Origin: Thioalkalivibrio nitratireducens DSM 14787
Lineage (GTDB): Bacteria; Pseudomonadota; Gammaproteobacteria; Ectothiorhodospirales; Ectothiorhodospiraceae
NCBI RefSeq assembly: GCF_000321415.2
Contig: NC_019902.2
Coordinates: 1,116,001 to 1,180,000, forward strand
Length of the DNA stretch: 64,000 bases
Direction of reading: 5' to 3'
In this document: positions 1 to 64,000 of the stretch, one piece after another
Numbering within the stretch: position 1 is the first letter of the stretch
Layout of the letters: the number at the start of each line of letters is the position of its first letter
Notes under the pieces: model-generated
What the model was told of the DNA's origin: nothing
The model's database searches: none
Seen by the model: the letters and a program-made list of their open reading frames with translations, nothing else
Program-made: the position numbers and the translations under genes

Positions 1-117
1 ATGCATGCGCCGAAGGAGCGGGTCAGCGGCACCAATCCGAACACCGGTCCCCAGACGGGTTTCATCCAGATGGACCAGAACGAGTTCGAATTGACCTATA
101 CCCGCTACCTGCGCTGA
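1..117 (+). CDS. C-terminal end of an unidentified protein (5' truncated by window)
   Basis: An open frame runs in from the window edge and stops with TGA at 115-117, giving 38 visible residues that end in YTRYLR. An ATG happens to lie at base 1, but nothing upstream is visible, so the true start is unknown. The residues are polar and I recognise no domain. The stop lies 29 bases before the sulfur oxygenase reductase start, on the same strand, so the two could be co-transcribed. I cannot assign a function. Confidence 0.5.
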   Translation: MHAPKERVSGTNPNTGPQTGFIQMDQNEFELTYTRYLR

Positions 118-146
118 GCTCGGTGGCGGCCGGCACGAGGGAAATC

Positions 147-1088
147 ATGAGTACGGACATCAAGGCATTGTTCGACGCCGAGCCCGAATCTCCGTTGTAC
201 GTGGCGATCAACCGCGTACTGGTCGAGAACAACCCCAACCTGATGCGCATGATGCGTCAGGCCAGTTCCGAGATGTGTCTGGCCACCGCGCTGACCCCCG
301 GCTTCCGGGGGTTCGACCTGATGCGCCAGACCGGGAGCTGTCCGATGGGCATGCGCTGGGGTGCCAGCACCGACATGACGCAGGAGCTCTCGCACATCTG
401 GATCGACCAGTTCACCTACTGGGACACCCTGGACGCGCACGAGGAGTTCCACGAGACCTTCGAGGACGTGGTGGTCACCGCCTGCGATAAGTGCGGCAAC
501 GTACTGCTGGATGGACCCGAGGAGCCGGTCTACCGGATCGTCGCAAGCCACCTGCCCAGGCTGGTTTCGCTGAACCAGTTCGAACAGGCGCGGGCGCAGG
601 AACGCGACATCGGCCACCTGGCAGTGGATTCGGGAGAGACCGTCACCGTGCTCGCAACGCATATCGTCCGGCCTGGCAAGGAGGCCGAGTTCGAGGAGGG
701 CGAGATCCGGACGATGGAGTTGCTGCGCGAGAGCAACGGCATGATCGGCTACCAGATCCTGAAGCGGGTGGGCATCTCGACCCTGGGATCGGGACATGCA
801 ACCGTCGAGTCGATCATGGAACGCATGAAGGACACGCCGGACGCGAAGCTGCAGCGCACCGCCGAGGTCTGGGAGGGCTATACGATCCCGGCCGAGTACC
901 TGGTGATGGTCGAATGGGAAAGCCTCCACGCGGCCCAGCGCGGCATGCCGCATGTGAACGTGAAGCCAGACATCCTGTTCGTGCATGGGCCGAAGGTTTT
1001 CAACAACTGTGTGCGCATGCCGACCGTACGCATGGCTGTCTCCATGTTCGCCGAACAGACGTACCGGGAGGTGCTACAACAGGTGTAA
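147..1088 (+). CDS. sor: Sulfur oxygenase reductase (SOR)
   Basis: SOR is a cytoplasmic, cofactor-independent mononuclear non-haem iron enzyme that disproportionates elemental sulfur with O2 into sulfite, thiosulfate and sulfide. The 313-residue protein has the family length (about 310). It shows the catalytic persulfide cysteine (C44 in SEMCLATA), the iron ligands H98, H102 and E126, and the second pair C113/C116 (ACDKC), matching C31, H86, H90, E114, C101 and C104 of the Acidianus enzyme. I chose ATG 147 because a GAGGGA ribosome site precedes it; a GTG at 123 would add eight residues without a site. The disulfide reductase downstream suggests a sulfur-handling unit. Bacterial SORs of this type are known from haloalkaliphilic Thioalkalivibrio. 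Identification is secure; the operon is inferred. Confidence 0.96.
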   Translation: MSTDIKALFDAEPESPLYVAINRVLVENNPNLMRMMRQASSEMCLATALTPGFRGFDLMRQTGSCPMGMRWGASTDMTQELSHIWIDQFTYWDTLDAHEEFHETFEDVVVTACDKCGNVLLDGPEEPVYRIVASHLPRLVSLNQFEQARAQERDIGHLAVDSGETVTVLATHIVRPGKEAEFEEGEIRTMELLRESNGMIGYQILKRVGISTLGSGHATVESIMERMKDTPDAKLQRTAEVWEGYTIPAEYLVMVEWESLHAAQRGMPHVNVKPDILFVHGPKVFNNCVRMPTVRMAVSMFAEQTYREVLQQV

Positions 1089-1262
1089 ACGCTGATGGAT
1101 GCCCCCTCCCGCGCAGGGTCGGGGCCCGAGGACAAGGTAGGCGAGGGTGCCAGCGTGCCCGCACCCGAGGTGCATCGCTGCAGCCGATCCTGCCGGATAT
1201 TGGCAAGGGCGGCTTCGCAGCCGGCGCGTCACCACCACTCCGCGCAACCGGGAGGGTCCTTA

Positions 1263-2612
1263 ATGCAGAATCGAAAGCTGGTCGTGATCGGCGGCGATGC
1301 CGCCGGAATGAGCGCGGCGTCCAAGGTCCGGCGCGAACACCCCGGCCGCGAGATCGTGGTCTTCGAGCGCGGTCCTCACACCTCCTACGCCGCCTGCGGC
1401 ATGCCCTACTTGATCGCCGGGATGGTCGACTCCCCGGACAGGCTGATTGCACGCAGGCCCGAGGTCTTCCGCGAAAAGCAGCAGATCGACGTGCGCATCC
1501 GGCACGAGGTCGTCGAGATCGATCTCGCTGGCAAGCGACTGCGGGTCACGGATCTCGACCGGGGCGAAGGCTTCTGGGAGGCCTGGGACGACCTGCTGAT
1601 CGCCACCGGCGCCTCCCCGGTCGTCCCTGACGTGCCAAACGTGCAGTCGGACGGTGTGTTCAGCCTGTCGACACTGCAGAGCGGCATCGAGGTCTTAGAA
1701 GACATCGAGCAACACCCGCCGCGCACCGCGGTCATCGCTGGTGGCGGGTACATCGGTATCGAGATGGCCGAGGCCCTGCTCGAACGTGGAATCGACGTCT
1801 CGCTGATCGACATGGCCCCGCAGGTGATGACCACGATGGACCCGGACATGACCGAGGGCATCGTCGAGGCGATGCGCGATGCCGGGGTGCATGTGTTCCT
1901 GAACGAGAAGCTCGAACGCATCGACACCGACGGTGACGGGCGGGCATCTTCGGTGTCGACCGACAAGCGCCGTCTCGACGCCGACATCGTGATCGTCGGG
2001 CTCGGGATTCGGCCGAACTCGGACCTGGCACGGGACGCCGGCATCGAGCTGGGCGAATCAGGCGCGATTCGCGTGAACCTGCGGATGCAGACCTCGGCAC
2101 CCGGTGTCTGGGCCGCGGGCGACTGCGCGGAGTCCTTTCATCGGGTGAAGGAGCAGCCAGCGTTCGTCGCGCTGGGCACGATCGCGAATCGGCACGGGCT
2201 GGTCGCCGGTACCAACCTGAGCGGGGGCGACCAGGAGTTCCCCGGGGTCCTGGGCACAGCGATCACCCGTTTCCGGGAGCTTGAGATCGCCCGCACCGGG
2301 CTCTCGGAAAAGGAGGCGGGCGACCTGGGGATCGCGTACCGGACGAAGACGATTGATGCGCGCACCCGAGCGCACTACTTCCCGGGTGCCGCCAAGGTTC
2401 GGGTCAAGCTGGTCGTCGAAGACAATACCGGGCGGCTGCTGGGTGGGCAGATCGTTGGCGCCAATGGTGCCGGCAAGCGCATCGATACCCTCGCCGGCGC
2501 GATCAGCGCGCGGATGACCGCAGAACAGCTCGTGTACCTCGATCTCGCCTACGCGCCCCCGTTCTCCCCGGTCTGGGACCCGGTACAGACCGCCGCCCGA
2601 ACGCTCGCCTGA
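1263..2612 (+). CDS. CoA-disulfide reductase / NADH oxidase-like flavoprotein
   Basis: This 449-residue protein belongs to the single-cysteine pyridine nucleotide-disulfide oxidoreductases (CoA-disulfide reductase, NADH oxidase, NAD(P)H sulfur reductase). It has an N-terminal FAD motif (GGDAAGMSAAS, residues 10-20), the redox cysteine C45 in SYAACGMPY, a central NAD(P)-binding glycine motif (AGGGYIGIE), the second FAD motif (WAAGDCAE) and a C-terminal dimerisation domain. Family members reduce CoA disulfide, CoA persulfides or polysulfide. Lying 174 bases after sor, it could handle persulfide or polysulfide intermediates, but that is inference from position. ATG 1263 follows GGGAGG; the frame stays open upstream to 1095 without a better start. 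Confidence 0.88.
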   Translation: MQNRKLVVIGGDAAGMSAASKVRREHPGREIVVFERGPHTSYAACGMPYLIAGMVDSPDRLIARRPEVFREKQQIDVRIRHEVVEIDLAGKRLRVTDLDRGEGFWEAWDDLLIATGASPVVPDVPNVQSDGVFSLSTLQSGIEVLEDIEQHPPRTAVIAGGGYIGIEMAEALLERGIDVSLIDMAPQVMTTMDPDMTEGIVEAMRDAGVHVFLNEKLERIDTDGDGRASSVSTDKRRLDADIVIVGLGIRPNSDLARDAGIELGESGAIRVNLRMQTSAPGVWAAGDCAESFHRVKEQPAFVALGTIANRHGLVAGTNLSGGDQEFPGVLGTAITRFRELEIARTGLSEKEAGDLGIAYRTKTIDARTRAHYFPGAAKVRVKLVVEDNTGRLLGGQIVGANGAGKRIDTLAGAISARMTAEQLVYLDLAYAPPFSPVWDPVQTAARTLA

Positions 2613-2690
2613 CGATCATGGTGCTGGCGCCCTTCGGGCGAAGCGACGGGGGCGGCAGGCTGAACCGAGCGCAGGAGCCTATAACAACCA

Positions 2691-2730
2691 GGGGGGCTTT
2701 GCAGGGGGGGCTTTGCAGGGGGGCTTTGCA
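2691..2730. repeat. Three-copy G-run tandem repeat
   Basis: Three head-to-tail copies of a 13-14 base unit, a run of six or seven G followed by CTTTGCA, lie at 2691-2703, 2704-2717 and 2718-2730. They sit between the flavoprotein stop and the end of the convergent membrane-protein gene. The G runs could form a quadruplex or act in transcription termination between convergent genes; neither is shown by sequence alone. Confidence 0.9.
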
Positions 2731-2768
2731 GTGTGCCGGAGCGAGCGCTGGTGGGCTCGTACGGGCCG

Positions 2769-4781
2769 CTAGAAGGGTACCCGGTCGTCGTCCTGGACCG
2801 GTACATGGAAGGCGCGGGTCCAGGCCTCGGGCAGAGTCGGCAGGGTGGGCAGGTCGGCGGAGAATGCCGGCGCAGTCGCGGGTTCGAGCGCATCGCCGGA
2901 CTCGCGCGGCAGATGCCGCCGGCGCCAGCGATGCAGTTCCCGGGACAGCCCCAGTGCATCGAGGTGAAACCGCCACGTATCGCTCAGTTCAGGCTGCGCG
3001 CTCTGCAGCTGCCGTCGCGCCCATTCGCGAGCCTGACGCATCCGGTGGCGTCGTTCCAGGGCCGGGTCGAAGCCCCGGGTACCGGCCAGCGAATGGTGCA
3101 AGCCCGATAACAGAATCAGCGCCAGCCCGGCGCTGGATGCCGGGCTCAGGGGCCTATCCGTTGCCAGGTGCATCAGCACCGCAATGGCAGTGAGTACGGT
3201 CAGCGGAATCAGCCAGTAGAGTGCGGCCAGCGCACTGCGAAGCGGGTGCCACCACCGCGTCGGCATCGTCGCGGCCATCACGAGCAGGCCCAGCACGCCT
3301 GCCGTCAGTGCTACCGGCCACTGGCGGTGCAGGAGGACGTCGAGTGCGGCAAGCGCCAGGCCCGAGCCCAGCAGGAGAGCGGTGACGGCCGGGCGCAGCG
3401 GGCGCGGACGCGGCGCTGCGTCGCCGGCAAAGGCGGTTTGCTGCAGGATGGTCGCGGTGATCCGGTCGGGATCGAAACCGGTGCCGCGGTGGCGTGCCCG
3501 GTGCAGGTCGCTGCGGAGCTCTCCGGAGGTTCCGAATAGCGCCTGCAATAGCTGGCTCTCGAGCGGATGGAGGGTATCCGGGTCCGTGAGGAGGCGCAGC
3601 CGGACCCGGGCCGGAACCGTCTCGGTGCCCGGTCGCAAAACCTCCATTTCCAGCCGGCCCTGCGCCACGAGGCGTTCGAGCATTCGTGCGAACGCGTCCT
3701 CCGGCGGGTACTCGTGCAGCCAGGTCGTCACCAGTTCCGGCGGGACGGCAACGACTTCGCGTTCGAACCGCTCCCGGTCGATGATGTGGCGCCGCGCCCA
3801 GCGCGGGATCCGGGCGAGCGTGAAGAACAGGATGAGGGCCAGCCCCGCGATCGGCAAGGCGACGATGGATCCCACGCGGATCAGCGCAGGCACGAAGGCC
3901 ACCCCGGGAGGAGGTCCGGATCCGAGGTGGTCGAACGTGAGTTGCACCCGCTGGCCGTGATCGCCCGCGACGATCGTCGGATCGCGATCCGGGAACAGGG
4001 GCCGCCAGTCGCCAGCGTAATCGAGACGGTAGGTGATGTCTTCGGTGTCGACCACGGGTCGCCCGTTCCCGGGCGGGAACCGGATGTCGTGATCGAGCCG
4101 GACGCAGCGTTCCAGGCAATGCGCAACATCACGCCAGGTGGCGAGCATTTCCCTCCCGCGAAGCAGTGGGTTATGCAGACCCGGCGCGTCGCGGGCGCGT
4201 TGCACCCCCGGCCCGCGGGGAAAATCCCATGCTGGGTGCAGGACTCCGGCGAGTTCGTACTCGATCCGGATACGCACGGGACTCACACCGGGATCTCCGA
4301 GGGCCCAGCGCAGCCGCGACTGCGTGTCGACGATACCGTTCGGCCCGGCTCGGACGTCGAGGGGTGACAGCGGGGTTTCGCGGCCGTCCGGGGATACCCG
4401 GACCGCGCTTCGAAGGATGATCCGTGCGCCGGGCGGGGCGGTCAGTACACGTTCCAGTACGCCTGCCGAGGCCGCCTCGTGAAGCTCCAGCGTCTCCCGA
4501 ACCTGTACGATGCCGCGGTCGTCCAGGAAGGTCTCGATCAGTGCGGAGTTGCCGTCCGCCGCCAGGGCAGGCCCGGTTGCAGCGCAGGCCACGCCGGAGA
4601 ACAGCAGCACGAAAACCAGGGCCAGGAAGGATGCCCCTGGAGACGAGAATGGGCAGCAGCACCCGACCCGAATCTCATGGTGCGGCCGATCCGCATGCCT
4701 GACCGCCCGGAGAACCAGGGCCAACGCCAGTCCGCGTTCCCCTCCGGCGGCGTGTGCCGAACCGTTCCTGCGGCGTCGCAT
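2769..4781 (-). CDS. DUF2207-type predicted membrane protein
   Basis: This 670-residue protein has a secretion signal-like hydrophobic stretch around residues 50-68 (LALVFVLLF...ACAAT), a long extracytoplasmic beta-rich region, a transmembrane helix near residue 310 (IVALPIAGLALILFF), a cytoplasmic region, then about four more helices near residues 450-550 and a charged tail. This layout fits the DUF2207 family of predicted membrane proteins, whose function is unknown. The start overlaps the stop of the upstream small gene (TAATG), so translation is probably coupled. The first 45 residues before the signal-like segment are unusually long and arginine-rich, so the true start may be further in, although I see no better codon. 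Family assignment rests on layout and is moderate. Confidence 0.65.
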   Translation of the reverse strand: MRRRRNGSAHAAGGERGLALALVLRAVRHADRPHHEIRVGCCCPFSSPGASFLALVFVLLFSGVACAATGPALAADGNSALIETFLDDRGIVQVRETLELHEAASAGVLERVLTAPPGARIILRSAVRVSPDGRETPLSPLDVRAGPNGIVDTQSRLRWALGDPGVSPVRIRIEYELAGVLHPAWDFPRGPGVQRARDAPGLHNPLLRGREMLATWRDVAHCLERCVRLDHDIRFPPGNGRPVVDTEDITYRLDYAGDWRPLFPDRDPTIVAGDHGQRVQLTFDHLGSGPPPGVAFVPALIRVGSIVALPIAGLALILFFTLARIPRWARRHIIDRERFEREVVAVPPELVTTWLHEYPPEDAFARMLERLVAQGRLEMEVLRPGTETVPARVRLRLLTDPDTLHPLESQLLQALFGTSGELRSDLHRARHRGTGFDPDRITATILQQTAFAGDAAPRPRPLRPAVTALLLGSGLALAALDVLLHRQWPVALTAGVLGLLVMAATMPTRWWHPLRSALAALYWLIPLTVLTAIAVLMHLATDRPLSPASSAGLALILLSGLHHSLAGTRGFDPALERRHRMRQAREWARRQLQSAQPELSDTWRFHLDALGLSRELHRWRRRHLPRESGDALEPATAPAFSADLPTLPTLPEAWTRAFHVPVQDDDRVPF

Positions 4782-5188
4782 TAGCGGCGCTGGGTCGCCT
4801 CGGGCTCGAAGATGCTGAAGTGGAACGTGGTCTTCTTCTGCAGATCCTCCTCGCGCTGGCCCGGGCGGGAGGCATTCGCGCGGCCGGGGATTCCCTGCTG
4901 GTGTTCGTCATCGGTCCGGATGCGCAGCAGTGCGTTCGGCATTTCCGGAATCGGCGTGATCGAGATCAGGATCATGCCCCGTTCGGTGACGGGGCGTTCG
5001 GAGGCCACGACCTTGTAGCCGTCCAGATCGTTACGCTCCAGGTCGGTGAGCATCCCCGGATAGCGGTTCAGTGGCAGCCCCCGCTTGTCGACGCAGAGAC
5101 CTGCGGGTGCGTCCGCCAGGGATTTCTCGATGGTTTTGAGCTGCTCCTCAGTCAGCAGCTCGTGGATACTACCTCTCCAGCCTGGCAT
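4781..5188 (-). CDS. Hypothetical protein coupled to the DUF2207-type gene
   Basis: A 135-residue soluble, charged protein with no signal peptide or membrane segment. It starts at an ATG five bases after a clean GAGGAA site (minus strand), and its TAA stop overlaps the ATG of the membrane-protein gene, so it is probably expressed and co-translated. I recognise no family. The N-terminal half carries a helical stretch (LLTEEQLKTIEKSL) and a single cysteine; the C-terminal third is Gln/Glu/Lys-rich and probably flexible. Confidence 0.6.
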   Translation of the reverse strand: MPGWRGSIHELLTEEQLKTIEKSLADAPAGLCVDKRGLPLNRYPGMLTDLERNDLDGYKVVASERPVTERGMILISITPIPEMPNALLRIRTDDEHQQGIPGRANASRPGQREEDLQKKTTFHFSIFEPEATQRR

Positions 5189-5445
5189 ACCGATTCCTCG
5201 ATGTTCTGTCCTGGTTCAGCCGTGGGCATTGCCGGAGGTGTTCGACGCTAGCCAGTGCCGGCCGGGTGCGTTCATTTCGTCGCACCTGCCCGAATCCGGC
5301 GGAACCCAGCCGGGAATATATGCTCTCTTGACACGGATCCGGGGTTTCCGTCAAGGCCCGCTCCCGGCAGCGGGGCACCCCCGTGCCCATTCGGGTCCGT
5401 CTGCATTCCGGCAGTACCGGGAACAGATCCGGGCCCGAGCCCGCA

Positions 5446-6924
5446 TCACCGCCGCCGTCCGGTCAGCGAGCCGAGCAGGCCGCGGACGATCTGCCGACCG
5501 ATCTGGGTGCCGATCGAGCGGACCGTGCTCCGCGCCGTGGCGGCAAGCATTCCCTCCCGGCGCCGGCTGCCGCGGGCCGGGCTGCGTGTGCTGGCCGGGC
5601 GCTGCGGGTGGACCTCGACGGTGCGTTCCGCATCGAGCGCGGCCTCGGCCTGTTGTTGCAGGATCTCGTACGCGGATTCGCGGTCCAGCGGTTCATCGTA
5701 CACGCCCGCGAGTACCGAGCCTTCGAGGATCGCGCGGCGTTCGGAATTCGTCAGAGGACCCATTCGGCTCGCGGGCGGACGGATCAGGGTGCGTTGGACT
5801 GGGGTCGGCCGGCCCGCGGCATCGAGTACCGACACCAAAGCCTCGCCGACGCCGAGTTCGGTCAGCACGGCCTCGGTGTCCAGATCCGGGTTCGGGCGGA
5901 ACGTTTGTGCCGCGACGCGAACCGCGCGCTGGTCGCGCGGCGTGAAGGCACGCAGCGCATGCTGTACCCGGTTGCCCAGCTGGCCGAGCACGGGCTCGGG
6001 CAGGTCGGTCGGGCTCTGGGTCACGAAATAGATCCCGACGCCCTTGGAGCGGATCAGCCGGACGACCTGCTCGATGCGGTCGACCAGCGACTTCGGCGTG
6101 TCGCGGAACAGCAGGTGGGCTTCGTCGAAAAACAGCACGCACCGCGGTTTGTCGGGATCGCCGACCTCTGGCAGTTGCTCGAAGAGCTCCGACAGCAGCC
6201 ACAGCAGCAGCGTCGAGTAGATCAGCGGGCTGTTCCGGTACAGCCGTTCGGCGTGCAGGATGTTGACCACGCCTCTGCCGTCGGCATCGGTCTGCAGGAA
6301 ATCGTCCAGCGTCACCGCGGGCTCCCCGAAGAACCGTTCGCCATCCTGTGCCTCGAGAGCCAGCAGCGAACGCTGGATCGCACCGATGCTTGCGGGGGCG
6401 ACCGTGCCGTAGCGACTGTTCAGATCCCGGCGGTGGTCGTGGACCCAGGCGAGCATCGCGAGCAGATCCTTGAGATCGAGCAGCAGCCATCCCCGGTCAT
6501 CGGCCACGCGGAAGACGAGTTGCATCAGGCCGGTCTGGGTGTCGTTCAGATTCAGCAGCCGGCTCAGCAACACCGGGCCGAAGTCGGCGAGGGTCAGGCG
6601 CAGCGGGTGGCCGTGTTCGCCGAGTGCATCCCAGAAGATCGTGGGCGCGCCGCGGAACTCGAGGCGGTCCAGCCCGACGCGACGGGCGCGCGCGTAGACG
6701 CGTTCGCTGGCACTGCCTGCGGCGGAAATCCCGGAGAGGTCGCCCTTGATGTCCGGCACGAACACCGGCACGCCCATGTCCGAGAATCCCTGCGCGAGTA
6801 CCTGCAACGTGATGGTCTTGCCGGTGCCGGTCGCGCCGGCGATCAGGCCATGGCGGTTGGCCATTCGCGCGGTGATGGTCACGGGATGACCGGCCGCACC
6901 GATGAGCAGCGGGTGTTCCTGCAC
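5446..6924 (-). CDS. HerA/YjgR-like ATPase (DUF853)
   Basis: This 492-residue P-loop ATPase of the HerA-FtsK superfamily resembles E. coli YjgR in length and in its start (MANRHGLIAGATGTGKT). The Walker A motif GATGTGKT lies near residue 31 and Walker B (CVLFFDEAHLLF) near 265, followed by a sensor segment (GVGIYFVTQSPTDLP) and an arginine-rich C-terminus with repeated serine-arginine patches. Related proteins are hexameric motors; the role of YjgR itself is not established. The start is a GTG at 6924. It is transcribed away from the hydrolase at 7359, with a 434-base gap upstream. Confidence 0.85.
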   Translation of the reverse strand: MQEHPLLIGAAGHPVTITARMANRHGLIAGATGTGKTITLQVLAQGFSDMGVPVFVPDIKGDLSGISAAGSASERVYARARRVGLDRLEFRGAPTIFWDALGEHGHPLRLTLADFGPVLLSRLLNLNDTQTGLMQLVFRVADDRGWLLLDLKDLLAMLAWVHDHRRDLNSRYGTVAPASIGAIQRSLLALEAQDGERFFGEPAVTLDDFLQTDADGRGVVNILHAERLYRNSPLIYSTLLLWLLSELFEQLPEVGDPDKPRCVLFFDEAHLLFRDTPKSLVDRIEQVVRLIRSKGVGIYFVTQSPTDLPEPVLGQLGNRVQHALRAFTPRDQRAVRVAAQTFRPNPDLDTEAVLTELGVGEALVSVLDAAGRPTPVQRTLIRPPASRMGPLTNSERRAILEGSVLAGVYDEPLDRESAYEILQQQAEAALDAERTVEVHPQRPASTRSPARGSRRREGMLAATARSTVRSIGTQIGRQIVRGLLGSLTGRRR

Positions 6925-7358
6925 GACGGGGGATCCTCAGTGACGAGACCGGCGTCATTCTAGACTCGACGCAGGGTCCTGGTACACCCGGGAAAATGCA
7001 GGAGGTCCGTTTATGTAGCGCCTGTGGCCGCCGTTGGTCGCCAGTTCGCATTCGGGTGAGGCTTCTTGCGGTGAGCGACTCGTGATGCCCAGGACCACCT
7101 CCTGACGGTGTGCACCGGATTTCTTGTCGGTACGCTCCCGTTCCATAGGTGCTTAAGGTGCTTAGAGGCCCTTAGTGGTGCTTGAGGTGGCTCTCGTGCA
7201 GCCGGTTGAAGTCGGACGGGGCTGCTGGTCTCATGGTCGTGCAGCCTCACAGTTCTTGCTGGAACATCCCCTCGGCGATGAGGGGGCTGCATTCTAGAAT
7301 TCGCGCGGCGCAGTTGCTGTTCTCCGCGAAGCGGCTTCGTCCAGCTAAGGAGTCTTCG
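6925..7358. other. Intergenic stretch with possible decayed gene fragment
   Basis: This 434-base gap between divergent genes holds no intact gene. On the minus strand around 7010-7110, neighbouring frames encode VHTVRRW and then LATNGGHRRY, which together look like a MerR/excisionase-type helix-turn-helix broken by a frameshift. Around 7146-7190 there are degenerate direct repeats of the form GGTGCTTA. A TAAGGA ribosome site at 7346-7351 serves the downstream gene. The helix-turn-helix reading is tentative. Confidence 0.35.
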
Positions 7359-8390
7359 ATGGCCATTCGAGAACTGCCCATCCCGCCCCATTTCGACCCC
7401 GAGAGCGTCGAGTCCGTCTGGCGAGTTCCTTATCGTGAACGCGCCGAAGAGGCCGAACAGTGGGCAGCCAGACATGGGGTTACCTCGGCCGCCAGCGATC
7501 GTCGCCGTGTGGCCTTGCTGGCGGTGGATGTACAGAACACCTTCTGTGTTCCCGGGTTCGAACTCTTCGTGGGGGGGCGCTCAGGCAAAGGCGCGGTGGA
7601 CGACAACCGGCGCCTCTGTCAGTTTATCTACCGCAACCTGGGGGTCATCACCCAGATTGTTCCGACGCTCGACACCCATACCGCATTCCAGATCTTCCAT
7701 CCGCTCTTCCTGATCGACGCATTTGGTAGCCATCCGGAGCCCTTCTCCCAGATCGCCATCGACGATATCAGGCAGGGACGTTGGCGCTTCAACGAAGCAC
7801 TCGCTGCCACGCTGGGTATCAGCCCGGAGGATGGTCAGCGCCACCTGGCCCATTACGTCCGCACCCTTGAGGCGCGCGGCAAATATGCACTGACCGTCTG
7901 GCCCTATCACGCCATGCTCGGCGGCATCAGCCATGCCCTGGTCTCGGCGGTGGAAGAGGCAATTTTTTTCCACGGGGTCGCCCGCCACAGCCGCCCGGAT
8001 TTTCGCGTCAAGGGGCGCAATCCACTCACGGAGCACTACTCCGTCCTGGGGCCGGAGGTGACTACGGATCCTGACGGCGAACCCATCGCAGCAAAGGAGC
8101 AGGAGCTGATTGACGGGCTGCTTCAGTTCGATATGGTCATTATCGCTGGCCAGGCGAAGAGCCACTGCGTTGCCTGGACCATCGACGATCTGCTGTCGGA
8201 GGTGCTCCAGGGGGACGCGCGACTCGCCCACCGGGTCTACCTGCTGGAAGATTGCTGCTCTCCGGTGGTGGTTCCCGGGGCCGACTACAGCGACCAGGCC
8301 GAGGCCGCATTCCAGCGCTTTGCCGAGGCCGGCATGCATGTGGTGCGCGCGACCGTGCCCATGGCCGAGTGGCCGGATATCGCTCTTTGA
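7359..8390 (+). CDS. Isochorismatase-like cysteine hydrolase, long form
   Basis: The 343-residue protein has the isochorismatase/nicotinamidase fold landmarks: catalytic Asp57 in [10 protein letters not shown] and a nucleophilic cysteine near residue 270 in [12 protein letters not shown]. It is much longer than ordinary nicotinamidases (about 200 residues), with a roughly 45-residue N-terminal extension and a large insertion in the middle, so the substrate cannot be read from the sequence. Nicotinamidase would fit the nicotinate phosphoribosyltransferase 6 kb downstream, but this is speculation. ATG 7359 was chosen because TAAGGA lies eight bases upstream; the open frame further upstream has no ribosome site. 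Confidence 0.75.
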
Positions 8391-8399
8391 ATCCAGGAG

Positions 8400-8731
8400 T
8401 GTTCGCTGACCGGCGGCCCGACCCGCACCAGACAGTTGCGGCGCACAAACGCGCTGGGTACGACGTAACGGCCGTGCTCGCGCCGGCATCCGAAACGCCT
8501 GCGCGCGGCCTGCCCCAGCGATTGCGCCCGTTCGGCGATCGACTTGTAGCCGCGTATGCCGAACAGCGTAGTGCCGGCCGCCAGCGCTAGCACCACCGGC
8601 AACCTGAGCAGGGTCAGCCACTGACCCTGCTATGTGGCGACATACCACAGCGTCTCGGCGATCTTGGGTAGATCGTCAAGCTTAATGGTAATGGTGCTGC
8701 GCCATGAGTTCCTGGTAACGCGCCTCTTCAT
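8400..8731 (-). pseudogene. Transposase remnant (N-terminal part, nonsense-mutated and truncated)
   Basis: Reading the minus strand from ATG 8731 gives MKRRVTRNSW and then KIAETLWYVAT, a TAG stop, and, in the same frame, QGQWLTLLRLPVVLALAAG followed by GIRGYKSIAERAQSLGQ and RRFGCRREHGRYVVPS. This matches my memory of the N-terminal region of DDE transposases of the ISAs1/H-repeat type. The similarity fades by about 8400, just beyond the hydrolase stop at 8390, so the catalytic part is lost. No terminal inverted repeats are evident. It is a dead insertion element between two intact genes. Confidence 0.65.
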
Positions 8732-8894
8732 GGCGCTCAGGCGGTCCCGAGCGGCTGGCAGGCCGGCCGGCATGCGCAGGATGGGCTTGCAGGTGGAGAA
8801 GCGCCAGAGTATAGCGGACGACCGGCGTTCGTTCAGGCCTGCAGGGCCATGCAGCGACGGGACGATCGAGACCGTCGTCGGGCGCCCGGTGGAA

Positions 8895-8925
8895 TTGGCC
8901 CCGCGCGCACCCGAGCCCCTACAAT
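8895..8925 (+). promoter_or_regulatory. Weak sigma-70-like promoter for the SQR-like gene
   Basis: A TACAAT -10-like hexamer at 8920-8925 lies 19 bases after TTGGCC at 8895-8900, about 30 bases before the start codon at 8957. The spacing is longer than optimal, so this is only a candidate. Confidence 0.3.
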
Positions 8926-8956
8926 GCAGCGGTTGCAGTCACAAGGAACCCTGCTG

Positions 8957-10084
8957 ATGACCCGTATCACCGTGATTGGCGCCGGTTTCGGTGCCCTGAC
9001 CGCCGTCCGGAAGCTGCGCGCGGCCGACCGCGAGCTGACGATCGACGTGATCGCCCCGAAGCCCGAGCTCGTCTATTACCCGAGCACGATCTGGATCCCC
9101 ACCGGTCTGCGCCGTCCCGAGGATGTCGTGGTGGATCTGAACCCCTTCTTCAGGCGCATGGGCGTGAACTACCACCAGGCCTCGGCCACCGGCTTGCGCG
9201 ACGGCGGCCGGGTGGTGATCACCGATGCCGGCGAGGTGCCCAACGACGGGCTGGTGATCGCCTCCGGCGGCCGCTTCCTGAAAAAGCTGCCGGGCATCGA
9301 GCACTCGATCACTCCCTGCGAAGGGGTGCCGGCGGCGGTCGCGATCCGCGATCGCATCGCCGCGATGCAGGGGGGCACGATCGCCTTCGGCTTCGCCGGG
9401 AATCCGAAGGAGCCCTCGGCGATGCGCGGCGGCCCGGTATTCGAATTCATGTTCGGGATCGACCAGCACCTGCGCAAGCGGGGCGACCGGGACCGGTTCA
9501 AGCTCGTATTCTTCACGCCCGCACCGAAACCCGGAAACCGCCTCGGGCCGAAGGCGGTGGAAGGTCTGCTGAAGGAGATGAAGCGCCGCGACATCGAGAC
9601 CCATCTCGGGCACAAGCTGAAGGCTTTTGAGGCGGACAAGGTGATCACCGAGGGCGGCGAGTTCGGCGCCGACCTGATCGTGTTCATGCCCGGCATGACC
9701 GGCAATGCCTGGTTCGACGACACCGAACTCCCGCGCTCGGAGGGTGGGCTGCTGCAAGCGAACGAGTTGTGCCAGGTGGTGGGACAGGACAAGGTCTACG
9801 TGGCGGGGGACTCGGGCAGTTTCCCCGGGCCGGACTGGCTGCCGAAGCAGGCGCACATGGCGGATCTGCAGGCCGAGGCCGCGGTGGCGAACCTGCTCGG
9901 CGAGTTTGCCGACAAGGCACCCAGCCAGACCTACAAGACCGAACTGATCTGCATCGTCGATACCCGGACCAGCGGGATCCTGGTCAAGCGCACCGAGAAG
10001 CGCAGCGTGATCCTGCCGGCCACCCCGATGTTCCACTGGGCCAAGCGCGCGTTCGAGTGGTGGTACCTGCGCCAGTACCGTTGA
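8957..10084 (+). CDS. SQR-like FAD-dependent oxidoreductase
   Basis: A 375-residue flavoprotein of the sulfide:quinone oxidoreductase/flavocytochrome c superfamily. It has an N-terminal FAD-binding motif (VIGAGFGALTAVRKL), a typical SQR-like segment (YYPSTIWIPTG), a C-terminal FAD motif (KVYVAGDSGSFPGP) and an amphipathic tail (HWAKRAFEWWYLRQYR) of the kind that anchors these enzymes to the membrane. Cysteines occur in SITPCEG, NELCQVV and LICIVD; I cannot align them confidently with the three redox cysteines of true SQR, so sulfide oxidation is likely but not proven. ATG 8957 follows AAGGAA. In this sulfur-oxidiser context it may feed electrons from sulfide or polysulfide to quinone. Confidence 0.75.
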   Translation: MTRITVIGAGFGALTAVRKLRAADRELTIDVIAPKPELVYYPSTIWIPTGLRRPEDVVVDLNPFFRRMGVNYHQASATGLRDGGRVVITDAGEVPNDGLVIASGGRFLKKLPGIEHSITPCEGVPAAVAIRDRIAAMQGGTIAFGFAGNPKEPSAMRGGPVFEFMFGIDQHLRKRGDRDRFKLVFFTPAPKPGNRLGPKAVEGLLKEMKRRDIETHLGHKLKAFEADKVITEGGEFGADLIVFMPGMTGNAWFDDTELPRSEGGLLQANELCQVVGQDKVYVAGDSGSFPGPDWLPKQAHMADLQAEAAVANLLGEFADKAPSQTYKTELICIVDTRTSGILVKRTEKRSVILPATPMFHWAKRAFEWWYLRQYR

Positions 10085-10212
10085 GTGCGGCGCGGAGCGA
10101 CCGGCAGGGTGGCGCCCGTGACGCGGGCGTCGATCTACCGCACCAGAGCGGGCGCGGGCGGGCCTTCTTCGGCGCGTGCCCGGATCGGCCGACCGGACGC
10201 CGGAGCCGTGGC

Positions 10213-11217
10213 ATGATGGGGCAAGCCGATTCGGAACGGCCGTTCCGTCCAGCCTGGTGGCTGCCCGGCGCGCATCTGCAGACGATCGTGCCCAACCTGC
10301 TGGTGTGGGGGCGCCGGCCGATGCTGCGCAGGGAGCGCGTCACGCTGCCGGACGACGATTTCCTGTCGCTGGACTGGGGGCCCGATCCTGGTGGACCGAT
10401 CGTGTTGCTGCTGCACGGTCTGGCCGGAAGCAGCCGTTCGGCCTACGCGGTTTCGCTGCTGCGAGCGCTGCATGCCCACGGCTTCTGGGCCGGCGTGATG
10501 CATTTCCGTGGCGCGGGCGGTGAGCCGAACCGCCAGCTGCGCGGCTACCACATGGCAGAGGGGGACGACCCGCGGGAGGTGGTGATGCAACTGCGCCGCC
10601 GGTATCCGCGTAGGGCGGTGGCCGCGGTGGGCGTTTCCCTGGGCGGAAGTGCGCTGCTCCATGCGCTGGCGCGTGATGGTGCCGATGCATTGCTCGATTG
10701 CGCGGTCGTGGTCTCGGTGCCGTACCGGCTGCATATCGCCGAGCGCTGTCTGAATCGCGGCGTGGCGCGCCTTTACCAGCGCCGTATCCTGGAGGAATTG
10801 AAGCGGCAGTGGCGCAGGAAATGCCGGGTGCTCGCGCGTCTCGACCTGTGCGCCGGACTGGACGAAATGCGCAGCTTCCGGCAGTTTGATGCCCGCATCA
10901 CCGCCCCGATTCACGGATTCGCCAATGTGGACGACTACTACGACCGTGCCAGCAGCATCCACGTCCTCGGGGAAATCCGGGTGCCGACCCTGCTGATCCA
11001 TGCGGCCAACGATCCGTTCATGACGCCCGATGGTCTGCCCGCCCCAGAGGATCTGTCCGAGCCGGTCACCCTGGAATGCCATCGGCGTGGCGGACATGCG
11101 GGGTTTCTGGAGCGTACAGGCAGGCGCTACCTGGCGCGGCGGATCCCCGCGTTCCTGTCGCAGCACCTGCGGGAGACCATGACCGGCGCTGATTGCCAAC
11201 TTTCCCGGGAGAACTGA
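10213..11217 (+). CDS. YheT-type alpha/beta hydrolase
   Basis: The 334-residue protein matches the YheT/ABHD1-like alpha/beta hydrolases. The family N-terminus WWLPGAHLQTIVPNL is present, the oxyanion region is LLLHGLAGSS, the nucleophile serine sits in VGVSLGGS, and the acid and base are in HAANDPFM and RRGGHAGF. The physiological substrate of YheT is unknown; an esterase activity is expected. Two adjacent ATGs at 10213 and 10216 could start translation. The stop is five bases before the small membrane protein, suggesting an operon. Confidence 0.85.
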   Translation: MMGQADSERPFRPAWWLPGAHLQTIVPNLLVWGRRPMLRRERVTLPDDDFLSLDWGPDPGGPIVLLLHGLAGSSRSAYAVSLLRALHAHGFWAGVMHFRGAGGEPNRQLRGYHMAEGDDPREVVMQLRRRYPRRAVAAVGVSLGGSALLHALARDGADALLDCAVVVSVPYRLHIAERCLNRGVARLYQRRILEELKRQWRRKCRVLARLDLCAGLDEMRSFRQFDARITAPIHGFANVDDYYDRASSIHVLGEIRVPTLLIHAANDPFMTPDGLPAPEDLSEPVTLECHRRGGHAGFLERTGRRYLARRIPAFLSQHLRETMTGADCQLSREN

Positions 11218-11222
11218 TCCGG

Positions 11223-11450
11223 ATGTTCTGGAAGATCGTGACACTGGCCGTGCTGATCGCCTTCGCCTGGTGGCGGCTGCGGCAGTTCCTGCGCGAGCGA
11301 CGCCTGCGCAACCTCGGCGAGCCGGTACCCGAAAAGCGCGGCATCCGGCCGATCAGCATCCTGGCGGCGGCGATGCTGGTTGCGTACGGTGGGTATCTGC
11401 TCTGGGTGGTGGCGAGCCAGACCTTCTCGACCTTCGGGGCCGGCATGTGA
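11223..11450 (+). CDS. Small two-helix membrane protein
   Basis: This 75-residue protein has two hydrophobic segments: residues 3-17 (WKIVTLAVLIAFAWW) and 46-66 (SILAAAMLVAYGGYLLWVV), joined by an arginine-rich loop, which would be cytoplasmic if both termini face outward. It starts five bases after the hydrolase stop and is probably co-transcribed with it; a GGGAGAACTG stretch just upstream supplies a ribosome site. I do not recognise the family and give no function. Confidence 0.7.
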   Translation: MFWKIVTLAVLIAFAWWRLRQFLRERRLRNLGEPVPEKRGIRPISILAAAMLVAYGGYLLWVVASQTFSTFGAGM

Positions 11451-11555
11451 CTGGGGCGACCGCCCTTGAACGAAACGATCGGACGCCGGTCGCAACTCAG
11501 AATCTGATTATCACGGAAGCTCCGTAAGCTGGACCGGGCCATCTTCGAAACCAGC

Positions 11556-11730
11556 GTCATCGGGAGGAGCGAAGCCTTTACCCGCAAGCGCAGCGTGGCG
11601 GGACGTAGCGATCCAGACCGCGATGGTCCTCCCCGCGCCGCCTGGAGTATTCGCTGCGCTCACCCTGCGGGCCAGCCTTCGGCTGTTCAATGCGCTGCGC
11701 GCATCAGTGCCGCGCTACGCCCGCAATGAC
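11556..11730 (+). repeat. 175-bp dispersed repeat, family A, copy 1
   Basis: A 175-base element bounded by GTCATCGGGAGGAGCGAAGCC on the left and the reverse complement of GTCATTGCGGGCGTAGCGC on the right. The same element, the same length and in inverted orientation, lies at 44061-44235; the core reading CTCACCCTGCGGGCCAGCCT is shared exactly. It lies in the 366-base gene-free gap between the small membrane protein and the DUF151-PDZ gene. Short palindromic-ended elements of the form GTCATTGCGAGGAGCGAAGC occur in many proteobacteria. No coding function is evident. Confidence 0.9.
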
Positions 11731-11816
11731 GACCGCCGCAGAGCGGTGTCGCACTGGCTGAGGAGGTTTCGTGATAATCAAGACTCAGAAACCTACAACG
11801 GAATCCCGAGGTGACG

Positions 11817-12689
11817 ATGATGACCCCGCTACGAGACCGGTCGGTCGTGGTCGCACTGCTGCTGGTGCTGTTGGCAGTGCAGTTTCAGGTGGCCGCCCGC
11901 GAACCCACGGTTCCGCTGGAGGAGATGATCCCGGTGGAACTGGCGACCGTCGGTGTCGAGAGCATCAGCGGTTCCCCGGTGGTACTGCTCCGCGAACCCC
12001 GCTCCGGCGACGTGGTGCCGATCAGCATCGGAGCGAACGAGGCGCTGGCCATCCTGCTGGCGCTGCGGGAAGTTCCCGTGCCCAGGCCGATGACCCACGA
12101 CCTGCTGACCGATGTGATCCGCTTGGTCGGTGGGTCGGTTCAGCGGGTGATGGTCGATGCCCTGGTCGGCAGCACCTACATCGGGTTGCTGGAACTGCAA
12201 TTGGAACACCAGGACGATCTGGTCTACGTCGACAGCCGCCCCAGCGACGCGTTGGCGCTTGCAGTGCGTACCGGCGCGCAGATCCTGGTGTCGCCCGACG
12301 TGCTGGTGGCCACTCGCGGACGCGGGTTCGAGGCACTGCCCGACGACCCGGTGGTCACGGCGCTGGGCATCACGGTGGGCGCAGTCACGCCCGACCTGCG
12401 CGAGGCGCTGGAGTTGCCCGATAGGCCGGGGCTGCTGGTCAGCCGCGTGGCGGGCGAGGCCGCGGCGAAAGGACTCGAGCCCGGCGCGCTGATCCTGGAA
12501 GTGAACGGAGAAGTCCCCGAGACGCCGATGGACTTCCTGGAGATGGTTCGCCGCACCCCGTCCGGAGACGATGCCCGCCTGCGGTACTGGCAGCAGGGCG
12601 AGACCGTCGAAATCGAGCTGTCCACCGAAGTTCCGGATCTGCAGCCTCCGGATGTCGAGCCGCGGCCCGGGAGGGGGCTGAGCGTGTGA
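11817..12689 (+). CDS. Exported DUF151 (bifunctional nuclease domain) - PDZ protein
   Basis: The 290-residue product begins with a signal peptide or anchor (VVVALLLVLLAVQFQVAA, about residues 10-28). A DUF151/bifunctional-nuclease domain follows (about 40-165), recognisable from PISIGANEALAILLAL, THDLLTDVIRLVGG and the signature SRPSDALALAVRTGAQI. The C-terminal third is a PDZ domain (GLLVSRVAGEAAAKGLEPGALILEVNG). DUF151 proteins are usually small cytosolic proteins, and nuclease activity has been reported for some; the periplasmic location and PDZ module here are unusual. Starts are possible at GTG 11811, ATG 11817 or ATG 11820, with GAGGTGA just upstream. The function is unknown. Confidence 0.8.
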   Translation: MMTPLRDRSVVVALLLVLLAVQFQVAAREPTVPLEEMIPVELATVGVESISGSPVVLLREPRSGDVVPISIGANEALAILLALREVPVPRPMTHDLLTDVIRLVGGSVQRVMVDALVGSTYIGLLELQLEHQDDLVYVDSRPSDALALAVRTGAQILVSPDVLVATRGRGFEALPDDPVVTALGITVGAVTPDLREALELPDRPGLLVSRVAGEAAAKGLEPGALILEVNGEVPETPMDFLEMVRRTPSGDDARLRYWQQGETVEIELSTEVPDLQPPDVEPRPGRGLSV

Positions 12690-12710
12690 GGTGCGGCGCG
12701 GGCGTTGGCA

Positions 12711-13409
12711 CTACCAGGGAATGGTGCTGCCGTCGATATCGATGAAGCGCCCGTTGTCGTCCGCCGATGCTCCGTCCAGGATCGCCAGCATCCGCGTGAC
12801 CGATTCGGACACCGTGATCTCGGCGTTGGGTCCGCCCATGTCGGTGAGCACCCAGCCGGGATGGAGCACGAGTGTCAGGATCCCCTGGTCCCGGAGATCC
12901 CGTGCCAGGCTGACCCCGACGGCGTTGAGCGCCGCCTTGGACGAACGGTAGATGTAGACGCCGCCTGAACCGTTGTCGCCCATCGAGCCCATCTTGGAGC
13001 TCAGCAGCCCGATGCACGGGCGGTTCCCCGCGCGCAATTGCGGAAGCAGCGCCTCGACCAGTTGGCGCGGCGCGATCGCGTTGACGCGGAAGGTCTCCAG
13101 CCAGCCGTCCTCGTCGGTCTCGCCAAGCCGGTCCGGAACCGGGCCGTAGACGCCGGCGTTCGAGATCAGCAGATCGATGCCCCGGCTGCCGAGCGTGGCC
13201 GCCAGGTTCGCGCGGTGAGTGGCCTGGGTCACGTCCAGCGGGAGCACCGTCAGTTGTTCCGGGGCCGCGGCCGCCAAGTTCATCAACACCGTTGCGCTTT
13301 CGGGCCGCCGTACCCCCGCGAAGACTCGGTCACCGCGCGCCAGCAGCTGCCGCACGAACTCGAGCCCAATCCCCCGGCTGCAACCGGTTACCACTACCGT
13401 CTTCATCAC
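12711..13409 (-). CDS. Short-chain dehydrogenase/reductase (SDR)
   Basis: The 232-residue protein is a classical SDR. It has the NAD(P)-binding motif TGCSRGIGLEF at residues 9-19, the NAG motif (ISNAGVYG), a catalytic serine in LLSSKMGS and the catalytic YxxxK in YIYRSSKAALN. Arginines after the first strand (GVRRPES) suggest NADPH preference. The sequence resembles the C-factor/sniffer-like SDRs. The substrate is unknown. It converges with the DUF151-PDZ gene, separated by 21 bases. Confidence 0.85.
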   Translation of the reverse strand: MMKTVVVTGCSRGIGLEFVRQLLARGDRVFAGVRRPESATVLMNLAAAAPEQLTVLPLDVTQATHRANLAATLGSRGIDLLISNAGVYGPVPDRLGETDEDGWLETFRVNAIAPRQLVEALLPQLRAGNRPCIGLLSSKMGSMGDNGSGGVYIYRSSKAALNAVGVSLARDLRDQGILTLVLHPGWVLTDMGGPNAEITVSESVTRMLAILDGASADDNGRFIDIDGSTIPW

Positions 13410-13659
13410 CTGGCTCCTGGAAAATACCCGGCCATTCTAGCGGTCGCACGGCCGCGACCGTCAACCGAGGGACCGGGTGTGGGGGGCTCGATCGGCCGAT
13501 CACCCATCGGATAGATCGTGCGCAGGTGCCGCGATGCACTGCACCGGCGGCGGTGCCGCGGCCGGGCCGAGTGACACGTGGCCGGGCCATTGACTATCTT
13601 CGGGGAAGCGAACCCGTGCCGTCCTTCGACGGTACCACCGTGCGATCGAGGGAGCGCCG

Positions 13660-14199
13660 ATGACGACCAGGACCATTCCCGCCGGCAGCATCGAGTGCGT
13701 GACGGGGGACATCACCGAGCAACCGGACATGGATGCGGTCGTGAACGCCGCCAACGCACAGCTGCGCCCGGGCGGTGGCGTCGCAGGTGCGATTCACCGC
13801 GCCGCGGGCCCTGGACTGGAGCAGGAATGCCGTCCTCTTGCGCCGATCGCGCCCGGGCAGGCGGTGATCACCGGCGGGCACGGCCTGCCGAACCGCCATG
13901 TCGTCCACTGCCTCGGGCCAGTGTTCGGACACGATGAACCGGCGGACGAGCTGCTGGCGGCCTGTTATCGGAACGCGCTGCAGCAGGCCGACGACGCCGG
14001 AGCCCGGAGTATCGCGTTTCCGTCGATCTCGACCGGTGCGTTCGGCTTTCCGCTCGAGCCCGCGGCCCGGATCGCCTTGCGCACGGTGATCGTCACGCTG
14101 CCCGGGCTGCAATCGGTCGAGCGGGTGCGGTTCGTGCTGCGCGACACGCAGGCGATGGAGATCCATCAGCGGACGCGCGATGCCATGCTCGCCGGGTGA
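13660..14199 (+). CDS. Macrodomain protein (ADP-ribose binding, YmdB-like)
   Basis: The 179-residue protein is a single macrodomain. It shows the ADP-ribose-binding motifs GDITEQ and DAVVNAANAQLRPGGGVAGAI near residues 16-44, and the phosphate loop SISTGAFGFPLEPAA near 118-132. Such proteins hydrolyse O-acetyl-ADP-ribose or remove ADP-ribose from proteins. The next gene is nicotinate phosphoribosyltransferase, so an NAD-metabolism context is reasonable. ATG 13660 follows a GGGAG site. Confidence 0.92.
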   Translation: MTTRTIPAGSIECVTGDITEQPDMDAVVNAANAQLRPGGGVAGAIHRAAGPGLEQECRPLAPIAPGQAVITGGHGLPNRHVVHCLGPVFGHDEPADELLAACYRNALQQADDAGARSIAFPSISTGAFGFPLEPAARIALRTVIVTLPGLQSVERVRFVLRDTQAMEIHQRTRDAMLAG

Positions 14200-14267
14200 C
14201 ACGGCAGTGGCACCCGACAACGAACTCCGGGCCACGGCGCCCGGATGACCTCGAAACGGACACGACG

Positions 14268-15659
14268 ATGACGCACGAAACCACACAGGGGTCCGCCCCG
14301 AGCCTTGCGTACGGCGACGCTCTGGGCATGTTCACCGACCTGTATGAGCTCACGATGCTGCAGGCCTACTTCCGCGAGGGGATGCAGCAGGATGCGGTGT
14401 TCACGCTGTTCGTGCGCCGCCTGCCGGCGCGCCGGAACTTCCTGCTCGCCTGCGGTCTCGACACGGTCCTCGGCCAGCTCGAAGCGCTGCGCTTCGAAGC
14501 CGAGGATCTCGCCTACCTGGCTTCGCTGGGTCGCTTCGGCGACGACTTCCTGGACTGGTTGGCCGATTTCCGGTTTACCGGCGATGTGTTCGCGATGCGG
14601 GAGGGGACGCCGGTGTTTGCGAACGAACCGCTGCTCGAGATCGTGGCCCCGCTGCCCCAGGCGCAACTGGTCGAGACGCTGGTGATGAACCAGATCCACG
14701 TACAGACCGTGCTGGCCTCGAAGGCCGCGCGCATGGTGATCGCGGCCGAAGGGCGTCCGGTGGTCGATTTCGGCGCCCGGCGCATGCATGGCCTGGATGC
14801 TGCGCTGAAGGGTGCGCGCGCCTTCCACATCGCCGGTGTCGCCGGCACCTCGAACTGCCTGGCCGGCCGGTTGCATGGCGTGCCGGTGCTGGGCACGATG
14901 GCGCACAGCTACATCCAGGCACACGCGGACGAGGCGTCGGCGTTTCGGGCGTTCGCACGGCTTTACCCGGACACCGTGCTGCTGGTGGACACCTACGACA
15001 CCCTCGGCGGTATCCAGCGAGTAATCGAACTCGCGCGCGAACTCGGTGCCGACTTTCGCGTGCGTTCGATCCGGCTGGATTCCGGCGACCTCGGCGCATT
15101 GGCGCGCGAAGGGCGGGCGATGCTGGATGCCGCCGGTCTCGCGCAGGTCGAGATCTTCGCCAGCGGGGGGCTGGACGAGTACGAGATTCACGGGCTGCTG
15201 CGCGACGGCGCGCCGATCGACGGCTTCGGCGTCGGCACCAGCATGGGCATCTCCAGCGACGCCCCGGACCTCGATATCGCCTACAAGCTCGCCGAGTACG
15301 CGGGCGAGGGGCGCCTGAAACTCTCGAGCGGAAAGCCGATCCTGCCCGGGCGCAAGCAGGTGTTCCGGCAGGAGCGCGACGGGGTTCTTGCCGGGGACAC
15401 GATCGCCCGTTTCGACGAGAATCTGCCGGGACGTCCGCTGCTCGAGCCGGTGATGCAGGGCGGCCGGCGCCGGCCCGGTGTCTCGGTCGATCTGGATGCG
15501 CTGCGAGCCCATGCCGGGGAGCAGGTCGAGCGCCTGCCGACGCCGATCCGGGGCGTTCAGCCGGCGGGACCCGGGTATCCGGTCGAGGTCAGTCCCGCGC
15601 TACAGCGGCACCAGGCCTCCGTGCGCGCGTCCGTCGTGGCGGCAGGGTCCGGTACCTGA
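14268..15659 (+). CDS. pncB: Nicotinate phosphoribosyltransferase
   Basis: This enzyme converts nicotinate and PRPP to nicotinate mononucleotide in NAD salvage (Preiss-Handler pathway). The 463-residue protein carries the family N-terminus FTDLYELTMLQAYF, the substrate region VDFGARRMHG, and the phosphate-binding segments RLDSGDLG and GFGVGTSMG. ATG 14268 gives the family-typical N-terminus; an in-frame GTG at 14196 overlaps the macrodomain stop (GTGA) and would add 24 residues. Pairing with the macrodomain gene suggests linked NAD/ADP-ribose turnover (inference). Confidence 0.93.
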   Translation: MTHETTQGSAPSLAYGDALGMFTDLYELTMLQAYFREGMQQDAVFTLFVRRLPARRNFLLACGLDTVLGQLEALRFEAEDLAYLASLGRFGDDFLDWLADFRFTGDVFAMREGTPVFANEPLLEIVAPLPQAQLVETLVMNQIHVQTVLASKAARMVIAAEGRPVVDFGARRMHGLDAALKGARAFHIAGVAGTSNCLAGRLHGVPVLGTMAHSYIQAHADEASAFRAFARLYPDTVLLVDTYDTLGGIQRVIELARELGADFRVRSIRLDSGDLGALAREGRAMLDAAGLAQVEIFASGGLDEYEIHGLLRDGAPIDGFGVGTSMGISSDAPDLDIAYKLAEYAGEGRLKLSSGKPILPGRKQVFRQERDGVLAGDTIARFDENLPGRPLLEPVMQGGRRRPGVSVDLDALRAHAGEQVERLPTPIRGVQPAGPGYPVEVSPALQRHQASVRASVVAAGSGT

Positions 15660-15744
15660 CGTCCCGCATCGCGCGTGAGGGGAAAAGAACCGACCCGACG
15701 GGGGCGGAGGTCGAAGTAGGTACAATCTCGAAAGGTGGCAGCGC

Positions 15745-15909
15745 ATGATGACCGAGATCTCAACCCCGCCGGAGTCCGGTGATTCCCGACGCGAGGGCTT
15801 CGAGGTTCTCCTGATCGAGGCAGGAACCCGGCCGGTGACCCCGGAAGGGGGACAGCAGTCGCTGCGGGGGATGGGGGCGGCGGGCGTGCGGGTGATCGCG
15901 GATGATTGA
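15745..15909 (+). CDS. Small 54-residue hypothetical protein
   Basis: An ATG at 15745, six bases after AAAGGTGG, opens a 54-residue frame ending in VRVIADD and TGA at 15907-15909. The last bases overlap the ATG of the phosphoribosyltransferase gene at 15902, a typical coupled arrangement. A TACAAT -10-like hexamer lies at 15721. The peptide is soluble, with a central hydrophobic strand (FEVLLIEAG). I recognise no family; it may be a real small gene or a leader peptide that couples translation to the next gene. Confidence 0.45.
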   Translation: MMTEISTPPESGDSRREGFEVLLIEAGTRPVTPEGGQQSLRGMGAAGVRVIADD

Positions 15910-16519
15910 GCCCTCGGTGATACCGGTCCAGCTGGTGGGGCTCGATGAGGTGGTCGAGGCCTGCGACCGCCTCGCGCAGGCCGTTCTCGCCAGCGGGTTT
16001 CGTCCGGACACGGTGGTCGCGGTCGCGCGCGGGGGGTTCATGCCGGCACGCTTTTTGTGCGACTTTCTTCACGTGGAAAAGCTGCTGAGTCTGCGGGTCG
16101 AGCACTACGGTGCCGGGGCTCGCGAGGCCGGAAGGGCGCAGGTCACCGTGCCGCTGTCCGGCGATGTGCGCGGCGCGCAGGTGCTCGTGGTCGACGACGT
16201 GAACGACAGTGGCGATACGCTGGATGCCGCGTTGCCGCACGTCGAGGGCTTCGCGCCGGCGCAGGTGCGCAGCGCAGTGCTGCATCAGAAGGCCCAGACC
16301 GGGCATCGCGCCGATTTCATCGCCAGAGAGATCCGCCAGTGGCGCTGGGTACTCTACCCGTGGGCGGTGGTCGAGGACGTGGCCGAATTCATCCGGGATA
16401 TGGAACCGCCGCCGCGGGACCGCGACGAGATCTGCAGGCGCCTGAGGCAGCAGTACGGGTTGGAACCGAGCGACGCGGAACTCGATCGCGTGCTTCGCTA
16501 CGGCGGCCTGGGACCCTGA
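15902..16519 (+). CDS. Type I phosphoribosyltransferase (Gpt-like)
   Basis: The 205-residue protein has the PRPP-binding signature VLVVDDVNDSGDTLDAAL near residues 97-114 and a PRPP-loop region VVAVARGGFMPARFL near 40-54, as in xanthine-guanine phosphoribosyltransferases and related archaeal-type enzymes. The C-terminal 50 residues are an acidic/arginine-rich helical extension (PPPRDRDEICRRLRQQ). The substrate is probably a purine base, but this cannot be settled here. It overlaps the small gene at its start. Confidence 0.82.
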   Translation: MIEPSVIPVQLVGLDEVVEACDRLAQAVLASGFRPDTVVAVARGGFMPARFLCDFLHVEKLLSLRVEHYGAGAREAGRAQVTVPLSGDVRGAQVLVVDDVNDSGDTLDAALPHVEGFAPAQVRSAVLHQKAQTGHRADFIAREIRQWRWVLYPWAVVEDVAEFIRDMEPPPRDRDEICRRLRQQYGLEPSDAELDRVLRYGGLGP

Positions 16520-16640
16520 CCGGGTCGTGCGGCTGGCGCGCGCCCGGCACGCGCCGCCACTTCGTTGACCGCGCTTCTGGTACCTTGGGCGCCAATGCCA
16601 TCAAGGAACGCGACCGGAGACGGGAAACCCGCGTGTGACG

Positions 16641-17999
16641 ATGACCCATATGGACTTCCGTGCGGCTCTGGCCCCGGTATTCCGGCTTCCCGTACCTGCG
16701 CTGCCGGTTCTGGCGCTGGTGCTGGCGGTGGCGCTGCTGCCCGGTTGTGGTCGGGATGGTGAGCATGGAAGCATGGCCGCGGACTCCGCGCAACGGATCG
16801 AGATCTGGGCCCATGCGGGCCGCGAAGAGGAACGGCGCACGCTGGAAGCGCAGATCGACCGCTTTCGGGCCGAGCGGCCGGAAGTCCGCGTGGACCTGAC
16901 CTGGATTCCCGAGGGGTCGTACAACGGGCAGGTGCAGGCTGCCGCGCTCGCGGGCCGGCTGCCGGATCTGCTGGAGTTCGACGGGCCGTATCTCTACAGC
17001 TACGCCTGGCAGGGGCACCTGAGGCCGCTGGACGACCTGCTGCCCGCAGGGCTGCGTGAGGATCTCCTGCCGTCGATCGCCGCGCAGGGCACCTACCGCG
17101 GCCGGTTGTACGGGATCGGCACGTTCGACTCCGGGCTCGGCCTGTGGGGGAACCGAACGCGCCTGCGGGCGGTCGGGGCGCGGATTCCCGACGACCCCGG
17201 CGACGCCTGGAGCGGCGATGAGTTCGATGCCCTGCTGGAACGCCTTGCCCGGGACGACCCGGACGGGCAGGTGCTGGACCTGAAGCTGAACTACACCGGC
17301 GAGTGGTTCAGTTACGCGTTCTCGCCGCTGCTGCAGTCGGCCGGTGGCGACCTGGTTGATCGAGCACCGGGTGGGCTGGCAAGCGGGACGCTGGATGGGC
17401 CGGAGTCGGTCGCGGCGATGGCTGCGGTCCAGTCGTGGATCCGGCGCGGCCGCGTCGATCCCAACCTCGACGACGCAGCCTTCACCCGGAGCCGGGTGGC
17501 GCTGGCGTGGGGCGGGCACTGGAACTTCCCCGGCTACCACGCGGCACTCGGCGACGATCTGCTGCTGCTGCCGCTGCCGCGCCTGGGCGAGGCGACGGTG
17601 ACCGGGCAGGGGTCCTGGCAGTGGGGCATCACGCGGCGCGCGCGGGATCCGGAGCTGGCGCTGGCGTTCATCGCGTTCCTGTTGCGCCCCGAGGAAGTGC
17701 TGGCGATGAGCGAGGCGAACGGCGGCGTTCCCGCGACCCGCAGCGCAGTGCGAAAGTCGGAGCTCTACGGGCCCGGGGGGCCGCTGCGGCTGTTCGCCCG
17801 CCAGTTGGAGGAAGGGTACGCGCGCCCGCGCCCGCGGACACCGGCGTACCCAGTGATCAGCGACGCGTTCGCGCGTGCGTTCCAGGATATCCGGCATGGC
17901 GCCGAACCGGTCCAGGCACTGGGCTGGGCGGCCCGGCGGATCGACCGGGAATTGCGCGATAACCGCCATTACCCGGAAGTCGCGGGGACAGCGCGATGA
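16641..17999 (+). CDS. ABC transporter sugar-type solute-binding lipoprotein
   Basis: A family-1 extracellular solute-binding protein (MalE/UgpB type), about 452 residues. The N-terminus is a lipoprotein signal ending in the lipobox LLPGC (cysteine near residue 36), so the protein is membrane-anchored. The mature part starts IEIWAHAGREEERR, and contains the family segment RLPDLLEFDGPYLYSYAW. It overlaps the first permease gene (ATGA), and the two permeases and the ATPase follow directly. The substrate is probably a sugar or a polyol phosphate. GTG 16635 is an alternative start. Confidence 0.88.
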   Translation: MTHMDFRAALAPVFRLPVPALPVLALVLAVALLPGCGRDGEHGSMAADSAQRIEIWAHAGREEERRTLEAQIDRFRAERPEVRVDLTWIPEGSYNGQVQAAALAGRLPDLLEFDGPYLYSYAWQGHLRPLDDLLPAGLREDLLPSIAAQGTYRGRLYGIGTFDSGLGLWGNRTRLRAVGARIPDDPGDAWSGDEFDALLERLARDDPDGQVLDLKLNYTGEWFSYAFSPLLQSAGGDLVDRAPGGLASGTLDGPESVAAMAAVQSWIRRGRVDPNLDDAAFTRSRVALAWGGHWNFPGYHAALGDDLLLLPLPRLGEATVTGQGSWQWGITRRARDPELALAFIAFLLRPEEVLAMSEANGGVPATRSAVRKSELYGPGGPLRLFARQLEEGYARPRPRTPAYPVISDAFARAFQDIRHGAEPVQALGWAARRIDRELRDNRHYPEVAGTAR

Positions 18000-18892
18000 G
18001 CCGCCGGCATCCCGGCGAGGGCGCCGCTGCCTGGCTGCTGATGACCCCGGCACTGTCCGGCCTGCTGGTGTTCCTGCTCATGCCGTTCGGTCTGGCGGTG
18101 GTCCTGTCGTTCAGCAACTTGCGCATGGCGTCCCCGTTGCCGCTCGAGTTCGTCGGGTTCTCGAACTACACGCTGGCGTTCACCGAGACCGGGCTGGCGC
18201 GGGCATTGCTGAACAACCTGCTGTTCGCGCTGGTCGTGGTGCCGGTACAGACGGCGCTGGGATTGGCGTTGGCGCTGCTGCTGAACCGGCCGCTGGCCGG
18301 CCGCGCGGTGTTCCGGACGCTGTTCTTCCTGCCGGTGGTGTTCCCGCTGTCGCTGGTCGCGGTGGTCTGGGTGTTGATCTTCGCCCCGGGGCCGGACGGC
18401 CTGCTGAACGCGGCACTGGGGTTCGTGACCTTGGGTGCCTGGGAGCCCCGCGATTTCCTGAACGAGCCGTTCTGGGCCCTGCCGGCGGTGATGCTGACGT
18501 CGATCTGGCAGGGCGCGGGCTTCCAGATGGTCGTGCTGCTGGCCGGGCTGCAGGCGATCCCGCGCCAGCTCTACGAGGCCGCCGCGGTCGATGGTGCGGG
18601 CCGTTGGCGCCAGTTCCTGCACGTGACCCTGCCGGGGCTGCGCAATCCGCTGGTGTTCGTGGTGATCGTGACCACCCTTTTGTCGTTCCGGGTGTTCGAC
18701 CAGGTCCGGATCATGACCCGGGGCGGTCCGCAGGAGGCGTCGAACACGGTGATCCACGAGATGGTCCGCACCGCGTTCGACCAGGGGCACGTGGCGATGG
18801 GCGCGGCGATGAGCGTCGTGTTCTTCGTGGTGATCCTGGGCATCGCGCTGATCCAGCGCCGCCTGCTGCGCCAGCGCGGGGAGGTTGCGTGA
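17996..18892 (+). CDS. ABC sugar transporter permease (MalF/UgpA type)
   Basis: A 298-residue inner-membrane permease with six predicted helices, beginning with AWLLMTPALSGLLVFLLM. The EAA loop that contacts the ATPase is LYEAAAVDGAGRWRQFLHVTLPGL near residues 196-219. It overlaps the binding-protein stop by four bases and its TGA overlaps the ATG of the second permease, so the genes are translationally coupled. It forms the channel together with the second permease. Confidence 0.92.
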   Translation: MSRRHPGEGAAAWLLMTPALSGLLVFLLMPFGLAVVLSFSNLRMASPLPLEFVGFSNYTLAFTETGLARALLNNLLFALVVVPVQTALGLALALLLNRPLAGRAVFRTLFFLPVVFPLSLVAVVWVLIFAPGPDGLLNAALGFVTLGAWEPRDFLNEPFWALPAVMLTSIWQGAGFQMVVLLAGLQAIPRQLYEAAAVDGAGRWRQFLHVTLPGLRNPLVFVVIVTTLLSFRVFDQVRIMTRGGPQEASNTVIHEMVRTAFDQGHVAMGAAMSVVFFVVILGIALIQRRLLRQRGEVA

Positions 18893-19725
18893 TGCGCCGG
18901 GCCGGTCTGCGAGCGCTGCTGGCCTACGCGCTGCTGCTGGGGTTCACGCTGCTGTTCCTGGCGCCGGTGCTGTTCATGCTGGTCGCCAGCCTGAAGCCGA
19001 ACGAGCAGGTGCTGGCCGAGGCCGGCACCCTGCGCGCGTTCTTTCCGGACACGGTCGGCCTCGACAACTACCGGGCGGTGTTCGAGCGGGTGCCATTCGA
19101 GCTGTATCTCGCCAGCTCGCTGATCGTGAACGGACTGATCGTCGGGCTGGGGCTGGTGGTGAACGCCTTTGCCGGCTACGCGCTCGCGCGCCTGCGCTGG
19201 TGGGGGCGCGGCGCGATGCTGGGACTGGTGCTGGCGGTGTTGGTGATCCCGTTCGAGGCGGTCGCGATCCCGCTGTTCTACCAGCTGTCGTGGCTGGGCT
19301 GGCGCGACGACTGGCTGGTGCAGGCGATCCCGTTCGTTGCCAATCCGCTCGCGATCTTCCTGTTCTACAGTTTCTTTCTGGGCCTGCCGCGGGAACTCGA
19401 GGAAGCGGCCCGCGTCGACGGCGCCGGGGTGCTGCGGACCTTCTTCGCGATCGTTCTGCCGAACGCGAAGGCGGCCTTCGCCAGCGTCGCGATCGTGCTG
19501 TTCCTGTTCCACTGGGGCATGTACCTGTGGCCGCTGCTGATGACCACCTCGGAGGCGGTGCGCCCGCTGCCGCTGGGAATCGCGAGCTTTTATACCCTGC
19601 CGCCGCTGCAGTGGGGCGATATCATGGCGTTCGGCGTATTGATGGTACTGCCTGTGGTGCTTCTGTTCGTCGTGTTCCAGCGCTGGTTCGTTCGCGGCGT
19701 TGCGTCCACCGGCGTGAAGGGCTGA
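18892..19725 (+). CDS. ABC sugar transporter permease (MalG/UgpE type)
   Basis: A 277-residue permease with six predicted helices and the EAA motif LEEAARVDGAGVLRTFFAIVLP near residue 165. The N-terminus (LLLGFTLLFLAPVLFMLVASLK) and C-terminus (QRWFVRGVASTGVKG) are typical of the MalG/UgpE branch. ATG 18892 overlaps the previous stop; GTG 18889 is possible. It pairs with the upstream permease. Confidence 0.92.
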   Translation: MRRAGLRALLAYALLLGFTLLFLAPVLFMLVASLKPNEQVLAEAGTLRAFFPDTVGLDNYRAVFERVPFELYLASSLIVNGLIVGLGLVVNAFAGYALARLRWWGRGAMLGLVLAVLVIPFEAVAIPLFYQLSWLGWRDDWLVQAIPFVANPLAIFLFYSFFLGLPRELEEAARVDGAGVLRTFFAIVLPNAKAAFASVAIVLFLFHWGMYLWPLLMTTSEAVRPLPLGIASFYTLPPLQWGDIMAFGVLMVLPVVLLFVVFQRWFVRGVASTGVKG

Positions 19726-19737
19726 GTGGGGAGCGGC

Positions 19738-20859
19738 ATGGCGGAAGTCGAGTTCAGCGACGTGAGCAAGACCTTCGGGGACCACACGGTGATTCCCGGC
19801 CTCGACCTGCGGGTCCGGGATGGGGAACTGCTGGTATTGCTCGGACCCTCCGGCTGCGGCAAGTCGACGCTGCTGCGCCTGCTCGCGGGGCTGGAGCCCG
19901 CGACTGGCGGCACGATCCGGATCGGCGGGCGCGCGGTCGACGCCCTCGGCCCGGGGGCGCGCAATGTCGCGATGGTGTTCCAGAACTACGCGCTGTACCC
20001 GCACAAGACGGTGCGCGGCAACCTGGAGTTCCCGCTACATATGCGCGCGCTGCGCCGGGGCGAGCGCGAGCGCCGGGTGCTCGAGGCGGCGCGGGTGCTG
20101 GGGCTGGAGGACCTGCTGGACAAGCGTCCGGCAGAACTTTCCGGCGGGCAGCGGCAGCGGGTGGCGATGGGACGCGCAATCGTGCGCGAGCCCGACGCGT
20201 TCCTGATGGACGAGCCGCTGTCCAACCTCGACGCCCGCCTGCGGGTGCAGATCCGGGCGGAGATCGGCGCGCTGCAGCGGCGGCTTGGGGTCACCACGCT
20301 TTACGTCACCCACGACCAGGTTGAGGCGATGACGCTTGGCGACCGCGTCGCGGTGCTGCGCGACGGGGTCATCCAGCAGCTTGGTGCGCCTGCTGACCTC
20401 TACCGGCGGCCGGCGAACCTGTTCGTAGCGGGCTTCCTGGGCAGCCCGCCGATGAATTTGTTCGAACCCGGTGTCGCGGCACGCGAAGCGGGCCGCGCGC
20501 TGCGCCTCGGAGGGCGCTGGGTCACCCCCACCGGGGGCATTCCGGAGCGGGCGCGTTACGCTGGGCTGCGGCCGGAGGACCTCGACCTGGTCGATGGACA
20601 CAGGGATCGGGAGGTGCAGTTGCAGGGGTTGGTGCGCGCGGTCGAGGTGCTCGGGCACGAACGCATCGTCTACGTGGACACCGGGGACCGGATGGTCGAT
20701 ACCCTCCCCGGCGGGGTCGGTCCGACCGAGGGGGCGGTCGCGGCGCGCCTGTCCGGTGCGACGACGCCGGAACCCGGCCAGACGGTCGCGCTGGAGGCGA
20801 AGCCCGGCTGCCTGTACTGGTTCGACGAACAGGGCCGCGCGATCGACGTGGGCAGGTAG
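19738..20859 (+). CDS. ABC sugar transporter ATPase (MalK/UgpC type)
   Basis: A 373-residue ATPase with Walker A GPSGCGKST (residues about 36-44), Q-loop MVFQNYALYPHKT, signature LSGGQRQRVAMGRA, Walker B AFLMDEPLSNLDA and H-loop YVTHDQVEAMTL, followed by the C-terminal TOBE regulatory domain typical of MalK/UgpC. It energises the importer formed by the preceding permeases. ATG 19738 was chosen because GGGAGC lies just upstream; an earlier in-frame GTG at 19726 immediately follows the permease stop. The substrate is not identifiable from the ATPase. Confidence 0.94.
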   Translation: MAEVEFSDVSKTFGDHTVIPGLDLRVRDGELLVLLGPSGCGKSTLLRLLAGLEPATGGTIRIGGRAVDALGPGARNVAMVFQNYALYPHKTVRGNLEFPLHMRALRRGERERRVLEAARVLGLEDLLDKRPAELSGGQRQRVAMGRAIVREPDAFLMDEPLSNLDARLRVQIRAEIGALQRRLGVTTLYVTHDQVEAMTLGDRVAVLRDGVIQQLGAPADLYRRPANLFVAGFLGSPPMNLFEPGVAAREAGRALRLGGRWVTPTGGIPERARYAGLRPEDLDLVDGHRDREVQLQGLVRAVEVLGHERIVYVDTGDRMVDTLPGGVGPTEGAVAARLSGATTPEPGQTVALEAKPGCLYWFDEQGRAIDVGR

Positions 20860-20901
20860 CGGCCGGCACGCCGATTCCCGGATCCGCCGGGTGCCGGGCA
20901 A

Positions 20902-21771
20902 TCAGGCTGGCAACCGGCCAAAGTGGCCGCTGCTGAAGTCGCGTACGGCCTCGCGGATCTCCTCGGTGGTATTCATCACGAACGGCCCATGGCCGACGAT
21001 CGGCTCGTCGATCGGCTCGCCGTGGAGCACGAGCAAGGTGCTGTCGGTCCGGGCCTCGAGTTCGACGCCGTCGCCGGCGCGGTCCAGCAGCACCAGTTGG
21101 GCCTCTTCCGCGTCCTGCTGGCCGTTGATCCGCACATTGCCGTGCAGGACCACCAGCATCGACGTCCAGCCGTCCGCCAACGCGAGTCGGACCGGCGGGT
21201 GACCCGCCGCGAGTTGAAGATCCCAGACGTCCATCGGCGTATGCGTGTTCGCCGGGCCGCGGTGTTCTTCGAACTGGCCGGCGATGACCCGGACGGTTCC
21301 GGCTCCTTCCGGCAGGTCGATCGCGGGAATGTCCAGGTCCAGCAAGGGCTGGTATCCGGGAGCGGACATCTTGTTGGTAGCCGGCAGGTTCACCCACAGC
21401 TGCACCATCTCGAGCGTGCCGCCCCGGCGGGTGAACGCCTCCGAGTGGAATTCCTGGTGGAGGATGCCGGAGGCGGCGGTCATCCACTGCACATCTCCCG
21501 GGCCGATCCGGCCGCCGCCGCCGGTCGAGTCGAGGTGCTCGACCTCGCCCTGGTAGACGATGGTGACGGTCTCGAACCCCCGGTGCGGATGTTCGCCGAC
21601 GCCGCGAGGACGGTGCCCCGGCGCAAAATGCATCGGGCCGGCGTAGTCCAGTAACAGGAACGGGCTGATCGCCTGCCCGTGGCGCTCGTAGGAGAACATT
21701 GAACGCACTGGAAATCCGTCGCCGACCCAGTGCCGGGACGGAGCGCTGTGTACGCCGAGGATCTTCTTCAT
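20902..21771 (-). CDS. Pirin family protein
   Basis: A 289-residue bicupin of the pirin family. The N-terminal cupin has the metal-binding HPHRGFETVTIVYQGEVEH and a downstream histidine/glutamate pair (GILHQEFHSE). Related bacterial pirins (YhhW) act as quercetin dioxygenases in vitro; the physiological role is unclear. ATG 21771 follows GGAGGA in GAAGGAGGACATCGCG. The frame stays open upstream for 111 codons, but that part lies in a repeat element and has no ribosome site. It converges with the ABC ATPase gene. Confidence 0.92.
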   Translation of the reverse strand: MKKILGVHSAPSRHWVGDGFPVRSMFSYERHGQAISPFLLLDYAGPMHFAPGHRPRGVGEHPHRGFETVTIVYQGEVEHLDSTGGGGRIGPGDVQWMTAASGILHQEFHSEAFTRRGGTLEMVQLWVNLPATNKMSAPGYQPLLDLDIPAIDLPEGAGTVRVIAGQFEEHRGPANTHTPMDVWDLQLAAGHPPVRLALADGWTSMLVVLHGNVRINGQQDAEEAQLVLLDRAGDGVELEARTDSTLLVLHGEPIDEPIVGHGPFVMNTTEEIREAVRDFSSGHFGRLPA

Positions 21772-22377
21772 CGCGATGTCCTCCTTCGATGGTGCCGGGT
21801 CGTGGCATGCGGGCCACAGCCTGAATGCGGCGATTAGCCCATAGTCTCTTTGCTCACGTCTTTGCTCATAGTCTTCGTTCGGCTGCGGCAGGGACAGTTC
21901 ACCCTGCAGGATCTGCGCGATATCGGCCGTCACCCCGAACGGTGCAGCCGACGATCGCCTGCCTGCGACCGGGGTGGCGGGTCGTAGCGGCAGCCACTCG
22001 GTCGGAGGGGCAGGTTGCGGTGCCGGGATGTCGGTGTAGTTAACGTGAAAGAACCCGCGGCGCGCGTCCGGGGTGATCCGTAGGGCGGAAAAGCGCAGCG
22101 TCATCCGCCGCTCGGCGTTCGCGCCTCCCCGGCGCCTGCGGCAACCCCGGCGCCGGATGGCGGATGACGGCCTTCGGCCTTTTCCGCCCTACGCCTCTTT
22201 CATCATCGGGGGTGGCCGCTGGCGATGACAGTCAACTCGCGTCAACCGGCCTCTGGGTGGTTCCGCGGGCCGGGTTCGCTTAGGCTTCGCGCCATCGGGC
22301 AGATCCGGTGCGGATCGGCCGGCCCGGTGCAACGAAACCAGGGTACGCGTCCCCTCGGGCGCGAAGGAGTGCTTGAG
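21772..22377. other. Gene-free gap holding repeats
   Basis: This 606-base gap between divergent pirin and glgC has no convincing gene. It contains near-repeats of GAGCAAAGACGT and GAGCAAAGAGAC around 21845-21875 (minus strand) and the family B repeat at 22081-22232. The remaining bases before glgC include the ribosome site GAAGGAG at 22363-22369. I see no clear promoter. Confidence 0.6.
22081..22232 (+). repeat. Dispersed repeat, family B, copy 1
   Basis: The element opens with TAGGGCGGAAAAGCGCAGCG and a CATCCGCC end (22081-22109), and closes with its near reverse complement at 22159-22191, so the ends can pair into a long hairpin. A 57-base block (22160-22216) is identical to 38814-38870 in copy 2. 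It is a MITE- or REP-like element with no coding capacity. Confidence 0.85.
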
Positions 22378-23640
22378 ATGCAGACCGACCGAATCATCGC
22401 CTTCGTCATGGCCGGCGGCCAGGGATCCCGGCTGCAGCCGCTCACCGCCGCGCGGTCCAAGCCGTCGGTGCCGTTCGGGTCGCGCTATCGGATCGTCGAC
22501 TTCGTGCTCAGCAACCTGGTGAACTCGCAGATCCGCACGATCTACCTGCTGGTCCAGTACAAGTCGCAATCGCTGATCGAGCATGTACGCAAATCCTGGA
22601 CGATCTCGCCGCTGCTGCCGGACCAGTTCGTCACGGTGGTACCACCGCAGATGATGAGCGGCGAGAGCTGGTTCCAGGGGACTTCCGACGCGGTGTACCA
22701 GAACATGGGGCTGATCGAGACCCATGCTCCGGATCTGGTCGTGGTGTTCGGTGCCGACCACATCTACCGGATGGACATCCGCCAGATGGTCGCCTTCCAC
22801 AAGGAGCGCGACGCCGATGTGACCATCGCGGCGCTGCCGGTGCCGCTGCGCGACGCCCGGGGCTTCGGGATCATCTCGGCGGATCCGGACGGGCGTGTCG
22901 AGGCATTCCAGGAAAAGCCGGCGAATCCGAACCCGATACTGGGGGATTCCGAGCGTGCCTTCGCGTCGATGGGCAACTACATCTTCCGCACCGACGTGCT
23001 GATGGCGGCGCTGGAGGAGGCGCACCGCAACGGCGAGACCGACTTCGGGGGGCATATCCTGCCGCGCCTGCTGCGTGATCACCGGCTCTTCGCCTACGAT
23101 TTCGCGACCAACGAGGTGCCGGGGATCAAGTCCTACGAGCAGCGCGTCTACTGGCGCGACGTCGGCACGCTCGACGCCTATTTCGATGCCCACAAGGACG
23201 TGCTCGGGGATGAACCCGTGTTCGATATGTTCAATCCCCAGTGGCCGATCTTCTCGAGCAATTACCAGGGGCCGGTGGCACGCGTGTTGGGAGGCGAACT
23301 GCACAATTCGCTGCTCGGGGCCGCCAGCGTCGTCCACGACGGCGTGCGTATCCGGGATTCGATCATCCGCCGCGAGGCCGTGATTGAGGACGACGTCGAA
23401 CTCGACGAGTGCATCGTGATGGACTACACGCGGATCGGCCGGGGGGCGAAGCTGCGCCGGGTGATCGTCGACCGCCACAACCACATCCAGCCCGGCGAGC
23501 GCATCGGTTTCGATCCCGACACGGACCGCCAGCGGTTCCAGGTCAGCGAGTCGGGCGTCACCGTCGTTCCCCGCGGCCGCGGGAGCTATTTCGCCCGCGG
23601 GCCCATCGGTGGAATTCCCGGTGGCGGCTACGCCGAGTGA
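22378..23640 (+). CDS. glgC: Glucose-1-phosphate adenylyltransferase
   Basis: GlgC makes ADP-glucose from ATP and glucose-1-phosphate, the committed step of glycogen synthesis. The 420-residue protein has the nucleotidyltransferase motif VMAGGQGSRLQPLT (residues about 10-23), the regulatory/substrate lysine region RSKPSVPFGSRYRIVDF, catalytic GADHIYRMD and EKP in FQEKPANP, and a C-terminal left-handed beta-helix domain with hexapeptide-like repeats. ATG 22378 follows GAAGGAG. The gene converges with the KaiC-like/PEP-synthase-N gene 47 bases downstream. Confidence 0.95.
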   Translation: MQTDRIIAFVMAGGQGSRLQPLTAARSKPSVPFGSRYRIVDFVLSNLVNSQIRTIYLLVQYKSQSLIEHVRKSWTISPLLPDQFVTVVPPQMMSGESWFQGTSDAVYQNMGLIETHAPDLVVVFGADHIYRMDIRQMVAFHKERDADVTIAALPVPLRDARGFGIISADPDGRVEAFQEKPANPNPILGDSERAFASMGNYIFRTDVLMAALEEAHRNGETDFGGHILPRLLRDHRLFAYDFATNEVPGIKSYEQRVYWRDVGTLDAYFDAHKDVLGDEPVFDMFNPQWPIFSSNYQGPVARVLGGELHNSLLGAASVVHDGVRIRDSIIRREAVIEDDVELDECIVMDYTRIGRGAKLRRVIVDRHNHIQPGERIGFDPDTDRQRFQVSESGVTVVPRGRGSYFARGPIGGIPGGGYAE

Positions 23641-23687
23641 GTTCCGGCCGAGGGGCTTCCCTGCGTTCCGGATCGGCACGGAACGGG

Positions 23688-26321
23688 TCAGCCGGTGGGT
23701 GCGCCGGCGGCCGGGTTCGCGTAGCAGAGCAAGTGCTGCCGCACGACGTCGGCGACGACCCGCAGATCCCGACCGCGCACGTCGTAGACGCGCACCGCGG
23801 CGGCAACCGCGGGGTCGCGGGCCTCGTCGCCGGGAGGTGGCAGCCGGCAGTGGCCGGGCAGGGCGTCGAGCCAGGCGGGGCGGAAATCGGTTCCGGATTC
23901 CTGGGGGAACAGGGCTACGTAGCCGATTCGTGATTCGACCAGATCCTGGAAGAAATGCGAGCCGAACGACAGGTCCGGAATCATGCCCGCGCCCAGTTCG
24001 GCCACTTCGACCAGCACGGCCACCCGGTTGATATCTGCAAAGCGGATCGGTATGCCGAGCTCCGGGCTGCTGGTGCCCCAGCGGCCGGGACCGATCAACA
24101 GCACCGGGTCGGCGTCGCGGTCTGCGACCGCGCGGTTGATCTGTCCGACCAGCCGCGCCACCGCGAAGCGCTGGGGAACGCTCAGTGCGCTGTATCGCGG
24201 GCCGTCGATGTGCACGACGCGCGCGATCGGCTGGTCGATGTTTCCGCCCATGAAACGCCCCCGGGTCTCGAACAGCAGGCTGGCCGAGCGGACCCTGTCC
24301 GGCAAGGTCACAGCCTGCCCTTCGCCCAGGGTTTGCAGCGGCCGGCACTGGACCAGGTTCACCGAGGGTAGCCCGTCGGCGGCCAGGTGCACCGTGAACT
24401 CCACGTCCACCGGGTAAGCATAGGCCCGTTCCAGTTCGCGGAGCAGGCGCCGCATCAGTGGCACGAACGCGGTCTCCCGCAACAGCGGGGTGAACGTGAG
24501 CCGCCAGACCGGGCCACCTCCGGGCAGCGTGCGCGAACGTTCGCTGGCCTCTCGGTCGCGCTCTGCCACCCAACGCAGCGGAAGCTCCGCGGCGGCCTGC
24601 ACCAACTGGCGCAGCGGCAGCGAGCGCGGGCGGTTGTCGAGGATGTCGAGCACGTCGACCGTGTGCTGCGAGTACCGGTAGGTCTCGCTCCGCTCGCGGT
24701 ACGGGCGCTTGTGCGGCTGATCGAGGGCGACCACGCAGGCATGGTCGCCCTCGATCCGGTCCACCGCGCGGGTGCCCAGCCCCAGCACCAGGCGGAGCAT
24801 CCCCGCCTCGGGATCCATGTCCGGATCCCATGCGAACGTGTTGCGCGAGACGCCGACTCCGGCGGCGTCCGGGAGATAGTAGCGGCCGTGGTAACGCCCG
24901 TTCACGCGCTGCAGCAGCAGCGCCATCGGCTCTTCCATCTGCGCCAGGCCGCGCTGCTGCCGGTAGACCAGCGCGTCCTCGCTCATCGTCGACGCGTAGA
25001 CTTGGCGGATCGCGTCCTCCAGCTCTTCCAGGCGCCGGTCCGGCGAGCCCTGGTTGACCCGGAAAACGCTTTCGTACTTGCCGGCGAAGGCATTGCCGAA
25101 GCCGTCTTCCTGCAGGCTGCTGGAACGCACCAGAATCGGGTACTGGCCGAAATAGTCGAGCATGCGTTCGAGCTCGAGGCGGATCTCGCCCGGAATCTCG
25201 CCCCGCAGCATGCCTTCGCGCAGCGAACGGGCCTCGTCGAAATAGCCCTCGGGGCTGCGCTGGCGCATGATCCGCGGCCACCAGCGGTTGTGCACCAGGT
25301 AGGAGTAGTAGACGTCCGAACCGAGGAAAAACGAGTCGTGCGGCTCGAGGTGGCGGCCCCAGTATTCGCGGTCCGCGTGCAGCAGCGCCTGCCGCGCGAG
25401 CAGCATCCCCACGGCCTTGCCGCCGATGTAGCCGCTGCCGATCATGCGCGCCCGCACCGTAAGCAGGTCTTCCAGCGTCAGGTACCGGCGGGCGAGCTGC
25501 AGGATGCGTTCCTCGCGCCCGATCAGCACCGTGAGCAGATGCTCCAGGATCGCGACTCGGCGAACTGGATCGGTGGTCGGCGCGCTGGCCTCGGTCGCCT
25601 CGAGGAACATGCGGTCCCAGCAGTCGAGCTGGCGCTGGCTCGCCTGCTGGTGTCGGTGTTCAAGCGCTGCCTGGAGGTGTGTGGCGTCGCTGCTGTCGAT
25701 CACCGGAACGAAGCATTCGCCCTGCTGCCTGTGCGGGAGAAACATCGTCGGCGACTGGCGGCGCCAGACCTTTACCGGTTGGATATGGCATTCCTCCCGG
25801 GCATGGTGCACGTCGATCAGTACCTGCGTGGTCTCGCGGATCCGCGACAGCGTGGTGTGCGAATGGCTCTGGGGCTGGAGTGCGAAGTAGGCGACGGTGT
25901 CGAGTTCGTAAAGGTACGGGCAGACCACGCGGAAGAAGTTGCCGACCATGTAATCCGTGGCCCAGGCCGATAGCAGGTCCGACAGGGAGTCGCAGATGTA
26001 GAATGCGCCGCGTCCGTGGTCGGTGATCAGTTGGTAGACCTGACGCGTAAACGCCTCGAAACCGCCGGTCGCGTCGACGGTGACGGTCCGGACCCCGGGT
26101 CCGGGCAGCACCAGCGGCGCATGCCGGCCGAAGCGCAGGTAGATGATCTGGCGCCGCTGTGCGCTGGCCGCCGCGACGAACGGCTGTACGAAGCGCCGGT
26201 AGTCGTCGATGTCGTCGACGCGCCAGACGAGGTTGTCGCCGATGCGCAGCCCGTCGAGCACCGTGTCCAACCCGGCGATCCCGGTGGAAACGATCTCACG
26301 GTCGGTGAATCCGGCATTCAT
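23688..26321 (-). CDS. KaiC-like N-domain fused to PEP synthase/PPDK ATP-grasp domain
   Basis: The 877-residue protein has two parts. Residues 1 to about 230 resemble a KaiC/RecA-like fold (STGIAGLDTVLDGLRIGDN...) but show no Walker A GxxxxGKT where one would be expected. From about 330 onward there is a PEP-synthase/pyruvate phosphate dikinase N-terminal ATP-binding domain (YIGGKAVGMLLARQ, ILVRSSSLQEDGFGNAFAGKYESVF, GMLRLVLGLGTRAVDR). The phosphohistidine swivel domain and the PEP/pyruvate barrel are absent, so it is not a PEP synthase. ATG 26321 marks the conserved-looking start; upstream frame is non-genic and includes the tRNA. Position next to glgC may link it to carbon storage, but the role is unknown. 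Confidence 0.8.
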   Translation of the reverse strand: MNAGFTDREIVSTGIAGLDTVLDGLRIGDNLVWRVDDIDDYRRFVQPFVAAASAQRRQIIYLRFGRHAPLVLPGPGVRTVTVDATGGFEAFTRQVYQLITDHGRGAFYICDSLSDLLSAWATDYMVGNFFRVVCPYLYELDTVAYFALQPQSHSHTTLSRIRETTQVLIDVHHAREECHIQPVKVWRRQSPTMFLPHRQQGECFVPVIDSSDATHLQAALEHRHQQASQRQLDCWDRMFLEATEASAPTTDPVRRVAILEHLLTVLIGREERILQLARRYLTLEDLLTVRARMIGSGYIGGKAVGMLLARQALLHADREYWGRHLEPHDSFFLGSDVYYSYLVHNRWWPRIMRQRSPEGYFDEARSLREGMLRGEIPGEIRLELERMLDYFGQYPILVRSSSLQEDGFGNAFAGKYESVFRVNQGSPDRRLEELEDAIRQVYASTMSEDALVYRQQRGLAQMEEPMALLLQRVNGRYHGRYYLPDAAGVGVSRNTFAWDPDMDPEAGMLRLVLGLGTRAVDRIEGDHACVVALDQPHKRPYRERSETYRYSQHTVDVLDILDNRPRSLPLRQLVQAAAELPLRWVAERDREASERSRTLPGGGPVWRLTFTPLLRETAFVPLMRRLLRELERAYAYPVDVEFTVHLAADGLPSVNLVQCRPLQTLGEGQAVTLPDRVRSASLLFETRGRFMGGNIDQPIARVVHIDGPRYSALSVPQRFAVARLVGQINRAVADRDADPVLLIGPGRWGTSSPELGIPIRFADINRVAVLVEVAELGAGMIPDLSFGSHFFQDLVESRIGYVALFPQESGTDFRPAWLDALPGHCRLPPPGDEARDPAVAAAVRVYDVRGRDLRVVADVVRQHLLCYANPAAGAPTG

Positions 26322-26442
26322 CGGCGGGCTCTTGAGCCGGATTCGCGGTGGCGCGCGTTGGTACTGGCGGGAGATTCCATTACCATGCCGCACGCAGGGC
26401 ACCCGCGAACCCCGCGTGCGGCATGGCCCCTGCGGCAATTTC

Positions 26443-26529
26443 GGGGGCGTGGCGGAACAGGTAGACGCAGCGGACTTAAAATCCGCTGGCCGCAAGGCCG
26501 TGCCGGTTCGATTCCGGCCGCCCCCACCA
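26443..26529 (+). tRNA. tRNA-Leu (anticodon UAA)
   Basis: An 87-base tRNA with acceptor stem GGGGGCG (26443-26449) pairing with CGCCCCC (26519-26525), encoded CCA end (26527-26529), anticodon stem GCGGA/TCCGC with loop CTTAAAA giving anticodon TAA at 26477-26479, a long class II variable arm (TGGCCGCAAGGCCGT region) and T-arm GGTTCGATTCC. It reads UUA and UUG leucine codons. It lies alone between the fusion gene and the DUF1566 gene. Confidence 0.97.
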
Positions 26530-26717
26530 ACCGCTTCGATGACGTCACCGAATTCGGGGTTCGTAACCCGTGCGGTAGGTGCGGTGCGCGGCCAGACGTT
26601 CCGGAGCACGATGGGCAGATGCGGAAAGGGCCCGCTTGTTTCGATTCTGCCCAACGTAGCGCCGGCTGTCCGGTTCAGGCTGCTGCTGAGTGATGGCCTC
26701 GCAGTGCGGGTACTGCA

Positions 26718-27197
26718 TCACTCGGGATCGCGCACGAGTCTTGCCTCGAAGCGCTGGCGCTTGTGGCGCCAGTTGCTGAAGCCGTTCGCGAAGTGGACGC
26801 TCCAGGCATAGTACGCGTCGTAGGCGGCCTCCGAGGAGGACCAGAAGTTCGACGGCGGCGTCTCGGGGAATGCCGTGGGATCGATGGCCGGATTGAACAT
26901 CCGGTACTCGACCAGCGTCTGCAGTTCGTCCATCGTCGGCAGCCGCCATCCATCCTTGCCGGCGAACTCGGTATTCAGGTCCCTTGCCTGGTCCCAGGTA
27001 AAGCGATCGGCACGCCCGCTGCAGCTCTGGCCCGTCCAGGACTGGCCGAGGCTGCAGCGCATCCATTGCAGGCCCGTCTGGTGATCGTGGATCACGGCTC
27101 CTTCCGCGATCGGTTCGTAGCGCGAGTCGCCCGGATCGGCCGAGGCCATCAGGGGGGCTGCGAGCAGCAGCGCGACACCCGCGATCAGACGTTTCAT
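26718..27197 (-). CDS. Exported DUF1566 (Lcl C-terminal-like) protein
   Basis: A 159-residue protein with a signal peptide (KRLIAGVALLLAAPLMASA, residues 2-20) and a DUF1566 domain: HDHQTGLQWMRCSLGQ, TWDQARDLN, WRLPTMDELQTLVEY, and the tail FWSSSEAAYDAYYAWSVHF...NGFSNW. This domain occurs in surface and adhesin-related proteins such as Legionella Lcl, and has a C-type-lectin-like character; the precise ligand is unknown. Start 27197 follows GGAG by six bases; in-frame ATGs at 27203 and 27209 are alternatives. Two cysteines (C48, C59 approximately) may form a disulfide. Confidence 0.82.
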   Translation of the reverse strand: MKRLIAGVALLLAAPLMASADPGDSRYEPIAEGAVIHDHQTGLQWMRCSLGQSWTGQSCSGRADRFTWDQARDLNTEFAGKDGWRLPTMDELQTLVEYRMFNPAIDPTAFPETPPSNFWSSSEAAYDAYYAWSVHFANGFSNWRHKRQRFEARLVRDPE

Positions 27198-27422
27198 TGA
27201 CATCTCCATTCCTCTCGTATTGTTCTGGTTGCCGGCGGGTCGCATGACATGCCCGTCCGGTCGGGGCGCGCCGACCAGAGACCGGGCACCGGAGCAGGAG
27301 CATAGCAAAAGGCGGACGCAACGGGAGCAACGATACGCCGGCAGTCGGGCCGAGGTCCTGCAGGAAATACAGGAAGGTGCCGAACGGATGACGTATCCGC
27401 GGGCGCGGGGTGTTTGCCGCGC

Positions 27423-30400
27423 TCAGGCCGGGCCGGGCGCAGAGACCCCTGAAACAGCCGGCACCGCGCGATCCCGGGCGAGATACAGGTAGACCGCGGG
27501 AACCACGAACAGCGTGAACAGCGTGCCGATGGTCATGCCGCTTGCGATCACCAGGCCCATCGCGAACCTCGAGCCGGCACCCGCGCCGCTGGCCAGCAGC
27601 AGCGGCACCATCGCGATCACGGTCGCGGCGGTGGTCATCAGGATCGGACGCAGGCGCAGGCTGGCGGCTTCCTCGATCGCCTCGCGCATGGAATGCCCCT
27701 TCCTCTGCAACTGGTTCGCGAATTCGACGATCAGGATGCCGTGCTTCGCGATCAGGCCGATCAGGGTGACCAGGCCCACCTGCGTGTAGATGTTCAGCGA
27801 GGTGAACCCGAGGCTGATGAACACCAGCGCGCCCGCCACCGACATCGGTACGGTCATCAGCATGATCAGCGGATCGCGGAACGATTCGAACTGTGCCGCG
27901 AGCACGAGGTAGATCACGATCAGCGCGAAGAAGAACGTGGCCACGAATTGTGCGCCCTCGGCCTTCAGCTGCCGCGACTGGCCGGCGTAGTCGATGGTGT
28001 AGCCGGTGGGCAGCACTTCCGCCGCGATGCCGTCGAGCAGGTCCAGGGCCTCGCCGAGGGTCACGCCGGGGCGCGGCACGCCGGACAGCGTGACCGCATT
28101 CAGCTGCTGGAAACGGCGCAGGCTCCGCGGCACCACGGTCTCCTCCAGCGTGACGATATTCGACAGCGGCACCGGTTCGCCGTCCCGGGTGCGGGTGTAG
28201 AGTTCACCGAGCTGGTCGGGGTTCAGGCGCTCGCTGCGCTGCACCAGCGGGATCACCCGGTAACTGCGGTTGTCCAGCGCGAAACGGCCGGTAAAGCCGC
28301 CCGAGAGCAGCGGTGCCAGGTCGGCGGTCAGCATGGCCATGTCGATGCCCATCTGCGCGGCCTTGTCGCGGTCGATCTTCAGGTCCACCCGCGGCTTGTC
28401 GAAGTCGAGGTCCGAGTCCATGAATATGAACCGGCCGCTCGCCATCGCGCGGTCGATGATCTCGTCGGCGAATTCACCGAGGTTCTCCGTCGGACCGGTG
28501 GAGCCAATCACCATGCTGACCGGTGCGCCACCGCCTCCGGGGCTCGGCAGCGAGGGCGGTTCGACCGCGAAGATGCTGAGTGCCGGGATCGTGTCGAGGC
28601 GCGGCTGTAGATCCTGCTCGAGAATCTCGCCCGTCGAACGCCCGCGCTGGTCCCAGGGCGCCATCACGAAGCCCGCGATCGCCTCGTTGGTGCTGGGCGT
28701 GGCGCCGCCGCCGAAACCGTTGACGATGAAGATGTTCCGCAACTCGGGGATCTCGTCCAGGAACCCGTCGATCAGCCGGGTATTGCGCTCGACCAGATCC
28801 AGGCCCAGGTAGGCATCGCCCTCCATGACCGAGAACACGAAGCCCTGATCCTCGGGTGGCTCCAGCTCGCTGGAACTCGTGACGAACAGGAAGTAGCAGG
28901 ATACGAGCACGATCAGGCCGAAGGCGAGCAGCGTGAAGCGCTCGTTCAGCGCGCCGTGTAGCCGGCGCCGGTAGCGCGCCTGCAAAGCGCTGAAGCGCGC
29001 GTCGAGCCAGCCCTCGAGTCGGCCACCCGGGCGGCCGCCTTCGTGGCCCTTCAGGATGCGTGACGCCAGCATCGGCGACAGCGTCAGCGCGACGATGCCG
29101 GAAATCAGCACCGCGCCGGCCAGGGTGAACGCGAACTCGACGAACAGCGTGCCGGTGAGTCCGCCGACGAAACCGATGGGAAGGAACACCGCGATCAGCG
29201 TGGTCGACATCGCGACGATCGGCCAGGCGAGTTCCCGGGCGCCCTGGAGCGCGGCGTCGAACGGGCGCATTCCGTCCTCGATGTGCCGGTGCACGTTCTC
29301 GACCATGATGATCGCGTCGTCGACCACGATCCCGATCGCGAGCACCATCGCGAGCAATGTCAACAGGTTGATCGAGAACCCCATCAGCAGCATCAGCAGG
29401 AAGGTGCCGATCAGCGACAGGGGAATCGAGACCGCAGGGATCGCGACGCTGCGCAGCGACCCGAGGAAGAGATAGATCACCACCAGCACGATGCTCAGCG
29501 CCAGCGCGATGGTCACGATCACCTCTTCGATCGCGCTCTCGATGTAATCGGTGGAGTCGTAGACGATCTCGGCGTTCAGGCCCTCGGGCAGTTGCGGGCG
29601 GATGCGCTCGCGGAACGCGTCGCGCACGTCGGCGATCACGTCCAGCGCGTTCGCGTCGGGCGAGAGTTCGATGCCGACGAAGGTCGCATTCTGGGCGTTG
29701 AAGCGCACCGAGACGTCGTAGCTCTCGGACCCGAGCTCGACCGTGGCGATATCCTCGAGCCGTACCATCGCACCTTCTTCCTCGCGCACGATCAGGCGCT
29801 CGAATTCGTCAGGCCGGGACAGGTCGGTTTCGGCGGTCAGGTCCACCGTGACCAGTTGCCCGCGGGTGCGTCCGACCGCCGCGAGCACGTTGTTCGCCTG
29901 CAGCGCCGCCCGGATGTCGCGGCCGGTGACGCCGTAGGCGGCCATGCGGTCGGCATCGAGCCAGATGCGCATCGCGAACGTCTCGCCGCCGAGAATTTCG
30001 GCGCGCTGCACACCGGCGATGGTCGACAGCTCGGGTTCCACCACGCGGGTGAGGTAGTCGGTGATCTGGTTGTTCGCGAGCCGGTCGGAGAAGAACGACA
30101 GGTACATCGCGGCAATGCTCTCGCCGACGGTGAGTTCCACCACCGGATCCTCGGCTTCGGTCGGCAGGTCGCCGCGGACCTTGTTCACCTGTGCCGCAAT
30201 CTGGGTCAGGGCCTGGTTGGGGTCATCGTCCAGGCGCAGGTAGGCCTGGATCACACTGATCCCGGGCACGCTGGTCGACACCAGGTAGTCGATGCCCTCG
30301 GCAGCCGCGACCTCGCGTTCGATCGGCGTGGTCACGAAGCCCTGGATCAGGTCCGCGTCCGCGCCGATATACGCGGTGCTGACGGTGACGACCGCGTTCT

Positions 30401-30521
30401 TGACCTCGGGAAACTGACGTACGTTCAGATCGACGATCGCGCGCAGCCCGAGCAGCAGGATGAACAGGCTGACCACGGTGGCCAGCACCGGTTGCCTGAT
30501 GAAAATATCCGTGAAACGCAT
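27423..30521 (-). CDS. RND efflux pump permease, HAE1 family
   Basis: A 1032-residue inner-membrane proton-driven efflux transporter with the RND layout: N-terminal helix (VLATVVSLFILLLGLRAIVDL), a large periplasmic loop, six helices that carry the proton-relay aspartates in VVDDAIIMVEN near residue 407, a second periplasmic loop and six more helices. It exports hydrophobic or amphiphilic compounds with the membrane fusion protein encoded upstream; no outer-membrane TolC-type gene is present here. It is the last gene of a tetR-MFP-RND set on the minus strand, 40 bases after the fusion-protein stop. Confidence 0.95.
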   Translation of the reverse strand: MRFTDIFIRQPVLATVVSLFILLLGLRAIVDLNVRQFPEVKNAVVTVSTAYIGADADLIQGFVTTPIEREVAAAEGIDYLVSTSVPGISVIQAYLRLDDDPNQALTQIAAQVNKVRGDLPTEAEDPVVELTVGESIAAMYLSFFSDRLANNQITDYLTRVVEPELSTIAGVQRAEILGGETFAMRIWLDADRMAAYGVTGRDIRAALQANNVLAAVGRTRGQLVTVDLTAETDLSRPDEFERLIVREEEGAMVRLEDIATVELGSESYDVSVRFNAQNATFVGIELSPDANALDVIADVRDAFRERIRPQLPEGLNAEIVYDSTDYIESAIEEVIVTIALALSIVLVVIYLFLGSLRSVAIPAVSIPLSLIGTFLLMLLMGFSINLLTLLAMVLAIGIVVDDAIIMVENVHRHIEDGMRPFDAALQGARELAWPIVAMSTTLIAVFLPIGFVGGLTGTLFVEFAFTLAGAVLISGIVALTLSPMLASRILKGHEGGRPGGRLEGWLDARFSALQARYRRRLHGALNERFTLLAFGLIVLVSCYFLFVTSSSELEPPEDQGFVFSVMEGDAYLGLDLVERNTRLIDGFLDEIPELRNIFIVNGFGGGATPSTNEAIAGFVMAPWDQRGRSTGEILEQDLQPRLDTIPALSIFAVEPPSLPSPGGGGAPVSMVIGSTGPTENLGEFADEIIDRAMASGRFIFMDSDLDFDKPRVDLKIDRDKAAQMGIDMAMLTADLAPLLSGGFTGRFALDNRSYRVIPLVQRSERLNPDQLGELYTRTRDGEPVPLSNIVTLEETVVPRSLRRFQQLNAVTLSGVPRPGVTLGEALDLLDGIAAEVLPTGYTIDYAGQSRQLKAEGAQFVATFFFALIVIYLVLAAQFESFRDPLIMLMTVPMSVAGALVFISLGFTSLNIYTQVGLVTLIGLIAKHGILIVEFANQLQRKGHSMREAIEEAASLRLRPILMTTAATVIAMVPLLLASGAGAGSRFAMGLVIASGMTIGTLFTLFVVPAVYLYLARDRAVPAVSGVSAPGPA

Positions 30522-30561
30522 GGCGTATCCCGTTGGAATCGTGGGCAGGGGGCGCGTGGGA

Positions 30562-31674
30562 TCAGGCGTTGTCGGGGGCGGGCGCGGCGTCCTCGGTCGG
30601 ACGTGCCTGCTCGGTGATCTCTACCGGGGTCTCGTTCTGCAGCTTCAGCAGGCCACTGCTCGCGACGCGCTCGCCGGGCTCGAGGCCCCCGGTCACGCGG
30701 ATCAGGTCGCCCCGGCGTTCGCCGGTCTGAACGAAGCGCTCGCGGGCCCGGAGCAGGCCGTCATCGTCTTCATAAATGACAAAAACGGAATTTCCGAAAG
30801 GGTTGAAACGAATGGAAGTTTGTGGAAGGACGATGACCTCCTCCGCGTCACCGGAAGCCAGTGTGACCCGGGCGAACTGGCCCGCGCGCAGCCGGCCTTC
30901 CGGATTGGAAACCAGTGCCTGCAACTCGAAGGTCCGGGAGCCCGAACGCACCCGGGGTTCGATGGCGCTGATTCGCCCCTCGAAGGTCTCCGCGAACGCA
31001 TCGACCTGCAGCCGGATCGGCTGGCCGGCCCGCACCTGGCCCAGGCGCTTTTCGGCCAGCATGAAGTTCACGTAGATCGGGTCTACCGACTCCAGCGCCA
31101 CGATGCCGTCGCCGGGGGAGACGTATTGCCCCAGGTTCACCCGCCGTATCCCGAGCACCCCGTCGAAGGGCGCCCGCAGGTATTTCTGGTTGATGCGCGC
31201 CTGCTGCGCCGCAACCGCGGCCCGCGCCTGTTCGGCCTCGGTCTGCCGGCGCTGCACCTCGGCCTCGGAGATGTTCCGCTCCTGGGCAAGGCGCCGGGCA
31301 CGCTGGAGTTCCTGCTCGGCAAGGCGTACCGCCGCCTGCAGGCTCGCCAGCTCGGCCCGGTCGGTTTCTGTATCCAGCCGCAGCAGCATCGCTCCTTCCA
31401 GGACCTCGGTCCCCGGCTCCAGCAGGATTTCCCGCACGATTCCGCCGACCTCGGTGCTGAGCATCGCGCCCTGTACCGCCTCCAGGGTACCCACTGCGCG
31501 GATCTCGGGCGTCCAACGGGCCATCTTCGCCTCGGTGGCGGTAATGGTGGCGGTCGGCATCGGCATACTGTCGAAGAACGCGTCGATCTGGTTGTCGATG
31601 AACGCCTTGAACCCGAAGATGCCGCCGAAGACCAGCGTCACTGCGATCAGCATTAGAACGAAGCGTTTGGACAT
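30562..31674 (-). CDS. RND efflux membrane fusion protein (periplasmic adaptor)
   Basis: A 370-residue adaptor with an N-terminal membrane anchor (FVLMLIAVTLVFGGIFGF, residues 4-21), lipoyl half-motifs (GGIVREILLEPGTEV and YLRAPFDGVLGIRRVNLGQYVSPGD) flanking a coiled-coil hairpin (residues about 115-175, ALAQ/ERN heptads) and a C-terminal beta-barrel (RAGQFARVTLASGD). It bridges the RND permease to an outer-membrane channel. ATG 31674 lies directly upstream of the anchor; the frame upstream runs into the tetR gene and is not coding. Confidence 0.93.
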   Translation of the reverse strand: MSKRFVLMLIAVTLVFGGIFGFKAFIDNQIDAFFDSMPMPTATITATEAKMARWTPEIRAVGTLEAVQGAMLSTEVGGIVREILLEPGTEVLEGAMLLRLDTETDRAELASLQAAVRLAEQELQRARRLAQERNISEAEVQRRQTEAEQARAAVAAQQARINQKYLRAPFDGVLGIRRVNLGQYVSPGDGIVALESVDPIYVNFMLAEKRLGQVRAGQPIRLQVDAFAETFEGRISAIEPRVRSGSRTFELQALVSNPEGRLRAGQFARVTLASGDAEEVIVLPQTSIRFNPFGNSVFVIYEDDDGLLRARERFVQTGERRGDLIRVTGGLEPGERVASSGLLKLQNETPVEITEQARPTEDAAPAPDNA

Positions 31675-31705
31675 CAGGGACTCCGTGGCAGGTAGACGGC
31701 CTGGG

Positions 31706-32452
31706 TCAATTCGGCGGGGCCGGAGGTTCGGAAACGGGGTTGCGGTCCAGCAGGCCGCGGACCTGCTCGTTGCGCCGGGCAAGGGCATCGGGGTTGTCCA
31801 GATCCGCGAGCGGTTGCCAGCCAAGGCCGTTGAGCAGCGCGTGGCTGTGGTAAAGCAGCAGGTCATACGGCTCGCGGACCGCGTACGCCTCGAGCAGTCC
31901 GTGGGCATGAATCAACGTGTGCATCCCGGTGTTCAGGCACCACGGCCCCGCGGCGATCTCGACCGGGCGCAGCCAGGGCGGGCGCGGGAGGTCTCCGGTC
32001 TCGACGGCTTCCGCGACGATGCGCGCCACGGCCAGGCTGATCGGCGTACCTTCCTCCAGCAGCTGCTGGCGTCGTTCCGGTGACGCGCTGTCCCAGATCA
32101 CCTCGGTGCTGACGTACTGGATCAGGCGGAAATAGTCCGGGTGGCGCTGGCCGAAATCGATGTCGGTCAGGATCACCGCCAGCATTCGGTCACGCGTGCC
32201 GAGGGGGAGCTCCGGAATGCGCGCAAAGGCGGCGGCGCGTCGTTTCATGTCCTGGGTCGCGATCGCCAGCAGCAGATCCTCCTTGGAAGCGAAATGCTGG
32301 TACAGCGTGCCGGTCGCGTAGTCGCAGGCGTCCGCCAGCCGCGACATCTGCAGGTTCAGCAGGCCGTCGTGGCGAATCAGATCCTGTGCCGTCTCGATGA
32401 ACAGCATCTCGCGGGCGGTACGTTCCCGCAGCTTGCGTTCCCGGGTTCCCAT
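31706..32452 (-). CDS. TetR-family transcriptional regulator
   Basis: A 248-residue regulator with the N-terminal TetR helix-turn-helix (ACDYATGTLYQHFASKEDLLLAI, residues about 42-64) and a ligand-binding C-terminal domain. It is the first gene of the operon with the efflux genes and probably represses it until a substrate binds. A perfect 19-base inverted repeat lies upstream at 32474-32492 and may be its operator. The protein is longer than the usual 190-220 residues, with a proline-rich tail (SEPPAPPN). Confidence 0.9.
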   Translation of the reverse strand: MGTRERKLRERTAREMLFIETAQDLIRHDGLLNLQMSRLADACDYATGTLYQHFASKEDLLLAIATQDMKRRAAAFARIPELPLGTRDRMLAVILTDIDFGQRHPDYFRLIQYVSTEVIWDSASPERRQQLLEEGTPISLAVARIVAEAVETGDLPRPPWLRPVEIAAGPWCLNTGMHTLIHAHGLLEAYAVREPYDLLLYHSHALLNGLGWQPLADLDNPDALARRNEQVRGLLDRNPVSEPPAPPN

Positions 32453-32473
32453 TGGGATTGAGTCGTGTCCGAG

Positions 32474-32492
32474 ATTTGAATAGCGTTCAAAT
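32474..32492. promoter_or_regulatory. Candidate TetR operator
   Basis: ATTTGAATAGCGTTCAAAT, a perfect inverted repeat with seven-base arms and a five-base spacer, lies 22 bases upstream of the tetR start and in the divergent patatin promoter region. Its AT-rich arms stand out in this GC-rich DNA. Autoregulation of the efflux operon is inferred. Confidence 0.6.
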
Positions 32493-32693
32493 GATGCCAG
32501 CGCCGCTGCATACTGTCATCCTGTGCATCCGACAGGTGGTATCCGAGACCTGGGGTCGCGATCCCGACCCCGCGGTGGCTTGAGTGCGCGGGTCGGTCGC
32601 CCGCGACGAGCCGGGACAGCAGGCCGGCCTTCCTTGCGGCGGCCACTGTCTGCGGCGGTCCGGATGCTCGCGAGCTTCGAGGAGAGCGATGCC

Positions 32694-33623
32694 ATGATGC
32701 AGCACGGCTTTTCACGCGGTCGCCGCAGGGCCCTGGCGCTGATGCTCGGGGCTGCATTGGCCCCCTGGGTGGCGGTGGGGGAAGCGCGTCCCGAGCCGCG
32801 GATCGGCCTGGCGCTCGGCAGCGGCGGTGCACGCGGGCTGGCACATATTCTGGTGTTCGAGGTGCTGGACATGCTCGAACTGCGGCCGCACCGGATCGCC
32901 GGTTCGAGCATCGGCGCGGTGATGGGTTCGCTTTACGCGGCCGGGCTGTCCGCGCAAGACATCCACGATGCGCTCGACCGCGTCACGGTGGCACGCGACG
33001 AAAGCTGGTTCCAGGCCCTGCTCGACCGCGAGCTGACACGCTGGCTGCGTTTCGTCGAGCCGGGGTTCGAGCGCGGTGGGCTCGTGAAGGCGGAAGCCTT
33101 CACCGAGTTCCTCGCAGAGACCGCCGACGTGACCGCGTTCGAGGAACTGGAGATCCCGCTACGGGTGGTGGCGACGGACTTCTGGGCCCGCGAGATGGTG
33201 GTGTTCGAGTCCGGTGCACTGTGGCCGGCGGTACGGGCCAGCATGGCCATGCCCGGCCTGTTCAAGCCCGTAAGCCACCAGGACACGCTGCTGGTCGACG
33301 GCGGGTTGACCAACCCGCTGCCGTACGACCTGCTGGGCGACTGCGACCTGGTGATTGCGGTCGATGTGCTGGGCACGCGGACCCCGGACGGTTCCGAGGT
33401 CCCATCGTCGCTGGACAGCATATTCAACACCTTCCAGATCATGCAGGCGGCGATCCTGGGCGAGAAACTGCGCAAGTCACCCCCCGATTTCCTGGTGCGC
33501 CCCGATATCCAGGACGTGCGCGTGCTCGATTTTCACCGATTCGAGGACATCTTCGAGCAGGCCCGGCCAGCCCGGGATGCGCTGGAGGCGGACCTGCGGC
33601 AGTACCTCGACAGGAGGTCGTGA
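32694..33623 (+). CDS. Patatin-like phospholipase
   Basis: A 309-residue patatin-family serine hydrolase with an N-terminal twin-arginine-containing hydrophobic signal (RGRRRALALMLGAALAPW, residues 9-26). The oxyanion loop GSGGARG, nucleophile serine in GSSIGAVMGSLYAAG and catalytic aspartate in LVDGGLTNPLP are present, giving a Ser-Asp dyad. It probably hydrolyses phospholipid or fatty esters, in the cell envelope if the signal is used. ATG 32694 follows GAGGAGAGC; an in-frame ATG at 32664 would place the signal further in. Confidence 0.9.
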   Translation: MMQHGFSRGRRRALALMLGAALAPWVAVGEARPEPRIGLALGSGGARGLAHILVFEVLDMLELRPHRIAGSSIGAVMGSLYAAGLSAQDIHDALDRVTVARDESWFQALLDRELTRWLRFVEPGFERGGLVKAEAFTEFLAETADVTAFEELEIPLRVVATDFWAREMVVFESGALWPAVRASMAMPGLFKPVSHQDTLLVDGGLTNPLPYDLLGDCDLVIAVDVLGTRTPDGSEVPSSLDSIFNTFQIMQAAILGEKLRKSPPDFLVRPDIQDVRVLDFHRFEDIFEQARPARDALEADLRQYLDRRS

Positions 33624-33729
33624 GCCGCTCCCGTGCATCCGGGGCCGGCACTTCGACCCGGCGGGCGTGTCTCAACGCGTACGGGAGGTTCCTGGGACGC
33701 TCTCGGCGGCCAGAGGAAGAGGCAATCCG

Positions 33730-34530
33730 GTGAGACGCATTCGAACCCACTACGACAACTTGCAGGTCCAGGAGAACGCCAGTCCGGAAGTGATTCATGC
33801 CGCGTGGAGTTCCCTGATGCGGAAGTGGCACCCGGACAATCACCCGGACCAGCCGCAGCAGGCGGAGCATGTCCGACAGTTGATCGACGAGGCCTACCAG
33901 GTCTTGTCCGATCCGCGGCGGCGACGGGATCACGATGCCTGGATTCGGACACAGCGCACGCGGTTCGAAGGTGTCGAACCGACGCCGGTCGGTGTCCAGG
34001 CCGGCGTATATGCGCGCGCGGGAAGCGCGCGGCGCTCCGGGCCACTGCGTCTGACCGTGATCACCCTGGGCTGGATCGTGGTGTTCGCGCTGCTCTGGTG
34101 GGTATTCGACGACTACCTGGAGCGCAGGGAGTTTCCGAACCGGAACCTCGCCATTGCCGAGGGTGCGAGCACGGAACTGGTGCTGCGCCGGAATCACGTG
34201 GGCCAGTACCTGGCTCCGGGCACGATCAACGGCGGGGCCGTGACGTTCCTGCTCGACACGGGCGCGACGCAGGTATCGGTACCCGAGCATCTGGCCGATG
34301 ACCTGGGGCTGAGGCCCGGCAGCCGCGGCCGGGCGCTGACGGCCAACGGCCCGGTGGATATCCGCCACACGCGCATCCGGGAACTCGGGCTGGGGCCGTT
34401 CGTACTGCGCAACGTGTCGGGGCATATCAACCCGGGCATGAGCAGCGATCAGGTACTGCTGGGAATGAGTGTGCTGAAGTACCTGGATTTCGCACAGCAG
34501 GAGGGACACCTGATTCTGACGCTGCCGTAG
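33730..34530 (+). CDS. J-domain - transmembrane - retropepsin-like aspartyl protease
   Basis: This 266-residue protein is a three-part fusion. Residues 1-70 form a DnaJ domain with the HPD motif at 34-36 (RKWHPDNHPD) and conserved YQVLSDPRRRRDHD. A transmembrane helix follows at about 108-126 (LTVITLGWIVVFALLWWVF). Residues about 150-266 are a retropepsin-like aspartyl protease domain with the catalytic DTGA at 176-179 and LGMSVLKYLDF near the end. Proteobacterial single-domain clan AA proteases are known; the J-domain addition is unusual. GTG 33730 follows GAGGAAGAGG. The J-domain would face the cytoplasm and the protease the periplasm. No function is known. Confidence 0.85.
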   Translation: MRRIRTHYDNLQVQENASPEVIHAAWSSLMRKWHPDNHPDQPQQAEHVRQLIDEAYQVLSDPRRRRDHDAWIRTQRTRFEGVEPTPVGVQAGVYARAGSARRSGPLRLTVITLGWIVVFALLWWVFDDYLERREFPNRNLAIAEGASTELVLRRNHVGQYLAPGTINGGAVTFLLDTGATQVSVPEHLADDLGLRPGSRGRALTANGPVDIRHTRIRELGLGPFVLRNVSGHINPGMSSDQVLLGMSVLKYLDFAQQEGHLILTLP

Positions 34531-34638
34531 CGCCGGGGTGGCACCCGGTTCGGCCGGAACCCGATGCGGCGGCAGGAAGCGATGTCTGTGGGGAGTGGCG
34601 GTTGCACCGCGCCCATGCAGCGTATGCTTTGCTGGTAT

Positions 34639-34651
34639 ATTAGTGTTTAAT
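34639..34651. promoter_or_regulatory. Candidate LysR-type box before the LysR gene
   Basis: ATTA-GTGTT-TAAT, a short inverted repeat inside a distinct AT-rich patch (34631-34665) about 95 bases before the LysR start, fits the T-N11-A pattern of LysR regulators loosely. It may hold the regulator's own promoter. This is weak evidence. Confidence 0.3.
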
Positions 34652-34745
34652 GTAATTCCGATATGAATGGGCGGAAGCATCGGTGACGCGGGCACAGCGC
34701 CACCAGCTTCGGCTCAGGGAGTGCAAGCGAGCGGAGATCGCAATT

Positions 34746-35696
34746 ATGCCCAAGGTGACCCTTGAACAGTGGCGCATGCTTAAGGCGGTGGTGGAAGCGG
34801 GCGGTTTCGCGAAGGCCGCGGAACGGGTGCACAAGAGCCCGTCCAGCATCAACCACGCGGTCCAGAAGCTGCAGGCGCAGCTCGGCGTCGCGCTACTCGA
34901 GGTCCGCGGACGCAAGGCGGAGTTGACCCCTGTGGGCGAGGCACTGCTGCGCCGCGCCGGGCATCTGCTGGACGAGGCCCGGGACATGGAAAGTCTGGCG
35001 CTGTCGCTGGCGGCAGGGATCGAGTCGGTGATCGAGCTCGCGGTCGATCAGGTCGTGCCGCAGCCTGCGGTGATCGAGGCGCTGGAACGGTTCGCGACGG
35101 AGTTCCCCGGTACGCGTGTTCAGGTCCACGAAACCATGCTCGATGGAGGTCCCGAACTGCTGCGATCCGGCCGGGTAGATCTGTGGGTCGGTGCGGACAT
35201 TCCGTCCGACCTTCCAGGAGAACCGCTGGGTCAGACCCGGATGATCTGTGTGGCCCATCCCGCGCATTCGCTGGCCCAGGAAGGCCGGATATTCACGCTG
35301 CGGGATCTCCGGTCATTGCGCGAGGTGACCGTGCGCGATTCCAGAGACATTGGTGCGGCCGAACTGGACATGTCGAGGACGGAGCAGTGCTGGACGGTTG
35401 GCCACATGACCACGGCCCTGCATATCGTTCAGGCGGGTTTCGCGTTCGCCTGGCTGCCCGAGTGCCTCGTCCGGCAGGCGCTGGACCAGGGCAGCCTGGT
35501 GGCCGTCGCGCTCGAGGCCGGGTCCGCCCGTGTGCTCCCGTTCTCGCTGGTGTTCGCGGATCGTGATCGGGCGGGCACCGCCACGCGCAGGTTGGGGGTG
35601 GCGCTGTGCTCGGTATTCGCGGAACGCTCGCCCGAGGCCGAGGCGTTTCCCGACTGGTGGTCGTTGGCGCGCTGCGGATCCCGGCCGGAACTGTAA
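34746..35696 (+). CDS. LysR-family transcriptional regulator
   Basis: A 316-residue LysR-type regulator with the N-terminal winged helix-turn-helix (GGFAKAAERVHKSPSSINHAVQKLQAQLG, residues about 19-47) and a substrate-binding domain (VIELAVDQVVPQPAVIEALERF, from about residue 95). The co-inducer is unknown. It precedes an asparagine-synthase-like gene on the same strand 94 bases downstream, so it may regulate that gene, or a target elsewhere. ATG 34746 gives a family-typical N-terminus; no strong ribosome site is visible. Confidence 0.92.
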   Translation: MPKVTLEQWRMLKAVVEAGGFAKAAERVHKSPSSINHAVQKLQAQLGVALLEVRGRKAELTPVGEALLRRAGHLLDEARDMESLALSLAAGIESVIELAVDQVVPQPAVIEALERFATEFPGTRVQVHETMLDGGPELLRSGRVDLWVGADIPSDLPGEPLGQTRMICVAHPAHSLAQEGRIFTLRDLRSLREVTVRDSRDIGAAELDMSRTEQCWTVGHMTTALHIVQAGFAFAWLPECLVRQALDQGSLVAVALEAGSARVLPFSLVFADRDRAGTATRRLGVALCSVFAERSPEAEAFPDWWSLARCGSRPEL

Positions 35697-35790
35697 CCCC
35701 TGCACGGCGCGCATCCCGCCAAGTTCTGGAAGGGGAATCCATGTCGCCCCGAGTTGGGTACACTCTGGGGACACGGCAGCGGAGCGGGTC

Positions 35791-37578
35791 ATGTGTGGGA
35801 TTGCGGGTGAGTTCGTCTGGGGCGACCGGCGCGCGGACGTGGATGCGGTCGCGCGGATGCTGCCCGCGCTGGCACGGCGGGGGCCGGATGCGGACGGTGT
35901 CTGGGCCGCGGGCCGGGTGGCGCTGGGGCACCGCCGGCTATCCATCCTGGATCTCTCGCAGCGTGCGCACCAGCCGATGTTCGACCCCGCAACCGGGCTC
36001 GCGCTGGTGTTCAACGGCGCGATCTACAATTTCCGTACGCTGCGCGCCGAACTGGAACGGCGCGGGCACCGCTTCTTCTCCACCGGCGATACCGAGACCA
36101 TCCTTCGGGGCTACGCGGAGTGGGGCGAGGCGGTGGTGGGCCGGCTGCACGGCATGTTCGCTTTCGCGCTGTTCGATTCCAGAAGCCAGAAGCTGCTGGT
36201 CGCGCGTGACCGCATGGGGATCAAGCCGCTCTACGTTGCGCGCTCGGACCACGGGATCCGGTTCGCTTCGAATACCCGGGCACTGCTGGACAGCGGAGGT
36301 GTCGATACCGCGCTGGATCCCGAGGCGCTGCATCTGCTGTTCTCGCTGCATGCGGTGGTACCCGCGCCGCGCACCGTGCTACGCGGGATCCGCAAGCTGC
36401 AGCCGGGGCATTACCTGCTGATCGAGGCCGACGGCCACGAACACCTGGAATGCTACTGGCGGCTCTGTGCGCGGCGCCCGGAACAGGGGGTCGACGACGA
36501 CGAATGGCGCGAACGCATCGAGGCCGGGCTGCGCCGGGCGGTCCGGCGGCGGCTGGAGGTGGCCGACGTGCCGGTGGGTGTACTGCTTTCGGGCGGACTC
36601 GACTCCAGCCTGCTGGTCGCGCTGGCGACCGAGGAGGGGGCGCAGAACCTGCGTACCTTCACCGTGGGCTTCGAGGATCAGCCGGAGGAGAAGGGCTCCG
36701 AGTTCGAGTATTCGGACCCGGTGGCCGAGCGCTATGCGACCGACCACCAGCGCACGCTGATTCCGAACAGCGAGGTGCTCCGCCGCTTGCCCGAGGCGGT
36801 GGCGGCGATGTCCGAGCCGATGTTCGGGCAGGATGCGGTGGCGTTCTACCTGCTCGCGGAGCAGGTCTCCCAGCACGTGAAGGTCGTGCAGTCGGGCCAG
36901 GGTGCGGACGAGGTGTTCGGGGGGTACTTCTGGTACCCGAAAATGGCCGAGGAGCGTTCGGGCGGCTGGACCGAGCGCTTTCGTAAACACTATTTCGACC
37001 GCGACGACCCGGAGATGCGCGAACTGCTCGCCCGGCCGCCGCAGGGCGACGTGACCGGCGACTGGCTGCACGCCGAACTGGCTGCACTGGAGACCGATCG
37101 CGCCGACAGCTTCATCGACGCGGTGCTGGCGCTCGATGTGACCACGCTGATCGTCGACGATCCGGTGAAGCGGGTCGACAACATGACCATGGCCTTCGGG
37201 CTCGAGGCCCGGGTGCCGTTCCTGGACCACGAACTGGTCGAGACCGCGGCAGCGATGCCGCCGCACCTGAAGCTCGGGGACGGTGGCAAGAAGGTACTGA
37301 AGCAGATCGCGCGTGGGCGGTTGCCGGACGCGGTGCTGGACCGGCCGAAGGGCTACTTCCCGGTGCCTGCGCTGAAGTACGTGCGCGGCGAGTTCCTGGA
37401 GTTCATGCGCGATATCCTCGGTTCGCAGGCGGCACGCGAGCGCGGCATCTACCGACCAGGTTACGTGCAGCGCCTGCTCGACGCGCCCGACCAGCACTTC
37501 ACGCGCATCCAGGGATCCAAGCTCTGGCATCTGGCGCTGCTCGAGTTCTGGCTGCAGACCCAGGTGGATACCGCCTGA
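35791..37578 (+). CDS. asnB: Asparagine synthase-like glutamine amidotransferase
   Basis: A 595-residue class II glutamine amidotransferase: Cys2 is the N-terminal nucleophile (MCGIAGEF), followed by an asparagine synthase domain with the PP-loop SGGLDSS near residue 269. The segment VKVVQSGQGADEVFGGYFWYP resembles the N-acetylglutaminylglutamine amide (NAGGN) amidotransferase subgroup more than ordinary AsnB, which would make it an osmolyte enzyme. The other genes of that NAGGN trio are not adjacent, so I keep the general name; the symbol asnB is tentative. Start ATG 35791 exposes Cys2 and follows a GGAGCGG site. Confidence 0.85.
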   Translation: MCGIAGEFVWGDRRADVDAVARMLPALARRGPDADGVWAAGRVALGHRRLSILDLSQRAHQPMFDPATGLALVFNGAIYNFRTLRAELERRGHRFFSTGDTETILRGYAEWGEAVVGRLHGMFAFALFDSRSQKLLVARDRMGIKPLYVARSDHGIRFASNTRALLDSGGVDTALDPEALHLLFSLHAVVPAPRTVLRGIRKLQPGHYLLIEADGHEHLECYWRLCARRPEQGVDDDEWRERIEAGLRRAVRRRLEVADVPVGVLLSGGLDSSLLVALATEEGAQNLRTFTVGFEDQPEEKGSEFEYSDPVAERYATDHQRTLIPNSEVLRRLPEAVAAMSEPMFGQDAVAFYLLAEQVSQHVKVVQSGQGADEVFGGYFWYPKMAEERSGGWTERFRKHYFDRDDPEMRELLARPPQGDVTGDWLHAELAALETDRADSFIDAVLALDVTTLIVDDPVKRVDNMTMAFGLEARVPFLDHELVETAAAMPPHLKLGDGGKKVLKQIARGRLPDAVLDRPKGYFPVPALKYVRGEFLEFMRDILGSQAARERGIYRPGYVQRLLDAPDQHFTRIQGSKLWHLALLEFWLQTQVDTA

Positions 37579-38036
37579 TACCGGGTGAACCGGCCGCCCG
37601 CCCGGTGCCACGGGTCAGCTCCCGGCACCTGTGTCGGGAGCGATTCATCCCGGCCGCGATCCGGACCGCCGGCCCCGGGCGTTTCCTGCGAGCATCCGTT
37701 GGCACGGATGCCGTTCCGTGCTCCGCGCGGGGAGCAGCCGTCACCCGCTCCCGCGTTCGTTGAGCCACGCCGTATTCGGGAGCATACTGCCAGAGGCCCG
37801 GGGGGCTGTCCGCCCCGGGCAGTGGGGCACGATTCGCGGACGCTGCCGGTGCCCGGAAGCGTCCGCGGTGTGATGCCTTTGGATTCGTGCCCCTATTGTC
37901 AGGACAGACGAGTCGAGGAGGTCGTATGGAAGAGCAACCGATCGGGTGCGCCCGGGTGTCGGGCTCGGTGTCCGATTCCCCGCTTCCCGAAGCGGGTGAT
38001 CCAGCCGAATCCATCCCATCACAGGAGGCAACGAGA
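37579..38036. other. Gene-free gap upstream of the peroxiredoxin
   Basis: This 458-base stretch between asnB and the peroxiredoxin holds no convincing gene. Near its end, ATG 37926 is preceded by GAGGAGGT and is in frame with the peroxiredoxin, so it could give a form extended by 37 residues. I see no clear promoter hexamers or hairpins in the rest. Confidence 0.6.
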
Positions 38037-38642
38037 ATGACTGCACGAGTCGGGCAGAAGGCCCCGGATTTCACCGCGCCGGCGTTTTACCAGGGCGGTT
38101 TTACGAACGTCAAGCTGTCGGATTTTTCCGGCAAGTGGGTGCTGCTCTGTTTCTACCCGGGTGATTTTACGTTTGTCTGAGCCACTGAGGTGTCGGCGGT
38201 CGCCGCGCAATATCAGGCATTGCAGGATCTGGGTGTTGAAGTCATTGCAGTCAGCGTGGACAGTCACTTCGTCCACAAGATCTGGAACGAACATGAATTG
38301 AGCAAGATGGTGGATGGGGGCATCCCGTTCCACATGGCGTCCGACCAGGCAGGGGATGTCGGACGTGCCTACGGCGTTTGGGACGAATCCCAGGGCATCG
38401 AGCTGCGGGGCCGTTTCATCATCGACCCCGACGGCGTGATTCAGGCGATGGAGGTGCTCACTCCCCCCGTCGGCCGTAAGCTCGCCGAGACGGTGCGCCA
38501 GGTGCAGGCCTACCAGGTCGTTCGTGCATCCGGCGGCAAGGAAGCGACGCCGGCGGGCTGGGAGCCCGGTAAGCCGACCCTGAAACCGGGGCCCGACCTG
38601 GTGGGCAGGGTCTGGGAGGTCTGGAATCCCTCGATGGAATGA
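38037..38642 (+). CDS. Selenocysteine-containing peroxiredoxin (AhpC/Prx type), TGA read as Sec
   Basis: The frame begins at ATG 38037, nine bases after AGGAGG, and encodes [15 protein letters not shown]..., typical of AhpC/Prx1-type peroxiredoxins. In the active site FTFVxATE, the peroxidatic Cys position (residue 48) is TGA at 38178-38180. The same frame then continues for another 153 codons with intact family features ([47 protein letters not shown]), ending at TGA 38640. Total 201 residues including Sec48. A bSECIS-like hairpin follows the TGA. Apart from U48, the only cysteine is C38; the usual resolving cysteine is replaced ([10 protein letters not shown]), so it would work as a one-Sec enzyme reduced by an external thiol. 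A nonsense-mutated pseudogene is the alternative, but the exact site and the intact downstream frame argue against it. Confidence 0.9.
38178..38218 (+). promoter_or_regulatory. UGA codon and bacterial SECIS-like hairpin
   Basis: Right after UGA 38178-38180 a hairpin can form: CTGA 38185-38188 with TCAG 38213-38216, GTG 38190-38192 with CGC 38206-38208 (one G-U pair), a bulged U at 38193, CGGC 38194-38197 with GCCG 38202-38205, and apical loop GGUC at 38198-38201. In E. coli fdhF mRNA, SelB recognition needs a bulged U17 and loop G23-U24 counted from the UGA; here the bulged U is position 16 and loop GU are 22-23, the same spacing shifted by one. This was folded by hand. Confidence 0.7.
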
Positions 38643-38655
38643 TCGGGAACCGAGT

Positions 38656-38698
38656 CCCCGCCGGGTCACGGGACGCAGTTGACCCGTGCCCGGCGGGG
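38656..38698 (+). terminator. Strong hairpin after the peroxiredoxin
   Basis: CCCCGCCGGG-T-CACGGG (38656-38672) pairs with CCCGTG-CCCGGCGGGG (38683-38698), with one bulged T and a ten-base loop. It starts 14 bases after the stop codon. There is no clear T-run after it, so it may end transcription inefficiently or stabilise the mRNA 3' end. Confidence 0.55.
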
Positions 38699-38737
38699 TA
38701 ACGTGACGGAACCGCACGTTCGCGCCTCTCGGGTCGG

Positions 38738-38889
38738 TAGGCGTAAGGCAGTGTCGTCCGCGGTTCGGTATTCGCACCGTCCCGGCGCTCGGGGCAACCC
38801 CGGCGTGGGAACAGCGGATGACGGCCTTCGGCCTTTTCCGCCCTACGCCTCTTTCATCATCGGGGGTGGCTGCCCGCGCCATGACAGTT
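38738..38889 (+). repeat. Dispersed repeat, family B, copy 2
   Basis: This copy matches 22081-22232 along its length. The left arm has diverged, while the right part is conserved, including the 57-base identical block at 38814-38870. It runs directly into the family C array. It fills the gap after the peroxiredoxin. Confidence 0.85.
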
Positions 38890-39391
38890 AGCGTGAAAAT
38901 ACGCCGCCCTAGAATCGTATGTCTCTGATTTATAATCGTATTTTCATCCTTCGGGGTGCCTCGCGGCCGAGGGCATGACAGTTAGCGTGAAAATGCAGCC
39001 ACGGAAGGACACGGAAATCACGGAAGATGAGACGGATCCAACCCCTTGTCCGTGTCTTTCCGTGCTTTCCGTGGCTCGTCTTTTCATCTTGCGGGGTGGC
39101 CGCTGGCCATGAAAGTTAGCGTGAAAATACAGCCACGGAAGAACACGGACAACACGGAAAATGACAGGTATTCAATATCTTGCTCAATTTCCGCGTGCTT
39201 CCGTGTCCGATTTTCATCCTTCGGGGTGCCTCACCCCCGAAGACATGATCGTTGGCGTGAAAATCCAGCCACGGAAGGACACGGAAATCACGGAAGATGA
39301 AACGGATCGAATCCTTTTTCCGTGTCTGTCCGTGCTTTCCGTGGCCCGCCTTTTCATCTTGCAGGGTGGCCGCTGGCCATGAAGCTTAGCC
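38881..39391. repeat. Family C repeat array (four units plus a remnant)
   Basis: Units begin with ATGAxxGTTxGCGTGAAAAT and end with TTTTCATCxTxCGGGGTG: 38881-38974 (short variant), 38975-39108, 39109-39244, 39245-39378, and a terminal remnant 39379-39391. The longer units (134-136 bases) contain CCACGGAAGGACACGGAAAT pairing with copies of TCCGTG...CCGTGG (for example 38999-39074), which would fold into long hairpins; the flanking TTTTCATC/GTGAAAAT also pair. The last remnant supplies the TAA stop of the lrp-like gene at 39386-39388. Confidence 0.85.
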
Positions 39392-39892
39392 CGGCACGTA
39401 GCTGAGGGGCAGGGCCGTGCGGTCAACCACGCGGCGCAGCACGAAGCTCGAGTGTACGCTGCTGACTCCGTCCAGCCGGGTGATCCGTCGCAGCAGGAAG
39501 TCCTGGTAGGCATCCATGTCGGGGACCACCACCTGCAACAGGTAGTCGGCTGTCTGCCCGGTGATCAGGAAACAATGCTGGACCTCGGGGTAGGTCGTGA
39601 CCCTCTCCTCGAAGGCGGCAAAGCGTTCCGGCGTGTGGCGGTCCATGCCGATATGGATCAGCGCGGTGAGCTCCAGCCCCAGGCGCTTCGGATCCAGCAG
39701 CGCCACCCGACCGATGATGATGCCCGCTTCCTCAAGTGCCCGCACCCGCCGCAGACAGGGGGACGGGCTCAGGCCCACGCGTTCCGCGAGTTCCTGGTTC
39801 GACAGGCCGGCGTCCTGCTGCAGGGCTTCCAGGATCCGGCGATCGGTGCGATCCAGCGTGTGCGGTCTGGGATTTCGAGGAGGGGTAGACAT
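39386..39892 (-). CDS. Lrp/AsnC-family transcriptional regulator
   Basis: A 168-residue Lrp-type regulator with the helix-turn-helix (DAGLSNQELAERVGLSPSPCLRRVRALEEAG, residues about 27-57) and the C-terminal RAM/amino-acid-binding domain (EVQHCFLITGQTADYLLQV). It is divergent from leuA, across 186 bases that contain a perfect palindrome and AATATTATG direct repeats, so it plausibly senses leucine or a similar amino acid and controls leuA; this is inference. The stop codon is provided by a repeat-family remnant. Confidence 0.93.
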   Translation of the reverse strand: MSTPPRNPRPHTLDRTDRRILEALQQDAGLSNQELAERVGLSPSPCLRRVRALEEAGIIIGRVALLDPKRLGLELTALIHIGMDRHTPERFAAFEERVTTYPEVQHCFLITGQTADYLLQVVVPDMDAYQDFLLRRITRLDGVSSVHSSFVLRRVVDRTALPLSYVPG

Positions 39893-39920
39893 GAAATGTC
39901 GCCATTGAAATTATCTCCGC

Positions 39921-39991
39921 AATATTATGCCGGAATGGCTCGCTGCGTGGAGAAAATGGACAACCGATTGCGCGCGCAATCGAATATTATG
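39921..39991. promoter_or_regulatory. Palindrome and direct repeats between lrp-like gene and leuA
   Basis: The segment contains an 18-base perfect palindrome, CGATTGCGCGCGCAATCG, at 39965-39982 and two copies of AATATTATG at 39921-39929 and 39983-39991. The AT-rich direct repeats resemble the degenerate sites used by Lrp-type regulators. These are candidate binding sites for the divergent regulator. Confidence 0.5.
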
Positions 39992-40078
39992 GTTCGCGAA
40001 CAGGAACTGACGGTGCTGGCTCGGTAGCTTTCACGCTCGAGATGCCGCCAGCGGTCTACGACATCAAGAGGAATCGCC

Positions 40079-41782
40079 ATGAACCGACCGGATTTCGACC
40101 ATCGCAAGTATGCACCTGCCCCCGGGATCGCGAAGCCGGACAGGCGCTGGCCGGACCGGCGCATCGTGCGTGCGCCGATCTTCGCCAGCGTCGACCTGCG
40201 CGACGGCAATCAGGCATTGGAGCGGCCGATGTCGGTGGAGCAGAAGCTCCGGTTCTTCGATCTGCTGGTCGCGATCGGCCTCACCGAGATCGAAGTCGGC
40301 TTCCCTTCCGCCTCGCAGCCGGACTTCGCGTTCACCCGGCGTTTGATCGAGGAGGGGCGGATCCCGGAAGGGGTGATGATCCAGGTGCTGACCCAGGCGC
40401 GCGAGGATCTGATCCGGCGCACCTTCGAGGCGCTGGAAGGTGTGCCCCGTGCGATCGTGCATGTGTACAACTCGACCAGCCCGGCGCAGCGTGAACAGGT
40501 GTTCGGGCTGGACCGGGAGGGGGTCCGGAAAATCGCCGAGAGCGGCGCGCGCTGGGTGCGCGACATCGCGGCCGAATATCCCGGCACCGACTGGACCTTC
40601 CAGTACTCGCCCGAGAGCTACTCGGCGACCGAACCCGACTACGCAGTCGAGGTGGTCGATGCGGTGAACGCGATCTGGCGGCCCGATCGGGGCCAGAAAG
40701 TGATCATCAACCTGCCGGCGACGGTCGAGGTCACGACACCCAACGTATTCGCCGACCAGGTCGAATGGTTTTGCGATCATGTGCGGATGCGCGATGATTT
40801 CGTACTGTCGCTGCACACGCACAACGACCGGGGTACCGGGGTGGCCGCCGCGGAGCTGGGCCTGCTGGCCGGTGCCGACCGGCTGGAGGGTACGCTGTTC
40901 GGCAACGGCGAGCGGACGGGCAACATGGACATGATCACCGTGGCCATGAACCTGTACTCCCAGGGGGTGGATCCCACGGTGGACCTGTCCGACATGGAGG
41001 CGATCAAGGCGGTCTACCGGGAGTGTACCGCGCTGCCGGTGCACCCGCGCCATCCCTGGACCGGCGAGCTCGTCTACACGGCGTTTTCCGGCAGCCACCA
41101 GGACGCGATTCGGAAGGGGATGGCCCACCGGCAACGGTGGGGCGGGCCCTGGGAGGTACCCTACCTGCCGATCGACCCGCGCGATCTGGGGCGCGAGTAC
41201 GAGGCGGTGGTACGCATCAACAGCCAGTCGGGAAAGGGTGGCGTCGCGCACGTACTGGAGCGCGATCACGGCATCACCCTTCCGCGATGGCTGGCGACGG
41301 AATTCGCCCGTGCGGTGCAGGCCCAGGCCGAGGAGAGCGGGGCCGAGGTCAATTCCCGTTCGGTGCGTGCGCTGTTCGAACGCCAGTACCTGGAGACGCC
41401 CGCGTCCTGGAGCCTGACGGGGTACCGGCTGTACCGTCAGGGCGCGCAGGTCGAGATCGATGTCCAGTTGGCGCAGCACGGCGTGGTGCAAAGGCTCACG
41501 GCCCGCGGTGACGGCGTCGTGTCCGCGCTGGTCGTGGCGCTGGAACGCCAGTACGGAGTGCGGATCGAGGTGGTCGAGTTCGACGAGCATGCGCTGGAAC
41601 ACAGCACCGGCGCCCAGGCGCTGGCGGCGGTCGCGCTGACCGTGGACGGCGAGCGCGCGGCGGGTGCCGCGATCGCCGAGGACAGCGCCGGCGCCGCGGT
41701 CCAGGCGGTGCTGACCGCCCTGTCCCGCGCGGGAGTCGCTGCAGGTGTCGACGTCGACGTGGTGCCCGCCACCGCGACCTGA
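40079..41782 (+). CDS. leuA: 2-isopropylmalate synthase
   Basis: LeuA condenses acetyl-CoA with 2-oxoisovalerate, the first step of leucine synthesis. The 567-residue protein belongs to the long class II form: the catalytic DLRDGNQAL at residues 39-47, the metal-binding HTHNDRGTG near 247, [10 protein letters not shown], and a C-terminal allosteric LeuA_dimer region from about residue 430. ATG 40079 follows GAGGAA. It stands apart from leuCD by 193 bases and is divergent from an Lrp-type regulator. Confidence 0.96.
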
Positions 41783-41975
41783 CCCCCCAGGGTCGGTACC
41801 TCGCCGCCCCCCCTTTGCCGGAGAGTGGGTGGGGCGGGTGCACCGCGCGCAGGCTGCGCGCGGACCCCTCGCCAAACCGCTCCCCGTGCCGAGGGAGGGG
41901 TATTCCTGGATGCGCTGCGGCCATACGACCGCGTGGCACGTTATCATACGAAGTTCGATGCTCGCTGGAGAAACC

Positions 41976-43385
41976 ATGTCCGGTCAGACGCTGTACGACA
42001 AACTGTGGCAGGCGCATGTCGTCCACGAGGAAGGGGACGGCACCGCGCTGCTGTATATCGATCGCCATCTGGTGCACGAGGTCACGTCGCCGCAGGCCTT
42101 CGAGGGTCTGCGGCTGGCCGGGCGCAAACTCTGGCGTTCGGACTCGGTTCTGGCGGTGCCGGATCACAATGTCCCGACCGAGCACCGGGATGCCGGTATC
42201 GCCGATCCGGTCTCCCGGACCCAGGTCGAGACACTGGAACGCAACGTGGGCGAGTTCGGGTTGAAGTTCTTCCCGATGCGCGACCTGCGACAGGGGATCG
42301 TGCACGTGATCGGTCCGGAGCAGGGCGCGACGCTGCCGGGGATGACCGTGGTCTGCGGCGATTCGCACACCTCCACCCATGGCGCTCTGGGCGCGCTGGC
42401 TTTCGGGATCGGCACCTCCGAGGTGGAACACGTGCTGGCAACCCAGTGCCTGTGGCAGAAAAAGTCGAAAAGCATGCTGGTTCGCGTCGACGGCGAGCTG
42501 CGGCCGGGTGTGACCGCGAAGGACGTGGTATTGGCCATCATTGGAACGATCGGAACCGCAGGTGGCACCGGCTATGCGATCGAGTTCGGCGGGTCCGCGA
42601 TCCGCAGCCTGTCGGTCGAAGGACGCATGACCGTGTGCAACATGGCGATCGAAGCCGGCGCACGGGCCGGGATGGTCGCGGTCGACGAGAAGACCATCGA
42701 GTACGTACGCGGTCGGCCGCAGGCACCCGCGGGCGAATTGTTCGAACGGGCGGCCGATGTCTGGCGGCAGCTGGTCAGTGACCCGGACGCGCGGTTCGAC
42801 CGGGTGGTGGTACTGGATGCCGCGGCGATCGAGCCGCAGGTCAGTTGGGGCACCTCACCGGAGATGGTCGTGCCGGTGTCCGGAAATGTGCCCGACCCGG
42901 CACTGGAAAAGGATCCGGTGCGTGCCGAAGGTATGCGCAAGGCGCTGAAGTATATGGGGCTGGAGCCCGGGATTCCGGTCGACGGGATCCGCCCCGACAA
43001 GGTTTTCATCGGCTCCTGCACCAATTCGCGGATCGAGGATCTGCGCGAGGCCGCGACGGTGGTGCGCGGCCGGCGCAAGGCCGACAGTATCAAGCTCGCG
43101 ATGGTCGTGCCGGGGTCCGGGCTGGTCAAGCAGCAGGCCGAGGCCGAGGGGCTCGACCAGGTGTTTCTGGACGCGGGTTTCGAATGGAGGGAACCGGGCT
43201 GTTCGATGTGCCTGGCGATGAACGCGGACCGGCTGGAACCGGGCGAGCGCTGCGCCTCCACCTCGAATCGCAATTTCGAGGGCAGGCAGGGGCAGGGTGG
43301 GCGCACACACCTGGTCAGCCCCGCGCTGGCGGCTGCCGCTGCAGTCGCCGGGCATTTCATCGACCCTGCGCGACTGGAGAACTGA
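41976..43385 (+). CDS. leuC: 3-isopropylmalate dehydratase large subunit
   Basis: LeuC with LeuD isomerises 2- to 3-isopropylmalate using a [4Fe-4S] cluster. The 469-residue protein has [41 protein letters not shown] (first cluster cysteine) and [11 protein letters not shown] (the other two), in the usual order. ATG 41976 gives the canonical [11 protein letters not shown] start. The 190 bases before it show no gene. leuD follows four bases after its stop. Confidence 0.97.
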
Positions 43386-43388
43386 ACC

Positions 43389-44030
43389 ATGCAACCATTT
43401 ACCGTGCACAGCGGCATCGCAGCCCCGCTGGACCGCGCCAACGTCGATACCGACGCAATCATTCCGAAGCAGTACCTGAAATCGATCAAGCGCACCGGCT
43501 TCGGCCCCAATGCCTTCGACGACTGGCGCTATCTGGATCCGGGCGAGCCCGATTCCGACCATGCGCGGCGGCGCCCGAACCCGGAATTCGTGCTGAACCA
43601 GGATCCGTTCAATCGCGCGACCATCCTGCTGGCTCGCGAGAATTTCGGGTGCGGTTCGTCGCGGGAGCATGCGGTCTGGGCATTGACCGACTTCGGGTTT
43701 CGCGCGGTGATTGCGCCGTCGTTCGCGGACATCTTCTTCAATAACAGCTTCAAAAATGGACTGCTTCCCGTTGTTTTACAAGAGGGAGAAGTCGATGAGC
43801 TGTTTCGACGTGTGCAGTCCGAGCCGGGTCTGCAGCTCGAGGTCGACCTGCGGGCGCAGCAGGTCCGGGTGCCGGAGGGGCCGGTGTTCCACTTCGAGAT
43901 CGACGAGAATCGTCGCCACCGGCTGCTCAAAGGTCTGGACGACATCGCGCTGACCCTGCAGCATGCGGACAGGATTCGCGCCTACGAGGCGCGCCGGCGC
44001 GAGGAAGCACCGTGGCTGATGCCCCGTTGA
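43389..44030 (+). CDS. leuD: 3-isopropylmalate dehydratase small subunit
   Basis: The 213-residue LeuD starts four bases after leuC and completes the heterodimer. Typical segments are [19 protein letters not shown] at residues 12-30, [15 protein letters not shown] near 85 and the loop [14 protein letters not shown] near 116. Family length is about 200-215. It is followed by a 500-base gap filled with repeats before leuB. Confidence 0.97.
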
Positions 44031-44060
44031 CGTCAAGGGAAGTGCTGAACAAAGGGTCCT

Positions 44061-44235
44061 GTCATTGCGAGCGAAGCGCGACATTAATGCGCGCAGCGCA
44101 TTGAACAGCCGAAGGCTGGCCCGCAGGGTGAGCGCAGCGAATAATGCAGGCGGCGTGGGGAGGACTGACGCCGTTTGGATCGCCACGTCCCGCCACGCTT
44201 CGCTCGCGGCTAAAGGCTTCGCTCCTCGCGATGAC
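44061..44235 (-). repeat. 175-bp dispersed repeat, family A, copy 2
   Basis: This element is the reverse-complement counterpart of 11556-11730 and has exactly the same length. Ends read GTCATTGCGAGCGAAGCGCG on the left and CCTCGCGATGAC on the right, so the terminal inverted repeats are conserved. It lies right after leuD. Confidence 0.9.
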
Positions 44236-44263
44236 GATTTAATCAGCACTTCCCAAGAGGCTG

Positions 44264-44355
44264 CCACGGCAGGACACGGATCACGCGTAAAATGACGGGC
44301 GTTCAATGCCTCGTCAGTGGATTGCCGTGTGTTTCCGTGGCTTGTTTTCATCCTT
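44264..44355 (+). repeat. Family C repeat fragment
   Basis: CCACGGCAGGACACGGATCA, the segment GACGGGCGTTCAATGCCTCG and TTTCCGTGG...TTTTCATCCTTC align with the unit at 39109-39244 in the array, but the leading ATGA...GTGAAAAT part is missing. It is a diverged, isolated family C member. Confidence 0.7.
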
Positions 44356-44530
44356 CAGCGTGTCGGGGGTGGGGCAAGCGCCTCGGGGCCACTGTGGGGA
44401 TACCCCGAGGCGCTCTCGATGCGGCATGTGGGGTGGTGTCCGCGCGGGACGGGTTGACGCACGGACCCGTTGTGATGCGTTTGCATTTGATTTCATTAAA
44501 AGCAGGCAGTTGAACTTAGGAGCTCGAAGC

Positions 44531-45601
44531 GTGCAGAGAATTCTGGTGTTGCCGGGTGACGGGATCGGTCCGGAGATCGTGAACGAAGCCCTGAAGGTGC
44601 TGGATCGAGTCGCCGAACTCGAGGGACTGGATCTCGAGATCGACGAGGGGCTGATCGGCGGAGCCGGTTACGACGCCGCCGGGGATCCCTACCCGGCGAC
44701 GACGCGCGCGATGGCGCGCGAGGCGGACGCGATCCTGCTCGGCGCGGTTGGCGGCCCGCAGTACGAAGCGCTGGATCGTCCGCTGCGCCCGGAACGGGGC
44801 CTGCTCGGAATCCGCTCCGATCTGAACCTGTTCGCGAACCTGCGGCCCGCGATCCTGTATTCACAGTTGGCGGAGGCGTCCACGCTGCGGCCCGAAGTGG
44901 TCGCCGGCCTCGATCTTCTGATCGTGCGCGAACTGACGGGCGACATCTATTTCGGGCAGCCACGGGGCGTCGAGGAACGCGACGGCGAGCGCGTCGGATT
45001 CAACACGGCCATCTACAGCGAATCCGAGATCGAGCGCATTGCACGCGTGGCGTTCGACGCCGCGATGAAGCGGGGGCGCCGGCTGTGTTCGGTGGACAAG
45101 GCGAACGTGCTGGAGGTCTCCGAGCTCTGGCGCGAGGTGGTGATCCGGGTGGGCCGCGACTACCCCGAGGTGGAGCTCTCGCACATGTACGTTGATAACG
45201 CCGCGATGCAGTTGGTGCGTGCGCCGAAACAGTTCGACGTGATCGTCACCGGCAACATCTTTGGCGACATCCTGTCCGACGAGGCGGCGATGTTGACGGG
45301 TTCCATCGGCATGCTGCCGTCAGCGTCGCTGAATGCCGAGCGCGCGGGGCTGTACGAGCCGATTCACGGCTCGGCGCCGGATATCGCGGGTCAGGACCGG
45401 GCGAATCCGATCGCGACCGTCCTATCGGTGGCGATGATGCTGCGCCACAGCCTTGGTCACGAGGCGGCGGCGGCCCGGATCGAAACGGCCGTCGGGCGGG
45501 TGCTGGACCAGGGACTGCGCACGGCGGACATCGTCTCGGAAGGCTGTACACTGGTCGGCACGGCAGCCATGGGCGACGCACTGGTTGCGGCGATGAATTG
45601 A
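44531..45601 (+). CDS. leuB: 3-isopropylmalate dehydrogenase
   Basis: LeuB oxidatively decarboxylates 3-isopropylmalate with NAD. The 356-residue protein has [14 protein letters not shown] at the N-terminus, the substrate arginine region [21 protein letters not shown], the catalytic tyrosine/lysine segments ([27 protein letters not shown]), metal-binding aspartates in [13 protein letters not shown] and the NAD loop [17 protein letters not shown]. The start is GTG 44531, about nine bases after TAGGAG; family alignment fixes it. asd follows after 30 bases. Confidence 0.97.
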
Positions 45602-45631
45602 GATAACGGTTGAACTTGGGATGGCAAGGCC

Positions 45632-46657
45632 ATGAGTGATAGAAAGTTTGATGTAGCGGTCGTCGGTGCCACTGGCGCGGTGGGCGAAACGATGCTGGCG
45701 ATCCTGGCCGAGCGCGCATTTCCGGTCGGCAACGTCCATGCGCTGGCAAGCGAGCGTTCGGCAGGCAAGACGGTTGCGTTCGGGAACCGCGAACTCGTGG
45801 TGGAGGATCTGGCCACCTTCGATTTCGCGAAGGTGCAGATCGGGCTGTTCTCCCCGGGCGCCTCGGTCTCCGCGGTGTACGCGCCGAAGGCGGCAGCGGC
45901 GGGCTGTGTGGTGATCGACAACACTTCGCAGTTTCGCTACGAGAACGACATTCCGCTGGTCGTGCCCGAGGTGAATCCCGCGGCAGTCGCGCGGTACCGG
46001 AACCGCGGCATCATTGCCAATCCGAACTGCTCCACCATCCAGATGTTGGTGGCCCTGAAGCCGATCCACGATGCCGTGGGTATCGAGCGGATCAACGTCG
46101 CCACCTATCAGGCCGTGTCCGGCACCGGGAAGGAAGCCATCGACGAGCTGGCCCAGCAGACCGCGGCGCTGCTCAATGGCAAGCCGGTCGAATGCAGCGT
46201 GTACCCGAAGCAGATCGCGTTCAATGTGCTCCCGCACATCGATGCATTCATGGACAACGGCTATACGAAGGAAGAAATGAAGATGGTCTGGGAAACCCGT
46301 AAAATCTTCGAGGATGATGCGATCATGGTGAACCCGACCACCGTTCGCGTACCCGTGTTCTACGGACACTCGGAGGCCGTGCATATCGAAACGCGCGCGA
46401 AGATCAGCGCCGAGGCGGCCCGCGCACTGCTCGAGAAAGCACCGGGGATCGAAATTCTGGATACCCGGGGTCCCGGGGGGTATCCGACCGCGGTCACCGA
46501 GAGCAGCGGGCGTGACGGCGTGTTCGTGGGGAGGATCCGCGAGGATATCTCGCATCCCCGCGGCCTTGATCTGTGGGTCGTTTCGGACAATGTACGCAAG
46601 GGCGCGGCGCTGAATACTATCCAGATAGCCGAATTGCTCGTCCGTGAATACCTTTGA
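45632..46657 (+). CDS. asd: Aspartate-semialdehyde dehydrogenase
   Basis: Asd reduces aspartyl phosphate to aspartate semialdehyde for Lys, Thr, Met and peptidoglycan precursors. The 341-residue protein shows the NADP motif VVGATGAVGETML at residues 10-22, the catalytic cysteine in IIANPNCSTIQM near 133, and the active-site histidine region VRVPVFYGHSEAVHIE. The leuB-asd-fimV-truA order is common in Gammaproteobacteria. It is probably co-transcribed with leuB. Confidence 0.97.
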   Translation: MSDRKFDVAVVGATGAVGETMLAILAERAFPVGNVHALASERSAGKTVAFGNRELVVEDLATFDFAKVQIGLFSPGASVSAVYAPKAAAAGCVVIDNTSQFRYENDIPLVVPEVNPAAVARYRNRGIIANPNCSTIQMLVALKPIHDAVGIERINVATYQAVSGTGKEAIDELAQQTAALLNGKPVECSVYPKQIAFNVLPHIDAFMDNGYTKEEMKMVWETRKIFEDDAIMVNPTTVRVPVFYGHSEAVHIETRAKISAEAARALLEKAPGIEILDTRGPGGYPTAVTESSGRDGVFVGRIREDISHPRGLDLWVVSDNVRKGAALNTIQIAELLVREYL

Positions 46658-46775
46658 TCGTAGATGCTGGAGATTCCATCGGCTGATCTGTGGACGGGAT
46701 GGAGGGAGTCGGGCGCAAGATCAGGCCCTTCGGTCCTGCTGAAAGTGTGCCGGGTGGTGGCAAGGGAGGATAGGC

Positions 46776-49094
46776 GTGCGCAGAATCATCGTAGCCTTGG
46801 GCTGTTGGCTTGTGGCTGGACCGTCCATGGCGAATATGAGTCTCGGAGAGATCGACGTCCGGTCCTTCCTGAATCAACCGCTGCTGGCGCAGGTCACAGC
46901 GGACGGCAGCACATTGGCGAACGAGGACGTCGAGTTCCGCCTAGCGCCTGAGGAGGATCATCGCCGAGCGGGCTTGGTTCGGGGGGCACTTCCGACCGAT
47001 TTGGAGATATCGGTCGAGGGTTCTGGAACGCACCGGATCATCCGCCTGACGACGCAGCGTCCGGTGCGCGAGCCGTATCTCGGTGTGCTGATCGAGGCGC
47101 GCTGGAGAGCCGGGCGGGTGCTGCGTGAATACTCGCTGTTGCTCGATCCGCCTGTAGCCTTTGCGCCGGAGCGTAGCAGGGCCCCGATCGTGCCCCAAGC
47201 GTACCAGCCGGCACCTTCAGACCCTGTGCGAGCGGCGACTCACTGGGTTCGGCAGGGGGATACACTGCTATCGATCGTGCGCAATCATGGGTATTTCGGG
47301 GGCTCGCCGGAACAGGCGATGCTGGCGCTCCTGGATGCCAATCCCCATGCATTCATCGATGGCGATATCAATCAACTGCGTGCGAACGTCGAGCTGAGAA
47401 TGCCGACGCAGGAGGAGGTTGCTGCCCGGAGCGCCGAGGCTGCCAGGGCGGAAGTCAGGCGCCAGACCCAGGCGTGGCGCGAGCGAACGGCACCACGCTC
47501 GTCGTCGCCCGTAACGACTGCCCCGCCCACCGGAGCTGAAGCTATTCCCTCTGCGCCTGACGAAAGAGCTCCCGAGTCGGATCGGGTTCGCGCGCACGAA
47601 GATGCGTCTCCGGCGGTGGAGACGACACTCGCGGAGGGGCTGCCGGCAGGCGACATGGACGGGATGGAGAGGGCCGTTGACGATCGGCTCGAGATCCTCG
47701 GCAGTCTCGGCGAGCCGATCGGGGCGGCAAGTTCCCAGATGTTCGAGGAGGCATTGCTTTCCCAGCAGGCGGCCATGAGCGAGTTGCGCGAGGAATTCGT
47801 GGCACTGCGTACGGAACTGGCCCAACGGGATCGGTTGCTCAACGTGGTCAGCACCGAACTGGCCCAGCTCGAAAGCCGGATGCGCGAGCTGCAGGAACAA
47901 ACCGGCCCCGAGTTCGTGCGTACGGGCCAGCCAGCGGGGGACATGGCATTGCGGGATCGGATCCTGGCCGACCCGCTGCTGTTGATGATGGCCGCCACAA
48001 TGCTCTTGCTGTTCCTGTTGCTGTTGCTGGCCTTGTTCCGCCCGGTGCGGGTCCGGCAGCCGGCAGGCGATGCCGGGAGTCCCGCCGTGCCCGCTGCGGC
48101 CCGGGCTGCCGGCGCCCCGGGTGCACCGGAGCGGGCACTGCAGGAGCCGAGCGAGACGCGTGCCGGCACGGTCGCCGGGGCGGCGCTGGCAGGAGCGGCT
48201 ATTGGCACCGCGGCTACGCGTACGCCGGCGGACGCACCGGCTGCTGACCGGGCCACGCTGGGTGGTGTTCCGTCCGGCGAGATCGACGTGGACGAGGGCG
48301 ACGACGATGTGCTCGCCGATGTCGATCTCTACCTTGCGTACGGAATGAACGACCAGGCGATCACGGCGCTGAACAAAGCGGTTGAGAGCGGGACCGATAC
48401 GCTCGAGTACCGGATGCGCCTGCTCGATGCCCACGCCGCGAACAACGACGCCGAAGCGGTACGTCAGGCTGCGGCAGATGTGCGTGCACGGCTCGGACCG
48501 GAGGACGGGAAGGCGCGCGCGCAAGTCGCGGCAGTCGAGGCCCGATTCTTCGGCGGGCAGCCCGACGCTGCGGAGCACGTTCCCGAGGTGCCGGATGTTG
48601 ATGACGGTTCCGGGCGCACCGGCGCTGCGGAGGCGGCAGGGAACACGGCGCCGGATTTCGGTAGCGTGGAGTTCGATGCCGCCGAGGGCCCCAGCCCGGA
48701 AATGCAGTCCGATACGGGCCAGCGCGCGGGCAACGACGAGGACGAAGCCCACCTGCTCCGTTTCGACGTTGAGGGACTGGGGGATGCGTCGACCCGGCAG
48801 GCGGATGAACCGCATGCTGGGGACGAAGGAGCTGGGATCCCGGCGCTGGATCTGCCGTCACAGGAGGGTGCCGAAGAGGGGGATGGGGCCGCTAGTACCG
48901 AGGCCGCCGAGGGCGAGGGGAACGACACCTCCGAGGTCGGCATGAAACTCAGCCTCGCCGAAGCGTTCGCCGATCTGGGTGACCGCGAGGGCGCGCTGGC
49001 CCTGCTCGAGGAGATCATGCCCGCGGCGACGGACAGGCAGCGGGAGCAGGTGGAAGCGATCCGGCAACGGCTCGGGCAGGAGGGTGCCGACTGA
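46776..49094 (+). CDS. fimV: FimV-like pilus-assembly / polar-hub protein
   Basis: A 772-residue inner-membrane protein with the FimV layout: signal peptide (IIVALGCWLVAGPSMA, residues 4-19), conserved N-terminal domain (LGEIDVRSFLNQPLLAQV), LysM-like segment (THWVRQGDTLLSIVRNHGYF, near 151-170), a coiled coil near 320-375 (AELAQRDRLLNVVSTELAQL), a transmembrane helix near 395-420, then a long acidic cytoplasmic region with a TPR-like motif (ADVDLYLAYGMNDQAI) and the FimV C-terminal segment (SLAEAFADLGDREGALALLEEI). FimV organises type IV pili and polar proteins. Start GTG 46776 follows GGGAGGA. Shorter than P. aeruginosa FimV. Confidence 0.93.
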   Translation: MRRIIVALGCWLVAGPSMANMSLGEIDVRSFLNQPLLAQVTADGSTLANEDVEFRLAPEEDHRRAGLVRGALPTDLEISVEGSGTHRIIRLTTQRPVREPYLGVLIEARWRAGRVLREYSLLLDPPVAFAPERSRAPIVPQAYQPAPSDPVRAATHWVRQGDTLLSIVRNHGYFGGSPEQAMLALLDANPHAFIDGDINQLRANVELRMPTQEEVAARSAEAARAEVRRQTQAWRERTAPRSSSPVTTAPPTGAEAIPSAPDERAPESDRVRAHEDASPAVETTLAEGLPAGDMDGMERAVDDRLEILGSLGEPIGAASSQMFEEALLSQQAAMSELREEFVALRTELAQRDRLLNVVSTELAQLESRMRELQEQTGPEFVRTGQPAGDMALRDRILADPLLLMMAATMLLLFLLLLLALFRPVRVRQPAGDAGSPAVPAAARAAGAPGAPERALQEPSETRAGTVAGAALAGAAIGTAATRTPADAPAADRATLGGVPSGEIDVDEGDDDVLADVDLYLAYGMNDQAITALNKAVESGTDTLEYRMRLLDAHAANNDAEAVRQAAADVRARLGPEDGKARAQVAAVEARFFGGQPDAAEHVPEVPDVDDGSGRTGAAEAAGNTAPDFGSVEFDAAEGPSPEMQSDTGQRAGNDEDEAHLLRFDVEGLGDASTRQADEPHAGDEGAGIPALDLPSQEGAEEGDGAASTEAAEGEGNDTSEVGMKLSLAEAFADLGDREGALALLEEIMPAATDRQREQVEAIRQRLGQEGAD

Positions 49095-49182
49095 GCCGGC
49101 GCACCGGCCGGGCACGCCGCCGCGGGAATGCGGAGGTTCCCCGAATACCGGTGAGGTCGGCCCGGCGGAGTGCGATCTGCGC

Positions 49183-49971
49183 ATGAGAGCCCTGATCCAC
49201 GCACCCGGCCCCGGGGCGCCCGACCTGTCGCCGGAGACACGCGCCGACCGGCTGTCAAGCCTGGCGATTGCGGGGGTGGTGTTGATTTCGGCTAATGTGC
49301 TTGTCCCCGCGGCGGTATCGCTACTGCCTGGCTTCCTTGTGCTGCTGGGCGTCTGGCTGGCGGGCGGGTTCCCCTGGAAGCGTGCAGCGGGCCTGGTCTG
49401 GCGCCTGAAATGGTTCTACTTGTCGCTGCTCGTCTTCTTCGGCTGGTTGCAGGGCCCGTCGCAGGTGGATGCCGCATGGGGAGCGATGCTCCCGTCGCTG
49501 CCCGGTCTGGGGGAAGCGGCGATCCGCATTGCCGCGCTGGCACTGGTCGTCTGCTGGGTGGCCTGGCTGACCTCTGCGTTCGACCGCCCGGCGCAGATCG
49601 CCGGGCTGCTGCGCTGGCTGAATCTGCTGCGACCGCTGGGGTTCCGGGGCGAGCGTTTCGCCCGGCGCCTGTTCCTGGCCCTGGACTACTTCGAAAACCA
49701 GCATCGGCACTATCGCGAGTTTCGCGAGCGCTGCAGCGGCTGCCGCTGGAGCCGACTGATGGCGGGTCGCGAGTTCCTGGTCACGGGGCTGGACCGGGCC
49801 CTGACCGGGCGGCCTGGATCGGGTATTTCTGCGCCGGAGCCGGCGCCACGCAACGGCGGGACGGACCAGGCGACGACCCGCGCGGCGCTGGTGTGGCAGG
49901 TGAGTCTGCTCTGGGTGGCCGCCCTGTCGGCGATCGCGCTCCGGGGTGCTGCAGTCGGGCCGGTGGCCTGA
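49183..49971 (+). CDS. EcfT/CbiQ-like integral membrane protein
   Basis: A 262-residue membrane protein with about four to five helices (SLAIAGVVLISANVLVPAAVSLLPGFLVLLGVW; FYLSLLVFFGW; IRIAALALVVCWVAWLTS; C-terminal LLWVAALSAIALRG). The segment RFARRLFLALDYFENQHRHYREFRERC is reminiscent of the coupling helices of energy-coupling-factor T proteins (CbiQ/EcfT), but no ATPase or S component lies nearby, so the function is open. Its TGA overlaps the truA start (TGATG), so the two are translationally coupled. Confidence 0.6.
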   Translation: MRALIHAPGPGAPDLSPETRADRLSSLAIAGVVLISANVLVPAAVSLLPGFLVLLGVWLAGGFPWKRAAGLVWRLKWFYLSLLVFFGWLQGPSQVDAAWGAMLPSLPGLGEAAIRIAALALVVCWVAWLTSAFDRPAQIAGLLRWLNLLRPLGFRGERFARRLFLALDYFENQHRHYREFRERCSGCRWSRLMAGREFLVTGLDRALTGRPGSGISAPEPAPRNGGTDQATTRAALVWQVSLLWVAALSAIALRGAAVGPVA

Positions 49972-50822
49972 TGCCCGGGGCCACGGCTGAAGCGCAGCGC
50001 TGGGCGCTGGGAGTCGAGTATGACGGCAGCGGGTTCGTCGGCTGGCAACGGCAGAAGGACGGAGCCAGCGTGCAGGCCGCGGTCGAGCAGGCGCTCGGTT
50101 TCGTGGCCGGGCACCCGGTGGATCTGCACTGCGCCGGTCGGACCGACGCCGGTGTGCATGCAACGGGCCAGGTGATCCATTTCGATACCACCGCGGTCCG
50201 GGACGAACGGAACTGGCTGCTGGGAGCCAACGCGGGTCTGCCGGAGCCGGTTGCGCTGCTCTGGGCACGTCTGGTGTCGCGGAACTTCCATGCCCGGTTC
50301 TCGGCCCAGGGCCGTCGCTATCGTTACGTGATTGCGAACCAGTCGGTGCGGCCCGCATTGCAAGCGCGGGGGGTGGCCTGGTGGCGCTATCCGCTGGACG
50401 CCGAGCGGATGCACGAGGCCGCCCAGGCCCTGGTGGGCACTCACGATTTCAGTAGCCTGCGGGCGGCTGCCTGCCAGGCCCAGTCGGCGATCAAGACCAT
50501 CCATTCGATCCGTGTCCACCGCCAGGGGCGGCACGTGGTGCTGGACGTACACGCGAATGCGTTTCTGCATCACATGGTGCGCAACATTGCCGGGGTGCTG
50601 ATCCCGATCGGCCAGGGGCGGCGCGAGGCAGACTGGGTCCACGAGATCATGCAGGCGCGGGACCGGCGTGCGTCGGGCATGACGGCGCCCGCTGGCGGTC
50701 TGTACCTGGTGGGCGTGGATTATGATCCCGTGCATCGTCTGCCCGGTGCCGGGCAGGCACCGGTCTGGCCGGTTCTGCCGCTGACCTTCGGGGAGGGTGT
50801 GGGCCGCCAGGATCCGGGCTGA
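49971..50822 (+). CDS. truA: tRNA pseudouridine(38-40) synthase
   Basis: TruA makes pseudouridine at positions 38-40 in tRNA anticodon arms. The 283-residue protein has the family start LGVEYDGSGFVGWQRQ (residues 13-28), the catalytic Asp59 in CAGRTDAGVHATGQ, and the C-terminal NAFLHHMVRNIAGVLIPIGQG. ATG 49971 overlaps the stop of the upstream membrane-protein gene. The fimV-truA-trpF order is typical. Confidence 0.97.
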   Translation: MPGATAEAQRWALGVEYDGSGFVGWQRQKDGASVQAAVEQALGFVAGHPVDLHCAGRTDAGVHATGQVIHFDTTAVRDERNWLLGANAGLPEPVALLWARLVSRNFHARFSAQGRRYRYVIANQSVRPALQARGVAWWRYPLDAERMHEAAQALVGTHDFSSLRAAACQAQSAIKTIHSIRVHRQGRHVVLDVHANAFLHHMVRNIAGVLIPIGQGRREADWVHEIMQARDRRASGMTAPAGGLYLVGVDYDPVHRLPGAGQAPVWPVLPLTFGEGVGRQDPG

Positions 50823-50891
50823 GCCGGGACCCAGGGGAGCGGCGCGGATTGTCCGCGGGATCGCCACTTTCTGGTACTCTTGGCGGCTACC

Positions 50892-51536
50892 ATGCGTTAC
50901 CGGATCAAGATCTGCGGCCTCACGGACCTCTCGCAGGCTCTCAACGCCGCGGCCAGCGGGGCCGATGCGATCGGGCTGGTTTTCTATTCCCGGAGCCGGC
51001 GCGCGGTGACGCTGGAACAGGCGCGCGCGATCGTCTCGGTGTTGCCGCCGTTCGTCGCCAGCGTTGCGCTGTTCGTCGATCCCGCGAATGCGGACGTGGA
51101 GGCGGTGCTGAAAACAGTGCATCCGGATTTCCTGCAGTTCCACGGGGACGAGCCGGCGCGTTTCTGCGAGTCCTTCGGGGTTCCGTACCTGAAGGCGGTG
51201 GCGATGGCGGAGCATGCCGATCCGCGTCCGGTGATGGATGCCCATCCGCGGGCTCGGGGCTTTCTGCTCGACAGTCATGGCAACGGCAAGATCGGGGGGT
51301 CCGGGGAGCGTTTCGACTGGGCCTCGATTCCGGCGGCGCTGGAACGGCCCTGGCTGCTCGCGGGCGGCCTCGACGCTGGCAACGTCGGTGCTGCGCTGGC
51401 GCAGACCGATCCCTACGGCGTGGATGTGAGTTCCGGCGTCGAGTCGGCGCCCGGACAGAAGGATGCGGCCCGGGTACGGGAATTCGTGCAGTCGGTGAGA
51501 CAGGTGGAACGTGAGCGAAATGAAACAGGCGATTGA
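50892..51536 (+). CDS. trpF: Phosphoribosylanthranilate isomerase
   Basis: TrpF isomerises phosphoribosylanthranilate in tryptophan synthesis. The 214-residue TIM barrel shows [15 protein letters not shown] at residues 6-20 (catalytic cysteine C8), [39 protein letters not shown] and [14 protein letters not shown] with the catalytic aspartate, then GVDVSSGVE. It overlaps trpB by about 26 bases, so translation is coupled. Confidence 0.96.
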
Positions 51537-52731
51537 CTGGGCGGCCTTTCCGGACGCCCGTGGGCACTTCGGGCCCTACGGCGGCCGGTTCGTGGCCGAG
51601 ACGCTGATGGGAGCGCTCGAGGAATTGCAGGCGGCCTACGAGCGCTATCTGCACGACCCGGACTTTCTCGCAGAACTCGATGCCGACCTCGCGCACTTCG
51701 TCGGCCGTCCGAGCCCGCTCTATCATGCCGAACGCCTTTCGCGGGAACTGGGTGGCGCGCAGATCTACCTGAAGCGCGAGGACCTGAACCATACCGGCGC
51801 ACACAAGGTGAACAACACCATCGGCCAGGCCTTGCTGGCCAAGCGCCTCGGCAAGAATCGGATTATCGCCGAGACCGGTGCCGGGCAGCACGGCGTGGCC
51901 ACCGCGACCGTGGCGGCTCGGCTGGGGCTGGAATGCGTGGTCTACATGGGTGCGGAGGATATCCAGCGCCAGTCGCCGAATGTGTACCGGATGCGCCTGC
52001 TCGGGGCCGAGGTGGTCGCGGTCCAGTCCGGTTCGCGCACGCTGAAGGATGCGCTGAACGAGGCCATGCGCGACTGGGTGACCAACGTCGACGATACCTT
52101 CTACATCATCGGCACCGTCGCCGGGCCGCATCCCTATCCCGCGATGGTGCGCGATTTCCAGTCGGTGATCGGACGTGAGGCCCGGGCCCAGCACCTGGAG
52201 ATGACCGGCAGGCTGCCCGACGCGCTGGTTGCCTGTGTCGGCGGCGGCTCCAATGCGATCGGTCTGTTTCACCCGTTCCTGGCCGACGAGTCGGTCGCGC
52301 TGATCGGGGTCGAGGCCGCGGGCGAGGGGATCGCCACAGGCCATCATTCGGCACCGCTGTGTGCCGGGCGGCCGGGTGTATTGCATGGCAACCGGACCTA
52401 CCTGATGGAGGACGACAACGGCCAGATCATCGAGACCCATTCGATCTCTGCGGGCCTCGACTACCCGGGTGTCGGGCCTGAGCATGCCTGGCTCAAGGAC
52501 ATCGGGCGCGCCCGCTACGTGTCGGTGACCGACGACGAGGCACTGCGTGCATTCCACCGCATGACCCGTACCGAGGGCATCCTCCCGGCGCTCGAGACGA
52601 GTCACGCGATCGCCCATGCGCTGGACATCGCGCCCGCGATGCGTGCCGACCAGAGCCTGATCATCAATCTGTCCGGGCGCGGTGACAAGGATCTGAACAC
52701 CATCGCCCGCCTCGAAGGAATCGATCTGTGA
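51511..52731 (+). CDS. trpB: Tryptophan synthase beta subunit
   Basis: TrpB condenses indole and serine using PLP. The 406-residue protein has [14 protein letters not shown] at the N-terminus, the PLP lysine in [10 protein letters not shown] (about Lys99), [13 protein letters not shown], and the phosphate loop [15 protein letters not shown] 51511 or ATG 51520 could be the start; GGTGGA lies just ahead. It overlaps trpF at its start, and trpA at its end by GTGA. Confidence 0.97.
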
Positions 52732-53564
52732 GCCGCATTGCCAAGCGTTTTGCCGACATCCGTGCCGCCGGCCGTGCGGCCCTGGTGCCCTACATCACCG
52801 CGGGCGATCCCGCACCGGAGGTGACCGTGCCGTTGATGCACGACCTGGTCGCTGCCGGCGCCGAGATGCTCGAGCTGGGGGTCCCGTTCTCCGACCCGAT
52901 GGCCGATGGGCCGGTGATTCAGCTGGCGTGCGAGCGGGCCCTGGCGCATGGCACCAGCCTGCGCAGCGTGTTGGAAATGGTCCGGGAATTCCGGCAGCAG
53001 GATACCCGGACGCCGGTGATCCTGATGGGGTACCTGAATCCGGTGGAACGCATGGGTGCCGAGGCCTTCGCCGCCGCGGCCGCCGCGGCCGGCGTGGACG
53101 GCGTGCTGGTGGTCGACCTGCCGCCCGAGGAAAGCGGCGACCTGACTGCTGTGCTGGAAACGGCCGGCATCGATCCCATTTTCCTGGTCGCCCCCACCAC
53201 CTCCGGCGAGCGGGTGCGGCACGTCGCGGCCGCGGCACGCGGATTCATCTACTATGTGTCCCTGAAGGGCGTGACCGGATCGCAGGCACTGGATGCCGAC
53301 GCGCTCGGTGCCCGTCTCGATTCGATCCGCGGGCTCACCGGACTGCCGCTGGGCGTGGGCTTCGGGATCCGCGACGCGGACACGGCTGCCAAGGTCGCCC
53401 GGGTGGCCGATGCGGTGGTCGTCGGAAGCGCGCTCGTGCGCCAGGTGGAACAGTATCCGGGGGATCCGGATGGCTTCCGCGCTGCCGCGGCGGCGACGGT
53501 GCGCGAAATGCGGGTAGCGATGGACGCGGCCCGCTCGGCCAACACACCGGCCAGCAGCGCCTGA
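52728..53564 (+). CDS. trpA: Tryptophan synthase alpha subunit
   Basis: TrpA cleaves indole-glycerol phosphate and channels indole to TrpB. The 278-residue barrel has [10 protein letters not shown] (residues 24-33), the catalytic Glu in [19 protein letters not shown], Asp in LVVDLPPEE, and the phosphate site GVGFGIRD and VVGSALVRQ. The GTG start overlaps the trpB stop. A run of alanine codons near residues 112-120 ([13 protein letters not shown]) is typical of GC-rich genomes. Confidence 0.97.
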
Positions 53565-53598
53565 CACCGGTTGGGATCGTGAAAGACGGGAACGACGC

Positions 53599-54561
53599 AT
53601 GAGCTGGTTCGAGAAGTTGATGCCCTCGCGCATCCGCACCGACAACGCGAGCAAGCGCACGGTGCCGGAGGGCCTGTGGGTCCGCTGTGAGGGCTGCGAT
53701 GCGACGCTGTACCGGCCCGAGCTGGAACGGAACCTGGACGTCTGCCCGAAATGCGGTCATCACCGCCGTATCGGCGCACGGCGCCGCCTCGATATCTTCC
53801 TGGACGAGAATCCGCGGGAGGAGATCGGCATGGGCATCGAGGCGTCGGATGTCCTCAAGTTCCGCGACAGCAAGAAGTACCGTGATCGCCTGTCCGCGGC
53901 TCAGAAGGCGACCGGTGAGAAGGATGCGCTGATCGTGATGCGCGGTGAACTCGAGGGGGCCCCGCTGGTGGCGGCGGCTTTCGACTTTTTCTTCATGGGC
54001 GGTTCCATGGGTTCCGCGGTGGGGGAGCGTTTCGTGCGGGGGGTCGACCGGGCGCTGGAGGAGCGGATTCCGCTGGTCTGTTTTTCCGCCAGCGGCGGTG
54101 CGCGGATGCAGGAAGCGCTGTTCTCGCTGATGCAGATGGCGAAGACCAGCGCGGCGCTGGCGCGGCTGCGCGAGGCCCGGGTGCCGTTCGTGTCGGTGAT
54201 GACCGACCCGACGATGGGGGGAGTCTCGGCCAGCCTGGCGATGCTCGGGGATCTCAACGCCGCCGAGCCCAAGGCACTGATCGGCTTCGCCGGGCCTCGC
54301 GTGATCCAGCAGACGGTGCGGGAGACGCTGCCGGAAGGGTTCCAGCGTTCCGAATTCCTGCTCGAACACGGGGCCATCGATCTGATCGTCGATCGTCGCG
54401 AGATGCGCACGCAGCTGGCGTCGCTTCTCGCCATGTTGACGCACCATATCTCGCCGGCGGCGGCCGCGACATCCAAACCCGCGAGCGGCCCAGGATCCGA
54501 GGCGCCGGAAGAGCCCGCGGACACGCAGGCGCAGGCGTCCGAGCAGAAGGGGCCGGCCTGA
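53599..54561 (+). CDS. accD: Acetyl-CoA carboxylase carboxyltransferase subunit beta
   Basis: AccD forms, with AccA, the carboxyltransferase that makes malonyl-CoA for fatty acids. The 320-residue protein has the N-terminal zinc ribbon C30-C33-C49-C52 ([10 protein letters not shown]...VCPKCGHH), and the crotonase-like catalytic region [18 protein letters not shown] and [14 protein letters not shown]. The last 35 residues are an Ala/Pro/Glu-rich tail that is probably disordered. The trpA-accD-folC order is standard in Gammaproteobacteria. Confidence 0.97.
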
Positions 54562-54698
54562 CTACGTCGTTCCTCAGCGACTCGCGTCCCGTTCCCGTGC
54601 GTCGGCCCGGTACCGGAGCCGTCCGGCGAGTCCCGGTGTGCGGTGTGCGGCGATGCCGTGTCCCGGGAACGGGCCACGAGCAGGCATAGTTGCGGACC

Positions 54699-55991
54699 AT
54701 GCGCTTTCCCACGCTGACCGACTGGCTGGCCTGGCAGGAAACCCTGCACCCGAAGGCGATCGACCCGGGGCTCGAACGGTTGACCGGCGTGGCCGATGCG
54801 CTTCGGCTTCGCAGCGGCTCGGTCCCGAAGACGATCACCGTTGCCGGCACCAACGGCAAGGGAACGGTAGCGACGGTTCTGGCCGCGTTGCTGCGCTCGA
54901 TGGGGTTCCGCGTCGGACTGTACACCTCGCCGCATCTGCTGCATTACAACGAGCGCGTCAATATCGACGGGCGGTCGGCGACCGACGCCGAGCTCTGCCG
55001 GGCCTTCGACATCATCGATTCTGCGCGCGGGCCGGTGTCGCTGAGCTATTTCGAGTTCGGCACGCTCGCTGCGGCGCTGCTGTTCCGGGAGGCTCCGGTG
55101 GATTTCCAGATCCTGGAGGTTGGGCTGGGTGGCCGACTCGACGCCGTGAACCTATGGGATCCGGATGTCGCGGTGATCACCGGCGTGGATCTGGACCACG
55201 AGGCCTGGCTCGGGTCCGACCGGGAGTCGATCGGCCGCGAAAAGGCTGGGATCCTGCGACCCTGTCGCCCGGTGGTGCTGGGGGAGACCGATCCGCCCCG
55301 GAGCGTGCTGGACACCGCGCGCGAACTGCACGCGACAGTGTATCGGCAGGGGGCCGATTTCGGACTCGACGCGGCCGCACCCGGGTGCCGATGGACCTGG
55401 CTGGGATCGGGCCGGTCGCTCGGGCTCGGTATCACGCCAGGGTTGGCGGGTGCCCGGCAGCGCAACGTCGCGACGGCGCTGGCAGCCCTGCACGTGCTGG
55501 GTCTCCAGGACCGCTTGACGTTGGAGAGCCTGGGGACGGGCATGGCGGCGGTGCCGCCGGGCCGCCTCCAGCGCATTGCCGGCCGTCCGGAATGGCTGTT
55601 GGACGTTGCGCACAATGGCCAGGCCGCGCGCGAGCTGGCCGCCTTCCTGCAGGATCACCCGGTGCCCGGTTCGACCGTGGCGATCGTTGCCCTGATGGCG
55701 GACAAGCGGCGTCGGGTGATCTTCGAAGCGATGGGGTCCCGGGCTGGCGTCTGGATCCCGATCCGGATCCCGGGAGAGCGTGCGCTCGATCCGGGGATCC
55801 TGGCGGAGGAACTTCGAACACTGCCGGGGGCAGAAGTCGTGCACGCGGATACGGTGGCCGATGCGGTTCGTGCCGCGCGGAAATGCGCCGGACCTGACGG
55901 GCGTGTGGTGGTGTTCGGCTCGTTCCTGACCGTGCAGGCCGTGACGGAATGCCTGGCGATCGAGGCCCCGGGAGCGGATACGGGAACGTGA
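54699..55991 (+). CDS. folC: Bifunctional folylpolyglutamate / dihydrofolate synthase
   Basis: FolC adds glutamate to dihydropteroate and to folates. The 430-residue protein has the P-loop VAGTNGKGTVATVLAALL (residues about 48-65), the family segment GLYTSPHLLHYNERVNI, the omega-loop region FEFGTLAAALLF, and EVGLGGRLDAVNLWDPDVAVITGVDLDH. ATG 54699 was chosen; a TTG three codons earlier is unlikely. It lies 137 bases after accD. Confidence 0.96.
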   Translation: MRFPTLTDWLAWQETLHPKAIDPGLERLTGVADALRLRSGSVPKTITVAGTNGKGTVATVLAALLRSMGFRVGLYTSPHLLHYNERVNIDGRSATDAELCRAFDIIDSARGPVSLSYFEFGTLAAALLFREAPVDFQILEVGLGGRLDAVNLWDPDVAVITGVDLDHEAWLGSDRESIGREKAGILRPCRPVVLGETDPPRSVLDTARELHATVYRQGADFGLDAAAPGCRWTWLGSGRSLGLGITPGLAGARQRNVATALAALHVLGLQDRLTLESLGTGMAAVPPGRLQRIAGRPEWLLDVAHNGQAARELAAFLQDHPVPGSTVAIVALMADKRRRVIFEAMGSRAGVWIPIRIPGERALDPGILAEELRTLPGAEVVHADTVADAVRAARKCAGPDGRVVVFGSFLTVQAVTECLAIEAPGADTGT

Positions 55992-56191
55992 ACGGGTTCC
56001 GGCGGGGCGCGGAAAAAATCGGTTTGCACCGGTATACTGGCGGTCCCCGCTGGTGTGGGCCGCCGTCGGCGGCCCAGCGTTGGAATCGGGGTCCCGCCTA
56101 CCATGACCGTGGTCCTGCCTGCAGTGAAATTCATGCTCTTCGAATTCCATGGGGCGGCCGTGCCGCTTCCCGGTGTGGCTGACACTCCCCG

Positions 56192-56794
56192 ATGACGACC
56201 GAAGCGCCCGTGCGTTACCGGATGGTTGGAGCCGTTGTCCTGATTTTTCTGGCGGTGCTCCTGCTTCCCTGGGTATTTGACGGTGCCGGCTTCGAGGCCA
56301 TGCATGACCTCGAACGGCCGATCCCCGAACGCCCGGCATTCGTCGAACCCCGCCTGTCGCCGGCAGCTCCGCGCGCCGCAGCAGATGGCAACGCGATGCG
56401 TCCACCGGAGGATGCCATCCCCGCGCCGAAGCCGTTGGCACCTACCCCGGCGCGCCCGCCATCGCCTCCCCCCGCCGCTGCCGGTACGCTCCCTGCGCGT
56501 CCTGAGGCCGCCGCTCGGCAGCCGCATGCTCCGGCCCCCGTCGCGACAGATCGCGAGCGCGTGGGCTGGGCGGTTCAGGTCGGCAGCTTCGGGCGGGAGA
56601 CGAATGCACGCGAGCAGGCACAGCGGCTGCGCGAAGCCGGCTTCACGACCTTCGTCGAGCGCGCGAGGCCGGAAGGCCGCGAGGTGTGGCGGGTGAAGGT
56701 CGGGCCCCTGGTGCAGCGCGACGAGGCGTTGCGGCTGCGCGACGAGATCCGCTCGAAGGTGGATGTTTCGGGCATCGTCGTCGCCCATCCGTAG
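56192..56794 (+). CDS. SPOR-domain membrane protein (DedD-like)
   Basis: A 200-residue protein with one N-terminal transmembrane helix (MVGAVVLIFLAVLLLPWVF, residues 11-29), a long proline/alanine-rich linker (residues 50-120) and a C-terminal SPOR domain (WAVQVGSFGRETNAREQAQRLREAGF, VWRVKVGPLVQRDEALRL). SPOR domains bind denuded septal peptidoglycan, and DedD is a cell-division protein at this same locus (folC-dedD-cvpA-purF) in E. coli, which supports the assignment. Confidence 0.92.
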   Translation: MTTEAPVRYRMVGAVVLIFLAVLLLPWVFDGAGFEAMHDLERPIPERPAFVEPRLSPAAPRAAADGNAMRPPEDAIPAPKPLAPTPARPPSPPPAAAGTLPARPEAAARQPHAPAPVATDRERVGWAVQVGSFGRETNAREQAQRLREAGFTTFVERARPEGREVWRVKVGPLVQRDEALRLRDEIRSKVDVSGIVVAHP

Positions 56795-56942
56795 CCGCGT
56801 AAGCATGCGCCGGCAGCGGGATCGTGGGCACTCCCGCCCGCGTGCTGTAGACTACCGGCCGTTTCCCGGCCCACTGTCGGGGGGAGCGGTGGCTTCGATG
56901 TCCCCGCGCGGGACCACGCAGATAGATTGAGAGTCGAATGGC

Positions 56943-57452
56943 GTGAACTGGATAGACCTCGTTTTTGTCGCACTCATCGTCGTATCCGGGCTGATCAGCC
57001 TGTACCGGGGGTTCGTGCGGGAGATCTTCTCGCTGGCGACCTGGGTCGTGGCGATCTGGGTCGGGATCCGCTTCGCGGGGGATCTGGCCGTGCTCCTGCC
57101 GGAGGCCGTCCACGACACGACCCTTCGCCTGGGTATCGCCTTCGCGGCGCTGTTCATCCTGGTGCTGATCGTCGGCGGTATTGCAGGGGTTCTCGCGATG
57201 CGGCTGGTTCGTGGCTCAGGCCTGACCGGCACGGACCGCTCCCTCGGGGTGGTGTTCGGACTGCTGCGCGGGGTGCTGATCGTAGCCCTGCTGGTCTTCC
57301 TCGCCTCGCTCACGCTGGTGCCGGAAGAACCGTGGTGGCAGCAGAGCCGCCTGGTGCCCGAATTCGAACGCCTCGTTGCATGGCTGGTCGATCTCCTGCC
57401 CGAAGGAATTCAGGAACGCCTTCGGGATCTGGACACGGAAGTCGAGGCATGA
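56943..57452 (+). CDS. cvpA: CvpA family inner-membrane protein
   Basis: A 169-residue membrane protein with four predicted helices ([85 protein letters not shown]). CvpA is needed for colicin V production and is linked to envelope stress in enterobacteria. Its position immediately before purF is conserved. The start is GTG 56943, with a weak GAGAG element upstream. Confidence 0.95.
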
Positions 57453-57489
57453 CGGCTGTTCGGGTCCGGTGCAGCCCCGGGGAGGCTCC

Positions 57490-58995
57490 ATGTGCGGCGT
57501 CGTAGGGGTCGTCGGCGCGGCGGCGGTCAATCAGCTGCTGTACGACGCGCTCCTGGTGCTGCAGCACCGCGGCCAGGACGCGGCGGGCATCGTGACTTCC
57601 GACGAACAGGGCCGTCTGCACCTGCGCAAGGACAACGGCCTGGTGCGCGATGTGTTCAATGCCGACCATATGCGAACCCTGCTCGGGAACATGGGCATCG
57701 GTCATGTCCGCTACCCGACCGCGGGCAGTTCGAGTTCGGCCGAAGCGCAGCCGTTCTACGTGAACTCGCCGTTCGGGATCACCCTGGGTCATAACGGCAA
57801 TCTGATCAACGCGCGGGAACTGAAACAGGCGCTTTTCGCTACGGATCGCCGGCACATCAACACCGACTCGGATTCCGAGATCCTGCTGAACGTGTTTGCG
57901 CAGGAGTTGCTGCGTTTCCTCGAGGACGGTCTGACCGCCGACGCGGTGTTCAACGCCATCGCGCGCGTCCACGGGCGGGCAGAGGGTGCCTACGCGGTGG
58001 TGGGGATGATCGCCGGCCGCGGGCTGGTGGCGTTCCGGGATCCGTTCGGGATCCGTCCGCTGGTCTACGGCCGGCGCGAGACCGCGGGCGGGGTCGAGTG
58101 GATGGTGGCCTCGGAAAGTGCGGCCCTGGAGTCGCTGGGTTTCGAGCTCGAACGCGATCTCGGTCCCGGCGAGGGAATCTTCATCACCCCCGAGGGCGAG
58201 GTTTCGACCCGTGTCTGTTCGGCCAGCACGGCGCTGACGCCCTGCATTTTCGAGCACGTCTATTTCGCGCGGCCGGATTCGGTGATCGACAACATTTTCG
58301 TGCACCGCGCCCGGATGCGGATGGGTACACGGCTGGGACAGAAGATCCGCAGGGTATGGCCGGATCACGACATCGACGTGATCGTGCCGATCCCGGACAC
58401 GGGTCGCACCGTGGCCCTGGAAATGGCGCACGAACTGGGGATCAAGTACCGCGAGGGGTTCATCAAGAACCGGTATATCGGGCGCACTTTCATCATGCCC
58501 GGACAGACGACGCGGCGGAAATCGGTGCGCCAGAAGCTGAACGCGATCAGCCTCGAATTCCGGGGCAAGAACGTGATGCTGGTCGACGACTCGATCGTGC
58601 GCGGGACCACCTCGCGCGAGATCGTGCTGATGGCCCGCGAGGCCGGTGCACGCAAGGTCTACTTCGCATCGGCCGCGCCACCGGTGCGGTTTCCCAATGT
58701 TTACGGCATCGACATGCCGGCCGCGGACGAACTCATCGCGCATGACCGGGACGAGGACGCGGTCTGTACCGCGATCGCCGCCGACCGGCTGATCTACCAG
58801 GATCTCGGCGATCTGGTCGCGGCGGTGCAGCGGGGGAATCGAGACATCGAGCGTTTCGATTGCTCGGTATTCACCGGCGAGTACGTGACCGGCCTCGCGC
58901 CCGGTTATCTCGATTACCTGGCGTCCCTGCGCGGCGAGGGGACGGTATCCGAATCGGTGGCTGGTGAGGTCCTGGACCTGGCCAACAAGAAATGA
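57490..58995 (+). CDS. purF: Amidophosphoribosyltransferase
   Basis: PurF makes phosphoribosylamine from PRPP and glutamine, the first step of purine synthesis. The 501-residue protein has Cys2 as the N-terminal nucleophile (MCGVVGVVG), the glutaminase segments [10 protein letters not shown] and [20 protein letters not shown], and the PRPP motif [14 protein letters not shown] near residue 362. ATG 57490 follows GGGGAGG. No propeptide precedes Cys2, as in the E. coli type. Confidence 0.97.
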
Positions 58996-59028
58996 GGCCG
59001 GCAGGGACGTGGTTGGTGCCAGCCCGGG

Positions 59029-59622
59029 ATGGCTCCGGTCGTGGCGGCTGCTGAACCGAGCACCCCGAGCACCGGCTGGCTCGAGCAGGTGGTCAGCGCT
59101 GCGCTGGGCCGAGAGCCGCAGGGCTGGAGCCGGCCGGTGCTCGTCGTGCGTGTCGACGAACAGCGCCTCTATGTCTGGGAGGACGGGCGGGTGGTCGAGA
59201 CGTTCCCGGTCTCGACCGCGGCGCGCGGGACCGGAAACCGGGATGGGAGCCTGCAGACCCCGCTCGGGCTGCACCGGGTGGCACGCAGGATCGGAGACGG
59301 CGTGCCCTGCGGCACGATCTTCCGCGGCCGCGTGCCGACCGGCACCGTCGCCCGGATCCTGCAGGATCCGGGCGCATCAAGTGCACTTGATGCGATCACT
59401 TCGCGAATCCTCTGGCTCGAAGGGTTGGAACCCGGCCTGAACCGCGGCGGGGAGGTTGACAGTTTCTCGCGCTATATCTACCTGCACGGAACCGACGAGG
59501 AAGGGCGGATCGGGACGCCTGCATCGCACGGATGCATCCGCCTGCGCAACCAGGACATGATCACGCTGTTTGCCCGCGTACCCTTGAACTCGCTGGTCTC
59601 GATCGTCGAGATCTCCCGCTGA
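59029..59622 (+). CDS. L,D-transpeptidase (YkuD family)
   Basis: A 197-residue YkuD-domain protein with the catalytic motif SHGCIRLRN (Cys169) and upstream HGTDEEGRIGTPA; the beta-strand VDEQRLYVWEDGRVVETFPVS opens the domain. These enzymes form 3-3 peptidoglycan crosslinks or attach lipoproteins. I see no classical signal peptide from ATG 59029 (MAPVVAAAEPSTPSTG), which is odd for an envelope enzyme; the domain is small and covers the C-terminal 150 residues. Confidence 0.87.
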   Translation: MAPVVAAAEPSTPSTGWLEQVVSAALGREPQGWSRPVLVVRVDEQRLYVWEDGRVVETFPVSTAARGTGNRDGSLQTPLGLHRVARRIGDGVPCGTIFRGRVPTGTVARILQDPGASSALDAITSRILWLEGLEPGLNRGGEVDSFSRYIYLHGTDEEGRIGTPASHGCIRLRNQDMITLFARVPLNSLVSIVEISR

Positions 59623-59827
59623 CCCGGACGCCGGGCGGAGAAGCCGGGGTGCCTGGCTGTTCACCCGCGCGGAACCCTCCTGACGATTCGTTGCTCCAAA
59701 TCCTACCGATTTCCTTGACGTCAGCATCGGACGGGTCAGTGGCGACCATGGTGCCCCATGCCGTCCGTCACGATCACATGGTGGAAATGTGGGATTTCGT
59801 CATGGGCCTGCAAAAATGGTGGAATTA

Positions 59828-59850
59828 TTCTTGAGCGGGATGGTCAAGAA
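59828..59850. promoter_or_regulatory. Inverted repeat upstream of iscR
   Basis: TTCTTGA and TCAAGAA, with perfect seven-base arms and a nine-base spacer, lie 73 bases before the iscR start. It may be an operator, possibly for IscR itself or another regulator, although it does not clearly fit the known IscR type 1 site. The remainder of this 300-base gap shows no gene. Confidence 0.4.
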
Positions 59851-59922
59851 AGCTGGAACGGATTCGAAGTAGGAAACGTAACGCGTTCTCTCAACCCTCG
59901 CCAATCCTCGGAGGCGACGTTT

Positions 59923-60399
59923 ATGAAGTTGTCAACCAAGGGCCGCTACGCGGTCACTGCCATGATGGACCTGGCCATCCACGATCGCATCGGGCCGGTC
60001 ACGTTGGCCGATATCTCGCACTGCCAGGGCATCTCGCTGTCGTATCTGGAACAGCTGTTCGCCAAGCTGCGCAAGGCGGGGCTGGTCGAGGGCGTGCGAG
60101 GGCCGGGTGGCGGTTACCGGCTGGCCAAGCGCGCGGATGAGATCAGCATCGCCAATATCATTATGGCGGTCGACGAGTCCGTCGACGTCACGCGCTGCAA
60201 GGGGCAGAAGGACTGCCAGCAGGGCGAGCGCTGCCTGACCCATGAACTCTGGGATGACCTGAGCCAGCAGCTCTACGATTTCCTGGACGGGATCACGTTG
60301 GCACAATTCGCCAACCGTCCCGAGGTGCAGAAGGTGGCGCGCCGCCAGGACGAGCGCCGGGCGCGACACCACTTTATTTTCCGACACGACGCAGCCTGA
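59923..60399 (+). CDS. iscR: Rrf2-family Fe-S regulator IscR
   Basis: A 158-residue Rrf2 regulator that senses Fe-S cluster status. The winged helix ([49 protein letters not shown]) and the [2Fe-2S] ligands C92, C98, C104 and H107 ([20 protein letters not shown]) match E. coli IscR exactly in spacing. ATG 59923 follows GGAGG. Unusually, no iscS/iscU genes follow; a terminator lies 36 bases after the stop, so iscR is monocistronic here. Confidence 0.93.
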
Positions 60400-60435
60400 C
60401 GACCCGGACCGCGTCCGGGGAAGCGGCGGGAGCGA

Positions 60436-60470
60436 CGCCGCCGGGGCCAAAACCCCGGCGGCGCCTTTTC
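60436..60470 (+). terminator. Rho-independent terminator after iscR
   Basis: CGCCGCCGGGG (60436-60446) pairs perfectly with CCCCGGCGGCG (60453-60463) around the loop CCAAAA, followed by CCTTTTC. The 11-base stem directly follows iscR and, on the other strand, the end of the convergent transglutaminase gene, so it may serve both. Confidence 0.9.
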
Positions 60471-62491
60471 TAGTGGGATCGGTGTTTGCCCCCCGGCCGT
60501 GCTTCACGCAGCGCCTGCTGCAGCTGCGCCTGGTACCGTTCGCGCTCGCGAAGCTGGAGCGGCGCATAGCGCAGGTGAAGATACGCTTCGGAGAAGCGTG
60601 ACAGGGGCTCGGCGAGCTCGGGGTGTTCACGGCGCACGCGGTCCAGGTAGTGCTGGGCGGTTTCGTCTGCCGGGCGGCGCGGCAGACCCTGGCGGTCCAA
60701 CCGCCTGGAGAGTCGATCCAGCGCACGCTGCGCCATGTCCCGTGTCCCGCGGGGCCGCCGCAGCCAGGTGACCACGCCGGCCACGACCGCCAGCCCGCCG
60801 AAGGCGGTCGCTAACGCCAGCAGCACGCTGCGCCAGTCGGTGGCGTCGAGCCCGAAGCGCGCGAGCAGTTCCTGCTGCCGTTCGGGATCGAATGCCAACA
60901 CCAGGCTTTCCCAGCGGAACGTGAGCAGCTCGTGCCAGTCGCTGAGGCGCAGCCGCCAGTGTGCGGTCCACGACAGCCCGGAGCGGCGCAGAAACGCCGG
61001 GGCGTCGGCGTCGTCACCGAACAGCCCGCCGAGCCCGGTCTCGATCCGCTCGGGCGCGATCGCTGCGGTGGGATCTACCCGGATCCAGCCACGCTGCTCC
61101 AGCCAGACCTCGGTCCAGGCATGGGCGTCCGCCTGGCGCAGCCGAAGGTAGTGGCCTGTGTCCATCCATCGCCCGCCCTGGTAACCGGTGATCACCCGCG
61201 CCGGAATTCCCGCCGCCCGCATCAGTACCGCCAGTGCGGACGCGTAATGTTCACAGTATCCGGCGCGGGTCTCGAACAGGAAGGCATCGGTTCGGTCACC
61301 CTGCAGCGGGGGCGGACGTAAGGTATACCGGTAGGGGTCTCCTGCAAAGAGGTCGAGCGCCTCCTGCACGATCGCTGCGTCGTCGTCACCGTGAGTGGCG
61401 CGCCAGAGTCCGGCCTGAACACGGGCCCGGGGCGCGGCTCCGGCCGGGAGGGCGAGTGCCCGCGCACGTTCGTCAGCCCCCAGGGGCCACCCCGGCGGGT
61501 CGTCGAGGCGGGCCGACGCCGTGTACTGCAGGCGGCTGTCGACCCGGTTCCTCGTCGTGACCTGCAGGTTGTCCTGCAGCTGCGCGTGTCCCGGTAGGCC
61601 AACCGGGTATTCCAGTACCGGCAGGTAGCGCGCCCGGGTCGGCTCCAACGTCGCGGTGTACCCGATGTCCGCCGGCTCCGGGTCGTCGGGGCGGATCTCC
61701 GGGCGGTTCCGGTCGGCGTACCAGCGGCGTCCGTCGTAGGCGGTCATCACCAGCGCACGCCAGTATTGCTGGCTCTGGGGTGGCACCGGACCGTCGAAAC
61801 GCACGCGCAGTGCGGTTGCCTCGTTCTCCAGCAACTGTGCGATGTCGCCGGGCTCGAGGCGATCGGACAGACCGGTCTGCCCGGCGCTTCGGTCCGGCTC
61901 GGGCTGGCCCCAGATCGGGCCCGGGACGCGGGGAAACAGCAGGAACATGATCAGCATGAACGGCAGCGCATGGAGGATCATCGCCCCGGACGTGCGGGCC
62001 AGCCGGGTGACCGCGAGCCTGCGTTCGCCGTGCACCTGGATCAGCGCCGCGGTGATCAGCCATGCCGAGACCAGCGAGTAGGCCCCGATCTGGATCGACT
62101 GGTTGAAGAAGTACGTGGTGACCACGACGAAATAGGCCAGGAACAGGGTCACCACGAGATCCCGCCGGGACCGGATCTCCAGCAGTTTCAGCGCGACCAT
62201 CACCAGCAGCAGCGCGGTGCCTGCCTGCTGTCCGAACAGGGTGCCGAATTCGGCCAGGGTCAATGCACCGCCGGCCAATACCAGCAGGGCCATCACCCAC
62301 GGGGCGGGGATACGGGCGTTTCCGGCATGGATCGCCGCCCGCCAGAGCCACGCGCCGAGCACGAAGGCCGTGACCCAGCCCGGCTGTTCCCAGGCGTGCG
62401 GAAGGGCGGCGACCGGAACCGCCGCGAGCGTGGCCCAGAGACCGAGCAGTTCCGTGCGCGATCCGGCCGGTCGAGTGAACGGGTGTTTCAC
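60470..62491 (-). CDS. TgpA-like membrane transglutaminase
   Basis: A 673-residue membrane protein with six predicted N-terminal helices (residues about 15-170, for example WVMALLVLAGGALTLAEFG and MILHALPFMLIMFLLFP), a periplasmic transglutaminase core with the Cys-His-Asp triad (ETRAGYCEHYASALAVLM, ADAHAWTEVWL, WIRVDPTAAI) and a C-terminal helix plus DUF4129-like tail. It fits the TgpA/DUF3488 family. It overlaps the DUF58 gene by GTGA and follows moxR, the usual moxR-DUF58-transglutaminase cluster, whose role in the envelope is poorly known. GTG 62491 is the start. Confidence 0.92.
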   Translation of the reverse strand: MKHPFTRPAGSRTELLGLWATLAAVPVAALPHAWEQPGWVTAFVLGAWLWRAAIHAGNARIPAPWVMALLVLAGGALTLAEFGTLFGQQAGTALLLVMVALKLLEIRSRRDLVVTLFLAYFVVVTTYFFNQSIQIGAYSLVSAWLITAALIQVHGERRLAVTRLARTSGAMILHALPFMLIMFLLFPRVPGPIWGQPEPDRSAGQTGLSDRLEPGDIAQLLENEATALRVRFDGPVPPQSQQYWRALVMTAYDGRRWYADRNRPEIRPDDPEPADIGYTATLEPTRARYLPVLEYPVGLPGHAQLQDNLQVTTRNRVDSRLQYTASARLDDPPGWPLGADERARALALPAGAAPRARVQAGLWRATHGDDDAAIVQEALDLFAGDPYRYTLRPPPLQGDRTDAFLFETRAGYCEHYASALAVLMRAAGIPARVITGYQGGRWMDTGHYLRLRQADAHAWTEVWLEQRGWIRVDPTAAIAPERIETGLGGLFGDDADAPAFLRRSGLSWTAHWRLRLSDWHELLTFRWESLVLAFDPERQQELLARFGLDATDWRSVLLALATAFGGLAVVAGVVTWLRRPRGTRDMAQRALDRLSRRLDRQGLPRRPADETAQHYLDRVRREHPELAEPLSRFSEAYLHLRYAPLQLRERERYQAQLQQALREARPGGKHRSH

Positions 62492-63495
62492 GCGGTGATT
62501 CCGCCCGGGTGGCCGAACACCGCCAGCGCGCGCAGGCAGCGCTGCAGGTGTTCCGGCCCGGTGCCCGGACCCAGCGGCGCCGTTCCGGGCAGGCGGAGCC
62601 CGAAGGATTCGTCGGCTGCATGGGCTTCCAGCACCAGGTGGCACAGCGCCGACAGCCGGTACTCAGGTTCGGAATCGGGGATCATCGTCCAGTCGAGCCA
62701 GATCGGCCGGGCATCGGTGCTGCCCGAGTCGCGCACGAACAGACGGCCGGTGCGGGCGACGGCCTTCCAGACGATGCGGCCGGGGGCGTCTCCGGGCCGG
62801 TATTCGCGGATGTCCTCGGGTGGCGCATCCGGAACGCGCAATGTCCCTTCGTGCGGCCCCATGGCCCCGTTGGATGCTGGCAACACGGTCGTCGGCTGCA
62901 CGGGTTGCGGATAGACCAGGATCTCGGCATCCAGGCTGAGCCAGCTCCAGGCTTTCAGCAGCCCCAGTGGAAATCGCGTCGACAGCTGTTGCCGCGGGAG
63001 GCGATAAAGGCCCCGGGGACGTCGTTCGAGTGCCACGGCGACGTCCGTGGTGCCCAGGGCGCCAAGATGCGCGGGCAGGCCGCGGTGTTCCGCGACCGCC
63101 AGTTGCAGGGCCTCGCGGGAACGGCCGGAGGTTTCCTCGATGCGCAGCTCCAGTTCGGGCACCTGGCCGGCGAATACCGGCATGACGGGCAGCACGCTTA
63201 CGCGCAGGCCGAGCAAGTTACGGTGCGTGTACCACATCGCGTTGTGCCCGACGCCCGCGATCAGGAAGGTCAGCAGGAAGGCCATGTTGTTGGAATAGTT
63301 GATGGCTCCCAGCAGCATCACCAGCAGGACCGCCAGCAGCATGTAGCCATGCCGGGTGGGCAGAATGTACACGCGATCCCGGGTGATCGCCGCGCAACGG
63401 CCGTCGGCGCGATGGCGCCGGGTCACCCAGCGGACGAAATCCTCGCGCAGATGGCCGGGTGCCCGCGCGCGCCCGATCAGTCGACGGGCACGCAT
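62488..63495 (-). CDS. DUF58 membrane protein
   Basis: A 335-residue protein with two N-terminal helices ([33 protein letters not shown], residues about 51-83), an extracytoplasmic or cytoplasmic von Willebrand-A-like region and the DUF58 signature ([29 protein letters not shown], near residue 225). DUF58 proteins travel with MoxR ATPases and transglutaminases. It overlaps moxR at the start by 19 bases and the transglutaminase gene by four, so translation is coupled. Confidence 0.92.
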
Positions 63496-64000
63496 TCCAG
63501 CAGCCGGGACACGGTGGCCGCGCCCGGTTCGGCCTCGCGGGAGGCGATGCGGTGGATCGCTACCGGCGGCAGCACCGCACGCAGATCGTCGGGCGTGACG
63601 AATGCGCGGCCGTCGATCAGGGCATGGGCGCGAGCGGCCTGCAGCAAGCCGAGGCCGGCCCGGGGCGAAAGCCCGGTACGGAACTGTGCCGGATCGCGGC
63701 TTGCGCGGAGCAGTGCCTGCAGGTAATCGAGCAGCGCGGGACGTGCGGTGACCGCGGATACGGTGCGCTGCCAGTCCAGCAGTTCTGCCGGACCGATTTC
63801 TGCGGTGACCGGCGCCAGTGGGCCGGTGGTGGCCGAACCCTCGAGCAGCGCCCGCTCGGCGCTGGCCTCCGGGTAGCCGAGTTCGATGCTCATCAGGAAA
63901 CGGTCCAGTTGGGACTCGGGCAGCGGATGGGTGCCGATCTGCTCGGCCGGATTTTGCGTCGCGATCACGAAGAAGGGTTTCGGCAAGAGGTGGGTACGTC
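63477..64000 (-). CDS. MoxR-type AAA+ ATPase, C-terminal part (truncated by window)
   Basis: The gene runs off the right edge; about 174 C-terminal residues are visible. They include the post-Walker-B/sensor segment [26 protein letters not shown] with the arginine finger, and the C-terminal lid ([32 protein letters not shown]) typical of MoxR ATPases. MoxR proteins act as chaperone-like ATPases with DUF58/VWA partners, encoded directly downstream here. The Walker A and B motifs lie outside the window. Confidence 0.93.

Follow-up and report, generated by a model that had tools for sequence, protein, structure and literature searches.

The selenocysteine (Sec) peroxiredoxin PrxU reportedly goes back to the work of Sohling et al. 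in 2001 on Eubacterium acidaminophilum, and this founding paper is said to number the Sec at about residue 47, as in a short form of the protein. Typical 2-Cys peroxiredoxins of the AhpC type (1we0, human Prx3) share the fold and the family motifs with the protein described here, but have Cys in place of Sec, and 1we0 carries a C-terminal resolving Cys. Human Prx4, which is among the fold matches of our model, has an N-terminal extension with a Cys; it uses Cys rather than Sec and has a C-terminal resolving Cys of its own. In the accessible parts of the literature, Sec peroxiredoxins are listed in a 2026 review (PMC13188914) and appear in the Sargasso Sea survey (PMC1088965) and in a 2006 survey (PMC1794560), and PMC4046663 uses the name PrxU. 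In-frame alternative initiation that gives two proteins from one frame, as we read prxU below, is described for bacterial N-terminal proteoform pairs (PMC11005335, PMC9430671); these are Salmonella genes and phage endolysins, and the accessible parts of the two papers name no selenoprotein or peroxiredoxin.

The PrxU of Peptoclostridium (Eubacterium) acidaminophilum resembles the protein studied here in its sequence (64.8% identity over 96% of the short query), in a UGA at the same codon, in a Cys ten residues before it, in an N-terminal tail (GCARP) and in an internal ATG behind AAGGAGGAG. It differs in carrying Ala, not Thr, at the C-terminal resolving position, and its host is a clostridium. 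The gene that we describe, from Thioalkalivibrio nitratireducens DSM 14787, is a further member of this known family (NCBIfam NF040737). From sequence comparison we put at about 0.96 the probability that it encodes a peroxiredoxin whose Sec, decoded via a hairpin, occupies the peroxidatic position and is resolved by a thiol, with translation starting at 37926 and probably at 38037 as well.

A prxU gene and its relatives

The window, a stretch of 64,000 nucleotides, holds the gene on its forward strand. The frame at 38037-38642 contains one internal TGA, at 38178-38180, and encodes 201 residues up to the terminal TGA at 38640-38642; the internal TGA is residue 48 of this short frame and stands in the context PGDFTFV-U-ATE. 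The short frame matches the Pfam families AhpC-TSA (2.4e-40), Redoxin (2.6e-22) and 1-cysPrx_C (1.8e-7), and its best solved relative is 1we0 (5.3e-45), whose peroxidatic Cys aligns with the window TGA. An earlier sequence-only reading of this DNA had described a single in-frame TGA at the peroxidatic codon of an intact peroxiredoxin frame, and both the re-read frame and the alignment bear this out. Its further statement that all later family features are kept holds for the family domains but not for the usual C-terminal resolving Cys: EVCPA of 1we0 is EATPA here, so that Thr stands where a typical 2-Cys (AhpC) enzyme has its Cys. The window protein reaches 192 bits with the AhpC model TIGR03137, below the cut-off of 272. 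An AlphaFold model (mean pLDDT 85.8) has a normal peroxiredoxin core, with human Prx3 (5jcg) as its best fold match.

The 201-residue protein that had been proposed from 38037 can be read as such, but the gene start lies earlier. An in-frame ATG at 37926, 37 codons (111 nt) before 38037 and preceded by the Shine-Dalgarno (SD) sequence AGGAGG at 37916-37921, adds 37 residues and gives a full protein of 238 residues (37926-38642) in which Sec is residue 85. The PrxU model NF040737 (peroxi_PrxU) is matched from position 35 by the short frame and from position 3 by the long frame, with scores of 372 and 380 bits, respectively, both over the equivalog cut-off of 270. Read from 37926, the protein covers model positions 3-232 of 233, and the N-terminal extension of NF040737 is thus present. 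The motif PxxxTxxU, as given in the accessible part of PMC13188914, takes the form PGDFTFVU in the window. The expectation that annotation would split such a gene or call it a pseudogene does not always hold, since the P. acidaminophilum record annotates prxU through the UGA. A scan of 37570-39000 found no sigma-70-type promoter, and Rfam at gathering score returned one tRNA in the whole window (tRNA-Leu by ARAGORN). Directly downstream of prxU, at 38869-39390, lies an intergenic repeat element made up of direct units (181 nt twice at 89%) with a 32-nt core in four copies and CACGGAA inverted repeats.

Relatives were collected by a contig scan with six search patterns, none of which covers the Sec codon or the tail; one of them, CFYPGDFT, contains the Cys at position -10 from Sec and favours it. 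The scan gave at least 582 relatives, and we took the best 80, a choice biased to close relatives (66-88% identical in the best segment). Of 120 loci, 96 matched across the Sec codon with an E value of at most 1e-10; the codon is TGA in 85 of them and TGC in 11. The 85 TGA loci form our first set: the best 80 of at least 582, two plasmid loci, the window and two related genomes. The plasmid loci, found by tblastn, are the P. acidaminophilum prxU and a Chloroflexota plasmid gene of 62.2% identity, both with TGA, and the two related genomes, one of the same genus and one of the same family, carry the same TGA gene at 92% and 83% identity. The 11 loci with TGC encode Cys peroxiredoxins, found in relatives and in the own genome, that share 38-43% identity with the query. 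A second set of 82 loci was reduced to 75 rows: L225, L228, L230 and L244 had no pattern match, and the duplicates L163, L193 and L198 and one of two copies in L234 were left out. It combines loci from among the best matches (L169-L198) with hand-picked ones that are mostly tail-less, short or Cys-type-looking (L207-L246), so its proportions, such as TGA at the Sec site in 64/75 and TGC or TGT in 11/75, are not rates.

In a sample of the class, only two of 369 genomes score over the PrxU cut-off, one of them the own genome; both genes have TGA, and the next match reaches 206 bits. None of 14 control genomes passes this cut-off. The Sec reading mainly corrects annotation: with it, the class gains a firm PrxU case whose machinery is complete. 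Among 96 related genomes, three have a high-identity PrxU: the own genome, one of 29 other genus members and one of 17 other family members. A selB over cut-off is present in nine of these 96, including all three with PrxU, which leaves six with selB and no PrxU. We searched 33 PrxU genomes, representing 33 of the 80 contig loci, and found a selB match in every one, over cut-off in 32. In a sample of the phylum to which L044 belongs (by title, an Anaerolineae MAG), 10/301 genomes pass; ten of their genes have TGA, and one, L168, is a Cys gene. For L097, a Desulfobacteraceae MAG, the sample of its phylum gives 129/395, most rows with one internal TGA, a count that does not always mean Sec: L219 is listed with one TGA, yet has TGT at the site. 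Since the family includes Cys forms (L168, L207) and six of the nine selB genomes among the relatives have no PrxU, Sec is not obligatory.

In a tree of the 85 core sequences, the window protein groups with its same-genus relative (support 100/98). The next group (95/89) contains sequences from Thiobacillus, Thauera, Hydrogenophilaceae, Burkholderiales and Marinobacter together with the same-family relative, and the enclosing set (99/97) is rich in Chloroflexota and Acidobacteriota. Horizontal transfer of prxU is likely.

Decoding of the internal UGA

We searched the genome, one contig of 4,002,350 bases, for the Sec machinery. A tRNA-Sec with anticodon TCA (ARAGORN) lies at 858719-858810 of this contig and scores 78.4 bits against an Rfam cut-off of 47, a cut-off that two ARAGORN tRNA-Ser genes also barely pass (47.6 and 47.3 bits) and that is passed in 5/14 control genomes. 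Adjoining it are selB (859077-860960; 460 bits, cut-off 242) and selA (861005-862336; 580 bits, cut-off 268), and selD is found at 853530-854459 (409 bits, cut-off 125). In the 14 control genomes, selB and selD are over cut-off in two each and selA in one. All four genes thus score over their cut-offs, and the absence of selB and tRNA-Sec from the complete genome, which the sequence-only reading had named as one outcome that would count against it, is not the case. A formate dehydrogenase-like frame near 902 kb (L200), with a TGA in RI-U-HAPTVASLAPTFGRGAM and a score below the TIGR01591 cut-off, is a second candidate Sec gene, so that prxU is probably not the only one in this genome.

In addition to the stand-alone selD, the contig has a 754-aa frame at about 2.477-2.480 Mb (L122, 296-2560) whose C-terminal part matches SelD (306 bits, over the TIGR00476 cut-off) and whose N-terminal part looks, by eye only, like an FAD/NAD oxidoreductase. 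Adjoining tRNA-Sec, the region L121 6489-10531 encodes a PhnE-type permease (225 bits, cut-off 217) and a substrate-binding protein that resembles the putative selenate ABC transporter model at 196 bits, below its cut-off of 250. A match to the group II intron domain RF00029 (51.8 bits) lies near the sel cluster at L121 3038-3137.

We compared the 85 first-set sequences behind the UGA, all of them different, without gaps, taking the U of UGA as position 0. The pair 17-26 is formed in 84/85 sequences by four pair types (GC 51, AU 27, CG 3, UA 3), the best of 500 shuffles reaching 63, and the pair 20-23 is likewise formed in 84/85 (GC 72, AU 12; best shuffle 77). The pairs 16-27, 18-25 and 19-24 are formed in 82-85 of 85 and hardly vary, and the lower stem (15-28 to 13-30) is formed in 60-62 of 85. 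Within the region, mutual information is highest for the position pairs 17-26, 14-29 and 20-23. Positions 17, 20, 23 and 26 fall on the third bases of codons, so that most of this covariation leaves the protein unchanged. In the window itself (38191-38208), the pairs 16-27 to 20-23 are intact around an apical GGUC, and those from 13-30 to 15-28 are not formed in register; the minimum-energy fold has a bulged U at position 15 instead. The GGUC loop and the bulged U presumably recall the SECIS of E. coli fdhF. Folded on its own, the window's UGA region is no stabler than its shuffles (z 0.27). With this single-sequence fold non-significant and the lower stem imperfect, the case for a predicted bacterial SECIS-type hairpin immediately downstream of the UGA, at 13-30 nt, rests on the covariation. 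SelB, the Sec-tRNA(UCA) and this hairpin would together decode the UGA as Sec85.

An ordinary Cys peroxiredoxin with a nonsense mutation, or with a miscalled TGC, could look much the same at this codon, given that TGC and TGA differ by one base and that the window hairpin alone is non-significant. Such an accident would have to recur identically in 84 further first-set loci, with mostly silent covariation behind the TGA and the Sec machinery in the genome, and in a protein with a -10 Cys that is absent from all 11 Cys-type peroxiredoxins compared; we consider its probability close to nil. As the gene belongs to a known selenoprotein family, the in-frame stop is recoding and not damage. The claim that a random nonsense mutation is improbable here agrees with TGA at this codon in 80/80 contig relatives (the best 80 of at least 582), and the call of a probable selenoprotein is supported by the machinery, the homologous TGA codons, the covarying hairpin and the PrxU equivalog score. 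A reassigned UGA was rejected by reasoning, since the frame has a single internal UGA and is itself closed by TGA, and a programmed frameshift was likewise rejected by reasoning.

Two candidate starts of translation

The 37-residue N-terminal tail of the window protein (37926-38036) carries a Cys at residue 8 (codon 37947-37949). A tail with such a Cys motif, mostly GCARP or GCARV (45/77), is found in 77/85 first-set members, and the Cys is present in 77/77 tailed members, which partly follows from the motif having been found by its Cys. Three assignments need comment: L107 is counted as tail-less though it apparently has a frame-shifted tail, L194 is counted as tail-less despite its motif because a further in-frame stop lies between tail and Sec, and L245, whose GCVSP was missed by the pattern, is counted as tailed by hand. 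In the tree, the tail-less L074, L076 and L077 group together next to a tailed sequence, which points to a probable loss of the tail there. The motif [GS]C[AGS][RK][PV][TS]G has no match elsewhere in the 85 first-set loci in six frames, and no partner protein sharing it is therefore seen in the flanks.

Translation is predicted to begin at 37926, and an SD of at least 4 nt precedes the long start in 75/77 tailed first-set members. In 545 close pairs, differences at third codon positions were compared with the mean of those at first and second positions; the excess is 2.5-fold for the motif, 1.2-fold for the linker and 4.5-fold for the core. The excess in the motif indicates selection at the protein level, and the tail is thus very probably translated. 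A Sec enzyme made from the short start only, with the tail region untranslated, would agree with the Sec numbering attributed to the 2001 paper, at about residue 47. This is very improbable in view of the tail frame being open in 77/85 members with its Cys in 77/77, the third-position excess of the motif over the linker, and the ATG with SD before the tail. For C. sticklandii, the accessible part of PMC3091704 moreover gives a protein of 240 residues with Sec at 84, which corresponds to the long form.

A second ribosome start at 38037, preceded by the SD sequence AGGAGG at 38023-38028, would give a short form without Cys8 (38037-38642), and its conservation suggests that it probably works too. 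In the first set, where we took as internal start the start codon 3-6 codons before the peroxiredoxin core with preference for ATG, such a codon is present in 85/85 members (78 ATG, 7 GTG). A match of at least 5 nt to TAAGGAGGT precedes it in 73/77 tailed members, vs 25/439 other ATGs in the genes. At the homologous site, which has an SD of its own, lies the plausible start of the tail-less L074-L077, L099, L113 and L118. In the second set, 41/75 rows are tailed, and all 41 have an internal ATG with an SD of at least 5 nt at the best-scoring candidate, a choice that favours high SD scores; 40 of the 41 have TGA, and the remaining one is L207.

The same pattern could arise if only the long start at 37926 is used and a conserved Lys-Glu...Met peptide brings the internal ATG and AAGGAG with it. 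Of the 69 tailed members with a GGAG, 68 have it in one and the same codon phase, as expected from a conserved K/Q-E pair, and the tail is part of the family model. A synonymous-shuffle test of SD strength goes in the right direction but is weak per gene (mean z -1.4; 10/77 at rank <=0.05), Lys-Glu codons being SD-like already. A peptide constraint does not account as readily for a start codon at the internal site in 85/85, nor for the choice among Glu codons: GAG outnumbers GAA by 93:27 at the SD site, against 397:520 in the rest of the genes, and by 57:20 even in genes that prefer GAA. The SD lies 4, 7 or 10 nt before the start in 76/77, a distance that thus changes by whole codons, and tail-less relatives begin at the internal site. 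We regard use of the long start only as rather unlikely. Both starts are conserved with ribosome-binding sites, and we favour, with reasonable though limited confidence, the use of both, which predicts a long and a short isoform. If both products are made, prxU would be a selenoprotein gene with an isoform pair that arises by internal initiation, conserved at loci that by their titles come from many phyla. The two conserved starts and the tail Cys of PrxU may be new, as they are not described in the literature found by a search of limited coverage.

Cysteines and resolution of the selenenic acid

By analogy with the family, the Sec selenolate would reduce a hydroperoxide and become a selenenic acid, which a thiol would then reduce. 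Besides Sec, the window protein has only two cysteines, Cys8 and Cys75 (codon 38148-38150). Since Thr replaces the C-terminal Cys that usually resolves, this role probably falls to thioredoxin itself, to Cys8 or to Cys75. In the first set, the C-terminal resolving position is T in 56, C in 19, M in 7 and A in 3 of the 85 proteins, and 78/85 have no further Cys beyond Sec, the tail Cys, Cys75 and this position. The Cys ten residues before Sec is present in 85/85 first-set members, a count that the pattern CFYPGDFT favours. In its position, Cys75 may be the counterpart of the buried Asp26 of thioredoxin.

The Cys at -10 accompanies the tail throughout, in 77/77 and 41/41 tailed proteins of the two sets, or 118/118 with kinship ignored. 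Tail-less proteins have it in 8/8 cases in the first set and in 10/34 in the second, the other 24 carrying Phe, Tyr, Val, Met or Leu; ten of these 34 second-set rows are Cys and not Sec forms. This constant association suggests that Cys8 and Cys75 act together, possibly in place of the C-terminal resolving Cys. The tail-less Sec peroxiredoxins from the phylum of L097 resemble the window protein in their UGA at the catalytic codon (24/34 tail-less second-set rows), and most pass the PrxU cut-off, with some below it. They differ from it in having no tail and in carrying Phe, Tyr, Met or Cys at -10, and many keep the resolving Cys. Six tail-less Sec rows (L216, L218, L220, L226, L227 and L229) combine Tyr at -10 with Thr at the resolving position, which shows that some members manage without either Cys and presumably rely on a thiol from outside the protein. 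Nor is Cys8 needed in every member, as L074-L077 show, which are Sec forms with no tail and with Thr at the resolving position.

In the AlphaFold model the tail is disordered (residues 17-35 at pLDDT <50), so that the model does not place Cys8 near Sec. We propose tentatively, and at less than even odds, that a linked pair of Cys8 and Cys75 resolves the selenenic acid, and that a dual-start gene retained across phyla would yield mixed oligomers of long chains, bearing a mobile Cys tail, and short chains in a ratio set at initiation. If true, this would explain in concrete terms how a Sec peroxiredoxin can complete its cycle when it lacks the usual resolving Cys. In the Cys form L207, the tail and the Cys at -10 are kept, the SECIS loop is lost, and the SD is weak and badly spaced. 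The genome of L207 also has a match with one TGA.
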